Below, one piece after another: positions 1 through 54,638 of a stretch of 54,638 nt of DNA (position 1 is the first letter of the stretch; the number at the start of each line of letters is the position of its first letter). The position numbers were made by a program, and so were the translations under genes. The stretch comes from an uncultured Methylococcaceae bacterium (lineage in GTDB: Bacteria > Pseudomonadota > Gammaproteobacteria > Methylococcales > Methylococcaceae). The stretch covers positions 1 to 54,638 of the forward strand of contig CAIZPP010000045.1 in the NCBI GenBank assembly GCA_903934875.1, written 5' to 3'. The notes under the pieces were generated by a model. It made no database searches. It was not told the origin of the DNA and saw nothing but the letters and a program-made list of their open reading frames with translations.

Positions 1-144
1 AAATGGCACATAGGCCGTTTTGACGGTCAACAAAAGACGTTGCCAAAACAACGGAACATGCCTGTTGCGCCTTACCGCGTTGAGGGAAGCCAATTAGTGT
101 ATTATTATACGCGTTTAAATGATTGGTTGGCGTATGTTTCTTAA
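1..144 (+). CDS. C-terminal end of an unknown protein (partial)
   Basis: The first 47 codons of the window are open in frame 1 and end in TAA at 142-144. The peptide is basic at first and then tyrosine-rich (a YYYT stretch), ending LAYVS. The 5' part lies outside the window, so neither start nor family can be judged. A run of 47 codons without a stop is modest evidence for coding. I do not recognise the family. The full-length R1 repeat begins 33 bp after the stop. Confidence 0.45.
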   Translation, partial: KWHIGRFDGQQKTLPKQRNMPVAPYRVEGSQLVYYYTRLNDWLAYVS

Positions 145-176
145 AATGTTATGTGAAGCATGGGGATATATTTATG

Positions 177-298
177 TGTAGCATTCTCATCTTAAAAATA
201 TACCTAAAACAGACATTCCGTTAACCCTTCAGGTTAACCGAATAACCTGCGCTATCATACCCACTACCAAGTAACTCTTTGATGTTGAAAATGCTGTA
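177..298 (+). repeat. R1 repeat, full copy A (122 bp)
   Basis: This is a full copy of a dispersed family also seen at 18542-18663, 20024-20147 and 35465-35587. The right end reads GATGTTGAAAATGCTGTA and the left end is a degraded inverted copy (TGTAGCATTCTCATC). An internal stem, ATTCCGTTAACC paired with GGTTAACCGAAT, lies near 217-244. Copy B has an analogous stem with different bases. The right end sits 15 bp before the DUF898 start codon. Confidence 0.75.
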
Positions 299-312
299 TC
301 TAGGAGAAAGCC

Positions 313-1003
313 ATGAACGCCCGTAGTCCATCCACAACACTGCCAATCCAATTCAACGGTAAGGCCGGTGAATATTTCGACATCTGGATCGTCAATGTCT
401 GCCTGACGCTGATTACCTTGGGGCTTTATTCCCCTTGGGCCAAGATTCGCAAAAAGCGTTATTTCTATGGCTCCACGACATTGGCCGGGGCCTCATTTGA
501 TTACGTCGCCAATCCCATCGCCATTTTGAAAGGCCGGCTCATTGCTGTCGTGGCCATCGTAGGGTTGAGCATCATCACCCAATTCGCTCCTTGGGTGAAT
601 GCCCTATGGTCAATTATCTTCCTAGGCCTTATGCCTTGGTTGATTGTCCGCACCCTGCGCTTCAATGCAATCAACACAGTATATCGCAACCTTCACTTTG
701 GCTTTAAGCCAGCCTATCGCTCATGCTATAAAAGTTATGTGTATTGGCCAATGCTGATACCATTGACCTTGGGGCTGATATTGCCTTGGGTTAAATTTAA
801 ACAGAAAAAATTTATCGTCGAGAATTTTACTTATGGCAATAGTGCCTTCCATTTTGGCGCGCAGGTAGGCGACTTTTTAACCATTTATAGGTTTGCGCCG
901 CACAGCGGATGAACTACAGGGCTTTATGGCAGGGGAGGTGCAAAACCTCAGCGCGTTTGGCGAAGAGCTGAGCGGCTTCCTCGATATGGATATCGGATTG
1001 TGA
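313..1003 (+). pseudogene. DUF898 (YjgN-like) membrane protein, internally deleted
   Basis: The first 190 residues (ATG 313, after AGGAG) look like the N-terminal half of a DUF898/YjgN polytopic inner-membrane protein, with the FNGKAGEYFDIW opening, several hydrophobic segments and YSPWAKIRKKRY. The frame stops at 910-912. In another frame, bases 905-1003 encode the family's usual C-terminus (AFGEELSGFLDMDIGL). Family members are normally about 340-360 residues, so over 100 central residues are gone and the join is out of frame. Its stop overlaps the GTG of the next gene (GTGA), the usual DUF898-M48 peptidase pairing. Function of the family is unknown. A truncated 199-residue product could still be made. 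Confidence 0.75.
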
Positions 1004-1968
1004 ACACCCTCAACGGGCATTGGCAGGACGGCAAGTCCTCGACTCGCATACCCGCAAGGCTGATTGGGTGGCCGTATTTGAACCGTATCCAAATCATCGG
1101 GGCGGATGTAACGCGGGATTACCCCTTGGATGTGGTGCGGGTTTCGGCCCGTATCGGCAACATCCCAAGACGCTTGGAAATGCCGGACGGGGCCTGTTTT
1201 GAAACCCTGGACAATGCGGCGGTCGATGCCCTGTTTCAGCAACAGGGCAAGCAGCAACGTTTGGCCCATAGCCTGGAAAGCTATTGGGGCTGGGCGTTGG
1301 GCGCCTTGCTGGTCACCGTCGCGGGGCTTTGGGTCGGGGTGGCTTTGGGCATCCCCTATCTGGCCGAGCGCGTGGCCTATGCCATTCCAACCGAGGTGGA
1401 TGCGGGCATGGGGGAGCAATCCCTGCAAGCACTGGACACTCTGGCATTCAAGCCTAGCCAATTGCCAGCCAAACAACAAGCTCGGGGACAGAAACTGTTC
1501 AAAGCGATGGCGCGGGCCAGGGGCAGCGCTTGGAATTTCGCGCCATGGGTGATGGAATCGCCAATGCGTTCACTCTGCCGTCCGGCATTGTCGTCGCCAC
1601 CGACAAATTGATGGAACTGGCTGACCGGGACGAAGAATTACAGGCCGTCTTCGCTCATGAGTTAGGCCATGCCTATTATCGCCATTCATTGAGAAGTTGG
1701 CTGCAAAACTCCGCCACGGCCTTGTTGACCGCTGCCGTTTTAGGCGATATTACCAGCATCTCCGCCAATGTGGCGGCACTGCCGACGCTGCTGCTGGAAA
1801 ATCATTTTTCCCATGCCTTCGAGGAGAGGCCGACGACTTCGCCGTGCAAACCCTGCAAAAAAACGGCATCAACCCATGCCATTTAGGTGTCATCTTACGC
1901 AAATTGGAAGCCACATTACCGGAAGAAGCCAAACGGAATGTCTGTTTGTAAGCGTTCACCCCTGCTAG
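1000..1968 (+). pseudogene. M48 family metallopeptidase, multiply frameshifted
   Basis: From GTG 1000 the frame gives the N-terminal cytoplasmic domain and one membrane segment typical of M48 peptidases found next to DUF898. At about 1512 the frame must change (one base short in AGGGGCAG) to continue into GDGIANAF and the zinc site VFAHELGHAYYRHS (HExxH). At about 1825 it shifts again to give EADDFAVQTLQKNGI, and near 1940 a third time to give LFVSVHP, matching the family's conserved STHP region. It then stops at 1966-1968, so the C-terminus is missing. Three shifts plus truncation argue for a true pseudogene. It converges with the zinc-ribbon gene and overlaps its 3' end by 4 bp. Confidence 0.8.
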
Positions 1969-2444
1969 TCATCGCCAAGTGGCTTTTCCGGCCTTTGCAA
2001 TAGCGGATATAGCTTGCGCCAAACTTTCTTCGTCCATGCAATCGCCTTTCTAATCGTCACGTCCAACTGCGCCACGCCGTCCGTAGCGGGTGCTTCGGCC
2101 TGCAAGGCCTCCTCGGCAAGCGGTGCCAGTGCGTTGATTTGTTCTGGCGGTTCCTCAACCCATTCCTCGGTAAGCTGTACGGGCTGTTCCTCAAGCACAG
2201 ACGGAACAGGGCGGAGCAGAAAACCTTGCAATAGAAAGGCAAAAGAATCCCGTTTGAGTCGCAGGGAGTTATCCACGGCTTGCAATGCTTGGGCTTGGTC
2301 GCCCGCTGCCAGTAGCGCGACAGAACGACGTAGCCAAATAGCCGCATCGGACTCAATCAGCCGCAAGCCGCTTAGGTCGGTCTTGCAACGCGGACAAACC
2401 GGGTCTTGCCTGAGCCTAGCTTGGCAGGTGGGGCAGCGTTCCAT
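1965..2444 (-). CDS. zinc-ribbon protein of the accessory Hsp70 operon
   Basis: This 159-residue protein starts with a four-cysteine zinc ribbon (CPTCQARL then CPRCKTDLSGL, residues 4-26). A helical stretch resembling one TPR-like repeat follows (about 30-75), then an acidic region and a basic C-terminus. There is no signal peptide and no membrane segment. The start ATG shares a base with the Hsp70 stop (TGATG), so it is almost certainly translated with the chaperone genes upstream. The family is not recognised. By position it may be a client adaptor or cofactor of the Hsp70, but that is inference. Confidence 0.8.
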   Translation of the reverse strand: MERCPTCQARLRQDPVCPRCKTDLSGLRLIESDAAIWLRRSVALLAAGDQAQALQAVDNSLRLKRDSFAFLLQGFLLRPVPSVLEEQPVQLTEEWVEEPPEQINALAPLAEEALQAEAPATDGVAQLDVTIRKAIAWTKKVWRKLYPLLQRPEKPLGDD

Positions 2445-4210
2445 CAGACATCCAGGTAATACAGGATATCGGCTAAGCGATTCGTGGCGGTCTCAATCGC
2501 CTCGAAATCTTCCCCGGCCAGATTGTCTTTGATCTGTTCGATCAGGTCTATGATATCCTCACGGTCTTCGTGCGAGGCTTTTTCCAGCAAGGTTTGCGCT
2601 TTGTCCACCACGGCACGGGCCTTGACCTGGGCTTGATGTTCTTCGGCCTCGGTGTCTGCTTGCGCTTCCACCCAGTCCCCAGTGTCGGCTCCACCGAACA
2701 GAGCGTTGACCCGCGCTTGGGCATGGCCGATTTCCATGCCTTCAAAACGGGCGATGGCGTTGTTAATGGTGATGGATTTTTCCAAACCAGTCTCTTTCTC
2801 CTGCGCCGAGACATGCAGAATGCCGTTCAGGTCCAAGGCCAGCTTGATGGTAATCAAATTGCCGGCTGGCACCTTGCGCAAGCCTTTGACGAGGAATTCG
2901 CCGATTTCAATATTGTTCAGTGCGTCCTGGTCTTCGCCTTGGAAAATCCTTACCAACACCTCTTCCTGTCCGTCTGCGGCAGTGTAGAACGCCTCAGTTT
3001 TGCTGACCGGCAAGGGGCTGTTCTTGCGGATGATGGGGACGTACTTAAATGGGTAATAATAATCGCCGTTGCCAATATCGCCTATCGCACTGGTGCCGTA
3101 AGTGTAGGGTGTCACATCCACCAACACGGCGGATACCGACTCGCCAGCGATGATCCCGGCTTGGATGGAAGCGCCCATGGCAACGCAGAGGTCGGGGTCG
3201 ATGTTCCGTTGCGGTTCCACGCCAAACTCTGCGAACAGGCGCTCGCCAATCACGGGGGTGCGGGTGCTGCCGCCAACCAGCAGAATCTCATCGATATCGG
3301 AGGCGGTCATGTTCGCACCGCTCACCGCGATATGCACTGCTTCCAGGGTTTCATCAATGTACTCGGCGATCATGGCTTCGTATTCGTAGCGCGACAATTC
3401 CAACGACAGGTGGATGGGCGTTCCTTCCTTCTCGATCAGGTATTCCTCATCTATGCGCACAAAGGGCTGGTCGGACAAGGCACGCTTGGCGCTTTCCGCC
3501 GCCCGGTTTACGCGGGCCATGACGTGGCGCGATTCGGCTAAATCAATGCCATGTTTCTCGTGGATATGGCTGACTATGTGCTGCACGATCTTGGCGTCAA
3601 AATCGTCGCCGCCCAGTTTGTTGTTGCCGTGGCTGGCTAAAACCTCAACGACATCATCCTCAATGCTGACCACCGACACGTCGAAGGTGCCGCCGCCTAA
3701 ATCGTACACCAAGATGCGCTTGCGCCCTTCGTGACGGGCCTCGTAAGCCAGGGCGGCTGCGGTGGGTTCGTTAATGATACGCACGACTTCCAGCCCGGCG
3801 ATTTCACCCGCTTCGCGGGTGGCTTGGCGTTGGGAGTCGGAAAAATAAGCCGGTACGGTGATGACGGCTTTGTGGACGGGTTTTTTGACGTAGTCTTCCG
3901 CGACGGACTTCAACTGTTTCAGAATGACGGCGGAAATTTCCTGCGGGCTATAGTGTTTTCCCGCCAGTTCCACTTGGATGTCCTCGCCCATGCGGCGCTT
4001 GATGGATTTGATGGTGCGTTCGGGATAGAGAATGTATTGGTTGCGGGCCGGTTCGCCGACCAGTATTTCCCCGCTTTCGCCTATGCCGACGAAGGAGGGC
4101 AGCATCTTTCTGCCTTCCCCATCCGCAATTACGCTGACTATGCCGTTTTCCACAATGGCCACTTCCGAGTTGGTCGTGCCCAGATCAATACCGATAATGA
4201 TTTCGCTCAT
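2444..4210 (-). CDS. accessory Hsp70 (DnaK-like) chaperone
   Basis: An ATP-dependent Hsp70 of 588 residues, somewhat shorter than DnaK (about 640). The nucleotide-binding domain is complete: IDLGTTNSEVAI (8-19), the INEPTAAALAYE motif (146-157), VYDLGGGTFDVSVV (168-181) and LVGGSTRTPVI (311-321). The interdomain linker is VLVDVTP (about 362-368) instead of the usual VLLLDVTPLSLG. The substrate-binding domain contains an unusual insertion, IGNGDYYYPFKYVP. The lid is short, ends in YYLDV, and lacks the EEVD-like or EEVKDKK tail of DnaK. It overlaps grpE by ATGA upstream and the zinc-ribbon gene downstream. This is a specialised paralogue, not the housekeeping dnaK. Confidence 0.92.
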   Translation of the reverse strand: MSEIIIGIDLGTTNSEVAIVENGIVSVIADGEGRKMLPSFVGIGESGEILVGEPARNQYILYPERTIKSIKRRMGEDIQVELAGKHYSPQEISAVILKQLKSVAEDYVKKPVHKAVITVPAYFSDSQRQATREAGEIAGLEVVRIINEPTAAALAYEARHEGRKRILVYDLGGGTFDVSVVSIEDDVVEVLASHGNNKLGGDDFDAKIVQHIVSHIHEKHGIDLAESRHVMARVNRAAESAKRALSDQPFVRIDEEYLIEKEGTPIHLSLELSRYEYEAMIAEYIDETLEAVHIAVSGANMTASDIDEILLVGGSTRTPVIGERLFAEFGVEPQRNIDPDLCVAMGASIQAGIIAGESVSAVLVDVTPYTYGTSAIGDIGNGDYYYPFKYVPIIRKNSPLPVSKTEAFYTAADGQEEVLVRIFQGEDQDALNNIEIGEFLVKGLRKVPAGNLITIKLALDLNGILHVSAQEKETGLEKSITINNAIARFEGMEIGHAQARVNALFGGADTGDWVEAQADTEAEEHQAQVKARAVVDKAQTLLEKASHEDREDIIDLIEQIKDNLAGEDFEAIETATNRLADILYYLDV

Positions 4211-4857
4211 AATTTATTTGCCTTGACTTCAGCGAGTCGTAAAGTTTCTTCACCCCATAGGAACCCTTTGCGCAGTTCCGCCGTCACTACGCCATTGTCC
4301 AAGTCGGGCCTGTGGTCCAACTCTACAACCGTCATTGTGTGGGGGTCAACGATGCTGCCTAAGGTTTCTAAGGGCCGTACTTGGTGCCGGGCTAGGGTTT
4401 CTTCCAAGCGGCGCAGGGTCATTGCTTGGCCTTCCCGAATGCTTTTGATGAAATGCCGATCCTGCTGGCATGATTTGAAATGGAACCAGCCTTTGACTGG
4501 CCGGTAATTGTTAAGCGCGGCCTGCCCTGCCGCGAGTCGGTCATAAAAATCGAGCAAGCCGACCAACAAAGGCCGCAACGCCGTCCGGCGTGCCGCGCTC
4601 AGATTCTGGCGGGCCTGCTCGACTTCCTTTTCCAATTGCCCGTGGCTAGTGTGCAGCAGTTCATGGGCTTCTTTGAGTTGGCCTATAACGTTGCCAAACT
4701 GGCGTGCTTCGGTCTTGACCTCGGTGCGCAGTGCCGTAAGCTCAGCGAACAGGGAGAACAAGTCAGTCTGTCCGGCGGGTTCTAAGGGCGCGGCATCCAG
4801 TTGTTCCAGATATTCGCCAAATGCCTCTAGCAGTTCTTTTTTTCGGTTTTCTTCCAT
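4207..4857 (-). CDS. GrpE-family nucleotide exchange factor (divergent)
   Basis: 216 residues. An N-terminal coiled-coil region (about 30-100) is followed by the GrpE beta-domain, recognisable from SIVDPHTMTVVELDHRPDLD and KGFLWGEETLRLAEVKANK at the C-terminus (compare GxxFDPxxHEAV and KGYxLxxRVLRPAxVxV in GrpE). It should drive ADP release from the Hsp70 encoded immediately downstream, with which it overlaps (ATGA). The start overlaps the stop of the J-like gene (TAATG). A middle insertion (GWHFHF-like, aromatic-rich, about 125-140) is unusual. It is distinct enough from housekeeping GrpE to be a dedicated partner. Confidence 0.87.
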   Translation of the reverse strand: MEENRKKELLEAFGEYLEQLDAAPLEPAGQTDLFSLFAELTALRTEVKTEARQFGNVIGQLKEAHELLHTSHGQLEKEVEQARQNLSAARRTALRPLLVGLLDFYDRLAAGQAALNNYRPVKGWFHFKSCQQDRHFIKSIREGQAMTLRRLEETLARHQVRPLETLGSIVDPHTMTVVELDHRPDLDNGVVTAELRKGFLWGEETLRLAEVKANKL

Positions 4858-5183
4858 TATGATGACGATTGTATTTTCAGCATATCTTCAAGGGCGGCTT
4901 CGACCAAGGCACCCGCCAACAAGTCGGCATCGGGCCGCTGGATTGCCCCTGGCCGCAAACTCGGTTGAAGCAGAAGGTCAAACTCCGGCTTTTCATGGTG
5001 AAACAGGCGGTGATTGCGGCGCTGCTTTTCGTTTTGAATCTTTTCGAAGGCACTGCGGATGCGTTGGAAAGCCTCGACACCCTGTTCCGGCGGGTATTCC
5101 TTGACCTTTTTCAAGTAAGCCTTTTTGATAGCCTCGTCGCTGGCATCCTCGTCGACATCGAGAATTTCAAAAGGAGTTTGCAT
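4857..5183 (-). CDS. J-domain-like protein lacking the HPD motif
   Basis: 108 residues. Residues 3-60 align with a J domain: helix I (PFEILDV), helix II (EAIKKAYLKKVKEY), the loop, and helix III (AFQRIRSAFEKIQNEK). In the loop the invariant His-Pro-Asp, needed by classical J proteins to stimulate Hsp70 ATPase, is replaced by Pro-Pro-Glu (residues 31-33, KEYPPEQG). The remaining about 45 residues have no recognised domain. It lies between the TPR gene (10 bp gap) and grpE (1-base overlap). Either the loop works with this particular Hsp70, or the protein docks without activating. I believe similar YPPE-type J-like proteins exist elsewhere, but this was not checked. Confidence 0.85.
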   Translation of the reverse strand: MQTPFEILDVDEDASDEAIKKAYLKKVKEYPPEQGVEAFQRIRSAFEKIQNEKQRRNHRLFHHEKPEFDLLLQPSLRPGAIQRPDADLLAGALVEAALEDMLKIQSSS

Positions 5184-5193
5184 ATTGGTTTTC

Positions 5194-7605
5194 CTAACGG
5201 AATTTGGGTAGTTTTGTGGGACCTAAAGGTGACGAACCGCCAAACATATGGCTTAAGTCTATGCCATATTCCTCCATCGTAAGCATCTTCGCTATATCCA
5301 ATAATTCCATATCAGTCAGTTGTTTCACTGGCAACCCCGGCATTCTTTTGCTAACTATTCGGAGCAACTCCGTACGCGACAAATCTTCCATTTCCATTAT
5401 GCGTTGCATAATAGCAGGGAGTCTGGCCGGGTCCACGCCGTCGAAACCGGGAGGGAAATCGTCGTCGTGCTCAGACTCTTCAGCCTCGTCCAGTTCGCGG
5501 AAGAAGCTTTCGATCAACATCTCGGTGCGGTGGTCCTTGGTGCGATGGGCATAATTCATCGCATTTTCCAGCCGATCCTCGTCCGCTGGTGTCAACCGCG
5601 TCGCCACCCCTTTACATTTTGCGTACACTTGGAAATAGACGGCGGCAGGCCATGAGTAGAATTGCTGTGCCGCTGCCGTGGCACACTCGCCCAACAGATC
5701 GAACTGGGCGCTGCCTGCAAAAGCTTGGCCTAGATTGAAAAAATCATCCTTGCCCAGGCCCGATTGTTTGAAGCTTTTTTTCAGGATGGTTTTCAATGGC
5801 TTCAGTGCGTCGGACACGCTCTTTTTTTCCACCGCGTAATATTGGCCTATGAGTTTGGCCAACTCCGACAATTCCGTCCGATTGGCCGAGTAATTCTTCT
5901 TCAAAGAGGGGAATAAACCCTCAACAGAGAGTAGTGTCTGGCCTGTACTCAAAGTCTCGACATTGACTTGAAATTGTGCGCACAAGCCATCCCCGGCGAG
6001 GTTCCAGCCTTCCGCCAGCATTGCGGCGGCTTGCTTCTTACCGTGTTGCAGCAGAGCAGACAGCCCTTCGAGGATGCGCAGGGATGCGTTGCGCCTATGG
6101 GGGTCTAGGGCGCGGGCTTGGTCCAGTTCCTGTTGCACGAGGGCAAAACGTCCGGCCCGGAATTGTTTGCGGGCATGGCCTATATGGGCACCGATCAGCA
6201 ATTGGCGGGCGGAACTGTTGATGGGGTCTATTTCAAGCAAGGTTTTCGCCAAACTGGCGGCCTTCTTGAATGCCTTGCGGCGGTTGGCGGTATTCATTGC
6301 CAGTATCAACAACTCCACATCCTTAGGGAAACGTTTTAGTCCCTTTTCCAGCCACTCTTGTGCTTCCTTAGGCGCATCGTTTTTCTCATTAATCCGGATA
6401 AGCGCCACATAACTGGCCTGGTCGTCAGGGTCAAACTTTAAACTATGTTGCAGCGCGTCAATGGCGATTTCAGGAACATGGGCTTCCGCCAATTTGGCAA
6501 TGCGGCGACAAATCAACGCCTCGTCCAAGCGGTCGCTTTCTTGTGCATGCAACTGGCTGAGTTCGTCAATGGCGTTTCGCCAATGGGATACCGCTTGCGG
6601 ATAATTGCCCTGGGTTTCTTCATGCAGGGCGCGGATGCGTTGGCGCTGAAAGGCGGTTAGCGTTCCGAATGCCTTCTGGAACAGGTCTATCCCCTCCGGA
6701 AAATGTACCAGCATGGCAAGACAAAAACGACGGCTGCTTGATTCTCCCAACAGCACCCGGTTGTTAAGTACGGTGTTAAAAAGTAGTCGCTGGCTTGAAC
6801 CCTTGGTGACTTTTTTCGCATCCCGCAATAGCTTAAGTTGGTCTTTGCTGTAGCCGTTGATTTTATGGATGAGCGTGTGCTGTTTGGGGGGCAGTTCGGA
6901 AAGGGTGGCGATATCCGGCCCAGTCGCTTGGGCTTGGCGCAGCAACATCCGTGCAAAACTGCGGCAGGCCGAATCCTCCTCAATCCGCTTCAGCAGTTCC
7001 AAGCCGGCCCCACGGTCTTGCCCCATCAGTAACAGGGCTTTCAGCAATGTGCGTATATTCCGATAGGGTGAACGGGATGGAATTTGCTTTAACGCCTCTT
7101 CAGACTCTTCGTCACGACCTGCGCTATAAGCCCTAATCGCATGTTTGACGATAGGATAATGTTTGGCGATGGGGTGTTCCAGGGGAAGCGCGGCCAGCAG
7201 CTTTTCGTTTTGTAGGGCCAATACCGCCAAAGTTTCCGGCAATCTTTTACCAATCGGGCCATCTAGGCCCACATTTGTGTCAGCCAGTAACTTGACTAAT
7301 TTTGGAAACTGGCCAGCTTGGACCAGCCAACCCAGATAAGCATCGGCAATCACTGGGTTGGGGTCTAATTTGGCATAGTTGTCCCATAATATGATGGCTT
7401 CCTGCCACATGCCCTTTGCCGCAACTTGCAAGGCGCGTTGCCGGTAGGCATCAGCCAAGCCTTGTTCCCACTCTGGACGACGATCCAGCTTCAACAATTC
7501 CTTTAAAGAGATAATCGCTTCTTTATAATGGTTGTTTTTCAAGGCCAATTTGAGATTGGTCTTAAGATCGTCAATTTTGTTGCGGGGGGCTGGAGCGGCT
7601 TTCAT
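5194..7605 (-). CDS. large TPR-like helical-repeat protein of the Hsp70 operon
   Basis: 803 residues, cytoplasmic, with no signal peptide. Helical-repeat motifs resembling tetratricopeptide repeats occur in the N-terminal part (HYKEAIISLKELLKLD; WQEAIILWDNYAKLDP, about 25-90) and the middle (IAKLAEAHVPEIAIDALQHSLKFDPDDQ and following, about 365-470). The C-terminal 100 residues are acidic (EEAEESEHDDDFPPGFDG) followed by a compact segment resembling a small helical domain (about 720-790). It is the first gene of the operon and probably sets its transcription. A likely role is substrate or partner recruitment to the Hsp70 machine. No characterised family recognised. Confidence 0.8.
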   Translation of the reverse strand: MKAAPAPRNKIDDLKTNLKLALKNNHYKEAIISLKELLKLDRRPEWEQGLADAYRQRALQVAAKGMWQEAIILWDNYAKLDPNPVIADAYLGWLVQAGQFPKLVKLLADTNVGLDGPIGKRLPETLAVLALQNEKLLAALPLEHPIAKHYPIVKHAIRAYSAGRDEESEEALKQIPSRSPYRNIRTLLKALLLMGQDRGAGLELLKRIEEDSACRSFARMLLRQAQATGPDIATLSELPPKQHTLIHKINGYSKDQLKLLRDAKKVTKGSSQRLLFNTVLNNRVLLGESSSRRFCLAMLVHFPEGIDLFQKAFGTLTAFQRQRIRALHEETQGNYPQAVSHWRNAIDELSQLHAQESDRLDEALICRRIAKLAEAHVPEIAIDALQHSLKFDPDDQASYVALIRINEKNDAPKEAQEWLEKGLKRFPKDVELLILAMNTANRRKAFKKAASLAKTLLEIDPINSSARQLLIGAHIGHARKQFRAGRFALVQQELDQARALDPHRRNASLRILEGLSALLQHGKKQAAAMLAEGWNLAGDGLCAQFQVNVETLSTGQTLLSVEGLFPSLKKNYSANRTELSELAKLIGQYYAVEKKSVSDALKPLKTILKKSFKQSGLGKDDFFNLGQAFAGSAQFDLLGECATAAAQQFYSWPAAVYFQVYAKCKGVATRLTPADEDRLENAMNYAHRTKDHRTEMLIESFFRELDEAEESEHDDDFPPGFDGVDPARLPAIMQRIMEMEDLSRTELLRIVSKRMPGLPVKQLTDMELLDIAKMLTMEEYGIDLSHMFGGSSPLGPTKLPKFR

Positions 7606-7719
7606 GATGAATGAGGAAGTTATATGCTCGGCTATTTTTTTAAAGCGGCTAAGGATCGCTGGAATAGATGAACGACGTTCCTTTTTACTCTAAATCAAAA
7701 GCGTACGATTATAGCAAAC

Positions 7720-8904
7720 TTAGGCAGTCTGTAACAATTGCCTCACATGAATGGCGATCATTCTTTCCTCATTGGTTGGGATGACAAACACCTTGGTCAA
7801 ACTGCCAGTGGTATGGAGAATGATTTGGTCTTCCTCATTGGCAACCGGATCAATGACCACGCCCAGCCACTTGCTCAGTTCGCAGATGCGGGCACGCACT
7901 GGCGCGGCATGTTCGCCTATGCCTCCGGTAAACACCAAGGCATCCAGCCCGCCAAGTGCTGCGGCCTGCGACCCTATAGCGCGGGCGATGCGGTAACAAA
8001 AATACTCCACCGCCTCGGCGGCTTCCTCGCTTGTGTCGGCCAACAGGTCGCGCATATCCGAGCTGATTCCAGAAATGCCCAATAACCCCGATTGTTTGTA
8101 GAGCAGATTCGACAGTTCGCCAACCGTCATCTTTTCTTGGTCCATAAGATGCAACAACACGCCAGGGTCTATCGAACCGCTACGTGTGCCCATAGCCAAC
8201 CCTTCCAAGGCGGTAAATGCCATCGTTGTGGCAACACTATGGCCGGCTTGGAGTCCGCACAGGCTGGCCCCGTTACCCAGATGGCAAACGATGGTCCGTC
8301 CGTCGGCGGCCTGTGCGTCAACTTCTGGCAAACGTGAGGCGATGTACTCGTAGGACAACCCGTGGAAACCATAGCGCTTAATGCCTTTGTCACTCCACGA
8401 ACGCGGCAGGGCGAACATTCTTTCAATGGTAGATTGGCTGGCATGGAAGGCGGTGTCGAAGCAGGCCACTTGCGGCAATTGTGGAAATCTTTGGGCAATG
8501 AAACGGATTGGCGACAGATTGTGCGGCTGATGCAAAGGGGCCAGTGAAACCAAGGACTCGATCTGTTCGATCACTGCCGGCGTTACTAGCGTGGGATGTT
8601 GCAGGCGGTCCCCCCCGTGTACTACACGATGTCCAACCGCAACAGGACTTAGCCCAGGGTGTTCCTGGGCAATCCAGTCGAATAGCCATGCCAGCGCTTC
8701 CCCGTGGTTTAGCGCCGGGATCGGGCCGTCAAGCAACAAGCCCCCTTGTGCGTCCTTGATGAGGGCCCGTGGTCCTTCCCCTTCGGTCTGCCCCAGCCGC
8801 TCAATCAAAACCCGTAATAACGCATCCTCGACCCCGAGTAGGGAAAACTTCAGAGTCGCGGAACCGGCATTGACGATGGCAATCAGATTTTCATTAGTGG
8901 GCAT
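7720..8904 (-). CDS. ackA: acetate kinase
   Basis: Converts acetyl phosphate plus ADP to acetate plus ATP (reversible), in the cytoplasm. 394 residues, the normal length. ASKHA-fold motifs visible: IVNAGSATLKFSLL at 10-23, GHRVVHGG, ACFDTAFHAS with the conserved aspartate, YGFHGLSYEYIA, CHLGNGASLCGL, GTRSGSIDPGVL and VFTGGIGEHA. It follows the phosphoketolase gene by 15 bp. Together they turn xylulose-5-P or fructose-6-P into acetate with ATP gain, a known methanotroph route. The ATG lies directly on an R1 repeat end, and no Shine-Dalgarno sequence is visible before it, which suggests translation coupled to xfp. Confidence 0.96.
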   Translation of the reverse strand: MPTNENLIAIVNAGSATLKFSLLGVEDALLRVLIERLGQTEGEGPRALIKDAQGGLLLDGPIPALNHGEALAWLFDWIAQEHPGLSPVAVGHRVVHGGDRLQHPTLVTPAVIEQIESLVSLAPLHQPHNLSPIRFIAQRFPQLPQVACFDTAFHASQSTIERMFALPRSWSDKGIKRYGFHGLSYEYIASRLPEVDAQAADGRTIVCHLGNGASLCGLQAGHSVATTMAFTALEGLAMGTRSGSIDPGVLLHLMDQEKMTVGELSNLLYKQSGLLGISGISSDMRDLLADTSEEAAEAVEYFCYRIARAIGSQAAALGGLDALVFTGGIGEHAAPVRARICELSKWLGVVIDPVANEEDQIILHTTGSLTKVFVIPTNEERMIAIHVRQLLQTA

Positions 8905-8926
8905 ACAACGTTTTCAACATCAATAA
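8904..8926 (-). repeat. R1 repeat end spanning the xfp stop and ackA start
   Basis: The short sequence TACAACGTTTTCAACATCAA on the plus strand matches the R1 terminus. It contains the TGA of xfp, and its outer end touches the ATG of ackA, so the whole xfp-ackA junction is made of it. Confidence 0.6.
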
Positions 8927-11355
8927 GGCCAGCGCCAATTGACGATCTCCGGCATGTCTATGCCGTGTTCGTAGGCGTAATGGCGGCAGGCAATTTGCTG
9001 GTTTTTGAACTTTTCCTTGGCGTGGGCACCGGCGACATGCAAACTGGTCACACGGTCGATCACGTCAATTGCCAAGCTGAAGCGGTCGATCTGGTTTTGG
9101 ATGGCCAATTCCAGTGGCGTGTTGATATTGCCCTTTTCTTTGTAGCCGCGCACATGCAGATTGGCGTGGTTGGTGCGGCGGTAGGCCAGGCGGTGGATCA
9201 GCCAAGGATAGCCGTGGAAATTGAAGATGATGGGTTTGTCCACGGTGAACAGACTGTCGAAATCCCGGTTGCTGAGGCCATGCGGATGCTCGTGTTCGGG
9301 TTGCAATTTGAATAAGTCCACCACATTGATGAAGCGAATTTTCAGTTCCGGGAACTCATCCCGCAGCATGGCCGTGGCTGCCAAAGCCTCTTTGGTGGGG
9401 ATGTCGCCGCAGCCGACCATGACCACGTCGGGTTCGAGACCTTGATCATTACTGGCCCACTCCCAAATGCCCAAGCCTTTGGTGCAATGGATGATGGCGG
9501 ATTCCATATCCATGTATTGGGTGTGCATCTGCTTGTCGGAGACGATGACGTTGACATAATTCTCGCTGCGCAGGCAGTGGTCAGCCACCGAAAGCAGGCT
9601 GTTCACGTCAGGGGGCAAGTAAATCCGCGTTACTGCCGCACTTTTGTTGACCACCACATCAAGGAAGCCGGGGTCTTGGTGGGTGAAGCCGTTATGATCC
9701 TGCCGCCAAACGGTGGAGGTGATAAGCAAGTTGAGCGAGGCGATATTCGCCCGCCAGCTTAAATGATTGCAGATCGACAGCCATTTTGCATGTTGGTTGA
9801 ACATGGAGTCGATGACATGCACGAAAGCCTCGTAAGTCGAGAAAAAACCGTGGCGACCGGTCAATAAATAGCCTTCCAGCATCCCTTCCATGGTGTGCTC
9901 GCTGAGCATCTCGATGACCCGCCCGTCGGTCGCCAGTTCGGTACCGTCGCTGTCTTCAGGGAAATACTCGGCAATCCAGAATTTTTTACTGACCTCGTAG
10001 ATAGCCCCTAGCTTGTTGGAGGTGTTCTCGTCTGGACCGAAGACGCGGAAATTGCGCATATTGTCTTTCATGATGTCGCGCAACAAACGTCCTAGCGGCG
10101 GGGTGTTTTCGGCATCACACTGGCCGGGCTTTTCGATGGCAATCCCATAGTCGCGAAAATCGGGCATCCGCAACGCCCGTTTCAGATAACCGCCATTGGC
10201 GTGGATGTTTGCGCCCATGCGGCGGTTGCCAGTGGGTGCAAGTGAGCGGATTTCTGCCACCGGCGCACCTTCGCTGTCAAACAGTTCTTCTGGCTTGTAG
10301 CTACGCATCCAGTCTTCCAGCAGTTGCAAGTGGGCGGGGTTCTTTTGCACATCTGCCACCGGCACTTGATGCGCCCGCCAAAAACCCTCGACCTTGTGCC
10401 CGTCGATTTCCGCCGGAGCGCCCCAGCCTTTGGGGGTGCGCAGGACGATCATCGGCCAGCGCGGGCGTCTGGCGGTTCCGCTGCTACGCGCTTCTTGCTG
10501 GGCTTGCCTGATGTCGGCGACGCATTGGTCCAAGGTCGCTGCCATCGCCTGGTGCATGGTCTCATGATCTGAGCCTTCGACGAAATACGGGGTCCAGCCA
10601 TAGCCATAAAACAGTTGCTCCAATTCCAAGTGGCTGATTCTGGCAAGCAAGGTTGGGTTGTTGATCTTATAGCCGTTCAGATTCAGGATAGGCAACACCG
10701 CGCCGTCGCGAATCGGATTGAGGAACTTGCTGATGTGCCAGGAGGTCGCCAATGGGCCGGTTTCGGCTTCACCGTCGCCCACCACGGCGGCAACAATCAA
10801 ATCAGGATTGTCGAACGCCGCACCGCAGGCATGGGAAAGCACATAGCCCAATTCTCCGCCTTCATGGATGGAACCCGGCGTCTCCGGTGTGCAATGGCTG
10901 CCGATGCCGCCCGGAAAGGAAAATTGTTTGAAAAACGCCAATAAACCTTCTTCATCAAGGCTTTTTTCAGGATAGACTTCCGAATAAGCCCCTTCCAGAT
11001 ATACCGGTGCTAGCACACCCGGCGCACCATGCCCAGGGCCGGCCATGAAAATCATATCAATATCTTGCGACTTGATGACCCGGTTCAAATGGGTATAGGC
11101 AAACGATAGCGCCGGACTGGCCCCCCAATGGCCGAGCAGACGGTTTTTGATATGCGCAGGGGTCAACGGTTCTTTCAACAGCGCATTGGCTTGCAGATAA
11201 ATCATCCCCAAGGCCAAATAATTACACGCCCGCCAATAAGCTTCGGTCTTGCGTACCTCATCGGAGCTTAACGGTGCCGCATCGACTGTGGACCGGGCAA
11301 CGCCAAACGCGCTTAAGCCAGTGCCTTCAAGAATTTTTTCCGGGATTTTCGCCAT
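8920..11355 (-). CDS. xfp: phosphoketolase (xylulose-5-P/fructose-6-P)
   Basis: A thiamine-diphosphate enzyme that cleaves xylulose-5-P or fructose-6-P with phosphate to acetyl phosphate plus glyceraldehyde-3-P or erythrose-4-P. 811 residues, as expected. Diagnostic segments: [53 protein letters not shown] (ThDP/metal site), [30 protein letters not shown] and [13 protein letters not shown]. The C-terminal domain ends IVNWRWPY. The start ATG has GGAG 8 bases upstream. Specificity for C5 versus C6 substrate cannot be decided by eye. Followed by ackA in a two-gene operon. The upstream region (11356-11641) is filled with R1 and R2 repeats. Confidence 0.97.
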
Positions 11356-11428
11356 GAAACATTCTCCAGTGGGTCAAACAATAAAATTGCTTCATTTTAC
11401 TCCTGTTTATATGACGGAATGATTGCCA

Positions 11429-11590
11429 TACAGTGTTTTCAATATAGGGCGCTGCGGTAGTAAAGCAACATAAAACACCCTCTCCTCCCGGGAGAGGGCT
11501 GGGGTGAGGGCAAATCGAATGTAGCTTTACCACAGCAGCCATCTATATCATGCAGCGTTTTCAACAGCAAATGGTTATTTGATAAGGCGT
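11429..11590 (+). repeat. R1 fragments interrupted by R2 palindromic element
   Basis: An R1 terminus (TACAGTGTTTTCAATAT, 11429-11445) and another R1-like end (TGCAGCGTTTTCAACAGCAA, 11551 onward, continuing into TTGATAAGGCGTATAAT) flank an 89-bp element R2 (11451-11539). R2 has 16-bp inverted ends, GCTGCGGTAGTAAAGC and GCTTTACCACAGCAGC (14 of 16 paired), and a CTCTCC/GGGAGAGGG hairpin inside. A second R2 left part lies at 37366-37444. Confidence 0.7.
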
Positions 11591-11641
11591 ATAATTGCGC
11601 ATGGCATTCTGCCAAATCAATCACTTTCTGAGAGGTTTATC

Positions 11642-12070
11642 ATGTTTGTGATACAGAAGTTTGCCGTCATGGCCTTGGGTGTTTTCCTAGCCTCCTGTGC
11701 GAATGCGCCGCCACAGCAACCCACGCCCAATCTGCTCCATACAGAATGGTTGTTGGAGGATTTAGCAGGGAGAGGGGTGCTGGACCGCATCCAAGCCACC
11801 TTGGCATTTCCCGGTCCCGACAAAGTCGCAGGCAAAGGATCGTGTAACCGGTTCTTTGGCGCGGTGGAAATCCACGGCGAGTCAATCAAATTCGGCAATC
11901 TGGCATCCACCCGCATGGCTTGCTTAAACGAGGCGGTGTCGAATCAGGAAGCCAGTTATTTGCAGGCGTTACAGGGTGCTGAAAATATTACCGTTGACGG
12001 GCCCTATCTATTGATCTACTCGAAAGGCTTGGAAAAACCTTTGCGGTTTACAGAGGTTACCAAACAATAA
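11642..12070 (+). CDS. META/HslJ-domain lipoprotein
   Basis: 142 residues. A short signal sequence ends in the lipobox LASC, so the mature protein is predicted to be lipid-anchored. The rest fits the META (HslJ-like) fold, with TEWLLEDLAGRGV near the start, the conserved GKGSCNRFFGAVEI and LASTRMACLN segments, and LLIYSKGLEKPLRF at the end. META proteins are linked to heat stress, novobiocin resistance or protease inhibition in other bacteria, but the function here is unknown. The ATG at 11642 is preferred over an upstream TTG because AGAGG lies 7 bases before it. The upstream DNA is an R1-type repeat with a TATAAT-like box. Confidence 0.85.
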   Translation: MFVIQKFAVMALGVFLASCANAPPQQPTPNLLHTEWLLEDLAGRGVLDRIQATLAFPGPDKVAGKGSCNRFFGAVEIHGESIKFGNLASTRMACLNEAVSNQEASYLQALQGAENITVDGPYLLIYSKGLEKPLRFTEVTKQ

Positions 12071-12093
12071 GGGATAAACTTCCTTGCACTGTA

Positions 12094-12151
12094 AGCCGGA
12101 ATAAGCCTGTCTTGAGCGCAGTCGAAAGGCCCGTTCACTGGCGCTTCCGGC
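12094..12151. repeat. REP-like imperfect hairpin (GCCGGAA/TTCCGGC)
   Basis: The ends GCCGGAATAAGCC and GGCGCTTCCGGC pair. A related hairpin is at 31263-31297. A second small palindrome (GGTGCGGT/ACCGCACC) follows at about 12177-12201. The 12071-12282 gap holds nothing else recognised. Confidence 0.55.
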
Positions 12152-12282
12152 ATACCCCGACAAGTCAACGCGAACGGTGCGGTTCGTTCCTCACCGCACC
12201 CTACGACATTGCCGATTTACCGCACCTTACCGCGTTTAACTTAATGGCAGTGACGGAGACCGTGGGAACGGGCAAATAACGC

Positions 12283-12311
12283 TTGACAACTGATGTTACC
12301 GATAACACTAT
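12283..12311 (+). promoter_or_regulatory. possible hicAB promoter and operator
   Basis: TTGACA at 12283-12288 lies about 17 bp before a weak -10 (CACTAT). Between them, at 12294-12305, is the near-palindrome GTTACCGATAAC (10 of 12 positions symmetric), a plausible HicB operator. The prediction is by eye only. Confidence 0.35.
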
Positions 12312-12318
12312 ACAACCA

Positions 12319-12546
12319 ATGAACACCGCCACCAAATTGCTTGAAGCGATGCGCCATAACCCTCTCGATTGGCAAATCGGGCAGCTTCAAGTGGTCGCCC
12401 GCCAAGTTGGAATTGAGTGGCGACATGAAGGAGGCAGTCATTGCGTGTTCATTCGTTCAGATGGACGAACCTTGCCGATACCGGCGCATCGCCCGATAAA
12501 ACCGATTTATGTCAAAAAATTCATTCGTTTGGTGGATGGAGATTGA
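12319..12546 (+). CDS. hicA: HicA-type toxin (mRNA interferase)
   Basis: 75 residues with a double-stranded-RNA-binding-like fold characteristic of HicA. The active-site region reads WRHEGGSHCVFIRSDG, with the conserved GGSH histidine, followed by IPAHRPIKPIYVKKFI. HicA cuts mRNA and is neutralised by HicB. The ATG at 12319 is chosen because the family begins near here; an upstream in-frame start at 12283 would overlap the promoter. The antitoxin gene follows 3 bp later. A complete and probably functional type II toxin-antitoxin pair. Confidence 0.88.
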   Translation: MNTATKLLEAMRHNPLDWQIGQLQVVARQVGIEWRHEGGSHCVFIRSDGRTLPIPAHRPIKPIYVKKFIRLVDGD

Positions 12547-12549
12547 ATC

Positions 12550-12906
12550 ATGCACAACTTGGATGATTACCCGTTTGAGATTCGCCCCCTTACTCCAGTG
12601 GAAGGGGGGGGATATTTGATTTCATACCCGGATTTTTCCGAATGCATCTCCGATGGGGAGTCAGTTGAAGAAGCGATAGCCAACGGGCATGAGGCTTTGT
12701 CTGCGGTGATTGCTGCTTTAAACTCCAAAGGCTTGGCAATCCCTAAGCCGAATTCTGGGGGGGTGGCATCTGGAAAATTCGTCGCACGCGTTCCCAAATC
12801 CATACATGCGCAATTGACCGCCCGCGCCAAGACGGAGGGTGTATCGCTTAACACCTTGGTACTGACATTCCTCGCAGAAGGTCTGGGCAGGCGGGTACAT
12901 CACTGA
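12550..12906 (+). CDS. hicB: HicB-type antitoxin
   Basis: 118 residues. The N-terminal HicB RNase H-like domain (residues 5-60) has GGGYLISYPDFSECISDGES and EEAIANGHEAL. The C-terminal part (about 80-118) is a ribbon-helix-helix DNA-binding segment, VARVPKSIHAQLTARAKTEG. HicB binds HicA and represses the operon. The gene starts 3 bp after hicA, in the toxin-first order usual for this family. No sign of damage. Confidence 0.9.
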   Translation: MHNLDDYPFEIRPLTPVEGGGYLISYPDFSECISDGESVEEAIANGHEALSAVIAALNSKGLAIPKPNSGGVASGKFVARVPKSIHAQLTARAKTEGVSLNTLVLTFLAEGLGRRVHH

Positions 12907-12974
12907 CATGTGGTGAATTGCCGCGTCGCGCAAACGTTTCGGTCGGAGTTGCAAACCCCCGACCGGCTTCGTTA

Positions 12975-13048
12975 TTTGCGGAGGAATTGTTCGTGATTTT
13001 TATGCACAATTCATTTCGGTTTTGGTGGATTTATTATTGGAAATCACC
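12975..13048. repeat. R3 repeat, copy a (74 bp)
   Basis: A 74-bp element nearly identical, in inverse orientation, to 39107-39180. It contains a short GAATTGT/ACAATTC hairpin and ends GGAAATCACC directly at the stop codon of the CHAT gene. A partial copy is at 22797-22823. Confidence 0.75.
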
Positions 13049-14151
13049 TTAGTCTTTCCCCGTCATCACAAACCCAGCCCAATAGTAAGGATTGCTATAA
13101 TCCTTGTCGTGCATAAATTCATTTTGGGTTTCTTGAATGGCAACTTGTGCGGGTTTGCCCTCTAAAAACTGCGCATAAAATTTTTGCATAAACTCGCCAG
13201 TCGCCTGGTCATCCACGGTCCATAAAGTCGATAACACTGCTTTTGCCCCGGCCTCCTGAAACGCACGATTTAAACTGAACACGCCTTCACCAATTTTCAC
13301 CTCGCCTTTGCCGGTGTCGCAGGCTGATAGCGTGACTAAATCCGTGCCTGCTAGATTTAAGTTTAATACTTCCAGCGCGGTTAAAATGCCGTCTGTGCCA
13401 TCGGGTTGTTTGTTGCCTTTTACACCTAGGTTTGCGTTGACAAAAGCCAAACCGGAACGGGTTAACGGGTTTTCGATTTTGGTGAATGGTACAGCTTGAT
13501 CAAAACCGCGCATTAATCCGCGCCCTTGTTCCAAGCCTTTTTCATCGGGTTTAATGTCTTCCAAGAAAAAAACCGTGGGTGGCGAGGTGTAATATTTTAG
13601 GTGCGATTAGGGCATCAACGGCTTGTTCAGTAGCTTGGGCTTTTAAAAACAGCTTTGCTGGTGGTTCTGGCTGTTTTTTGATGAATAATTTATCAATTTG
13701 TTGCCCTTCGTTTAAAGCCTGTGCCAAGGGGCAGAAGTAAATATTTTTTTGGTCAAAGGCACGGGTTTTACAAACAGAATCCGCCAATTTGTCATCGCCA
13801 TAATCAGGTGCGGCAAAAATAGCGGCTGCGGTAGGTTTCCCTTCCAACGGTGGTAACACAATATCCCTGGCGGAGCTTAGAGTAATCAATTGTAATTTTT
13901 CAGCTAGGTAGTTGTCGTTATTGTCCCGCAAGGCTTTGAAAGGCAATAAATGCAAATCGCCGTCGGGGATTATATAAACGGATTTTTTGTTTTGCAAATA
14001 GGGCGTTAACGGTTGCCACAATTGTTGATAAAGGGTTTGCGCGGTTTGTTTCAAGGTTTCTTCGCGGCTACTGGCATTCTCTTTTGTGGGAACAATGTAG
14101 GTTAGATAGGTTTTAATGGCTACGGCAATCGGGGCAAAGTCACCTAGTTTT
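13049..14151 (-). pseudogene. CHAT-domain (caspase-like) protein, truncated and frameshifted
   Basis: Two adjacent frames together encode one CHAT peptidase domain. The first (14151 down to about 13566) has SVYIIPDGDLHLLPFKAL and LHLATHGFF with the catalytic-type histidine. The second (to 13049) has VTLSACDTGKGEV with the catalytic-type cysteine, then AGAKAVLSTLW and YYWAGFVM. The switch is explained by one extra base in an A7 tract at 13566-13572, because removing it joins HGFFL to EDIKPDEK in frame. The 5' side ends abruptly in a REP element at 14152, so an N-terminal region, usually TPR repeats in this family, is missing. The frameshift could be real or a homopolymer sequencing error; the truncation is real either way. 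Confidence 0.8.
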
Positions 14152-14259
14152 GATCGTTCCCACGCTCCGGCGTGGGAATGTAGCCCTAGGCGCTCCAGCG
14201 CCATCAACCCGCCGGAGCGGGGCCGTTTTGGTTCCCACGCCTGAGCGTGGGAACGATCA
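14152..14259. repeat. REP/BIME-like palindrome, copy 1 (108 bp)
   Basis: The outer arms GATCGTTCCCACGCTCC and GTGGGAACGATC surround a second GCTCCAGCG/CGGAGCGG palindrome. Near-identical to 16726-16833, and the outer arms match 54403-54508. It truncates the CHAT gene. Confidence 0.85.
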
Positions 14260-14265
14260 TATAAT

Positions 14266-15192
14266 TTAAAATAATTCATGAAAACTTTGCGCAGTCCAGA
14301 GTTTCTGTAAAACTCGATTTAGTTTTTCATCACACAGCGATTTGACTTTTTGAATTTGTTCAGTTGTTAATTGTCCGAAGCGACTTTCCAATACTAAAAT
14401 CAAAGCTTCTGCTTTCCCCTCTATTTTCCCTTCCTGTTTCCCCTCCATTTTCCCGACCACATAGGTCGATTCATACATGCTGGCTTGATAATGCAAAGAT
14501 TCTTTATAGTATTCATATTCTCTTTTTTCTTCATCAGAGCATTTCAAATAATCCAGAACTGCTTTGGCTTCGACTAACCCTTTAGCTTTAAAATTATCTT
14601 TAACATCTTCATTTTTTAAAAAATAAATCCATTGATCTAAGCTGTCTTTCGCAATATCGTTAAAATTATTTACCTTAATTAAATAATATTCAGGATAAAT
14701 TGCCTCTATTTTATCCGTTTTATACAGCTTTGCTTGATAACCATCTAATTTTAAACGACTGTGATTATGTAAGCCTATGAATGATGTTGTTCCTTTATAA
14801 ATATAATCATCACCTTCTCCTAAATCAAAATATAATATATTTATTGAAATAACTTTGACTATTTCTGAATAAGAGTCGGATTCTTTAATATATTCAGTGA
14901 TTGTTTTTGCCGAGCCGTACAGCATTCTTTGCATATAATCCAGTTCACGACCGTATTGAATTTCGATGATGATTATTTCATCTTTTGAATTCTTTACTTT
15001 AATATCCAAGCGATTGAATTTATCCTCTCTGGAATTTTTATTGCTCTCGCTTTCAAGGACTTCTTTAATGGTGATATCATCAAACAGCAATTCGCTTAAA
15101 AAACCTTCTAACACGCAAAAGTTAGCTTTGCTGCGAAGAATTTTCTTGATCGCCCAATCAAAGCTGATAAGTTTTCTGTGTTTAGTTGCCAT
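14266..15192 (-). CDS. Rpn-type PD-(D/E)XK nuclease, copy 1
   Basis: 308 residues from MATKHRK; the ATG at 15192 is preferred over an upstream in-frame start. It belongs to the Rpn/YhgA-like PD-(D/E)XK nuclease family (recombination-promoting nuclease, PDDEXK_2). Features: the opening LISFDWAIKKILRSKANF, the active-site aspartate in NRLDIKVKN, the ExQ site in IIEIQYGRELDYMQRMLYG, and a GKxEG repeat tract (about 250-262) before the helical C-terminus. Copy 2 at 16831-17775 is near-identical along with the adjacent REP. The repeat tract here is one four-residue unit shorter. Both copies point the same way and flank 15222-16668. AT-rich relative to the core genome. Confidence 0.88.
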   Translation of the reverse strand: MATKHRKLISFDWAIKKILRSKANFCVLEGFLSELLFDDITIKEVLESESNKNSREDKFNRLDIKVKNSKDEIIIIEIQYGRELDYMQRMLYGSAKTITEYIKESDSYSEIVKVISINILYFDLGEGDDYIYKGTTSFIGLHNHSRLKLDGYQAKLYKTDKIEAIYPEYYLIKVNNFNDIAKDSLDQWIYFLKNEDVKDNFKAKGLVEAKAVLDYLKCSDEEKREYEYYKESLHYQASMYESTYVVGKMEGKQEGKIEGKAEALILVLESRFGQLTTEQIQKVKSLCDEKLNRVLQKLWTAQSFHELF

Positions 15193-15221
15193 ATTCATCT
15201 CGGTGTTCTGAGTTACCGTTA

Positions 15222-15875
15222 TTACCCACAACTGCCTTCGTCAGTCACTATAGCCATAGTGGGCCGGATATTCTTTGAAAGCTCAATTACATCGGTGCTT
15301 AATAGATTTCTAAGCTTATCATAACCTTGCCATAACAATATATTTGTTTCTTTGTCAAATACAAGCACTAACACTTTATCCTTGCAATTTCTCAGTTCTT
15401 TTGAGTCTATGCGCAAACGCTTCTTTTTGTTAATATTTGCGACGGCTATTGCGGGTAAATAATGCACATTCCTTATCATAGGTAATGGTTCATTGAATTT
15501 ATCAGTGGCTGAAAATGACAATGAACTTTTTGTGTCAGCAAAATATTCCCCTGAAATCGGCTTGCTATCTTTCAAAATTATAAACTTTAAGTTATCACTA
15601 AATGGCAGGATTTTACTCCAAACCCAAACGCCTTTTTTGTTTAAAATGGAATCTTCCCGAATAATTTCATTGCCTTCCATCACGCGCAAGCTTAATCTGT
15701 CGGTTGTAGAATAATTATTAAAATCGTCTTGGTCAAACTCAACCGTAGTTTTAAAATCTGTATCGACTATTACTTTATTAAAACCGTAAATCAAATCGGC
15801 ACGGGTTACGGGCGAAATAATAAATAGCGTAGAAATAATTAATATTACGGCTGCCTGATGGCATATATCTCGCAT
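15222..15875 (-). CDS. secreted hypothetical protein
   Basis: 217 residues with a Sec-type signal peptide (hydrophobic VILIISTLFIISP, cleavage likely after VTRA, about residue 27). The mature part is polar and predicted beta-rich, with no recognised motif, and ends in TDEGSCG. The gene is AT-rich and lies between the two Rpn copies, with its start overlapping the 3' end of the membrane-protein gene upstream on the same strand. The two may form a cargo unit of an accessory insertion. Function unknown. Confidence 0.7.
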   Translation of the reverse strand: MRDICHQAAVILIISTLFIISPVTRADLIYGFNKVIVDTDFKTTVEFDQDDFNNYSTTDRLSLRVMEGNEIIREDSILNKKGVWVWSKILPFSDNLKFIILKDSKPISGEYFADTKSSLSFSATDKFNEPLPMIRNVHYLPAIAVANINKKKRLRIDSKELRNCKDKVLVLVFDKETNILLWQGYDKLRNLLSTDVIELSKNIRPTMAIVTDEGSCG

Positions 15876-16668
15876 GGTTTAATTTCTCCATTACCGCAAT
15901 TAGAAAAAGGGGAACTGGTAAAAACCTGACTCATATTTATTATAGAGCTTTGTGGAATGTAACTGATTTGAAAAAAGTTTAATCGGTCATAAATAATCAG
16001 ACTATCCTGCGATTTAGCCAATAAAAACACGCCCTCCTTATGCATAGGCTTGTCTTTTTCCGTGTAATCTAAGGAAAAACAAGGTACTGATAGGTTGGGC
16101 CTAAAATTCCACAATTAAACGGAATTAAAACAGCCTGCGCAAAGATAAAGAACAATAGCAGCCATTTAACCAAAGTATATTGCCGGTGAATAACCAACAC
16201 AAACGCTGTAGTGCTGACCATTAAAATGATTAGCATCAGGGCGTTTAATCTTCTGTCGCTGTTTCCTGTTTCGTCATAACCTCTTAGAGTGGCGAAGAAA
16301 AAACTTATAATACTATTATAATTGTTACTTACATCATTATCACCTTGGTTGAATATTTTCACCCGTCTTTCATAATTAACTTGGTTGATTTGTTTTTCAA
16401 AGTTAAGTATGTTTTGTTTTTGTTGGTAAAATACTGGAAGATTTTTTGCTTGCAATACGTTTTCAGCATAAAAAGGCTGGGTTTCAATATGAAAAACAGC
16501 GATTACAGCAACAGCAATCAATAGCAACTTTATTTGAATCGTAATTGGTTTTTGTTGAAAATGTGTCCCCAATAGTTTTTGGGGAAAGGATTTAAATATA
16601 GGAAAAATTATGGCTAATGTAAAAATAGTCCCTAGCCACAGATATATCCAAAACCCAGCCCATGTCAA
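15845..16668 (-). pseudogene. membrane protein with a single homopolymer frameshift
   Basis: Frame 1 (16668-16069) has three to four hydrophobic segments: FWIYLWLGTIFTLAIIF, IKLLLIAVAVIAVF, ALMLIILMVSTTAFVLVI and LLLFFIFAQAVLIPF. Between the second and third is a polar loop (about 75-135). It stops just after YQYLVFP. Adding one base to the A5 tract at 16075-16079 fuses it to a second frame (LDYTEKDKPMHKEGVF to the stop at 15845), giving one protein of about 274 residues with a C-terminal cytoplasmic domain that reads naturally (GVFLLAKSQDSLIIYDR). So the intact gene is probably a single protein. The lost base may be a real mutation, phase variation or a sequencing error. Confidence 0.65.
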
Positions 16669-16725
16669 ATTGCTAAAAATGAAATTATATAATCAGGTTT
16701 GGTGGCTAAAAAAATAAATGTTAAG

Positions 16726-16833
16726 GATCGTTCCCACGCTCCAGCGTGGGAATGTAGCCTTAGGCGCTCCAGCGCCATCAACCCGCCGGAGCGGGGCCGT
16801 TTTGGTTCCCACGCCGGAGCGTGGGAACGATCA
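16726..16833. repeat. REP/BIME-like palindrome, copy 2
   Basis: The same 108-bp composite palindrome as 14152-14259, in the same position relative to the neighbouring Rpn gene. The duplication therefore covered REP plus gene as one block of about 1.05 kb. Confidence 0.85.
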
Positions 16834-17775
16834 TGTGTAGAACAATTCCTGAAAACTTTGCGCAGTCCACAGTTTCTGTAAAACCTGATTCAGTTTTTCA
16901 TCATCCAGCGATTTAATTTTGTCAATTTGTTCAGTGGTTAATCTGCCAAAGCGACTTTCCAATACTAAAATCAAAGCTTCTGCTTTTCCCTCTATTTTAC
17001 CTTCCAGTTTCCCCTCCATTTTTCCTTCCATTTTCCCAGCCACATAGGTCGATTCATACATGCTGGCTTGATAATGCAAAGATTCTTTATAGTATTCATA
17101 TTCTCTTTTTTCTTCATCAGAGCATTTCAAATAATCCAGAACTGCTTTGGCTTCGACTAACCCTTTAGCTTTGAAATTATCTTTAACATCTTCATTTTTT
17201 AAAAAATAAATCCATTGATCTAGGCTGTCTTTCGCAATATCATTAAAATTATTTACCTTAATTAAATAATATTCAGGATAAATTGCCTCTATGTTATCCG
17301 TTTTATACAGCTTTGCTTGATAACCATCTAATTTTAAACGACTGTGGTTATGTAAGCCTATGAATGAAGTTGTGCCTTTATAAATATAATCATCACCTTC
17401 ACCTAAATCGAAATACAATATATTTATTGAAATAACTTTGACTATTTCTGAATAAGAGTCGGATTCTTTAATATATTCAGTGATTGTTTTGGCCGAGCCG
17501 TACAGCATTCTTTGCATATAATCCAGTTCACGACCATATTGAATTTCGATGATGATTATTTCATCTTTTGAATTCTTTACTTTAATATCCAAGCGATTGA
17601 ATTTATCTTCCCTAGAATTTTTATTGCTCTCGCTTTCAAGAACTTCTTTAATGGTGATATCATCAAACAGCAATTCGCTTAAAAAACCTTCCAACACGCA
17701 AAAGTTAGCTTTGCTGCGAAGAATTTTTTTGATTGCCCAGTCAAAACTGATAAGTTTTCTGTTTTTATTTGCCAT
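16831..17775 (-). CDS. Rpn-type PD-(D/E)XK nuclease, copy 2
   Basis: 314 residues, near-identical to copy 1, with the same LISFDWAIKKILRSKANF opening and EIQYGRE active-site segment. Differences cluster in the last 70 residues: one more EGK-type unit (GKMEGKMEGKLEGKIEGK), LTTEQIDKIKSLDDEK, and a C-terminal YT where the stop sits in the REP boundary. Members of this family are reported to cut DNA and promote RecA-independent recombination in E. coli. Whether these act that way is inference. An R1 end lies 12 bp before the start. Confidence 0.88.
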   Translation of the reverse strand: MANKNRKLISFDWAIKKILRSKANFCVLEGFLSELLFDDITIKEVLESESNKNSREDKFNRLDIKVKNSKDEIIIIEIQYGRELDYMQRMLYGSAKTITEYIKESDSYSEIVKVISINILYFDLGEGDDYIYKGTTSFIGLHNHSRLKLDGYQAKLYKTDNIEAIYPEYYLIKVNNFNDIAKDSLDQWIYFLKNEDVKDNFKAKGLVEAKAVLDYLKCSDEEKREYEYYKESLHYQASMYESTYVAGKMEGKMEGKLEGKIEGKAEALILVLESRFGRLTTEQIDKIKSLDDEKLNQVLQKLWTAQSFQELFYT

Positions 17776-17786
17776 CAGAGCATCTG

Positions 17787-17822
17787 TACAGCGTTTTCAA
17801 TATCACACATTACTTTATTTAA
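17787..17822. repeat. R1 repeat end (solo)
   Basis: TACAGCGTTTTCAATATC followed by a degraded ATTACTTTATTTAAG, matching the R1 terminus. It lies just upstream of Rpn copy 2. The rest of the gap to 17961 shows nothing recognised. Confidence 0.6.
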
Positions 17823-17961
17823 GTCGTAGGAGTGGGCCATGCCAGCGATTGATTGGACCGATTCTGCATAGTGGGTTATTGATCGCGGGCATGGTCCGCT
17901 ACTACCTGTTGCATATATTCATTTTTAGGTGGAAGGCCAGCGCGCCTGCGCTGTTCTTTGA

Positions 17962-18522
17962 CTAGGGGTTTACCTTGGTGATCTTCGACCCCTGCAAGCC
18001 TAGGCCGGCCATCAGCCCTCTCTGGCCGAAAATGAACGCATACACATCGTCTTTGGCGGTGGTGGTGGTCAGTGACTTGGCTATCCCAGCATCCACGACG
18101 ACCAAGCTGGGGCCAACACCTACCTCGAAACCCTCGCTGCGGTCCAGATAGCCTAGCGCGCTATTGCTCATGAAAAACATGGCATAGTCGAAGGATTGGA
18201 CACCGGCTTGCAGGCCGTAGGAACCGGCAACGATATTGTAATAGCCCACCGTCCGCCCGTTTTTGATCAAAGCGCCCTTGCCATATTGCGCCCCGCCGAT
18301 GAACCCAGCCTTGACAACATTGGGAAACACTAGGATTCCTTTGGCGGTTTTTGCCAGTTTGCGGGCTGAGGGGGTGCTGTCGTACAGGTTTTTCAAGGCG
18401 GCATCCACATCCCGGTCAATTTGGACTGCGGCGCTTGCATCCTGCTTTCCACCGGTCGTCTGGCAGGCGGTAAGTCCAAGTATAGCCACTAGGATAAGGT
18501 TAGTCAGTCGTATAATGTTCAT
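17962..18522 (-). CDS. SYLF-domain (Ysc84-like) lipoprotein
   Basis: 186 residues from ATG 18522, which has GGAG 6 bases upstream; upstream in-frame starts lack this. The signal peptide ends in a lipobox (LTAC). The mature part is a SYLF/YSC84 lipid-binding domain: SARKLAKTAKGILVFPNVVKAGFIGG, YGKGALIKNG, YYNIVAGSYGLQAGVQSFDYAMFFM and GVGPSLVVVDAG. Such proteins are common outer-membrane or periplasmic lipoproteins of unknown role in bacteria. A full R1 repeat fills the space upstream. Confidence 0.88.
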   Translation of the reverse strand: MNIIRLTNLILVAILGLTACQTTGGKQDASAAVQIDRDVDAALKNLYDSTPSARKLAKTAKGILVFPNVVKAGFIGGAQYGKGALIKNGRTVGYYNIVAGSYGLQAGVQSFDYAMFFMSNSALGYLDRSEGFEVGVGPSLVVVDAGIAKSLTTTTAKDDVYAFIFGQRGLMAGLGLQGSKITKVNP

Positions 18523-18541
18523 AATTGCTCCGTTTTTAAAA

Positions 18542-18663
18542 TACAGCATTTTTATCTTAACAAAGGATAATAATAAAGGACACTCAATTAAACCATCTTG
18601 TGTGTATGTGCCTTGCAAAATGATATAACCTAAAAGTAACTCTTTGATATTAAAAATGCTGTA
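18542..18663. repeat. R1 repeat, full copy C (122 bp)
   Basis: The ends TACAGCATTTTTATC and GATATTAAAAATGCTGTA are inverted repeats. The right inner flank reads AAGTAACTCTTT, as in copy A. It lies between the NYN gene stop (6 bp away) and the SYLF gene start (19 bp away). Confidence 0.8.
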
Positions 18664-18669
18664 GCCGCA

Positions 18670-19992
18670 CTAGACCAGAAGTTCAACATCGACAGCGCAA
18701 ATCCCCTTGTCATTATTGCCAATTTTATAGGCTACTTCATCGCCAACGCGCAGTTCGTTGAAGTCGGCATTCAATACCGAGGCATGGAAAAAGAACAGGT
18801 TTCCCGTCCCATCGTTGGGCGTGATAAAGCCAAACCCTTCCCGCAATGCTTGAATCTTTCCCACCGGGCCACTGTTTGAAATGATGCCCGTGTGGGGAAT
18901 GATGCCGATAACGGGTGCCGTGCCGTCGGCTATGCTTGTGCCATCAACCGTGAACGCATCGGCGGTTGTCGCTGTGCCATCAGCCGTGGCCGCGTCATCG
19001 ACAATCTGGGTGGTGCCTTCGATTATGCCCGCATCATCGCCATTGGATACGCTATAGCTGGTGCTAATGCCATCGGAGGTAGACGCAACATCAGCGCTAC
19101 CGATGAAAGCGTCGATGCCGCCAGTCTTGGCGGACGCCTCATCGGCAGTTGCCCTAGTGCTGGATGATGCCACACCGTCGGCCGTGGTCACACCATCGGC
19201 AGTTGTCCTACCGCTGGATGATGTTATGCCGATTGCCGTGGATGCCCGATTGCTTGATGTCATGCCCAAGGCTGCACTGGGCGGCACCGTCGTGGCCAAA
19301 GATTGGGATTTTCTAATTTCCATCGGTTTTTGGTAGGGTCCGGGGTCCTTGTGCGGCACGAATAATTGACCTATCCTTTGATCCCCCTTGCGGGAGCGGT
19401 CATCAATGATTTGATGCATCAACACCGGGTAAGTGACCTCTTCCAACAGCACTTGGGCAGTGCGAGTTTCCCGGTCCTTCCCGCTTTGATCAATATATGA
19501 AAACCCCCATCCAAGCAACATGACCCTTGCGCCGAGTGCGTTTAGTTTGCGTACCAGCGGCAAAAAGTCCCCATCGCAGGCAATTAGTACAATAACGTCG
19601 AAGCGTTTGTATATCGCCAGTTCATAGGTTTCCAAAGCAAGCCACACATCAATGCCCTTTTCACCATCGGGGCCTAAGGGGAGATAATGCGTAATAACCC
19701 CTTCACGCATCAATATGTCGTCGAACTGGCGTTCACGCAGTAATAAACCCCTTGCTTCCGCCTCTTGTGCGCGTGGTCGTCCACGAAAATAATGGGCATC
19801 AACGATTTGGCAGTATTTTACATCTTCCCCCTCGGCTTCGGCTACCTGATACCTAATGAATTCATGTAGACCATCAATACTTATCCTAGCTTTACGCTCA
19901 TGCTGGTATTGGTAGTAATTGCTAACATGGAAAAAATAATTACCATCGTAAAACACACCTATCCGGGTCAATTTTGATTTACTAAATGTCAT
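18670..19992 (-). CDS. NYN (PIN-like) RNase domain fused to a cold-shock domain
   Basis: 440 residues in three parts. Residues 8-190 are a NYN domain with candidate metal-binding acids in VFYDGNYFF (D16), KGIDVWLAL (D115) and IACDGDFLPLV (D140, D142). Residues 230-370 are a low-complexity linker of degenerate TADGT/TSIADGT-like units rich in T, A, S, D and G. Residues 374-440 are a cold-shock (OB-fold) domain with EGFGFITP and LFFFHASV, matching RNP1 and RNP2. This predicts a nuclease guided to RNA by the cold-shock domain. The NYN-CSD pairing is plausible for RNA turnover, but the substrate is unknown. The linker looks recently expanded. Confidence 0.85.
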   Translation of the reverse strand: MTFSKSKLTRIGVFYDGNYFFHVSNYYQYQHERKARISIDGLHEFIRYQVAEAEGEDVKYCQIVDAHYFRGRPRAQEAEARGLLLRERQFDDILMREGVITHYLPLGPDGEKGIDVWLALETYELAIYKRFDVIVLIACDGDFLPLVRKLNALGARVMLLGWGFSYIDQSGKDRETRTAQVLLEEVTYPVLMHQIIDDRSRKGDQRIGQLFVPHKDPGPYQKPMEIRKSQSLATTVPPSAALGMTSSNRASTAIGITSSSGRTTADGVTTADGVASSSTRATADEASAKTGGIDAFIGSADVASTSDGISTSYSVSNGDDAGIIEGTTQIVDDAATADGTATTADAFTVDGTSIADGTAPVIGIIPHTGIISNSGPVGKIQALREGFGFITPNDGTGNLFFFHASVLNADFNELRVGDEVAYKIGNNDKGICAVDVELLV

Positions 19993-20023
19993 TGATATCT
20001 CAATTATTATGAATTTTTAAAAA

Positions 20024-20147
20024 TACAGCGCTTTCAACATCAAATCGTTATTAGATTTTATGCTACTACAAGCTACTTCGTTAAATCAATGATTTGCTAA
20101 GGTACCCAGCATCATTTTTAATTGCTTTTTAATATGAAAACGCTGTA
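20024..20147. repeat. R1 repeat, full copy D (124 bp)
   Basis: Inverted relative to copies A-C: it begins TACAGCGCTTTCAACATC and ends ATGAAAACGCTGTA. It contains a small AAATCA/TGATTT stem near the centre. It almost fills the gap between yajQ (stop 6 bp away) and the NYN gene start. Confidence 0.78.
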
Positions 20148-20153
20148 TGGGAA

Positions 20154-20636
20154 TCAATCCCTGAAGTTATCGAATTGCAATGGCTGCTCAAACTCTCCTG
20201 CGCGTAACATGGCCATACATTCCTGCAAATCGTCACGCTTTTTGCCGGTGACCCGCACTTTGTCTGCATTTATTGCAGCTTGCACTTTCATTTTGCGGTC
20301 TTTAACCAGTTTAACAATTTTTTTGGCCAGCGTGGTGTCAATCCCCTGAATCAGCGTGACCGTCTGTTTTGCCTGTTTGCCGGTAATCTGCGGATCGTCG
20401 GCTTTGAGGCTGGCAATGTCAACATTGCGTTTGGCCAGTTTAAGATGGAGGATATCCATCATTTGCTGAAGCTGGAAGTCGCTTTCAGCAGTTAACGTGA
20501 TGACGGATTCTGCCAGTTCGTATTTGGCCCCCGAACCTTTAAAGTCAAACCGGGTATTAACCTCACGGCTGGCTTGGTCCACAGCGTTGGCGACTTCGTG
20601 CAAGTCGACTTCTGAAATGACATCAAAGGAAGGCAT
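20154..20636 (-). CDS. yajQ: YajQ-family nucleotide-binding protein
   Basis: 160 residues, full length for YajQ (UPF0234). Recognisable from MPSFDVISEVDLHEVANAVDQ, RFDFKGS, the KQTVTLIQGIDTTLAKKIVKLVKD segment, and the C-terminal RVTGKKRDDLQECMAMLR followed by PLQFDNFRD. YajQ proteins bind cyclic di-GMP in Xanthomonas and can affect transcription. The signal bound here is not known. It follows djlA by 22 bp and is likely co-transcribed. Confidence 0.95.
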   Translation of the reverse strand: MPSFDVISEVDLHEVANAVDQASREVNTRFDFKGSGAKYELAESVITLTAESDFQLQQMMDILHLKLAKRNVDIASLKADDPQITGKQAKQTVTLIQGIDTTLAKKIVKLVKDRKMKVQAAINADKVRVTGKKRDDLQECMAMLRAGEFEQPLQFDNFRD

Positions 20637-20658
20637 TAATTTTTTTCCTCAATAATTC

Positions 20659-21480
20659 TTATAGATTGCGGGCTTTGCGTATCGTATCCCAGGCTTGGCA
20701 AATTTCATGGGTCTTCTCGTTGGCAAGCTTGACTTTTTCTTCAGGCATACCCATTGCGGCCAGCTTGTCGGGATGGTGGCGGCTCAACAGTCGGCGGTAA
20801 GCTTGGCGGACTTCTCTGTCGCTAGCCGAGGAGTCCAGCCCCAATACAGCGTAAGAGTCTGCCAGAGTGGGTTCCCTGCGCCTAGACTGCACACGTCCAG
20901 ATTGTTGCTGCTGGCTCCAGCCACCCATCCTTAATTGGGCCTCCAGCATGGTTTTCAAGGCATGAAATTCAAAGCGGGAAAAATGCAGCCGCCCGCAAAC
21001 CTGCAGCAATAGTCTTTCCTCCGCCGCATGGAGTACGCTATCCGCCAAAGCAAGCTCAAGCTGTAGCTCCACAAAATAACGAATTAGGTGGTAGCGGTTT
21101 TGGCACTCCTCGCGGAACTGCTGCAATACGCCGTCTAGCGGGAAAGCGGCGCTTTTGCCCTCATTGAACAAGCGCATCGCCGTCTTCCGCATGTCTTCGT
21201 TTAATTGCAGCCTTGCCATAGCCTTGCGGGCAAATTCGATCTCCGCTTCGTTCACCCGCCCGTCGGCTTTGGCAATATGCCCCATGACCGAGAAGGCAGC
21301 CGTGAAAAAAGCCATTTGCGCTTTGTAGTGCGCCGAGGAGTCGTCCTCCACCTGAAACGGAATTTGATTCCCCTTGCCTTGGTCAAATTGGTGCCCGACA
21401 GCAGCGCCAAACAGAGCGCCCATAGGCCCGCCCATGAGGAATCCGAAAGTCCCGCCGATAAATTTGCCCAGCCAACTCAT
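20659..21480 (-). CDS. djlA: co-chaperone DjlA (TerB-like plus J domain)
   Basis: 273 residues from ATG 21480; an earlier in-frame start at 21495 is less likely because MSWLGKFIGG is the usual beginning. A glycine-rich N-terminal membrane segment (about 5-30, GGTFGFLMGGPMGALFGAAVG) anchors it in the inner membrane. A TerB-like helical domain follows (about 55-175), then a C-terminal J domain with intact HPD (LLSRHHPDKLAAMG). It stimulates DnaK at the membrane. It is divergent from purC, with a 94-bp intergenic region that should hold both promoters. It contrasts with the HPD-less J protein at 4857. Confidence 0.94.
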   Translation of the reverse strand: MSWLGKFIGGTFGFLMGGPMGALFGAAVGHQFDQGKGNQIPFQVEDDSSAHYKAQMAFFTAAFSVMGHIAKADGRVNEAEIEFARKAMARLQLNEDMRKTAMRLFNEGKSAAFPLDGVLQQFREECQNRYHLIRYFVELQLELALADSVLHAAEERLLLQVCGRLHFSRFEFHALKTMLEAQLRMGGWSQQQQSGRVQSRRREPTLADSYAVLGLDSSASDREVRQAYRRLLSRHHPDKLAAMGMPEEKVKLANEKTHEICQAWDTIRKARNL

Positions 21481-21574
21481 GGCTGCAACCACCAATATAT
21501 TTCTCTCTTACCCACAAGCATGACAAAATTACATGACAACCCACATTTAATCAAAATAACCCACGAAACAAAAC

Positions 21575-22468
21575 ATGAAATCCCCCACAACTCTATATGA
21601 AACAGCCTTGACCAGTCTTGCTTTGCAAGCGCGTGGCAAGGTGCGCGATATTTACCACATTGACGATGCACACCTGCTCATCGTCACCACAGACCGGCTT
21701 TCTGCCTTTGACGTCATCCTGCCCGACCCCATTCCCGGCAAGGGCAGGGTGCTGACCGCCGTCTCCAACTTCTGGTTCCAGAGGATGCGGCATATCATCC
21801 CCAACCATCTAGCCGGCCTTAAACTGGAGGAAGCAGTCACTAATCCCGAAGAATGTGCCTTGCTGGAAGGCCGTGCCATCGTGGTGAGGAAGCTGCGCCC
21901 ACTGCCAGTGGAAGCGGTGGTGCGTGGTTATTTGACCGGTTCAGGCTGGAAAGATTACCAAAAGACCGGGGCTGTGTGCGGAATTTCGCTACCTGAGGGT
22001 CTGCAAATGGCGCAACAACTGCCGGAGCCGGTATTTACCCCCTCCACCAAGGCGGAACAGGGCACCCATGACGAGAACATAGATTTCGCCATTGCCGCAG
22101 GCTTACTCGGACAATCCTTGGCCGAGCAGGTTCGTGATGTCAGCCTGCGCATTTACCGTGAGGCGGCGAGCTATGCTTTAGAGCGGGGCATCATCATCGC
22201 CGACACCAAATTTGAGTTTGGTCTGGACGCATTAGGTGAATTGTACCTGATTGACGAGGTCTTGACTCCTGATTCCTCCCGTTTCTGGCCCGTGGATGAA
22301 TACCGGGTCGGCATCAGCCCGCCCAGCTTCGACAAACAAATCGTCCGTGACTATCTGGAGACACTGGACTGGAACAAGACCCCCCCAGGCCCCAGGCTCC
22401 CGCCCGAGGTGCTGGCGAAGACCGCCGCCAAGTACCGGGAGGCGGAAAACCGGCTGACGGGTTCATAA
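21575..22468 (+). CDS. purC: phosphoribosylaminoimidazole-succinocarboxamide synthase
   Basis: Joins aspartate to CAIR with ATP to make SAICAR in purine synthesis. 297 residues, the longer PurC form. Motifs: [15 protein letters not shown]-site [24 protein letters not shown], the signature [13 protein letters not shown], and [15 protein letters not shown]. The start [10 protein letters not shown] is typical. The stop is followed 18 bp later by a small membrane ORF. Confidence 0.97.
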
Positions 22469-22486
22469 ATTAATCGGTGATGCCCC

Positions 22487-22642
22487 ATGAGCGCAAAAGC
22501 AATCTGCCTATTGTGGATAAGTTTTTTCATGATTTTGGAGTTTTTGCCATTCCCGGTGTTGGGTTTTGTGCTGCTCTACGTAGTTTTCAAACGCCCACCC
22601 CGGTTTAAGGAATGGGTGGATAGGCTTTATCAGGGGCGTTGA
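22487..22642 (+). CDS. 51-residue single-pass membrane protein
   Basis: ATG 22487 to TGA 22640-22642. One hydrophobic span covers most of the first 34 residues (ICLLWISFFMILEFLPFPV then LGFVLLYVVF), followed by a basic tail KRPPRFKEWVDRLYQGR, so the tail is likely cytoplasmic. It sits 18 bp after purC on the same strand. No family is recognised. The clean membrane-plus-basic-tail pattern and its position favour a real small gene. The region from 22643 to about 22980 has only repeats. Confidence 0.55.
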   Translation: MSAKAICLLWISFFMILEFLPFPVLGFVLLYVVFKRPPRFKEWVDRLYQGR

Positions 22643-22722
22643 GGGATATGGCCCGGATGGAGCCGCTTGGCAAGCGAAAATCCGGGATAACGGGGCCACA
22701 ACTGTTCCGTAGGAAAAAAGAG

Positions 22723-22789
22723 TCCACGAAATACACGAAAAGCACGAACAAAAGCAAGATTCGTTCGTGCCTTTCGTGGTTTTCGTGGA
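22723..22789. repeat. imperfect inverted repeat (TCCACGAA/TTCGTGGA)
   Basis: Arms rich in CACGAAAA/TTTTCGTG units form a long hairpin with a loop around 22750-22758. It resembles the CACGAA-type repeats scattered in many bacterial genomes. A hairpin like this could also end transcription after purC, but there is no clear T-run. Confidence 0.6.
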
Positions 22790-22796
22790 TGATTCC

Positions 22797-22823
22797 TTTT
22801 GTGGATTGATTATTGGAAATCAC
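22797..22823. repeat. R3 repeat, partial copy
   Basis: TTTTGTGGATTGATTATTGG followed by AAATCAC matches the last 27 bp of the 74-bp R3 element at 12975-13048. Confidence 0.6.
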
Positions 22824-22974
22824 TTTACGCTTAGGGTGGGTTAAGTAGCACACACCTAGGTGCCTGAATTCGCTAGGCAGCTTGTGTGAAATCAAGCAAA
22901 AACGCCGTCATTTCGGCAGGGATGCCGAAATCCAGGCCGTGGAGGGTAAGCCTAGATTTGCCGAGAACCTCCCG

Positions 22975-23260
22975 TTAAGTACAAACCAAATCTTCCCACA
23001 AATCCGGCCATTCAGGATTATTTTTTTCAATCAACGTTATTTTGGCATGGCGCTGCCATTTTGTGACCTCCTTTTTGGACAAGGCGGTATCCGTGTTGCT
23101 TCTCCAATTCGCGCAAAGCATCCCAGTGCTGGCCTGGGGCGATGGCTTTGGATTTGTCTTGTTGGAAACGATCTTCGATTTCTGTGCGCAAACGGGCAGC
23201 GACGAGCTTGGCATCAAAGTTTTGTTGCACGGCTTTGGCGATGTTTTCGGGCAAGTACAT
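22975..23260 (-). pseudogene. small unknown ORF with a frameshifted GIY-YIG-like tail
   Basis: ATG 23260 begins one base after the stop of the upstream decayed gene and encodes LPENIAKAVQQNFDAKLVAA and a helical segment (77 residues, stop at 23027). In a neighbouring frame, bases about 23076-22975 encode VTKWQRHAKITLIEKNNPEW then PDLWEDL, which resembles the C-terminal end of GIY-YIG (YhbQ-like) endonucleases. So either one gene is frameshifted near an AAAAAGGAGG stretch, or two fragments are fused. The start-stop coupling suggests an old operon with 23262-24003. Low confidence about the family. Confidence 0.4.
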
Positions 23261-23261
23261 A

Positions 23262-24003
23262 TTAGATGTTGAACACCTGGGGGCGTTCTTTGATGGCCTC
23301 GCGGAAGAACCAATACCAGGCTTGGAATAGTGTGATGCGGTTTACTTCAACCGCATTGCCCCTCACCCTGCCCTCTCCCGGAGGGAGAGGGTTCGGTTGA
23401 GCCGCATTGTCCGCCACAGGCCAGCCTTGCTCCAAATACTCGTCCAACATCGCGGGGCGGCCGGGGGCTTCTTGCAGTTCGCGGTCTAGCCACTCTGTAA
23501 CGGCTAAGCGCAGGCGACCCCACGGCGGCTGGTCGGGGTTTCTTCCAGCAGTTCATCCACGCCGCCTGCCGCCGCCAAGCCTAAGCCCGCCAGCAGGGAC
23601 AAAGCCGCGTTGTCTTCGATCAATCGGGCAAAGGCATCATCCAGCCCCGCTCGCTGCTGTCGAGCACGGTCCAGAATGGCACGTCCAACAGCGTGGTGAC
23701 AGAGAGGGCGCGGTCTTGCGGGTTGAGCAATTGTTGCCGCATTTCGCGCAAAAACGGCGAGGCGGGGCGGTGGCTGGCAGCCAAGGCCAGTGTCAAACCG
23801 CGCAAAGCTTGCCGCAACGCGTCTAACACCGCTTGTTGCAAATCGTGGTTGGCGGGCAACTGGCCATCTTGTAGTTTGGCGGCGAGCAGTGCCTCCATCT
23901 GTTGCAAACCGCCGTCGGCGCGGTTGGAGAGGATATTGGCGATCATGCCGCCAAAAACGGGCCGAAGGCGGTGTAGCCAAGATTGGCGAGCAATTCCATT
24001 ATT
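23262..24003 (-). pseudogene. unrecognised gene, decayed by frameshifts and a REP insertion
   Basis: Starting at ATG 24003 (MELLANLGYTAFGP), the frame breaks near 23955 and resumes as GGMIANILSNRADGG. It continues through an alanine- and leucine-rich helical region to DVPFWTVLD, shifts near 23680 to QRAGLDDAFARLIEDNAALS, and shifts again near 23535 to PPWGRLRLAVTEWLDRELQE. It ends AWYWFFREAIKERPQVFNI. A CCCTCTCCCGGAGGGAGAGGG palindrome (about 23364-23391) is embedded in frame. About 240 residues in the ancestral form. I do not recognise the family. It could be the N-terminal part of a larger NTPase, but that is a guess. It follows the toxin gene directly. Confidence 0.55.
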
Positions 24004-24286
24004 CAAATCTCCCTGGCCACTGCCGCGAGCTGTGATAGACGCGGAGTATTTGCAGCGTGTCCCCAACTACCCGGTAGGGTACGATATAACGGGTTCCTGC
24101 AATCACCATCTCCCGTGTGCCGGATACCCGTCCAGGTCGTCCGATTTGGGGCGTGTCGGCCAACAAAAGAACACTTGACCGGATGCGTTCGTGGAGCGCA
24201 CGAGCGGCACCGGGATTGCTGGGCAAGATGTAAAGATAGATATCCCTAAGATCGGTAACCGCTTGCGGTGACCAGATGATTTTCAA
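23999..24286 (-). CDS. RelE/ParE-family toxin
   Basis: 95 residues with the compact RelE/ParE fold: IIWSPQAVTDLRDIYLYIL at the start, a helical region AARALHERIRSSVLLLADTP, the loop PQIGRPGRVSGTRE, and the strand IVPYRVVGDTLQILRVYHSSRQW. Toxins with this ending usually resemble ParE (gyrase inhibitor) more than ribosome-dependent RelE, but the split is uncertain by eye. The antitoxin gene precedes it with a 4-base overlap (ATGA). The pair looks intact. Confidence 0.88.
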   Translation of the reverse strand: MKIIWSPQAVTDLRDIYLYILPSNPGAARALHERIRSSVLLLADTPQIGRPGRVSGTREMVIAGTRYIVPYRVVGDTLQILRVYHSSRQWPGRFE

Positions 24287-24537
24287 GGCTGGGTATCCCT
24301 ACCGGATAGCAACGCCTCCATGTTTGCCATGACTTGCTCATACGGGATACCTTCACCTTTGTCAAGAGCGGTGATGGCTACCTTGATGCCTTCAATTTGC
24401 CAAGCCTGGGCCTCGACGTATTGTCGGATGGCATCTTCGATGACCCAGTTCCGCGAACGGTCCATCGCGGTTGCGAGTAGCGCAAGCTTGGCTGCAAGTT
24501 CGGGGTCTGTGCGTATGGTAATACTGGTGTCTGCCAT
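24283..24537 (-). CDS. ribbon-helix-helix antitoxin (CopG/ParD type)
   Basis: 84 residues from ATG 24537. The N-terminal ribbon-helix-helix has SITIRTDPELAAKLALLATAMDRSRNWVIEDAIRQYVE, in the form typical of CopG/ParD antitoxins. The C-terminal half (QIEGIKVAITALDKGEGIPY and on) wraps the toxin. The upstream part of the open frame is rejected because the family starts here. It overlaps the toxin gene by ATGA, so the two are co-translated. Autoregulation by the RHH domain is expected. Confidence 0.88.
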   Translation of the reverse strand: MADTSITIRTDPELAAKLALLATAMDRSRNWVIEDAIRQYVEAQAWQIEGIKVAITALDKGEGIPYEQVMANMEALLSGRDTQP

Positions 24538-24761
24538 ATTTAAACTATTTGATTGCAATGCACTCATTTGCACCTGTAGCACGGAACCAAACCGGGCGCA
24601 AACACATCTTTTGCTAGAATGCTCTTTCACCATACAGAAAAACAGTCAATTCACTGTGAAGATCACACAGCAGGAATTGAGGATTTATCAAACCATGTGA
24701 TTTTAGGCTACACTAAACCGCATAATACAGCCCTAACAAATCGGATGCGCCTCCAATTTGT

Positions 24762-24898
24762 GGCGGGGGCGGTTAAAAGTGATGCAGACGAATTAGGCGG
24801 TATTTAAAATTACACACGGAGTGCAAGGCCTGCCTTGCCTTTAAATTCATTTGCAAGGCAGGCCTTGCACTCCGGCATCACTTTTAATCGCACCCGCT
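24762..24898. repeat. nested inverted repeat (MITE-like, 137 bp)
   Basis: The outer arms are about 24 bp (24762-24785 with 24875-24898, about 20 of 24 paired, core TTAAAAGTGATGC). Inside, a perfect 22-bp inverted repeat (24817-24838 with 24853-24874, core GCAAGGCCTGCCTTGC) has a 14-base loop. No ORF inside. It lies upstream of the PFOR cassette. The rest of the 24538-24962 gap has nothing recognised. Confidence 0.75.
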
Positions 24899-24962
24899 TG
24901 TGGCAACATCAACTTCACACCACTTTTCTATTCCAAAACCTATATTACTATGGAGAAATGTA

Positions 24963-26606
24963 ATGATCAGTCCCAAGCCCAGCGATAAGACTCGCCCTGC
25001 GGATTTGGTACAACACGGCAAGGGAACTGGCCCTGTTCGCACACAACGACCGATTTATCAGGATTTGCTTCCGCCTTGCAACAACGCCTGTCCGGCAGGC
25101 GAAAATATCCAGGCATGGCTGGCCCTAGTCCAAGCGGGCCAATATGAACGGGCCTGGCAAACGCTGATGAAGGACAACCCGCTGCCTGCAGTTCACGGGC
25201 GGGTTTGCTACCACCCTTGCGAAAGCAACTGCAACCGCAAAGAAGTCGATAGCTCCGTCAGCATCCACGCGGTGGAACGCTTTCTCGGCGACAGCGCGTT
25301 GCGGGAAGGTTGGAAGATCAAAATAGACGCAGCCCCCAGCGGGAAGCGGATTTTAGTGGTGGGGGCCGGCCCTAGCGGCTTGTCTGCCGCTTATCATTTG
25401 GCCCGTCTTGGCCATAGTGTGGAAATTCACGAGGCCGGACCCTTGGCGGGGGGCATGATGCATTTCGGCATTCCGGCTTACCGCCTGCCGCGCCAAGAAT
25501 TGGAACAAGAGATTCGCCGCATTGAAGACATAGGCGTCAAAATACTGCTCAACCGCAAGGTTCAGGATATCTTGGCGGAACAGGAAAAAGGGCATTTTGA
25601 CGCGGTATTCATCGCCATCGGTGCCCATATCAGCAAGCGGGTCGATATTCCGGCGCGTGATGCCGGTAAAATTTTGGATGCGGTTAGTTTCTTGCGCCAA
25701 GCCGCATCGGGAGACGCCCCCCCCTTGCTAGGCCGGCGCGTTGCCATTTATGGCGGCGGCAATACCGCGATGGATGCGGCACGGACCGCCAAGCGCCTAG
25801 GCGCTGAGGAAGCCCTGATTATTTACCGGCGGGACCGTGAACATATGCCTGCACACTCCTTCGAGGCCGACGAGGCTATGGAGGAGGGAGTCAAGATCAA
25901 TTGGCTGCGCACCATCAAGGAAATAGACGAGACCCATATCCAGGTCGAGGTGATGCAAATCAACGATGAGGGCTACCCCGAACCAACCGGGCTATTCGAG
26001 ACTTTGGAGGCCGACGCATTGATCCTAGCCCTAGGACAAGACACGGATACGGGGTTTTTGAAAAACGTGCCGGGTATCGAGTTCAAGCGCGACGGCACCG
26101 TGATTGTCGATGGCAATATGATGACCGGGCATCCCGGCATCTTTGCCGGTGGTGACATGGTCCCCAGCGAAAGGACAGTAACCATCGCCGTGGGGCATGG
26201 CAAAAAAGCCGCCCGCCATATCGACGCATTCTTGCACGGCGGGCAATATGCGAAACAGCCAAAGCACGATATTGTCGGTTTTGACAAACTGCACATTTGG
26301 TATGACACCGAGGCCGGGCAACAGCTACAGGACTCTCTGGAGCTGGACAAGCGGGCGTTTGGATTTGACGAAGTCGTCAAGGGTCTGGGCCAAGCCGAAG
26401 CCTTGTACGAATCCAGGCGTTGTTTCTCATGTGGCAACTGTTTCGAGTGCGACGGTTGTTACGGTGCCTGTCCCGAACAGGCCATCATCAAATTAGGGCC
26501 GGGCCAGCGTTACCGTTATGATTATGACCTCTGTACGGGCTGCGCTGTTTGTTTTGAACAGTGCCCCTGCCATGCCATCGAAATGAATCCTGAAGCAGGA
26601 GTTTAA
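24963..26606 (+). CDS. GltD-like FAD/NAD(P) oxidoreductase with C-terminal ferredoxin domain
   Basis: 547 residues from ATG 24963 (GGAGA 6 bases upstream). The N-terminus is the GltD-type [4Fe-4S] cluster region (CNNACPAGENIQ and CYHPCESNCNRKEVD). Then come an FAD-binding Rossmann motif (VVGAGPSGLSAAYHLARLG) and an NAD(P) site (VAIYGGGNTAMDAARTAKRLG). The C-terminus is a two-cluster ferredoxin (CGNCFECDGCYGACP and CTGCAVCFEQCPCHAIE). It precedes the PFOR gene by 3 bp, suggesting it moves electrons between NAD(P)H and the PFOR, or supplies an electron-confurcating module. Similar proteins accompany PFOR genes in other bacteria. The direction of electron flow is inference. Confidence 0.9.
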   Translation: MISPKPSDKTRPADLVQHGKGTGPVRTQRPIYQDLLPPCNNACPAGENIQAWLALVQAGQYERAWQTLMKDNPLPAVHGRVCYHPCESNCNRKEVDSSVSIHAVERFLGDSALREGWKIKIDAAPSGKRILVVGAGPSGLSAAYHLARLGHSVEIHEAGPLAGGMMHFGIPAYRLPRQELEQEIRRIEDIGVKILLNRKVQDILAEQEKGHFDAVFIAIGAHISKRVDIPARDAGKILDAVSFLRQAASGDAPPLLGRRVAIYGGGNTAMDAARTAKRLGAEEALIIYRRDREHMPAHSFEADEAMEEGVKINWLRTIKEIDETHIQVEVMQINDEGYPEPTGLFETLEADALILALGQDTDTGFLKNVPGIEFKRDGTVIVDGNMMTGHPGIFAGGDMVPSERTVTIAVGHGKKAARHIDAFLHGGQYAKQPKHDIVGFDKLHIWYDTEAGQQLQDSLELDKRAFGFDEVVKGLGQAEALYESRRCFSCGNCFECDGCYGACPEQAIIKLGPGQRYRYDYDLCTGCAVCFEQCPCHAIEMNPEAGV

Positions 26607-26609
26607 CCC

Positions 26610-29600
26610 ATGAAACCGTCACAGGTTACGACGCTCGAAGGCAATGAGGCCGTGGCGTACATCGCCTATCGCGTCAATGAAGTATGTGCCATTTATCCCA
26701 TCACACCCTCATCGACCATGGCCGAATTGGCCGACCAATGGGCATCCGAAGGCAAAACCAATATTTGGGGCAATGTGCCCCTAGTCGTTGAAATGCAGAG
26801 CGAAGGCGGCGCGGCCGGCACTGTGCATGGCGCATTGCAAACAGGTGCGCTTACCACCACCTTCACAGCCTCACAAGGCTTGTTGTTGATGATTCCTAAC
26901 CTGTACAAAGTGGCCGGAGAATTGACTTCGGCCGTGCTGCATGTGGCGGCGAGATCGCTGGCTGCGCAGGGCTTGTCGATTTTTGGCGACCATTCCGACG
27001 TTGCCGCCGTGCGCCAGACGGGGTTTGCCCAACTAGCCTCCAGCACGGTGCAGGAAGGGCACGATATGGCCTTATTGGCCCAGGCTGCGAGTTTGGAAGG
27101 GCGGATACCCTTCATCCATTTCTTCGACGGCTTCCGCACCTCGCATGAAGTCAACAAGCTCACGCTAATCCCTGATGACACAATCCGGGCGATGATAGAT
27201 GCCGAGCAGGTTCGCGCCCACCGGGGCAGGGGTTTAAGCCCAGACCATCCCTTCATCCGTGGCACAGCGCAAAACCCGGATATCTATTTCCAAGCGCGGG
27301 AAACGGTAAACCCGTTTTATGTCCGCCTGCCTGCCATTCTTCAGCAAAAGATGGACGCATTTGCCGAATTGACCGGCAGACAGTATCACCTGTTCGACTA
27401 CTATGGCCACCCCGAGGCGGAGCGGGTCGCCATCATCATCGGCTCGGGTGCGCAAACCTTGATAGAAACCGTCACCTACCTGCAAATGCAAGGCGAAAAG
27501 GTGGGCGTGGTCAATGTGCGTCTGTGCCTGCCGTTCTCCGCAGCGCATTTCATCAAGGTTTTGCCGGCCACCGTGAAGTCCATCACCGTGCTGGACCGGA
27601 TCAAGTCGCCAGGTGCCACAGGCGAACCGCTGTATGGCGATGTGGTCACGGTCTTGGCGGAAGCCTATGCCGATGGCACGCTGCCTACCGCCACCATCCC
27701 GCGCATCAGCGGTGGCCGTTACGGCCTGTCATCGAAAGAATTCACCCCGGCGATGGCAAAAGCCGTGCTGGATGAACTGAAGAAGGACAAGCCGAAAAAC
27801 CATTTCACCATCGGCATTGATGACGATGTGTCGCACAGCAGTCTGGATTACGATGCTGAGTTTGATATCGAGCCGGATGACGTAGTCCGCGCTCTGTTCA
27901 TCGGGCTAGGTGCCGACGGCACCGTCGGGGCCAACAAAAATAGCATTAAAATCATCGGTGAATCGACACCATTGTATGCCCAGGGCTATTTTGTCTACGA
28001 CTCAAAAAAATCGGGTTCGCAGACAGTTTCCCATGTGCGCTTTGGACCCAATCCGATCAACTCGCCTTATTTGATCCATTCGGCCAGCTTTATCGGCTGC
28101 CATCAGTTTGTCTTCGCAGAAAAAATCGACGTATTGGAAAACGCCCGGCATGGCGCAACCTTTTTATTGAACAGCCCTTACGGTCCCGACGAGGTTTGGG
28201 ACCGTCTGCCGCGCAGCTTGCAGCAAGAGATCATCGACAAGGACATTCAGTTTTATGTGATTGACGCATCCAAGGTGGCATTGGAAACGGGCATGGGCAA
28301 CCGTACCAATACCATCATGCAGACCTGCTTTTTTGCCATTTCAGGGGTATTGCCCAGAGATGAGGCCATCGCCAAAATCAAGGAGTCGATCAAAAAGACT
28401 TATGGCAAAAAGGGCGACGATGTAGTCAAGAAAAACTATGTCGCAGTGGATCAAACCTTGGCCCGGCTGTATAAAATTGAGGTGCCGAAAGAAGCCAACG
28501 GCACTATCGACATACCGCCCTTAGTTCCAGCCCGTGCGCCTAAATTCGTACAAGACGTGACCGCCATGATGATGGCGGGCAAGGGCGACCAGTTGCCGGT
28601 ATCCGCGCTGCCTATAGACGGCACCTACCCCAGCGGCACGACACAATGGGAAAAGCGCAATATCTCTGCGTTCGTGCCCATTTGGGAGCCGGATATTTGC
28701 ATCCAATGCGGGAATTGCAGCTTTGTGTGCCCGCACGGCGTGATCCGTTCCAAATTCTATCCCGAAACGCGCCTGACTCATGCGCCGGAAAGTTTCAAGT
28801 CCGCCCAGATCAACGCACGGGGTTTTCCTGACACGCGCTATACCTTGCAAGTTTACGTCGAGGATTGCACCGGTTGCAGTTTATGCGTTGAAGTTTGCCC
28901 GGCCAAGAGCCTGCAGCAAAGCGGTGTCAAGGCGATCAACATGAAGCCCAAGGAGCCTGTCCTCCGGCAGGAACTCGATAATATCGGGTTTTTTGAAAGC
29001 ATTCCGTTCAATGACCGTTCCAAGGTGGACTTTTCCTCGGTGCGGGGAACCCAATTTTTGGAGCCTTTATTCGAATTTTCCGGGGCTTGCGCAGGGTGCG
29101 GCGAAACCCCCTATGTCCGCCTGTTGTCGCAATTATTCGGCGACCGCCTGATCATGGCCAATGCCACCGGCTGCTCTTCCATCTACGGCGGCAATTTGCC
29201 GACCACACCGTGGACTAAGAATGCGGAAGGGCGTGGCCCGGCATGGTCCAACTCGCTGTTCGAGGACAATGCGGAGTTTGGCCTAGGGTTCCGTTTGACT
29301 GCCGACAAGCACTTGGAAGTGGCGGCACAATTGGCACTGGAACTCAAGGGCTTGGTCAACCCCGCACTGGTCGATCAAATCCTCGAAGCCCCGCAAATCA
29401 GCGAGTCGCAAATTCGCCAGCAACGCATACGGGTGGCGGAATTGAAGGCCGCGTTGATCATACTGGACACCGAGAAAGCCAAGGATTTGCTTTCCGTAGT
29501 TGACCATCTAGTCCGCCGCAGCATCTGGATTATGGGCGGTGACGGTTGGGCCTATGATATCGGTTCGTCCGGGGTGGACCATGTGTTGGCCAGTGGCAGA

Positions 29601-30209
29601 AACGTCAACATCCTAGTGTTGGATACGGAGGTTTATTCCAACACGGGCGGGCAGATGTCCAAATCCACGCCGATGGGCGCGGTTGCCAAGTTTGCTGCCA
29701 GTGGCAAGCCCGTGGCAAAGAAAGACCTGGCTCTGCAAGCCATCTCCTACGGCAGCGTATATGTGGCCAGAATAGCGATGGGAGCCAATCCGCAGCAAAC
29801 CTTGCTGGCCCTGCGCGAAGCGGAAGCCTATCCGGGACCGTCCCTAGTGCTTGCCTACAGCCATTGCATCGCCCACGGCATCAACATGGAGCATGGCTTA
29901 AAGCAGCAAGACCTTGCCGTGGCCAGCGGCCATTGGCCGTTGATCCGCTATAATCCGGCGTTGCGCGAATCTGACCGGAATCCTTTCGTGCTCGACTCGC
30001 CACGCCCGACCATCAAACTGAAAGATTACGCCTTCAACGAACTGCGTTATAAGATGCTGTCGCGCAGCCATCCCGCCGAGAGCGAGCAACTGATGGCCTT
30101 GGCGCAGAAGGTGGTGAACCAGAAATGGGAAATCTATGAGGAAATGGCAAGCGGAAGCGGTTCGCGTTTCCATCCTGACGCTAGCGTCAAACAAACACCA
30201 AAGAAATAA
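26610..30209 (+). CDS. nifJ: pyruvate:flavodoxin/ferredoxin oxidoreductase
   Basis: 1199 residues, a single-chain PFOR. In order: the pyrimidine-binding domain opening with EAVAYIAYRVNEVCAIYPITPSS, the CoA/PP domains, two 4Fe-4S sites (CIQCGNCSFVCPHGV and CTGCSLCVEVCPAKS), the proximal cluster (GACAGCGETPY, plus ATGCSSIYGG), and the thiamine-diphosphate domain (GGDGWAYDIGSSGVDHVLAS; YSNTGGQMSKSTP). It oxidises pyruvate to acetyl-CoA and CO2, reducing ferredoxin or flavodoxin. In a methanotroph it can serve hypoxic fermentation or nitrogenase. No nif genes are in the window. Second gene of a three-gene operon. Confidence 0.97.
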   Translation: MKPSQVTTLEGNEAVAYIAYRVNEVCAIYPITPSSTMAELADQWASEGKTNIWGNVPLVVEMQSEGGAAGTVHGALQTGALTTTFTASQGLLLMIPNLYKVAGELTSAVLHVAARSLAAQGLSIFGDHSDVAAVRQTGFAQLASSTVQEGHDMALLAQAASLEGRIPFIHFFDGFRTSHEVNKLTLIPDDTIRAMIDAEQVRAHRGRGLSPDHPFIRGTAQNPDIYFQARETVNPFYVRLPAILQQKMDAFAELTGRQYHLFDYYGHPEAERVAIIIGSGAQTLIETVTYLQMQGEKVGVVNVRLCLPFSAAHFIKVLPATVKSITVLDRIKSPGATGEPLYGDVVTVLAEAYADGTLPTATIPRISGGRYGLSSKEFTPAMAKAVLDELKKDKPKNHFTIGIDDDVSHSSLDYDAEFDIEPDDVVRALFIGLGADGTVGANKNSIKIIGESTPLYAQGYFVYDSKKSGSQTVSHVRFGPNPINSPYLIHSASFIGCHQFVFAEKIDVLENARHGATFLLNSPYGPDEVWDRLPRSLQQEIIDKDIQFYVIDASKVALETGMGNRTNTIMQTCFFAISGVLPRDEAIAKIKESIKKTYGKKGDDVVKKNYVAVDQTLARLYKIEVPKEANGTIDIPPLVPARAPKFVQDVTAMMMAGKGDQLPVSALPIDGTYPSGTTQWEKRNISAFVPIWEPDICIQCGNCSFVCPHGVIRSKFYPETRLTHAPESFKSAQINARGFPDTRYTLQVYVEDCTGCSLCVEVCPAKSLQQSGVKAINMKPKEPVLRQELDNIGFFESIPFNDRSKVDFSSVRGTQFLEPLFEFSGACAGCGETPYVRLLSQLFGDRLIMANATGCSSIYGGNLPTTPWTKNAEGRGPAWSNSLFEDNAEFGLGFRLTADKHLEVAAQLALELKGLVNPALVDQILEAPQISESQIRQQRIRVAELKAALIILDTEKAKDLLSVVDHLVRRSIWIMGGDGWAYDIGSSGVDHVLASGRNVNILVLDTEVYSNTGGQMSKSTPMGAVAKFAASGKPVAKKDLALQAISYGSVYVARIAMGANPQQTLLALREAEAYPGPSLVLAYSHCIAHGINMEHGLKQQDLAVASGHWPLIRYNPALRESDRNPFVLDSPRPTIKLKDYAFNELRYKMLSRSHPAESEQLMALAQKVVNQKWEIYEEMASGSGSRFHPDASVKQTPKK

Positions 30210-30217
30210 GGAGCTCA

Positions 30218-31222
30218 ATGATGGACTTTACAACGCACTACATGGGTTTGCAACTGCAACATCCCATCGTCGCATCGGCAGGGCCTCTGTCTGGCACCTT
30301 GGACGGAATCAAACGGCTGGAAGACGGGGGCGCGGCGGCGGTTGTGATGTTTTCGCTGTTCGAAGAACAGATCAGGCATGACAATGAATCCTTCTCCCAC
30401 TTGATGGAGTCTGGCACACAAAGTTTTGCCGAATCGCTCAGTTATTTTCCTGAAGTTGAAAGCTACCATGTCGGCCCGGATAATTATATTAACCTGCTCC
30501 GGCAGGCGGCGGAATCGGTCGATGTGCCGGTTATAGCCAGCCTCAATTGTGTCACAGGCGAGGGTTGGATTGACTATGCCCGGCAGATGCAGCAGGCGGG
30601 AGCCGCCGGGCTGGAGTTAAATATTTATTCGGTCGAAGCCGACCTTGATGCGACTAGCAACGCGGTCGAGCAGCGCTATTTGGATATTTTGACGGCAGTG
30701 AAAGAAACCGTCAGCATACCGGTCGCGCTGAAACTCAGCCCCTTCTTCAGTGCGATGGGACATATGGCTAAACGCTTGGACCAAGCGGGGGCTGATGCCT
30801 TGGTGCTATTCAACCGGTTTTACCAACCGGATATTGACATTCAAGCTCTGGAGGTCAAGCCCTCGCTAGGCTTGAGTTCCGCAGGCGAGATTCGCCTACC
30901 ACTGCTGTGGATTGCCCTGTTGCACGGCAAGCTTAATGCTTCACTGGCCGCCACCCGTGGCGTGGAAAAACCGGACGAAGTGATCAAGTATTTGCTGGCC
31001 GGTGCCGACGTGGTGATGAGCACCTCGGCACTGCTACGCAATGGCCCCGCTTACACCAACACGCTGCTCGACGGCTTGCAGGAGTGGATGGAGGCGCGGC
31101 GCTTCTCCTCCGTCGCCCAAGTTCGGGGCAGCATGAGCCGGGCCAAAGTCGCCAACCCAGGGGCGTTTGAACGCGCCAATTATATCCGCGAGTTGGAAAG
31201 CTTTCAGAGTGCATATATTTAA
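30218..31222 (+). CDS. dihydroorotate dehydrogenase-like FMN protein
   Basis: 334 residues with the dihydroorotate dehydrogenase TIM barrel: YMGLQLQHPIVASAGPLSGT near the start, IASLNCVTGEGWIDYARQMQQAGAAGLELNIYS, VALKLSPFFS and VKYLLAGADVVMSTSALL-like FMN-binding C-terminus. The usual catalytic Cys/Ser region is weak. It follows nifJ by 8 bp, with AGGAG before the ATG, and is more likely a redox partner of the PFOR cassette than a pyrimidine-synthesis enzyme. Such DHOD-like genes beside PFOR are seen in several bacterial phyla, with unknown substrate. A terminator-like hairpin follows. Confidence 0.85.
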   Translation: MMDFTTHYMGLQLQHPIVASAGPLSGTLDGIKRLEDGGAAAVVMFSLFEEQIRHDNESFSHLMESGTQSFAESLSYFPEVESYHVGPDNYINLLRQAAESVDVPVIASLNCVTGEGWIDYARQMQQAGAAGLELNIYSVEADLDATSNAVEQRYLDILTAVKETVSIPVALKLSPFFSAMGHMAKRLDQAGADALVLFNRFYQPDIDIQALEVKPSLGLSSAGEIRLPLLWIALLHGKLNASLAATRGVEKPDEVIKYLLAGADVVMSTSALLRNGPAYTNTLLDGLQEWMEARRFSSVAQVRGSMSRAKVANPGAFERANYIRELESFQSAYI

Positions 31223-31262
31223 CTGATGTTACGCAGGGTGCCCTTGAACAGCATGGATGTAG

Positions 31263-31297
31263 GCCGGAATAAACCCGCACCGGCGGGTGTTTCCGGC
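31263..31297. terminator. perfect-ended hairpin after the PFOR operon (REP-like)
   Basis: GCCGGAA and ACCCGC pair with GCGGGT and TTCCGGC around a short loop. There is no T-run, so it may be a REP-like element that also protects or ends the transcript. A similar sequence is at 12094-12151. Confidence 0.5.
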
Positions 31298-31385
31298 GAA
31301 GTAAGCCACACTTTGCGGATTGTGATGCTATAAAAAATGAAAACGCAGTACAAACCTCTGAAATCTAACTTTATGGTGGAAAAGT

Positions 31386-31862
31386 ATGTCTACTGAAAGA
31401 AAGTTTCTCGACATGTATTGGGATGGTAGATTGCCTGTCGATCCTTGGATGATCGCTGAAAGATCGGGCGTTAGGGTTATTCCAGACGGGAGCCTGGCAT
31501 GGGGACAAGACCCATTGTCTGGTAAATTTGAGAAAGAGAACAATATCCCTACTATCAGGTTCAACCCAAACGAGTCTCGGGTAAGGCAGCGTTTTACAAT
31601 AGCACATGAGTTAGGTCATTGTGCGCTTGGGCATGGGCTGGCGTATCGTGATCCAGCCACAAACTTCTCAGCCCGCACTTATAATCCAGACGAAATTGCT
31701 GCTAATCGATTTGCTGCTAGTCTTTTAATGCCTGCCGACATGATTGAAGCTACAATCATGGATTTACGCGACCCCTCCGTGGAATCATTAGCCGAGTTAT
31801 TTGGAGTCTCGCAGGTTGCAATGGAGTTCAGACTGAAGAATTTAGGGTGGTTGCGTGGGTAA
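31386..31862 (+). CDS. ImmA/IrrE-family metallopeptidase
   Basis: 158 residues. The zinc-peptidase motif is RFTIAHELGHCALGH (HExxH), with EIAANRFAASLLMPADMI downstream, the classic ImmA/IrrE signature. The C-terminus carries a short helix (SLAELFGVSQVAMEFRLKNLGWL), the family's winged-helix-like end. No fused HTH repressor is present. Members cleave or inactivate repressors during mobile-element induction or stress. The next gene overlaps by 8 bases and is membrane-bound, so the natural target might be at the membrane. No phage repressor is adjacent, so the role is open. Confidence 0.87.
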   Translation: MSTERKFLDMYWDGRLPVDPWMIAERSGVRVIPDGSLAWGQDPLSGKFEKENNIPTIRFNPNESRVRQRFTIAHELGHCALGHGLAYRDPATNFSARTYNPDEIAANRFAASLLMPADMIEATIMDLRDPSVESLAELFGVSQVAMEFRLKNLGWLRG

Positions 31863-32526
31863 TCAAAATGAACATGATCTTTCCGCAGGCGATATCAGTA
31901 ATCAAAATAAAAACGAGATAAACCAAGAATTTAGAGATGACCTTTCCGAAGGGGGTAGAGGTTATCAAGATTTAAGCAGTTTAAAATACTCGCTTTTGAT
32001 AAATAAACAAAAATATGTGCATCGGCATTGGGTTGTCGTAACAACTATTTCTTGTAGTCTAGCACTCATCGTTTTCTTTCTCTGGTTTGAATGTAGGGTT
32101 CTTGATCTTGTCAGTAGAGAAATAAAAAACGCATCTTCCGAAACTTTTCGGGAGGCTGAAAATAATTTGCCCGCTACGGATGCGAAAAGTGGAACAGGAA
32201 GCCCCATGAAGCCAAATGCATTGCCCGCGAAGCAGACTCAGATTTATGAGTCTAGTGCTAATGAATCATCTCATGCAAAGGATTTGGCAAAAAGCGAGAA
32301 AATAGCGACTCCCGAAACCAGTAACATCACAATTGGCTGGCCGATTTTTGCCCTTGGCTCTATCACATTGATTGCTGCGACTACCCTTCTTTTAGGACTA
32401 GCTCGCGTCACTTATAGGCAAGAAAACGACAACAAAGAAAGCACTGATGCAGTCCTGCCACAAATAGAACTGGTCAAACAGCTACTAGAACTTTTGAAAC
32501 CCTTATTGGGCAAGGGTGGTGATTAG
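31855..32526 (+). CDS. two-helix membrane protein paired with ImmA/IrrE
   Basis: 223 residues starting at GTG 31855, overlapping the peptidase stop by 8 bases. There is no in-frame ATG near the start, so GTG is the best choice. A polar cytoplasmic N-terminus (1-58) is followed by a first membrane span (VVVTTISCSLALIVFFLW, about 60-77). A 90-residue polar extracytoplasmic loop has no recognised motif. The second span is IFALGSITLIAATTLLLGLA, then a short C-terminus. No family identified. The overlap with the ImmA/IrrE gene suggests a functional pair. Confidence 0.7.
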   Translation: MGNQNEHDLSAGDISNQNKNEINQEFRDDLSEGGRGYQDLSSLKYSLLINKQKYVHRHWVVVTTISCSLALIVFFLWFECRVLDLVSREIKNASSETFREAENNLPATDAKSGTGSPMKPNALPAKQTQIYESSANESSHAKDLAKSEKIATPETSNITIGWPIFALGSITLIAATTLLLGLARVTYRQENDNKESTDAVLPQIELVKQLLELLKPLLGKGGD

Positions 32527-32553
32527 CGATAACCGACATTTTCGTCATTCATG

Positions 32554-33354
32554 TCATGAATGTTCTCTATCCAATAAACGTTTGGCTTCCTCCCACAACA
32601 CGTCAAGCTCTTCCGCAGTAGCCTCAGCCATTGCGCGGTTTTGTGCTTTCAGCTTTTGTTCCACATAGCTGAAACGCTTGGTAAACTTCCGGCTGCTGGC
32701 GCGTAAAGCAGATTCGGCATCGACTGCAAGATGGCGGGAGAGGTTGACGACAGCAAAGAGCAAATCGCCAACCTCGTCCGCTATCGACTCACGGTCGCCC
32801 ATTGCCTGGGCGGTGCTGAGTTCCGCCAATTCTTCTTCCACCTTCGCATAGACTGGTTTGATTTCGTCCCAGTCGAACCCAAAGCGGGATGCGCGTTTTT
32901 GCAGCTTCTGCGCCAGCATCAAGGCCGGCAGGTTGGCTGCGATACCGGACAAGGCCCCCCCGGCATCCTCGCCATTTTTTTCCCGCTTTTCCTCAATCTT
33001 GGCGTTTTCCCAAAAGTGCAGGCGCGCCTCGTCACTGTCGAAGGCCATACCGGCAAAGACATGGGGATGGCGGCGGATCAGTTTGTCGCAGATGGCACCG
33101 GCCACGCCTTCGAAATCAAATAAGGTACGCTCCTCGGCCAAGCGGGCATGGAAAGCCACCTGCAACAGCAAGTCACCCAATTCATCGCGCAAGTCGATGT
33201 AGTCCTTCCGCTCGACCGCATCCGCCACCTCATAGGCCTCTTCCAAGGTGTAGGGAATCAGGCTGGCAAAATCCTGCTGTTGATCCCACGGGCAACCGTT
33301 GTCCGGGTCGCGCAGCCGGGCCATGATTTCGACAAGGCGGCGGGTGTTTTTCAT
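32554..33354 (-). CDS. mazG: nucleoside triphosphate pyrophosphohydrolase MazG
   Basis: 266 residues, close to E. coli MazG (263). It hydrolyses NTPs to NMP and PPi. The N-terminal MazG domain has NGCPWDQQQDFASLIPYTLEEAYEVADAV and DLRDELGDLLLQVAFHARLAEE with the ExxE/ExxD metal site. The second domain (about 135-265) repeats the pattern in DEVGDLLFAVVNLSRHLAVD. The stop of the kinase gene lies 3 bp upstream, so they are one transcript. Confidence 0.95.
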   Translation of the reverse strand: MKNTRRLVEIMARLRDPDNGCPWDQQQDFASLIPYTLEEAYEVADAVERKDYIDLRDELGDLLLQVAFHARLAEERTLFDFEGVAGAICDKLIRRHPHVFAGMAFDSDEARLHFWENAKIEEKREKNGEDAGGALSGIAANLPALMLAQKLQKRASRFGFDWDEIKPVYAKVEEELAELSTAQAMGDRESIADEVGDLLFAVVNLSRHLAVDAESALRASSRKFTKRFSYVEQKLKAQNRAMAEATAEELDVLWEEAKRLLDREHS

Positions 33355-33357
33355 CGC

Positions 33358-34290
33358 TTAAAATCCGTGGCGGAAGTTTTCCCGGTAGCGTTCTTTGAAT
33401 TCATTCAAGGTGAATGTATGGTTTTGGGTGCCGGCGGTTTCAACTTTGATGGCACCGAGCAGGGAGGCTATGCGCCCGGTCGTTGCCCAGTCCAACTCCT
33501 CCGCCAAACCATACAGCAAGCCCGCACGGTAAGCGTCCCCGCATCCTGTGGGGTCGGCGATTCTGTGCGGTTTGGCGGAAGGGATTTCCACGATTCCACC
33601 CCCGGTATAGATCAGCGAGCCATCCCCGCCCTTGGTCACAATCAGTGCCTTGACCTTGGCGGCAAGCTGTTCCGGCGCAAAACCAGTGCGTTCCTCCATT
33701 AGTTTGGCCTCATAATCATTGACGGTGATCCAATCCGCCAACTCTACAAATTCCAACAATTCGTCACCGTTGAACATAGGCATCCCTTGGCCTGGATCGA
33801 ATATGAACGGAATGCCGGCGGAGTGGAACTGCTTTGCATGTTCGACCATCCCTTGTTTGCCATCCGGGGAAACAATGCCGACCTTGATGCCACGATTGGC
33901 CGGCACTTGGTTCAAATGGGAAAACGACATTGCCCCTGGATGGAATGCCGTGATCTGGTTGTCGTCCATGTCGGTGGTGATATAGGCTTGGGCGGTGAAG
34001 CTGTCGTCGAGTACGCGGACAAACTCCTGAGACAATCCGCAATAGGCCAGCCATTGCGAATAGGGCAGGAAGTCTTTACCCACGGTTGCCATGATCAACG
34101 CTTCGCTACCCAATAATTTTAGATTGTAAGCAATATTCCCGGCGCAACCGCCATATTCCCGGCGCAAATCGGGCACCAAAAACGAAACATTTAGAATATG
34201 GACTTGATCGGGCAAAATGTGATTTTTGAAGCGGTCATGGAAAACCATGATGGTGTCATAGGCCATGGAACCGCAGATTAAAGCGCTCAT
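33358..34290 (-). CDS. PfkB-family carbohydrate/adenosine kinase-like
   Basis: 310 residues of the ribokinase (PfkB) family: MSALICGSMAYDTIM start, GGCAGNIAYNLKLLGSEALI (substrate/lid region), VTKGGDGSLIY and the anion-hole signature IADPTGCGDAYRAGLLYGLA (usually DTxGAGDxF). The change of A to C in TGCGDA is seen in adenosine-kinase-like members, and adenosine or inosine is a possible substrate. It forms an operon with mazG and follows gcvH. Specificity not decidable from sequence. Confidence 0.85.
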   Translation of the reverse strand: MSALICGSMAYDTIMVFHDRFKNHILPDQVHILNVSFLVPDLRREYGGCAGNIAYNLKLLGSEALIMATVGKDFLPYSQWLAYCGLSQEFVRVLDDSFTAQAYITTDMDDNQITAFHPGAMSFSHLNQVPANRGIKVGIVSPDGKQGMVEHAKQFHSAGIPFIFDPGQGMPMFNGDELLEFVELADWITVNDYEAKLMEERTGFAPEQLAAKVKALIVTKGGDGSLIYTGGGIVEIPSAKPHRIADPTGCGDAYRAGLLYGLAEELDWATTGRIASLLGAIKVETAGTQNHTFTLNEFKERYRENFRHGF

Positions 34291-34302
34291 TTTAAGTACT
34301 CC

Positions 34303-34689
34303 CTAAACGGATGAAACCGAAGCTGCATATTGCCCGGCGATTAATAGTTTATCCAGTTCTGCCGGATTGCTAGGCTTTACCCGAAACAGCCAATGCAGAT
34401 AACTGTCTTGGTTCACCAGTTCGGGAACGTCCGTCAATACCGTGTTGACATCTACAATTTCGCCCGAGACCGGGCTGTAAATATCAGAGGCGGCCTTTAC
34501 CGACTCGATTACAGCACAGGCCTCTCCCGCAATGACTTTGCGGCCCCGCTCTGGAAGTTCAATGAAAACCACGTCACCGAGTTGATGTTGCGCAAAATCA
34601 CTGATGCCTACCTGCACTAGTCCATCCTGCTCCAAATTTGCCCATTCGTGGGTTTTCACATATTTTAAATTGTCTGGAACGATACTCAT
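34303..34689 (-). CDS. gcvH: glycine cleavage system H protein
   Basis: 128 residues from ATG 34689, matching GcvH length. The lipoyl site is [19 protein letters not shown] with K65 the modified lysine. It carries the aminomethyl group between GcvP, GcvT and GcvL. Other gcv genes are absent from the window. The C-terminus ([13 protein letters not shown]) is slightly altered. The upstream R1-like end carries a TATAAT-like box that may contribute a promoter. Confidence 0.95.
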
Positions 34690-34732
34690 TGCGCTTGCCT
34701 CATGTGCATAACTGGGAAAATTATCTAGCACC

Positions 34733-34777
34733 ATTATACGCCTTATCAAGTAACCATCTGATGTTTAGAATGCTGTA
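34733..34777 (-). repeat. R1 repeat end with TATAAT-like box, upstream of gcvH
   Basis: On the minus strand it reads TACAGCATTCTAAACATC, then GTTACTTGATAAGGCG and TATAAT. The same order occurs before the META lipoprotein gene (11551-11600). No convincing -35 box. Confidence 0.55.
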
Positions 34778-34831
34778 CCGTAATGTATTTGTGGGCTTCC
34801 CACAACACGGTAAGGTGCAATACAGCAATTC

Positions 34832-35344
34832 TCATTGAGCCATTTCTATGACTTTCTGCATGGCATCATTGAGCTTGCCGTAGACTGGAACATGGTGGCG
34901 CATTGCCACATTGGCCAAAAATTTGCGCCCACGATTGAGGTCTTCCCTTTGCCGGGGTCCTATGGGTTCCCCGGCGATTACCGCAGCAGGAGGAATGTCA
35001 AGGATTACCAGAACCACCGGCCTGCCCCGGACGATATATTCGCTGGCCTCCACCATAGAAGCAATCGCCCTAGTTTCAGCGTCAATCACGAACAGCAGCA
35101 CCTTGGCGTTTTCTTTAGCCACAGCCTCTTTCTCGATAAGCTCATCGGTCCAGTCTTTAAGCTGTGGGTTGAAATAACTCAAACCTGCATTAATCAGCGA
35201 AGGGATTGCCTCGGTGAATCGCCAGACGGTCGGGTTGCAGGACCCGCCCAAGAATACAGCCGCCGTCGTGTCGGTTGATACAGGAAATTCAAGCCAGTAA
35301 TCTTCCAGTGATTTGGCCGTCCCGCTTTTCTCATGCTCGTTCAT
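34832..35344 (-). CDS. nucleoside 2-deoxyribosyltransferase-like protein
   Basis: 170 residues from ATG 35344, which has GGAG 6 bases upstream; the ATG at 35356 lacks one. Matches the nucleoside deoxyribosyltransferase-like (Nuc_deoxyri_tr2-like) fold: VFLGGSCNPTVWRFTEAIPSL, AGLSYFNPQLKDW, KENAKVLLFVIDAETRAIASMVEASEYIVRGRPVVLVI and a glutamate-containing active-site region. Related proteins act on nucleosides or NAD-like molecules, sometimes in immune systems. No partner effector is adjacent, so the role is not inferred. The leader is an R1 repeat. Confidence 0.75.
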   Translation of the reverse strand: MNEHEKSGTAKSLEDYWLEFPVSTDTTAAVFLGGSCNPTVWRFTEAIPSLINAGLSYFNPQLKDWTDELIEKEAVAKENAKVLLFVIDAETRAIASMVEASEYIVRGRPVVLVILDIPPAAVIAGEPIGPRQREDLNRGRKFLANVAMRHHVPVYGKLNDAMQKVIEMAQ

Positions 35345-35357
35345 TACACACTCCATC

Positions 35358-35464
35358 TACAGCGTTTTTAATATCAGAGAGTTACTTGTTAAGTTATATT
35401 GTTTTGCTAAGCAATTCACACAATTGGTGGTTTGATTGAATGTCCTTTATTATTTTCCCTTGTT
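35358..35464 (-). repeat. R1 repeat, degenerate copy E
   Basis: Starts TACAGCGTTTTTAATATC and GTTACTTGTTAAG, then loses similarity. Tandem with full copy B. The 34832 gene starts one base or so from its end. Confidence 0.6.
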
Positions 35465-35587
35465 ACAGCATTTTCATCTTTAAAATATACCTAATAAATG
35501 ATATTCAGCTAACGTTTCAATTTAACTGAATATCTTGCCCTTTCATTCCAGCTATCAAGTAACTTTTTGATGTTGAGAATGCTGTAG
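35465..35587. repeat. R1 repeat, full copy B (123 bp)
   Basis: Ends TACAGCATTTTCATC and GATGTTGAGAATGCTGTA. The internal stem GATATTCAGCTAA with TTAACTGAATATC (12 of 13 paired) uses different bases from the stem in copy A. It supplies the C-terminal codons and stop of proS. Confidence 0.8.
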
Positions 35588-37273
35588 GAATGCAACAATG
35601 TCACCGATGGGGATATGCTGATTTTCCGCATCGCGACGCCCTTTGTATTCCAATGTACCCGCGTCCAGCCCTTTTTCACTGACGACGACACGGTGGGGGA
35701 TGCCGATCAATTCCATATCGGCAAACATCACCCCAGGGCGGGCTTTGCGGTCGTCGAACAGCACCTCGAAACCGGCGCTGCGCAATTCGGCGTAGAGTTG
35801 CTCGGCCTTTTCCATCACGCGTGGGGAGGTATGCATGTTCATAGGCAACAGGGCGACATCAAAGGGGGCTAGCGCATGGGGCCAGGTAATGCCTTTGGCA
35901 TCGTGGTTCTGTTCAATCGCAGCGGCGACCACACGGGTGATGCCGATTCCGTAACAACCCATGATCATCACTTGGGCGCGGCCCTCTTCATTGAGGACGG
36001 TGGCGTTCATCGCCTCGCTATATTTGGTCCCTAATTGGAAGATATGGCCGACCTCAATGCCACGGGCGATGCCAAGTGTGCCCTGACCATCCGGGCTGGG
36101 GTCGCCGTCCACCACATTGCGGATATCGGCCACATTTTCCGGTTTTGGCAGGTCGCGGACCCAGTTGACGCCAGTGTAGTGCTTGCCGTCTTGGTTGGCA
36201 CCACAAACGAAATTCACCAAGTTGGCGGCGCTGCGATCCACCACAATAGGTATCCCCAAACCGATGGGGCCCAAAGAACCCGGCGCACAACCGGCGGCAG
36301 TGCGGACTTCGGCCTCGCTGGCGAAGCGCAGGGGGGATGCGACACCGGCCAATTTCGCGGCTTTCACCGCATTCAACTCATGGTCGCCGCGCAGCAACAA
36401 GGCAACCACACCCTCTTCCACACCCGCTACAAACAAAGTCTTCAACACGCGGGACGGAACAACGCTTAAGAAGGCGCTGACGGCTTCAATGCTGTGTTGG
36501 CCGGGGGTGTCCACCAAGACCAACTCGGCAGGCGCTGCGATGGGCACTTCCAGCGCCAGCGCCTCGGCCTGCTCGACATTGGCGGCATACTGGCTGGCAT
36601 TGGAAAAGGCGATGGCATCCTCGCCGGAGTCCGCCAGCACATGGAACTCATGCGAGTGGCTGCCGCCTATGGCTCCTGTGTCGGCCAGCACCGGGCGGAA
36701 TTGCAGGCCCAGCCGCGTGAAAATGGCACTATAAGCCAAATACATCGCGTCGTAAGTCTGTTGCAAGGAGTCTTGGTCCAAATGGAAAGAATAAGCATCT
36801 TTCATCAAAAACTCGCGGGCGCGCATCACCCCGAAGCGCGGACGGATTTCGTCACGGAACTTGGTTTGTATCTGGTAATAATTGATCGGCAACTGCTTGT
36901 AGCTTTTGATTTCGCCCCGCGCCAAATCGGTGATGATTTCCTCGTGTGTTGGCCCTAGGCAAAATTCGCGTTCATGGCGGTCCTTCAGCCTGGCCAATTC
37001 CGGCCCGTATTTCTCCCAGCGTCCGGACTCTTGCCAAAGCTCGGCGGGCTGGACCACGGGCATGGACACTTCCAGCGCACCGGCCTTGTCCATTTCCTCG
37101 CGCACCACCCGCTCCACTTTGCGCAACACCCTAAGCCCTAAGGGCAGCCAAGTGTAGAGTCCGGCGGCAAGTTTGCGGATCAACCCCGCCCGCAGCATGA
37201 GTTGATGGCTGATGATCTCGGCATCGGCGGGGGTTTCCTTCAGGGTGTTCAGTGGGAATTGGCTGGTGCGCAT
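35555..37273 (-). CDS. proS: prolyl-tRNA synthetase
   Basis: A class II synthetase, 572 residues, bacterial-type with an internal editing (INS) domain. Motifs: [27 protein letters not shown] (motif 1), the motif-2 region with [25 protein letters not shown], and motif 3 [20 protein letters not shown]. The anticodon-binding region ends [16 protein letters not shown], whose last codons (QHSQHQKVT and the stop) are encoded by the right end of R1 copy B. So the native C-terminus has been replaced or ended early. The other core parts look intact. Confidence 0.96.
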
Positions 37274-37365
37274 GGGTTCAGTATGTCCGGCAGTTGAGTA
37301 TATGCGTCTATTCTAACGGTTAGACCTCGTTACGTCAGCATTGGCGACAAAGCTTGGTATAGGGC

Positions 37366-37444
37366 GCTGCGGTAGTAAAGCAACATTGAACTCACTCTCC
37401 CTCCGGGAGAGGGTTGGGGTGAGGGCAAATCGAATGTGGCTTTT
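37366..37444 (+). repeat. R2 repeat, left part of copy 2
   Basis: 79 bp matching 11451-11529 closely, including the GCTGCGGTAGTAAAGC end and the CTCTCCCTCCGGGAGAGGG hairpin. A right-end-like piece with a similar palindrome (CCCTAGGGGAGAGGG ... GTAGCTTTACTTCCACAGCA) is at about 38617-38680, on the far side of the two pseudogenes. Confidence 0.7.
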
Positions 37445-37860
37445 CCCAGACATTGCCTAGCCTGTCATGCAAGCTCCAGGGGTTGCACCGCTTCTTACCG
37501 ATTTCGCGGGTGCCCGATTTCGGATTGGGGCATGGCATTTCCGGCCATGCCGATGAATTATAACCTTCCTCTAATTCGTAGCCTACACCGCTGTTGCCGC
37601 CGTACTAGGCGATGGCATCCAAAGCTGGGGCGTTTCTTTCGCCCAGAATCTCTATTCCGCCAGTGTACAGCGCGGTGTCGGTCCGGGCGCGGCAGGCATG
37701 TTCCCATTGGGCCTCGGTGGGCAGCACCAAAGCCACGCCCGGTATCTTGGCGTTGATGCGTTGCAGAAAGGCGCCAAGCCGCGTGTCTCCTCTTCCAATG
37801 AGCCCATCAGGAACCGCCCCGGCGGTATCCAGCGCAGGCGTTGGGTGATTTTTGCTTGCC
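37445..37860 (-). pseudogene. FGE/sulfatase-modifying-factor-like gene remnant
   Basis: Pieces of a formylglycine-generating-enzyme (FGE)-type domain appear in two frames: a start LRWIPPGRFLMGSLEEETR (about 37790-37850), then GVALVLPTEAQWEHACRART, LYTGGIEILGERNAPALD, a TAG in place of a Trp codon, then YGGNSGVGYELEEGYNSS and HDRLGNVWEK, which is cut by the R2 repeat at 37444. The 5' side joins an IS4 transposase remnant. The C-terminal catalytic/ligand segment is missing. A fossil of a second FGE gene in addition to the one at 51400. Confidence 0.75.
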
Positions 37861-38520
37861 CTTGGACACAAAACTGGAAAGCGGCCTGCAGTGGAACCAG
37901 CCTTCCGGGCGAAACAAGCCTTGCCCGTTGACGCGCAGGAACGGATGCCACCCCAGTGCGACGATGGTTTCAAACAGCCACTTCGCATACAGACCCCGAT
38001 CCGCCAGCACAATCACCGTTCAACCAGCGGGCAAAAAGCCCTTGATCTGTTTCAGCAACGCCGGCCACTCCGGCTTCCAAGCATGTTTCTCGCCGGCCTT
38101 CAGGATTTTCCATGCGACAGGCACGGCACAGCCACGATAAACGATGCTGACGACCAAGGCGACAAAAAGGCCACCCAGACTCGTCGCATCAATCGCAATG
38201 GCCAGTTGTGTCCCCACCCAGCCATCCAGTACCCATGCCAGCCAAGGTGCCCAGCAAAGGGTGACATCCAGTTCGGCACGTTGAACCCCGGCCTTCGCAT
38301 CGGCTTCCCGATAGGTGTCGCGCAGCCTCTCGCACATCGAATTGAAGGGCTGACCGAGCAAAGGTGCCAGCAGACCGGCCACGGCGGTCAGGCTGCACGA
38401 GCGGGAGAGGATCATACCGAAGCTCCACAACGCCAAGCCCATCGCTTGCGGCTTGCTGAGTGGCGGAAAATGCGTGACAACCGTGTCGATCCATTGGTAA
38501 AGTTGGAGTTGGCGAGACAT
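37861..38520 (-). mobile_element. IS4-family transposase remnant
   Basis: From ATG 38520 (MSRQLQLYQWIDTVVTHF), the frame has the IS4-type DDE region AIAIDATSLGGLF and VYRGCAVPVAWKILKAG. A TGA at about 38019 interrupts where a Trp is expected, after which the sequence resumes as TVIVLADRGLYAKWLFETI (second acidic residue region), reaches PLSSFVSKGK and merges into the FGE remnant. Terminal inverted repeats were not identified. The element is inactive. It sits inside the interval bounded by R2-like pieces. Confidence 0.75.
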
Positions 38521-38715
38521 GGCGGTATCTCCGGTAGAAAGAGGTTGCTAACACCCATTACTCTACCGCAAAGCACTGTCTCGCCGAACATTTTTTAAAA
38601 ACCTACCCTTGTAAGCCTTTCCCTAGGGGAGAGGGTCGGGGGTGAAGGGAAATCGAAAGTAGCTTTACTTCCACAGCAACCTACAACAAGCCCAGTCTAC
38701 ATACTAGGAGAAAAG

Positions 38716-39111
38716 ATGAACAAATTTGCCGCCTTATTCTTGGCCACTGTTTTCATTGGGTTAGCGCTTAACTCGAGCTTTTCTTGGGCCTACGGGAGTG
38801 GCGGCGGAAGTGCCGCCAGTTGCGCAGAAGCCAAGTTCTATGATGAATCACCTGCCAGAAACTCAGTGCTTGTATCAGTTAGCGAAATTGGCATCGTCGC
38901 ATCGGATAATACCGAAATTTCGACGCTTGAATTCAATGTCAATGGAAACCCAATGAAGCCGGAGGTGAGCCAACGCCGTTCTGGAGAGTGGGATTTGAAG
39001 GTCAAACTAGCCGAACCCATCACTCAGGCCGGGAAAGTTCGCATCACGCTGGCCGCAAAATCCAAAGAAGGGTGTTCGGCGTTTTTCCCCTATTTCTTGG
39101 TGATTAGGTGA
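38716..39111 (+). CDS. periplasmic hypothetical protein
   Basis: 131 residues with a clear signal peptide (FAALFLATVFIGLALNSSFSWA, cleavage likely before YGSGGG, about residue 25). ATG 38716 has AGGAG 5 bases upstream. The mature domain (SPARNSVLVSVSEIGIVASDNTEI, EVSQRRSGEWDLKVKLAEPI, RITLAAKSKEGCSAFFPYFLVI) looks like an all-beta Ig-like or CopC-like fold, but metal ligands of CopC are not evident. Two cysteines may form a disulfide. The stop TGA lies inside an R3 repeat. Family not identified. Confidence 0.75.
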   Translation: MNKFAALFLATVFIGLALNSSFSWAYGSGGGSAASCAEAKFYDESPARNSVLVSVSEIGIVASDNTEISTLEFNVNGNPMKPEVSQRRSGEWDLKVKLAEPITQAGKVRITLAAKSKEGCSAFFPYFLVIR

Positions 39112-39180
39112 TTTCCAATCATGAATCCACCAAAACAGAAATGAATTGTCCATGAAAATAATGAACAATTCCTCCGCAAA
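39107..39180. repeat. R3 repeat, copy b (74 bp)
   Basis: The inverse of 12975-13048. It begins at GGTGATTTCC, whose TGA ends the preceding gene. The hairpin GAATTGT/ACAATTC is conserved. From 39181 to 39469 only a GGCTTGGCGTTCC/GGAGCGCCAAGC-type hairpin and no gene are seen. Confidence 0.75.
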
Positions 39181-39469
39181 TGGCCACGCCAAGCTGGGGC
39201 TTGGCGTTCCGTCTGGGAGCGCCAAGCAGATTCTCATTGATGTATTTCAAGCTGGAACGGCCCTCGTCGCGCTGGGCCGATGTTGCAAATATGGCAGGCA
39301 GGCGGTGAGGATGTAGTTAGGGGCCGTGGCAATCTCCCCTTCTTCGCATTGTTGACCCCTGCCTGGGGTACGAAAATCCCAGCTATCGAATCTTTCCACA
39401 TTTCAGCCAATCCGATCTGTTTCGTAAGTTTTCTCAAAGTAGATAGATTTTGGAAAATGATATGCTGTA

Positions 39470-39994
39470 TCAATGCAGCCCGCCGACCACCGTCATGGCA
39501 TCGTCTTTTTCTGGCAACAAACCGACAAATCTTCCTTGCGCTTCGGAAAACAATCGGTACTTCGGTTCGCCGAAGGTGCGGCGTTTTTTAGACACCCCCA
39601 TAGGCTTGATAGGCATCTGCGCAAGCCACAACCCGTGGCGGGTCTCGACAGAAATGGTGACGATATCGACTCGATAAGGCGAGGCGGCAATCGAACCGTA
39701 CCGTTCCAATATGGCTTGGTAGTTCCGCGCCTTGTCTTCCGGCAATGACCATGCCTCCATGATGACGGCGACAAAATCGGCGTCCAAGTCCTTGGCGGCT
39801 TGCCGGATACCCATTGAGGAACCGTCTTTGGCCTCGCTTGAAGACGTGTCGAATAGCACTGGCACGGTGATGCCTGTGGTGAAATTGCCCACGAACGCGA
39901 CAGGATGCAGCGATTGCCCTTCTTCCATAAACTTTCTGGCTGTGGCTATCAATGGGTCCAAAGTGTCTAGGTAGGCTTGCGGAATGGTGCTCAC
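39470..39994 (-). CDS. hypothetical protein downstream of rlmI
   Basis: 174 residues from GTG 39994, one base before the rlmI stop (GAGAG about 9 bases upstream). No signal peptide, no transmembrane span. Helical N-terminal part (AYLDTLDPLIATARKFMEEG), then a mixed alpha/beta region, VAFVGNFTTGITVPVLFDT and DADFVAVIMEAWSLPED, YRVDIVTISVETRHGLWLAQ. The close spacing suggests co-transcription with rlmI. I do not recognise the family. Confidence 0.75.
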   Translation of the reverse strand: MSTIPQAYLDTLDPLIATARKFMEEGQSLHPVAFVGNFTTGITVPVLFDTSSSEAKDGSSMGIRQAAKDLDADFVAVIMEAWSLPEDKARNYQAILERYGSIAASPYRVDIVTISVETRHGLWLAQMPIKPMGVSKKRRTFGEPKYRLFSEAQGRFVGLLPEKDDAMTVVGGLH

Positions 39995-39995
39995 G

Positions 39996-41186
39996 TTATA
40001 AACTCTCCGTTACGCTACAAAAGAAGGCTTTCAAATAATCGGTTTCGGGGATTGCCGGGTGTATGGGGTGGTCGGGGCCTTGGCCACCTTGGGCAATGAA
40101 CACCAGATGGCGGTCGCCGTGGCGGGCGGCGGCACGGAGGATGTCGTGCAGCACTTCCCGGTGCAGGTGGTGGGAGCAGGAGGCCGAAACTAAAATGCCA
40201 CCCGCTGTGAGCAGTTGCAGCGCACCTTGGTTCAAGCGGCGGTAGGCCTCAAGGCCGGCTTTGACATCCTTCTTGCGCTTGATTAGGGCAGGCGGGTCGA
40301 GGATGATCAGCCCGTATTTGCGCCTTTCCTCACGGGCCAGCTTCAGAAACTCAAAGGCATCGCCGCGTTCGTAACTGACCTTGTCCGCCACCCCGTTCAA
40401 TTGCGCATTTTCACGCGCCAAGGCAATCGCCGCCTCCGAGCCATCCACGCAATCGACCGTTTCCGCCCCCGCCGCCGCCGCTTGTATGCCCCAGCCTCCG
40501 GCATAGGAGAACAAGTCTAGCACTGCCTGGCCTTGCGCCAAGTTGGCGGCAACCGCCCGATTTCTGCGATGGTCGAAGAACCAACCGGTTTTCTGCCCGC
40601 CCATCACATCAATGCGAAATCTCACCCCGTTTTCCTCGATCTCCACCGGCCCGCTCAATGCGCCGCTGGCTAGCTTGGTGTATTCCTCCAAGCCTTCCAA
40701 TTGGCGCAAACTGGAGGTGTTTTTCAATACGATGGCGCGGGGTGACAGGCATTTTTCCAATGCCGCAACAATGACCGGTTGCAGATTCTCCATGCCTACG
40801 GTATTGGTCTGCACCGACAACACATCGCCAAAACGGTCCACCACCAGGCCCGGCAAGCCATCGCTTTCGCCGTGGATGAGCCGGTAGTATGGTTGCCCGA
40901 ACAGCCTTTGGCGCAAGGCCAGCGCTGTCTCCACGCGGTGCTGGAAGAATTTTTCATTGATGCGCACACGCGGGTCACGGCTTAACAGACGGGCGCATAT
41001 CAGCGTGTCCGGGTTGACATAGGCCACACCCAAGGCTTGGCCCTTGGCATCCTCTACCAAGGCCAGTTCGCCGCGTTGGAAGCCCTTGATTGGTGTCTGT
41101 CCGCTGTCCACCTCGTTGCTGAATATCCATAGATGTCCTGCACGCAGGCGTTTTTCCTCGTTTTTTGCCAAGCGGAGTGGGTTCAT
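39996..41186 (-). CDS. rlmI: 23S rRNA m5C1962 methyltransferase
   Basis: 396 residues, the same length as E. coli RlmI. The N-terminal PUA domain (RLRAGHLWIFSNEVD region) binds RNA. The C-terminal SAM-binding domain has VLDLFSYAGGWGIQAAAAGA (motif I), IILDPPALIK (motif IV) and SASCSHHLHRE with the catalytic cysteine. It methylates C1962 of 23S rRNA. A clean, complete gene. Confidence 0.94.
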   Translation of the reverse strand: MNPLRLAKNEEKRLRAGHLWIFSNEVDSGQTPIKGFQRGELALVEDAKGQALGVAYVNPDTLICARLLSRDPRVRINEKFFQHRVETALALRQRLFGQPYYRLIHGESDGLPGLVVDRFGDVLSVQTNTVGMENLQPVIVAALEKCLSPRAIVLKNTSSLRQLEGLEEYTKLASGALSGPVEIEENGVRFRIDVMGGQKTGWFFDHRRNRAVAANLAQGQAVLDLFSYAGGWGIQAAAAGAETVDCVDGSEAAIALARENAQLNGVADKVSYERGDAFEFLKLAREERRKYGLIILDPPALIKRKKDVKAGLEAYRRLNQGALQLLTAGGILVSASCSHHLHREVLHDILRAAARHGDRHLVFIAQGGQGPDHPIHPAIPETDYLKAFFCSVTESL

Positions 41187-41305
41187 GTTGAGTGTAAGTA
41201 CCTTGAGTTTAAGAGGTTAAATGGCGGTGCCCGCAGGCCACAGGCAGGGTAGGGGTTCATAAGTATTGTAACGACAAGTAAATAAGGCTTAACCGTTCGC
41301 CCTGA

Positions 41306-41380
41306 GTCCTGAGCTTGTCGAAGGGTCGAAGGATGGACGATTAAGCCGTTCATGGTTCGACCCTTCGACAAGCTCAGGAC
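41306..41380. repeat. 25-bp perfect inverted repeat (TTCGACAAGCTCAGGAC type)
   Basis: The arms at 41306-41330 and 41356-41380 are perfectly complementary, with a 25-base loop. This family is a common intergenic element in many bacterial genomes. No gene between 41187 and 41437. Confidence 0.75.
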
Positions 41381-41437
41381 TCACCACCAACGGCTTAACG
41401 TCCTGCCAGCCAAAAAGTTAAAAAATATACTGATCGC

Positions 41438-42334
41438 CTACCAATTGCATTTTTCAAGGCCGCTGGCAATATCCGGATAGCGCAACACCAAGCCTAACTC
41501 TTCCCGCAGTCGGCGGTTGTCCAAACGTTTGGATTCCTCAAGAAAAGACAAAATGCCAGGCCCCAGGGTTGTTCTGGCTTCTTCCATGGAAATGGCCGGT
41601 GGACGGGGCAGACCGAGAAAATCGGCAACGTGGTTGAAATAATCGGTCATTGTGGTCGGGTTGCCGTCACTGGCGTTGTAAATCCCTCCCGCACCGTTAC
41701 TCCGCGCAGCCAGAAAACACGCATTCGCGAGATCGTCGGCATGGATGCGGTTGCTCCACGGCGAATCCTCCACCCGCACCACGGGAACGCCACGCCGGAT
41801 GCGTTCCACGGGCAAGCGTCCGGGTCCGTAGATGCCGGGTACACGCAAAACCACGCTGTCCACCCCGCTAGCCGGGCACCATGCAAGTAGCCGGCTTTCC
41901 GCCGCCGCCCGCCGCCGCCCGCGGTCCGAACGGGGGTTCCGCGGCCAGGTTTCGTCCACCCAGGCCCCGTTGCAATCGCCGTAGACACCGCTGGTGCTGA
42001 TATAGACCACCCGGCGCGGCAAGGCTTGTTGGTCCAAGGCGGCAAGAAAAGCCGCCAGCCTAGTATCATCAAAGCCCTCCGGCGGAGGTGGGGCGAAATA
42101 ATACACTACCGACCCTTCGACGGGCAGATTGCGCAGTGTTTTCGGTTGATCCAAATCCCCTAGTACGATCTTGATGCCGCGTTGAGCAAGAGTTTGGCTG
42201 GATGCTTCTGAACGGGCCAAGGCCGCAACAGAACGCCCCGCCGATTGTTCCAATGCCGCCACCCTTAGACCGATATCGCCACAACCCACGATAAATAGGG
42301 AGGCTTCGGTTTCACTACCGGTATTTTCAAGCAT
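41438..42334 (-). CDS. SDR-family NAD(P)-dependent epimerase/dehydratase-like (YeeZ-like)
   Basis: 298 residues, extended short-chain dehydrogenase. The NAD(P) site is FIVGCGDIGLRVAALEQSAG (7-26). The catalytic YxxxK is weak: YISTSGVYGDCNG is present, but the lysine is absent. Downstream RVPGIYGPGRLP is typical of YeeZ/epimerase-like proteins. Fourth gene of the mtdB-mtdB-metF run (12 bp from metF). Substrate unknown. Confidence 0.82.
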   Translation of the reverse strand: MLENTGSETEASLFIVGCGDIGLRVAALEQSAGRSVAALARSEASSQTLAQRGIKIVLGDLDQPKTLRNLPVEGSVVYYFAPPPPEGFDDTRLAAFLAALDQQALPRRVVYISTSGVYGDCNGAWVDETWPRNPRSDRGRRRAAAESRLLAWCPASGVDSVVLRVPGIYGPGRLPVERIRRGVPVVRVEDSPWSNRIHADDLANACFLAARSNGAGGIYNASDGNPTTMTDYFNHVADFLGLPRPPAISMEEARTTLGPGILSFLEESKRLDNRRLREELGLVLRYPDIASGLEKCNW

Positions 42335-42346
42335 GGGAATACCGAA

Positions 42347-43207
42347 TCAATCGGCTCGGCTTAACCCCAAGTTTTCCCAAATCGCCAAACAAGCCTCGGA
42401 CTGGTTTAGCGTGTAGAAATGCAGGCCGGGCGCACCTTGTTCCAACAATCGTTGGCAAAGGATGGTGACCACTTCCACGCCGAAGGCACGGATGGAGGCG
42501 CGGTCATCGCCGAAAGCCTCTAGCCGTTTCCTTATCCAGCGCGGAATTTCAGCTCCGCAGGACTCAGAAAAGCGAGATAACTGCGTGTAATTAGTAATCG
42601 GCATGATGCCTGGCACGATGGGCAAGTCGATGCCTAGTTTTTCACAATCGCCAACAAAGCGGAAATAGGCACCAGGATTGTAGAAATACTGGGTGATGGC
42701 GGTGTTTGCCCCGGCTTCGACTTTGCGTTTGAAGTTGCGCAGGTCGGTGTCGAAATTGGCGGCTTGAGGATGCATTTCAGGGTAGGCCGCCACCTCAATG
42801 TGGAAATGACCGCCCGTTTCGGCGCGTATGAACTCTACTAGTTCGTTGGCGTGGCGGAATTCCCCGGCGGACATCATCCCCGAGGGCATGTCGCCGCGCA
42901 AAGCCACAATGTGGCGTATGCCTTTGGCTAGGTATGCATCCAATACCTCTCGGACATTCTCCCTAGTCGAAGCGATGCAAGAAATATGCGGGGCCGCTTC
43001 AATGCCGGTATTTTCCTGGATTTCAACAACCGTTTCAAAGGTCTTCTCACGGGTGGAACCGCCCGCGCCGAAGGTCACGGAACAGAAGCTGGGATTCAAT
43101 TTCGCCAGTTTTTCCACCGTGTCACGCAAATTCGCCGCAGCTTGTTCGTTTTTAGGAGGAAAAAATTCAAAGCTGAAATTGCGTGGGTAATTTTTCTGTG
43201 AATCCAT
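42347..43207 (-). CDS. metF: methylenetetrahydrofolate reductase
   Basis: 286 residues. FAD-dependent reduction of methylene-H4F to methyl-H4F for methionine synthesis. Motifs: SFEFFPPKNEQAAANL, FCSVTFGAGGSTREKT, PHISCIASTRENV, HIVALRGDMPSGM (FAD region), FKRKVEAGANTAITQYFYNP and PIVPGIMPITNYTQL. It is located directly downstream of the mtdB pair (9 bp), which links it to one-carbon metabolism. Confidence 0.95.
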   Translation of the reverse strand: MDSQKNYPRNFSFEFFPPKNEQAAANLRDTVEKLAKLNPSFCSVTFGAGGSTREKTFETVVEIQENTGIEAAPHISCIASTRENVREVLDAYLAKGIRHIVALRGDMPSGMMSAGEFRHANELVEFIRAETGGHFHIEVAAYPEMHPQAANFDTDLRNFKRKVEAGANTAITQYFYNPGAYFRFVGDCEKLGIDLPIVPGIMPITNYTQLSRFSESCGAEIPRWIRKRLEAFGDDRASIRAFGVEVVTILCQRLLEQGAPGLHFYTLNQSEACLAIWENLGLSRAD

Positions 43208-43216
43208 GTATATACC

Positions 43217-44122
43217 TCAGACTAGTTCACGCGCATTTTGGAAGGCATCGCGGAAATCCAGATAGACAGGCTGTTCGGTTTCCAGCATCAATCCTAACAG
43301 CCGGTTTTGCAATCGGTATTTCACATTGCCCACAGCGAGTGCGCCTATGCCCACTGCGTTTGGACTGTTGGCGGCAAATTTCAACGGCACACCATTGTCC
43401 AAGCGCTTGATGCCCTCAACTCCCAGTGGTGGAACGGCATTGACATCGCCGACTACCTTCAATTGCAGGCCGTCGGCCAACACATCCGCGTTCAGAACCT
43501 CCACGCCCGCTTTGGCGGTGCAAAAGACTAGGTCGGCATGGGAGATCAAGCGCGCCTTGTCGGCATCGGAACTGGCATGGGTACCGTGCAGGGTGCTGCC
43601 GCAAAGTCGGTTGTATTCATCGACCTTCTGTAGCGCCACATCAATGCTCAGGTGGTCTACTATGGTAGTGTGGGCACCCGCTAACGAGGCAATCACACCG
43701 GTGGCCAAGCCGACCGGGCCAGTCCCGCCGAAAACCACGGCGCGCCGGTCTTTCAATTCCAGCCCATGCTTTTCCCGCAATTGCTTTTCCACGCTAGCCA
43801 CCAAGGCTGCCGCCGTGGTGAAAGCTCCGGAAGGGTCGGCAAACACAGAAACCACGAAGGGAGGAACCATTGCGTTCTTTGCGGCGGCCAGCATGTCCAT
43901 AGCCAATCGGATGTCCCGTCCGCCAATGAATATGCCGGTACGTTTCACTCCGGTAGGCCCGCGCGAGAAGATCGCATCCTGCACCAAACCGTTGACCTCT
44001 TCCAACTTGACGTTGCTGTAGGGTAGCAACACATCGAAGCCCGCATCTGCCGCCATATTCAAGTCGAATGGACTGTTATGGGGCATCGGGTCGAACATGT
44101 GGATGATGGATCGTATTACCAT
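43217..44122 (-). CDS. NAD(P)-dependent methylene-tetrahydromethanopterin dehydrogenase, paralogue 2
   Basis: 301 residues of the MtdB family. Substrate and nucleotide regions are recognisable: IIHMFDPMPHNSPFDLNMAADAGF, DAIFSRGPTGVKRTGIFIGGRD, FADPSGAFTTAAALVA, VVFGGTGPVGLATGVIA (Rossmann GxGxxG-like) and VVGDVNAVPPLG. MtdB oxidises methylene-H4MPT to methenyl-H4MPT with NAD or NADP in methylotrophs. It is divergent from paralogue 1 (by eye roughly half identical), with changes in the dinucleotide loop, so coenzyme or pterin preference may differ. 18 bp after paralogue 1. Confidence 0.85.
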   Translation of the reverse strand: MVIRSIIHMFDPMPHNSPFDLNMAADAGFDVLLPYSNVKLEEVNGLVQDAIFSRGPTGVKRTGIFIGGRDIRLAMDMLAAAKNAMVPPFVVSVFADPSGAFTTAAALVASVEKQLREKHGLELKDRRAVVFGGTGPVGLATGVIASLAGAHTTIVDHLSIDVALQKVDEYNRLCGSTLHGTHASSDADKARLISHADLVFCTAKAGVEVLNADVLADGLQLKVVGDVNAVPPLGVEGIKRLDNGVPLKFAANSPNAVGIGALAVGNVKYRLQNRLLGLMLETEQPVYLDFRDAFQNARELV

Positions 44123-44140
44123 GAGTTTGAATTCCCGTAC

Positions 44141-45055
44141 TCAAGACCGTTTGATTAAACTTCGCGCCGCTTCGAAGGCATGTTCGTAATGCAGATAAAT
44201 CGGCTTGTCGGATTTGCGGTTTTGGTAGCGCATCACGGTGAGCAGATTGTTTTGCGTTCTGTATTTCAGATTGCCGATAGCCAATGCTCCTAGGCCAACT
44301 GCCCCGCTGTTGGAACCCTTGATAACTGCACCCTTGCTGAACGGATCAAGACCGGCAATGCCAGATGGGGGCACGGCGTTGACATCGGCTGCAACCTTCA
44401 GCTTGGGCGCCGCGGCCACCAGTTCGGAACTTAGCACCTGGACTCCGGCGGCGGCAGTGGCAAACACCACGTCGGCTTTTAGAATCAGATCCTGCTTGTT
44501 GGCATCGGCATCCCCCTCGATCTTGGTTTTTCCGCCACCATACTCGGTGTTACAAAACGCGGCGACAGCCTGGGCTTTTTCCAGTTGACGGCCAATGATT
44601 TTTACATTCGCACCGCTCTGGGCGGCCAGCACGGCAGCAATTTGGCCGACCGGGCCGGTTCCACCCAGGCACAGCACATTCGCGCCTTCCAGGGAAAGCC
44701 CATACTTTGTCAGTTCGTACTCGACCAAGGCGACCATAGCGGCCGCCGTGGTAAAAGCACCGCTGGGGTCGGCGAACGCCGAAACTTCAAAAGGCGGAAC
44801 CATGGATTTTTTCGTCGCGCTCAACATGTCGATGGCGGTCTTCACGTCGCGGCCCCCGATGAAAATGCCTGTGCGCTTAACACCCACCGGACCCCGCGAA
44901 AAGATGGCATCTTGCACAAGTGCCGGAATCTCGCTTACTTCGATATTGGTGTAGCCGGGTGTCGACTCCCAACCGGCATCCACCGCCATATTGACATCAA
45001 AAGGGCTGAGGTTCTTCTCGGGGGTGAACATGTGTAATATGAAAGCTTTTTCCAT
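44141..45055 (-). CDS. mtdB: NAD(P)-dependent methylene-tetrahydromethanopterin dehydrogenase, paralogue 1
   Basis: 304 residues. Matches MtdB of Methylorubrum in the N-terminus (ILHMFTPEKNLSPFDVNMAVDAGW), QDAIFSRGPVGVKRTGIFIGGRDVKTA, FADPSGAFTTAAAMVA, LCLGGTGPVGQIAAVLAAQSGA, VAADVNAVPPSGIAG, LGALAIGNLKYRTQNNLL. Functions in the tetrahydromethanopterin-linked formaldehyde oxidation path. First gene of the operon mtdB-mtdB-like-metF-SDR. The main reason to assign the window to a methylotroph/methanotroph. Confidence 0.9.
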   Translation of the reverse strand: MEKAFILHMFTPEKNLSPFDVNMAVDAGWESTPGYTNIEVSEIPALVQDAIFSRGPVGVKRTGIFIGGRDVKTAIDMLSATKKSMVPPFEVSAFADPSGAFTTAAAMVALVEYELTKYGLSLEGANVLCLGGTGPVGQIAAVLAAQSGANVKIIGRQLEKAQAVAAFCNTEYGGGKTKIEGDADANKQDLILKADVVFATAAAGVQVLSSELVAAAPKLKVAADVNAVPPSGIAGLDPFSKGAVIKGSNSGAVGLGALAIGNLKYRTQNNLLTVMRYQNRKSDKPIYLHYEHAFEAARSLIKRS

Positions 45056-45222
45056 GGCTGTTCCTCAATATTTTTATGTGAAAAAGTATAAAGCGGGTTG
45101 AACTATTTTGAATAGCGGGCATTGTCCGACATTAGGCGCGAATGTGGAAGCCTTATGCGTCGATTGTGAGTTAAGATTTTGATTTTTTATGCTACATCTT
45201 CCACTTTCACCGGCAAAGCGGT

Positions 45223-45357
45223 TAATCCTAAAAACAGCGGGTTTTGGAACCTCACCCAAAAGGTGAACGAGGAAAAGCCGCTTATGCTTCGACTTCGCTC
45301 AGCACGAACGGCTTTTCTAAGTTCCAACTGCCGTTTTTAGGATCATGAAAACGCTGT
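45223..45357. repeat. long imperfect hairpin plus R1-like end
   Basis: AATCCTAAAAACAGCGG and GGAACC (from 45223) pair with GTTCC and CCGTTTTTAGGAT (45321-45343). It is followed by ATGAAAACGCTGTC, an R1-like end that reaches the stop codon of the next gene. Nothing coding between 45056 and 45356. Confidence 0.6.
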
Positions 45358-45932
45358 CACCACACCGCCGGGCTGAAATCCTCATCATTGCGTATTGTCA
45401 TATCCTCGCCGCTTTGGCCGATGACAAACAGTCCCTTGCCGGCGGCGTAGCGTGCCACGTTGTCGGGGATCACCATCGCTGCGACTGCGCCCATGACGTT
45501 GAAACCGGCATAGCGGGGTAGCAGCCTTTTCAGCTTGGCGAGCCGCTCCAGATGCTCGTTCACATCATCAATTTTCAAATTGCTCTTGCACTCCACCGCC
45601 ACCGCCTCGCTGTCATTGACTACCATCAGATCAATTTCCAAGCCTTCTTCACCGCGCTGCACAGTGACGTTCTGCTGCACCTCGTGGACGATAATCCCTC
45701 GGCCCTGGAACAGGCGCACGGCGGCAGGTCGCACCGCGTCTTCAATGAAGTCGCCAAGTCGGTTGCCAAGCTTGCCAATGCTGGCAGATACTTCTTTTAT
45801 CTTGCGGTCAGTCGCCAATGACACTTCCCTAATTAATTTTTTAGTCTCCTCGAATTCTTTGTCGGTTTTCTTGAATTTTTCGTCAGTTTCCTTGAAAAGC
45901 CGCAAAATGTAATCAAACGTGGGTTGTGTCAT
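45357..45932 (-). CDS. coiled-coil PD-(D/E)XK nuclease-like protein
   Basis: 191 residues. An N-terminal coiled coil (about 10-55, KETDEKFKKTDKEFEETKKLI) is followed by a nuclease-like core with GLEIDLMVVNDSEAVAVECKSNL, i.e. a D-x(n)-ExK motif typical of the PD-(D/E)XK fold, and RLPRYAGFNVMGAVAAMVI. It resembles the DUF3782-type proteins common in cyanobacteria and methanotrophs. Role unknown; Holliday-junction or restriction-like cleavage is only a possibility. Overlaps the upstream gene by ATGA. Confidence 0.8.
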   Translation of the reverse strand: MTQPTFDYILRLFKETDEKFKKTDKEFEETKKLIREVSLATDRKIKEVSASIGKLGNRLGDFIEDAVRPAAVRLFQGRGIIVHEVQQNVTVQRGEEGLEIDLMVVNDSEAVAVECKSNLKIDDVNEHLERLAKLKRLLPRYAGFNVMGAVAAMVIPDNVARYAAGKGLFVIGQSGEDMTIRNDEDFSPAVW

Positions 45933-46390
45933 TTCTGATATTGATCTTTAAAATGTCGCTCTAACGCATCAATTAAGTTGTCTTTTGTAGCAGATATTTC
46001 TTCAAGTAGTTCACAATTTGTATTTTGTGTCAAGAAGCAGTCTGTATCGAAGTTTTTAAGAGTGATAGCTTGCCGTAACTTGACTATAGGATGACGTTTA
46101 CCGCTTGGCAATAAATCATGCCGTGCAATATCCCTACTGATGCGGCTTAAGGAAAGTTTTATATCACGTCCTAGTTCAATTAATGCTTCTTGTGCCGTAT
46201 GGTAGCTAAATGCTTGCTTTTCGATGGCATCTAGATCACTCCGCAACTGATTCAGTATGGCTCGCGTTTCTTTGCGCTTTTCACGAAAATTGTTTTGATT
46301 ATTGACGACCAACCAACCGGCAATGACCATCCCCCAAGTAATGATGGGGGCAATACTGTGAAATAAAGTGCAATCTTTACCGTCCGGCAT
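45929..46390 (-). CDS. single-pass membrane protein with helical domain
   Basis: 153 residues. One hydrophobic segment near the N-terminus (IAPIITWGMVIAGWLVV, about 13-29), then a cytoplasmic helical region (REKRKETRAILNQLRSDLDAIEKQ and on). No recognised domain. It overlaps the DUF4325 gene by 14 bases and the nuclease-like gene by 4. Part of a compact accessory operon. Function unknown. Confidence 0.75.
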   Translation of the reverse strand: MPDGKDCTLFHSIAPIITWGMVIAGWLVVNNQNNFREKRKETRAILNQLRSDLDAIEKQAFSYHTAQEALIELGRDIKLSLSRISRDIARHDLLPSGKRHPIVKLRQAITLKNFDTDCFLTQNTNCELLEEISATKDNLIDALERHFKDQYQK

Positions 46391-46694
46391 CGGCGATGTA
46401 CTCTTTGATTTCCTCTACGATGGATTCATCGCTACTTTCTAAATCAAAAGTATTCAAAATTTCGTCAGGCTTGAAACCTTCTTCACGAATCAATCCTCCA
46501 AATGCCTCTTCAAGAAACGACGAGCCATAGCCGCGTGCGCCATCGAATTTGATCTTTGCATGCTGACCGGATTTCAGCACAGGCAACAGATATTCTTTAC
46601 GAAAACGTTCACCACTATGGGGGCCATCAGTTAATAGACGTCCACCGGGATAGCGCGAAAAATCAGTTGCTATATTGATTATGCGGAAATCCAT
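46377..46694 (-). CDS. STAS-like DUF4325 protein
   Basis: 105 residues. Features of the STAS-like DUF4325 family: RYPGGRLLTDGPHSGERFRKEYL, AKIKFDGARGYGSSFLEEAFGGL and the C-terminal acid-rich helix. DUF4325 proteins are usually encoded next to an ATP-binding (HATPase-like) partner in partner-switch-like modules. Here the upstream partner is only a fragment (46663-46845), overlapping by 32 bases. So the switch partner may be lost, or its relic retained. Confidence 0.82.
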   Translation of the reverse strand: MDFRIINIATDFSRYPGGRLLTDGPHSGERFRKEYLLPVLKSGQHAKIKFDGARGYGSSFLEEAFGGLIREEGFKPDEILNTFDLESSDESIVEEIKEYIADAGR

Positions 46695-46845
46695 AGCAAT
46701 TCTCCTCAGGGTTTATTAATGGAATACGCCAAGCAATTAATGTTCCCATGATTGATGTTTTAAAATCATGGAGCCTCTCAGTATTTCCGACAGCATAGAG
46801 ACCAGCATTGCTATAAATTATCAAGTTACCACGAAATTTTAACAA
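46663..46845 (-). pseudogene. C-terminal fragment of an ATPase-like partner of DUF4325
   Basis: 60 residues from a TTG 1 bp downstream of the ispF stop. FRGNLIIYSNAGLYAVGN and KTSIMGTLIAWRIPL resemble the end of HATPase-c domains (the FxGTLIxIxxP stretch) of the kind paired with DUF4325. There is no room for the first two thirds of the domain because ispF ends at 46846. Probably a truncated gene created by a deletion that joined it to ispF. Confidence 0.45.
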
Positions 46846-47322
46846 TCAACATTTCTTTACCAACGCCACCGCCATGCTGGAAATCCCCTCGCCACGCCCC
46901 TCGAAGCCCATTTTCTCGGTGGTGGTGGCTTTGACGTTGACGCAATCCAAGGCTATTCCCAAATCGACGGCAATGAATTCGCGCATCAAGGGAATATGCG
47001 GGGCCATTTTTGGCGCTTGGGCGATGATGGTGACATCGACATTGACAGTGCTGTAACCTAGGCCTTGCAGTTTGGCGGCGACATCGCGCAATAGAATGCG
47101 GCTGTCGATGCCTTTGAAGGAGGCATCAGTATCGGGAAAATGCTTGCCAATGTCGCCTAGCGCCGCCGCACCGAGCAGGGCGTCGCACAAAGCATGTAGC
47201 GCCACGTCCCCGTCGGAATGGGCAGCCATGCCTTTTTCATAAGGAATGGACACCCCGCCGATGATGATGTGGTCGCCTTCTTTGAATTTATGGGCATCGT
47301 AGCCTTGGCCTATGCGTAGCAT
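46846..47322 (-). CDS. ispF: 2-C-methyl-D-erythritol 2,4-cyclodiphosphate synthase
   Basis: 158 residues. Catalyses cyclisation of CDP-ME-2-phosphate in the MEP isoprenoid path. Motifs: [13 protein letters not shown] (metal D/H), [30 protein letters not shown] and [15 protein letters not shown], with the substrate loop [13 protein letters not shown]. It overlaps ispD by 13 bases, the usual order. Confidence 0.97.
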
Positions 47323-48014
47323 TGTTGCTCCAGGTAGAAAGTGGCCAGGGGTAAATCCTCGGGCCGGGTGATTTTGATATTGTCGGGTCGCCCCTCGACG
47401 ATGCGCGGGGTGTGGCCTTTCAGTTCCATCGCGCTGGCTTCATCGGTGACTTTCAGGCCCAATTCCGCTGCTTCAGCAAGTGCTTGTTTTAGTGCCCCAT
47501 AGCGGAACATCTGCGGGGTCAGCGCCCGCCAAACATGGTTGCGGTCCACGGTATCAACGATGATGCCTTCGGCCACGCCCTTCAGTGTGTCGGAAGATGG
47601 CAGGGCGAGAATGCCACCCACCGGATCGTGCTGCAACTGTTCGATTAATTTCAGCACATCGGATCGGGTGACGCACAGCCTGGCCGCATCATGCACTAAC
47701 ACCCAATCATCGCTCCGGGCCAGCCCTGCCAGGCGATTTAACGCGGATAACACAGAATCGGCCCGTTCCTTGCCGCCTTCGGCCAGAAGGATGCGGGTGT
47801 TGTCGGCAAACGGCAAATCCGGCCAAAAACCATCCTCGCGCCCCAAGGCCACGGCTACGGCTGACAGTGCATCGACGCTGAGCAGACGCTCCAGCGTATG
47901 TTGTAACACGGGCTTGCCAAGCACGGGCAAATATTGTTTCGGAATGTCCGCACCCATGCGTTTGCCCACACCAGCAGCCGGAACCACTCCCCAAAAGGCA
48001 GGTTGATAGCTCAT
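47310..48014 (-). CDS. ispD: 2-C-methyl-D-erythritol 4-phosphate cytidylyltransferase
   Basis: 234 residues. Transfers CMP from CTP to MEP. Motifs: [37 protein letters not shown] (nucleotide-binding), [16 protein letters not shown] and the C-terminal [32 protein letters not shown]. It overlaps ftsB by 4 bases and ispF by 13. Confidence 0.97.
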
Positions 48015-48604
48015 TGGTCCGTATCTTCCAGCGGTTGTTGCGGTTCAGGGTCCGCCGTCGGTTGCTCCGCCTCAATGGGTTTGGGGCGGGGTTTAGGCTT
48101 GGGCGGTTTCTTCTTCGGGGCCGTTTGCTGACTCGCTTGTTTGCCGCTGGTTGCAGAACCCGATTTATTGGCTGGTGGAGGTTTGGATTCGGTTGGCTTC
48201 GGCGTGTCCGCCTCCGGGTTTTTCTTTTTTGGGTGGGTTTTCTCTTTTTTAGAATTTTTCGCCGCATCCGGGGATTCGGCTGTGGCGGCAGGTTTTTCAG
48301 GGGAAGGGGAAATCAGCTGTTCGGGTTCATGCTGGGGGTCTATGACCTGCACAAATTCCTCGCCCGCCATCACCATCCCCAATTCATGCCTCGCCCGTTC
48401 TTCCACTGCGTCAAGACCTTGCTTGAGGTCCATGACTTCGGCTTCAAGGGCGGCGTTGCGCTCGCGGCGCTTCGCCCCCTCTTGCCGAAGTTCGGCGATG
48501 CGGTCGTTCAAGCGCTTGAACTCCCGCACATTGCCTTCGCCGTACCATAGCTTGTATTGAAGCAGGCCAATCAGCAGGATTAATAATGCAATGACCTTTT
48601 TCAC
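48011..48604 (-). CDS. ftsB: cell-division protein FtsB with a long basic-proline tail
   Basis: 197 residues; FtsB is usually about 90-110. The N-terminus ([20 protein letters not shown]) is the inner-membrane span, then the coiled coil (residues 27-80) ending [17 protein letters not shown]. The added 100-residue tail is rich in K, P, E and A ([23 protein letters not shown]). It lies in the periplasm by the topology of FtsB. The tail might bind cell wall or another division protein; this is inference. Between eno (17 bp) and ispD. Confidence 0.9.
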
Positions 48605-48621
48605 AACGCGACTGGGTAAGG

Positions 48622-49917
<1,296 letters not shown>

Positions 49918-50264
49918 TTAAAAAGTGATGGTGGGTTGGAGAGACTATTTTAACCGTTCACACAGAATGTGTGCGTTACAAGTCTGTTTCTAAAGGCAGG
50001 TTGTTAGGGGATTTAGGCCAATTCCTTGAATTATCGCTGATGACAGTTTTCCAGTCTATATTGGGATGTATTTTATTGGCGCATGGACACAGTATTTCGT
50101 AGTGCAAGGGTATGTTTTGCAGGCAAACAACCTATGTTGAGATGCATAAAATTGCCGACGGCAAGCGGTCCGGCACGCTGCTGAATCCGCGCTTCGTCGG
50201 CCTCACCCTGCCGGAATGACGGTCCACAACCATCATGTTGGGTAAAGCGCCGTCATTCCAGCTT

Positions 50265-50357
50265 GGCACATCTTTACTTCTGCCGCTATAGCTGAAAACC
50301 ATATCGCGGGTGGGCATGTTCCAACAAAGCTCCATCGTCGTATTGCAAACAATAAGC
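50265..50357 (-). pseudogene. duplicated fragment of mqsA-like antitoxin
   Basis: 93 bp matching 51071-51163 at all but about 8 positions. In the minus frames it reads PAYCLQYDDGALLEHA, then (after a shift) TRDMVFSYSGRSKDVP, the N-terminal CxxC portion of MqsA-type antitoxins. Both copies share the same frame break (GAACATGCCCACCCGC), so the duplication followed the mutation. Confidence 0.65.
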
Positions 50358-50368
50358 TGGGTTAGCTA

Positions 50369-50474
50369 GTTCCCAAGCTCCGCTTGGGAACCCCGGTCTT
50401 GCAAGCTCCTGCTTGGCCGTTCTTCGGGAAGCTGGAGCTTCAACAACCCCATTCCCAAGTAGGAGCTTGGGAAC
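50369..50474. repeat. REP-like palindromes (GTTCCCAAGCTCC type)
   Basis: Two GTTCCCAAGC/GCTTGGGAAC palindromes at the ends and a smaller AAGCTGGAGCTT palindrome inside. It resembles the GTTCCCACGC family but with AA in place of AC. It supplies the last codons and stop of the retropepsin-like gene. Confidence 0.7.
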
Positions 50475-50874
50475 GAGCAAATGTGGTTGTCACGCATTTG
50501 GCCTTGCTGACGGCAAAATTTGGATTGGCGGGATTGACCGTTACCGTGCGGCGAGACGGATTGACGACCAAATCCATATCCTCCATCGGAATGGCACCCA
50601 GTAAAACTTCATTGCCCAGCACCATCGCACCAGTCAGGCAGTGCCGTTTGTCAAAATTGACAAGTATCGGGCCGACATAAGGCCGCTTGCGTGAGGTGCC
50701 ATCTGCCGTTTCCACTTCCCGCTCTTCGTAAGTATCCAAATCGAGTTGCAAAGCAATATGTTCTGGGATGCACAAATGCACCGCGCCTGTATCCACCAAG
50801 GCCGAAACTAGCAGCGGCTTGATGCCGGGTTTGCGGGCATTGCTGAGGGTAATGTCTGTGTAGATGAGTCCCAT
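50440..50874 (-). CDS. retropepsin-like (clan AA) aspartic protease
   Basis: 144 residues from ATG 50874; the longer open frame upstream belongs to the mqsA debris. The active-site triad is SALVDTGAVHLCIPEHIA (DTGA), followed by the strand EVETADGTSRKRPYVGPILVNF and the flap/closing region AMVLGNEVLLGAIPMEDMDLVVNPSRRTV. Bacterial members are single-domain dimeric proteases of unknown function, often near toxin-antitoxin genes. The last ten or so residues (ARSQAPTWEWGC) come from a REP repeat, so the natural end is lost. Confidence 0.85.
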   Translation of the reverse strand: MGLIYTDITLSNARKPGIKPLLVSALVDTGAVHLCIPEHIALQLDLDTYEEREVETADGTSRKRPYVGPILVNFDKRHCLTGAMVLGNEVLLGAIPMEDMDLVVNPSRRTVTVNPANPNFAVSKAKCVTTTFARSQAPTWEWGC

Positions 50875-50949
50875 GATGTCCTCTGTAATGTTAGCCAAGG
50901 TAAAGCAAACCGATAGGCGGCAGAACCGTCGATTGATGTGGCTGGGCTT

Positions 50950-51175
50950 TGCCGCGTCCTCCGCATCAACCGCCGCCGCGAAGGCATACACCGCCTCGCT
51001 ATAACGCCGCCGCTCGCCTTCGTCAAACTCGCATTCCCCGCACATCGGGCAATGCCAGCCGTGCACGGCTGGCACATTTTTACTTCTGCCGCGAAAGCTG
51101 AAAACCATGTCGCGGGTGGGCATGTTCCAACCAAGTTCCATCGTCGCATTGCAAACAATAAGCCGGCTTTCTCAT
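50950..51175 (-). pseudogene. mqsA-like antitoxin, frameshifted and truncated
   Basis: From ATG 51175 (MRKPAYCLQCDDGTWLEHA) the zinc-binding N-terminus with CxxC reads normally, then shifts one base to TRDMVFSFRGRSKNVP and GWHCPMCGECEFDEGERRRYSEA. The second CxxC is present. The C-terminal helix-turn-helix is missing. It is followed by the retropepsin-like gene. No toxin gene of the MqsR or DUF4258 type is found nearby. Confidence 0.7.
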
Positions 51176-51195
51176 TTCATTGTATCAATTCAAAA

Positions 51196-51273
51196 GATGG
51201 GCAAAGGCCGCCAGGCCGTGCCCATCTTGGGCGGCGCGGTTTGATGGGCACGGCCTGGCGGCCTTTGCCCATC
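51196..51273. repeat. perfect 31-bp inverted repeat
   Basis: The arms at 51196-51226 and 51243-51273 (core CAAAGGCCGCCAGGCC) are perfectly complementary around a 16-base loop. A strong cruciform or hairpin candidate upstream of the mqsA remnant. Confidence 0.8.
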
Positions 51274-51317
51274 CCTCTACGATTAACAGCAACGCACAAA
51301 AATGGTGCGTTATGGTC

Positions 51318-51345
51318 AAAAAAAAAGTCGATGGGGCTGCGCCCC
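51318..51345 (-). terminator. rho-independent terminator of the STAND gene
   Basis: On the minus strand the stem GGGGC/GCCCC (51333-51345) is followed at a short distance by nine T (51318-51326). It lies about 55 bp after the gene's stop. DGR variable genes often have a hairpin soon after the stop, so this structure also deserves attention in that light. Confidence 0.6.
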
Positions 51346-51399
51346 TATACCCCCTAAAGAAAAAAGAAGAAAAGGGAAAAGCATAAAGAATAAAGGGAA

Positions 51400-54285
51400 T
51401 TAGTCCTGGGCAAGACGGAAACCCTGGTCGTAGTTCCGGTGGACGGGGTCGCTCCCGAAGCGGTTGGCGGAACGGGCGTCCCAGACGTCGTTGATCCACG
51501 AGCCGCCCCGGACCACCAGCAGGCCATTAGCACATTTCATGCCACCTTCATAAGCGCTGCCGTCATTCGGCGCACCCTGATAGTCCTCATGGTAGCAATC
51601 CTGCACCCATTCCCAAACATTGCCCAAGGTGTTATGCAAGCCCCAGGCATTGGGTTTGAATTGGTCCACCGGGGCCGTGAACGGGTAATCATCCGAGCAT
51701 TTAAACGATTCCCATGTGATGCCGGCATACGTGGCTTTGACTTTAGACTCGTTGTGCTGGTCGAACACATTGGCATAGGTGCAAGCCGCGTCGGGTTCGC
51801 CTGGCGGGTTTTCCGCCCAAAACCGGGGCGTGGTCGTGCCGGCACGGGTGGCATATTCCCATTCCGCCTCGGACGGCAGCCGATAGCGCTTGCCGGTGCG
51901 CTCCGACAGCCATGCGGTGTAGGCCACCGCATCATCCCAACTGATATTGATAACCGGTCGATTGCCGCGCCCCCAGCCTTGATCATTCGGTCGTTCCCGT
52001 CCGGTGGCGGCGGCAAACAAATCATACTCGTCAAAGCTCACTTCATAGCGGCCCATCGCGTAGGCTTGGGTAAATCGGACCGTGTGCACGGGCTGCTCAT
52101 TTTTCTCCCCATTCAGATCGCCCATTTGGAAAGCACCCGCCGGAATAGTGACCATGTCCGGTTCAGTCAAAGGCCAGAGGTGGTATTGAACCAATAGGGC
52201 TTTGCTGGCCAAGGCGGGCGGATAAAAGGAGCGGCTGACATGTAAAAAAAGCCCCAAGCCTAGAAGCAAGCACACGCCAGCAACGGCCCAGCCGATGTGC
52301 ATCCACCGGTTCTTGTTGTTGCAAGCGGCCAAATACGCCTGCGCGCATGCCGAGCGCGGTTCGGCGGCTTGCCAATAGCCTTTCAGCAGGTTGCCGGTGC
52401 GCAAGCCGGCACCCGGCCGGCCGGCCTTGCTCCATTCGCTGGCGACCAGTTCCAAATCCCGGCGTAAACGCAGCGCCTTGGCATCCTCTAAAATCCACAA
52501 CCGCAAGCGGTCCCAGCCGCTCAATACCGTCTCATGCGAGACTTCCAGCGTGGCTAGGTCATCTTCCCCTGTTCCAGAGATCAACAGCCGCGCATTAATC
52601 AAGGCATCGGCCAGCTTGCCTGCATCACCGACCAGGTCTTTTTGTAAGGCACGGCGGCGCGTGGCGACCTCCTGTTCATTGACCTCGACCAAATGCGCGA
52701 ACAGCTTGGGCAAGGCTGCGGCTAGGTCCAGGCTTTTTTCCAAACCGGCCAAGGCTTCGTCGGCGCGTTGTTGGATGGCCCCGGTCACGCCGCCTAGGTG
52801 TTCATAAGCGGCTATGCTCAACACATTTGACTGTTCCCGCTCGTATAATTGGTTCAGCGTGTAGGCGATCAACGCCATCGCGCCCGGCCCCCGGCCGGCT
52901 TCATCCAGCAGCTTGGCGGCCAAACCGTCTTGCAGTTCCACCCCGGCCACCTCGGCAGGCCGGGTGATCATTAGATGAATGGCCTCGGCCCCCGGCAAAT
53001 CCAATGGGAAGGTGCCGCGATCTTGGCGCAGCAAATTCGCCAGGACGGGTTCGGCAATCGCGGTGGCATAAAAATCGGCACGCAAGGTCGCCACAGCCCG
53101 CACTCGTGGCAGCGACACCAGATGCTCCAACAACTGGATGAAATCCCGTGTTTCGGCAGGCTTACATTGGGTGAACAATTCTTCAAACTGGTCGATGACT
53201 AGCAACAACTCTTGGGCCTGCGGATGGTTGGCCAGCAGCGTGTTCAGGTGGCGTTGCGCAAGCATCCCGTCCGTTTGCAGTACGCGGGCCAATTCGGCTT
53301 CGTGGCCGGAAATTTTCAATTGGTTCTTCAGCACAAAAGCCAAGGCCAGAAAGGGATTGTCCCCCCGTTCGCCGGGTTTGAAGACTAGGTCTAGCCACGG
53401 CGCATAGCCGATGATGCCAGAGCGCAAGCGCGGCAACAGCCCGGCCATGACCAGCGATGACTTGCCGGAACCGGACACGCCGACGACGGCGACAAAACGA
53501 ACGGAAGAGTCGGCAAATTGTTTCAGCAATTGGTCGGCCTCGCGGCCACGGCCAAAATAAATCGGGGCTTGTTCCGGGGTGTACGCATCCAAGCCGGGGT
53601 AGGGCGAATCGGTCCACAGCGGTTTTAGGTTGGATGCCTGGGTAAGGGCTGAAAGGTCGGGCGGGGGCAAGGTCTCCAGCAACTTGTCCAAGCGGTCGCG
53701 CAGAAAGCGCTCAAATTGTTGACTGAAGTCATCCGGCGTTTCGTAGCGATTCAGCCCCCCATTCAGCGAGCTGTCCGGGTTGGTGAAGCCAGCCAAGAAC
53801 GTCTTCAGCTTGTCCCACTGTTCCAGAATATTGACAATATCCGGGTCATTAATGGCGTGTTGGGGGATTTCCGTGCGTTGGAACACCCAAATATTGCCGG
53901 GTTTTTGTTTGGCCCTAAACCCTTGGACCGCATTCAGGTACTCCCATTCGGTGCCGGATTGGTAGGGCGTGCCGTCGGCCTTGAATGCAAAATCAGCAGG
54001 AAGCGGCCCACCGATGCGCGACCACAGAATGACTAACACCAGATCGCAATCCTCGGGTTTGGGCAGCCCAAGTGCGATGGCTTGTTGCGGTGTCACCCCG
54101 GCTTCCATCGCCACCGCCGCTCCGGGCCGGTCCCAAGCAACGATTTCACAGACGATGCGCCCGCGAAAGCGCCGTTCGCCATTGATGTGGTCTACGACTT
54201 CGCGGGCCAGCTTGCGTTCCAACGGCACATCACCCGGAGAGGCCAGGAAAATCTGGAATTGCTTCAAAGCGTTTGCATCGGTCAT
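51400..54285 (-). CDS. DUF4062-STAND NTPase-TM-FGE fusion protein
   Basis: 961 residues. Residues 8-150 are a DUF4062/TIR-like domain (FQIFLASPGDVPLERKLARE). Residues 229-640 are a STAND-type NTPase (nSTAND1-like): PYPGLDAYTPEQAPIYFGRG, Walker A GVSGSGKSSLV (269-279), Walker B LLLVIDQFEELF (360-371). A membrane span follows (about 662-684), then a formylglycine-generating-enzyme-like fold (709-961; MVTIPAGAFQMGD, RLPSEAEWEYATRAGT, TLGNVWEWVQD, VVRGGSW). The FGE catalytic cysteines are missing in the GGSW loop, so it is probably a ligand-binding version. The start lacks a Shine-Dalgarno and follows an R1 end by 5 bp. Likely an immune or conflict sensor; inference from the architecture. Confidence 0.88.
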   Translation of the reverse strand: MTDANALKQFQIFLASPGDVPLERKLAREVVDHINGERRFRGRIVCEIVAWDRPGAAVAMEAGVTPQQAIALGLPKPEDCDLVLVILWSRIGGPLPADFAFKADGTPYQSGTEWEYLNAVQGFRAKQKPGNIWVFQRTEIPQHAINDPDIVNILEQWDKLKTFLAGFTNPDSSLNGGLNRYETPDDFSQQFERFLRDRLDKLLETLPPPDLSALTQASNLKPLWTDSPYPGLDAYTPEQAPIYFGRGREADQLLKQFADSSVRFVAVVGVSGSGKSSLVMAGLLPRLRSGIIGYAPWLDLVFKPGERGDNPFLALAFVLKNQLKISGHEAELARVLQTDGMLAQRHLNTLLANHPQAQELLLVIDQFEELFTQCKPAETRDFIQLLEHLVSLPRVRAVATLRADFYATAIAEPVLANLLRQDRGTFPLDLPGAEAIHLMITRPAEVAGVELQDGLAAKLLDEAGRGPGAMALIAYTLNQLYEREQSNVLSIAAYEHLGGVTGAIQQRADEALAGLEKSLDLAAALPKLFAHLVEVNEQEVATRRRALQKDLVGDAGKLADALINARLLISGTGEDDLATLEVSHETVLSGWDRLRLWILEDAKALRLRRDLELVASEWSKAGRPGAGLRTGNLLKGYWQAAEPRSACAQAYLAACNNKNRWMHIGWAVAGVCLLLGLGLFLHVSRSFYPPALASKALLVQYHLWPLTEPDMVTIPAGAFQMGDLNGEKNEQPVHTVRFTQAYAMGRYEVSFDEYDLFAAATGRERPNDQGWGRGNRPVINISWDDAVAYTAWLSERTGKRYRLPSEAEWEYATRAGTTTPRFWAENPPGEPDAACTYANVFDQHNESKVKATYAGITWESFKCSDDYPFTAPVDQFKPNAWGLHNTLGNVWEWVQDCYHEDYQGAPNDGSAYEGGMKCANGLLVVRGGSWINDVWDARSANRFGSDPVHRNYDQGFRLAQD
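51424..51495 (-). other. candidate DGR-type variable region in the FGE C-terminus
   Basis: The last variable-looking stretch, residues 931-954, reads INDVWDARSANRFGSDPVHRN and then YDQ, before the conserved GFRLAQD. Most codons at likely contact positions are NNC (ATC, AAC, GAC, GTC, GAC, TTC, AGC, GAC, GTC, CAC, AAC, TAC, GAC), which could all come from AAC by adenine mutagenesis. The high third-position C of the genome reduces the force of this. No template repeat or reverse transcriptase was found in the window. Confidence 0.45.
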
Positions 54286-54290
54286 AGTAT

Positions 54291-54330
54291 TACAGCGTTT
54301 TCGATCTCACTCGTTACTGGATAAGGCTAA
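54291..54330 (-). repeat. R1 repeat end upstream of the STAND gene
   Basis: TACAGCGTTTTCGATCTC then GTTACTGGATAAGG on the plus strand, matching the R1 end. It forms the leader of the STAND gene, whose ATG is 5 bp away. Confidence 0.6.
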
Positions 54331-54388
54331 TACATCTGCGGAGACTTTCATTAAATCAGATACTTGCGCCATTGCCTATCATTATTTA

Positions 54389-54638
54389 TTAGTAACTTTT
54401 AGGATGGTTCCCACGCTCCGGCGTGGGAACCATTATTGTTCCGCTCTGCGGGCAACTGGCGCAGGAGCGCCAAAGAATCCGTTCCCACGCCGGAGCGTGG
54501 GAACGATCAAAACGGTATAGCGTCAGCTTGATGCGGTGGTCGGTCAACCGGCCCTGCGGGAAGTTGTAGGTGCGGATGCGCTCGGATCGGTCGCCGCTGC
54601 CGACTTGTAGTTTGCGGTCGGCGGCAATTTCCGAACTG
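54389..54638 (-). CDS. prfA: peptide chain release factor 1, C-terminal part with REP-encoded tail (partial)
   Basis: The window end opens with [20 protein letters not shown], then [24 protein letters not shown], the very conserved end part of RF1. In normal RF1 about 32 further residues (LDEVMEG... ) follow; here the frame runs directly into a REP palindrome (54403-54508) and encodes 38 unrelated residues to a TAA at 54389. So the C-terminal helix is replaced. The upstream part of the gene is outside the window, so whether this is the only prfA or a decayed copy cannot be judged. Confidence 0.85.
54403..54508. repeat. REP/BIME-like palindrome, copy 3
   Basis: The outer arms GGTTCCCACGCTCCGGCGTGG and the inverse GTTCCCACGCCGGAGCGTGG match copies 1 and 2. 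The middle differs (GCTCTGCGGGCAACTGGCGC). Inserted into the 3' end of prfA. Confidence 0.85.

What the first reader, a model, noticed from the sequence alone, without database searches (positions are those of the whole stretch)
51424..51495. Possible diversity-generating-retroelement variable region in the FGE domain
The C-terminal stretch between GGSW and GFRLA has codons mostly of the NNC form (ATC, AAC, GAC, GTC, TTC, AGC, CAC, TAC) at positions that vary in DGR targets, while the flanking conserved residues use other codons. FGE-type folds are classic DGR variable proteins, and the two catalytic cysteines expected of a true FGE are absent. This is consistent with adenine-directed mutagenesis from an AAC-rich template. 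No reverse transcriptase or template is in the window, so an off-window cassette is needed.
Basis: partly seen in the sequence, partly recalled or inferred. Interest (0 to 1): 0.8.

Follow-up and report, generated by a model that had tools for sequence, protein, structure and literature searches.

The report
Hypermutated tip of bacterial immune-type sensor
The window holds a real target of a known bacterial hypermutation machine: the last ~100 bases of a defence-type sensor gene carry its signature and the machine lies elsewhere in the same genome, but the exact template for this target was not found in the draft assembly.

Summary
The gene at 51400-54285 (-) encodes a 961-aa STAND NTPase with a C-terminal FGE domain. 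Its last ~100 coding bases behave like a variable region (VR) of a diversity-generating retroelement (DGR). The same draft genome holds two complete DGR loci and five templates. Twelve VRs elsewhere in it match one of these with 174 of 329 adenines but only 1 of 829 other bases changed. The window VR differs from its class-mate on C11 at 16 of 99 sites, none at third codon positions, 15 in columns where other templates have A. Against a paralog (C232), identity is 83-94% per block of gene bases 1-2700 but 40-65% at 51426-51500. A GC hairpin follows. No template of this class was found in the assembly or six congeners; it may lie in a gap or be lost. Current activity is untested. DGR-diversified STAND-FGE sensors are published: new member of a known kind. 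The VR seems swapped in from another target.

The parts
51400..54285 (-). Target gene, 961 aa: STAND NTPase with C-terminal FGE domain (putative sensor)
   Evidence: ORF; Pfam nSTAND1 3.9e-96 and FGE-sulfatase 1e-52
53929..54255 (-). N-terminal DUF4062-like stretch (residues 11-119), weak
   Evidence: Pfam DUF4062 E 0.015, below cut-off; PADLOC PDC-S60 over residues 8-204, E 1.9e-9
52414..53604 (-). nSTAND1 NTPase domain (residues 228-624)
   Evidence: Pfam PF20703 E 3.9e-96
51409..52164 (-). FGE-sulfatase domain without the two catalytic cysteines
   Evidence: PF03781; AlphaFold model pLDDT 82, pTM 0.85; Foldseek: PvdO rank 1, FGEs, DGR protein TvpA 2y3c rank 33 with E 4.2e-11; cysteine alignment
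51408..51518 (-). DGR variable region (99-nt core 51412-51510)
   Evidence: Skeleton closest to C11 and C13 (1 and 6 mismatches in 69 columns, next 15); 16 differences to C11 at codon positions 10/6/0; identity drop against C232
51400..51425 (-). Conserved 3' end of the VR, IMH-like; the role is inferred
   Evidence: Identity back to 21/26 (81%) against C232; shared with C11
51346..51399 (-). Pyrimidine-rich tract after the stop codon
   Evidence: Similar tracts follow many of the listed VRs
51333..51345 (-). GC hairpin GGGGC-GCA-GCCCC
   Evidence: 1 of 200 mononucleotide shuffles as good; folds as 5-bp stem with 3-nt loop but z only -1.08, 29 of 200 dinucleotide shuffles fold as well
51318..51326 (-). 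T run after the hairpin
   Evidence: Sequence; similar T runs behind other VRs

Best explanation
The stretch is the variable region of a DGR target encoded away from its cassette. A DGR reverse transcriptase with Avd copies a template RNA while randomising adenines, and the cDNA replaces the 3' end of this gene. The FGE tip of a STAND NTPase sensor is thereby varied while the rest stays fixed. Shown: RT-Avd-TR cassettes in the genome, adenine-limited rewriting at twelve other VRs, the same pattern between this VR and C11, VR-centred divergence from a paralog, and a hairpin behind the VR. Inferred: that a template of this class exists or existed, that an RT encoded elsewhere serves it in trans, that the protein is a defence sensor, and that the VR came in by recombination with another target's 3' end. 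The fossil rival below is a sub-case, so the odds overlap.
For: RT: three RVT_1 hits in the genome. C177 and C185 each have FGE target, Avd (NF033474, 88.3 and 84.3 bits, cut-off 80), RT, TR and second FGE target. TR-VR: 12 VRs matched to 4 TRs, 174/329 A changed, 1/829 non-A changed; the wrong-TR control gives 355/597 A and 372/1482 non-A changed. Window VR: C45-C11 differ at 16 of 99 sites, codon positions 10/6/0, 15 of 16 in columns where at least two of four TRs have A (p 9.6e-9, sites taken as independent); C45-C232 body differences are 73/52/178 (Fisher 1.3e-6). Skeleton closest to C11 and C13, C13 being a frameshifted copy. Divergence from C232 and G006 concentrated in the VR. Hairpin. 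Fold.
Against: No TR with this skeleton in the assembly or, by the 3'-half pattern, in six congeners; none by exact pattern in genome contigs or viral contigs. The class TR is unseen, so A-limitation is judged from class-mates and from TRs of other classes. C13 departs from C45 at six sites outside the TR-A columns. The identity drop against C232 starts before the VR: 74% at 51536-51585 and 65% at 51516-51535. Hairpin evidence is mixed: z -1.08; 3 of the 12 assigned VRs show none by the criterion used, while 4 of 5 TRs also show one, 1 of them better than shuffles; hairpin plus T run could partly be a transcription terminator. No strain or read data were available.
Confidence: 0.9

Rival explanations
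1. Fossil VR: diversified by a DGR in the past, but its template is lost, so the sequence is now frozen. (A sub-case of the best explanation.)
For: No class TR found. Degraded cassettes exist here: C266 keeps TR and VR but only the last ~34 residues of its RT and residues 6-59 of Avd; the C229 RT match ends where a 141-nt contig end begins that is the exact reverse complement of the start of C166.
Against: C45 and C11 keep the same skeleton apart from one column, where C11 has A, whereas C13, a broken gene, has drifted. The TRs of C166 and C288 begin within 400 nt of a contig start, so a gap could hide the missing TR.
Confidence: 0.35
2. Ordinary divergence of an FGE/PvdO-like enzyme gene in a genome with C-ending codon bias; no DGR.
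For: 35% of body codons already end in C; PvdO is the closest solved structure.
Against: No third-position differences to C11 in the VR against 178 of 303 in the C45-C232 body comparison; local identity drop; catalytic cysteines absent.
Confidence: 0.02
3. Diversity at this gene arose by gene conversion from other FGE target genes only, with no retrohoming at this gene itself.
For: Mosaic: the VR core agrees only with C11 at 32 sites and only with C232 at 6; the body at 9 and 57; hairpin and T run at 0 and 5.
Against: Conversion from C11 would copy its variable codons too; those differ at A-type positions while the skeleton stays. An unseen donor of the same class remains possible.
Confidence: 0.1

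Closest known systems
DGR-diversified STAND NTPase/FGE targets of Thiohalocapsa PB-PSB1, DGR 6 and DGR 3 (Dore et al. 2024, PMC10907252; seen: outline, section 4 part 1 of 3, sections 12 and 18, passages)
   Same: nSTAND1 or NACHT NTPase with C-terminal FGE/CLec VR, several DGR loci per genome, degenerate loci, targets served in trans, and a locus (DGR 7) whose VRs match no TR elsewhere in the reference genome
   Different: No adapter domain was seen in Pfam scans here; N-terminus only weakly DUF4062-like; the window target has no RT or TR in its contig
Remote variable proteins of cyanobacteria (PMC7517822; passages seen)
   Same: VR-bearing CLec genes dispersed away from the cassette
   Different: Those were tied to a TR of the same genome; here the class TR was not found
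Bordetella phage BPP-1 DGR target site (PMC3240598; passages seen)
   Same: GC-rich hairpin downstream of the VR
   Different: Published phage set: 7-10 bp stems, 4-nt GRNA loops, 4-34 bp from the VR; here a 5-bp stem with 3-nt GCA loop, 66 nt between GFRL and hairpin
Treponema denticola TvpA (PDB 2y3c)
   Same: Same fold, C-terminal part alignable
   Different: Not fused to a STAND NTPase (recalled)

Membership tests
DGR target (variable protein) | VR matching a TR except at TR adenines | tested here: inconclusive
   No cognate TR found; best of the five TRs has 15 non-A mismatches. Between class-mates C45 and C11, 15 of 16 differences lie in A columns of other TRs
DGR target (variable protein) | DGR reverse transcriptase in the genome | tested here: met
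   C177 and C185 RTs beside Avd and TR; LPLGNLTSQ and YVDD motifs, the first recalled as DGR-type. No DGR-specific RT model was among the hits shown; NCBIfam's best, group II RT, is below its cut-off
DGR target (variable protein) | Accessory protein Avd | tested here: met
   NF033474 above cut-off at both loci; Pfam bAvd
DGR target (variable protein) | CLec/FGE fold with C-terminal VR | tested here: met
DGR target (variable protein) | Hairpin or cruciform downstream of the VR | tested here: inconclusive
   Present, but shorter stem and 3-nt loop, z -1.08
DGR target (variable protein) | Ongoing A-limited diversification in a population | not testable with these tools
   No reads or strain series; one genome per species held
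Formylglycine-generating enzyme | Two catalytic cysteines | tested here: not met
   Aligned positions are not cysteine
STAND NTPase conflict (antiphage) sensor | STAND NTPase core with C-terminal sensor-type domain | tested here: met
   nSTAND1 3.9e-96 and C-terminal FGE; that the FGE senses anything is inferred
STAND NTPase conflict (antiphage) sensor | N-terminal effector domain | tested here: inconclusive
   DUF4062 E 0.015; PDC-S60 E 1.9e-9
STAND NTPase conflict (antiphage) sensor | Protection from phage | not testable with these tools
   Needs an experiment

The most novel reading that the evidence does not exclude
VRs here act as exchangeable 3' modules. A STAND sensor replaced its VR and 3' edge with that of another target class (shared with a caspase-FGE protein) while keeping its own body and hairpin, and so came under a different template. 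Effector, template class and hypermutated codons would then vary independently across a set of sensors with STAND, caspase, TIR, SIR2 and glycosyltransferase-like N-termini.
Probability: 0.35. Interest if true: 0.65.

Novelty: new member of a known kind. Interest (0 to 1): 0.48.

Why it matters
It adds a well-supported case of a bacterium whose immune-type sensors are dispersed DGR targets with several template classes. Because the gene has a paralog 86% identical in protein with a different VR, it offers a natural test of how a sensor changes its template. It also shows that codon form read from raw sequence can point to a DGR target without any cassette in view.

Tried and rejected
Tried without result: exact VR-end pattern in genome contigs and viral contigs (the outputs warn that records of the window's own genome or very near ones may be left out); blastn of the VR in plasmids and phages; Rfam on five loci (0 matches). 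A paper search on DGR, gene conversion and variable repeat gave one paper, seen only in the listing; that is the only search behind my not citing prior VR swaps.

Rejected: true FGE enzyme; plain drift. The wide regex returned mostly chance matches; its template-like hits were checked. Of the 39 stretches taken as VRs, five have no TR of equal length, and two of those five (C38:2567, C13:11254) are regex artefacts. The pattern was written from the three class members, so their zero mismatches there are by construction; it tests only whether a fourth copy exists. The hairpin's folding energy is not significant.

Full report
What was claimed.

Check. The stretch is in frame in a 961-aa minus-strand gene, 51400-54285. 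19 of 24 codons end in C against 35% in the body. The protein has nSTAND1 and FGE-sulfatase domains and a weak DUF4062-like N-terminus. FGE cysteines are absent. The best model of the FGE domain (pLDDT 82, pTM 0.85; the other four models average 66-73; under 50 at residues 219-225 and 227-229, inside the VR) matches PvdO, true FGEs and, at rank 33, the DGR protein TvpA.

The genome. The window is contig C45 of a 5.41 Mb, 344-contig assembly. It has 59 FGE matches, 58 over the cut-off. Three RT hits lie on C177, C185 and C229. C177 and C185 each carry FGE target, Avd, RT, a TR overlapping (C177) or just behind (C185) the RT end, and a second FGE target. Five TRs were found: C177, C185, C266, C288, C166. 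On C229 the RT match ends at about residue 289 of 385; the last 141 nt of that contig are the exact reverse complement of the first 141 of C166, after which C166 resembles an RT C-terminus and carries its TR. An insertion in this RT is one reading; an assembly fault is another. C266 keeps TR and VR but only the end of its RT and part of Avd.

Adenine-limited rewriting. A regex found 39 VR-like stretches in 42 fetched stretches of the genome (window included; not all 59 FGE matches). I compared them with the five TRs. Twelve match one TR with at most one non-A mismatch: five to C185, three to C177, three to C166, one to C266. Over these, 174 of 329 A sites and 1 of 829 other sites differ; A went to T 81, G 77, C 16 times. 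Against wrong TRs, 355 of 597 A and 372 of 1482 non-A sites differ. The other 27, the window VR among them, have 7 or more non-A mismatches to any TR, or no TR of equal length (5 of 27).

The window VR. Its best match among the TRs has 15 non-A mismatches. Outside the A columns (69 columns) it has 1 mismatch to C11 (a caspase-FGE protein), 6 to C13, whose gene is frameshifted, and 15 or more to the other 26 stretches of equal length. Against C11 there are 16 differences in 99 nt, codon positions 10/6/0, 15 in columns where at least two of the four 99-nt TRs have A (hypergeometric p 9.6e-9, sites treated as independent); the sixteenth is T against A. Against C13 there are 24 differences, 3 at third positions and 6 outside the TR-A columns, as a decaying copy would show.

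Paralog comparison. C232 in the same genome is 86% identical in protein over the full length. Nucleotide identity is 83-94% in each 150-nt block of gene bases 1-2700, then 74% at 51536-51585, 65% at 51516-51535, 80% at 51501-51515, 40-65% over 51426-51500 (short blocks), 81% at 51400-51425 and 74-85% to 51250. G006 against C45 gives 75-92% in the body and 50-70% over 51426-51500. The drop is thus centred on the VR but starts some 70 nt before it. Related genes of congeners G001, G003 and G005 carry further different VRs at the same place.

Mosaic. Sites where C45 agrees only with C232, or only with C11: body 57 and 9; 5' edge 6 and 4; VR core 6 and 32; 3' edge 2 and 4, plus a 6-nt block shared with C11 and missing in C232; tract 4 and 3; hairpin and T run 5 and 0. 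The edges and tract do not decide. C232 and G006 share the other 3' edge. I read this as C45 having received its VR and 3' edge from another target; it is an inference from few sequences.

Downstream element. A pyrimidine tract, a GC hairpin and a T run follow many VRs here. By the criterion (stem of 5 or more, loop 3-6, within 140 nt), 26 of 39 stretches have a hairpin, 25 of them matched by at most 10 of 200 shuffles; so do 9 of the 12 assigned VRs. Against this, 4 of 5 TRs also have one, though only that of C266 beats its shuffles. The pattern AAAAAATCG-N(1-12)-GCTNCGC occurs 16 times in the genome (reversed control 0). By coordinates, 14 of these lie 64-105 nt behind FGE or VR ends, but only two of the 14 (C154, C289:14140) belong to the twelve assigned VRs; the other two of the 16 (C152:7087, C294:11651) were not examined. 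The window's own copy ends CGACTTTT and is not among the 16. In BPP-1 a hairpin behind the VR is needed for efficient homing (PMC3240598, passages).

Mechanism. Most likely an RT-Avd pair acts on this remote target using a template outside the assembled sequence. The C288 and C166 TRs begin within 400 nt of contig starts, so breaks at cassettes are real. Loss of the template cannot be excluded. Dore et al. [quoted passage not shown]

Place among known systems. STAND-FGE/CLec DGR targets are published (PMC10907252, section 12); FGE-type DGR domains in related conflict systems too (PMC7159879, passages), as are remote targets (PMC7517822, passages; PMC8144416, passages). Other VR proteins here carry SIR2-NACHT, TIR, GT4-conflict with nSTAND1, or DUF4062-NACHT N-termini; 4 of the 10 scanned showed nothing but the FGE domain. 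Hence: new member of a known kind.

Noticed in passing
window 37443-37724 (-): Decayed FGE-domain fragment with an in-frame TAG, inside the same window.
   Followed up: partly
G000:C229 end and G000:C166 start (L026, L076): The last 141 nt of C229 are the exact reverse complement of the first 141 of C166, at the point where a DGR RT breaks off: insertion or assembly fault.
   Followed up: partly
G000:C266 (L028:2927-3754): DGR locus with TR and VR kept, only the end of the RT left, and Avd matching over residues 6-59 of 117.
   Followed up: partly
G000:C98:5375-5476 against C288 TR: VR one codon longer than the C288 TR it resembles, apparently within the AAC repeat: possible slippage (by eye).
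   Followed up: no
twelve assigned VRs: Adenine changes to C (16) are much rarer than to T (81) or G (77).
   Followed up: no
window about 50400-50481: An ~80-nt repeat with copies 96% and 86% alike on C11; the query ended at 50400, so it may be longer.
   Followed up: no
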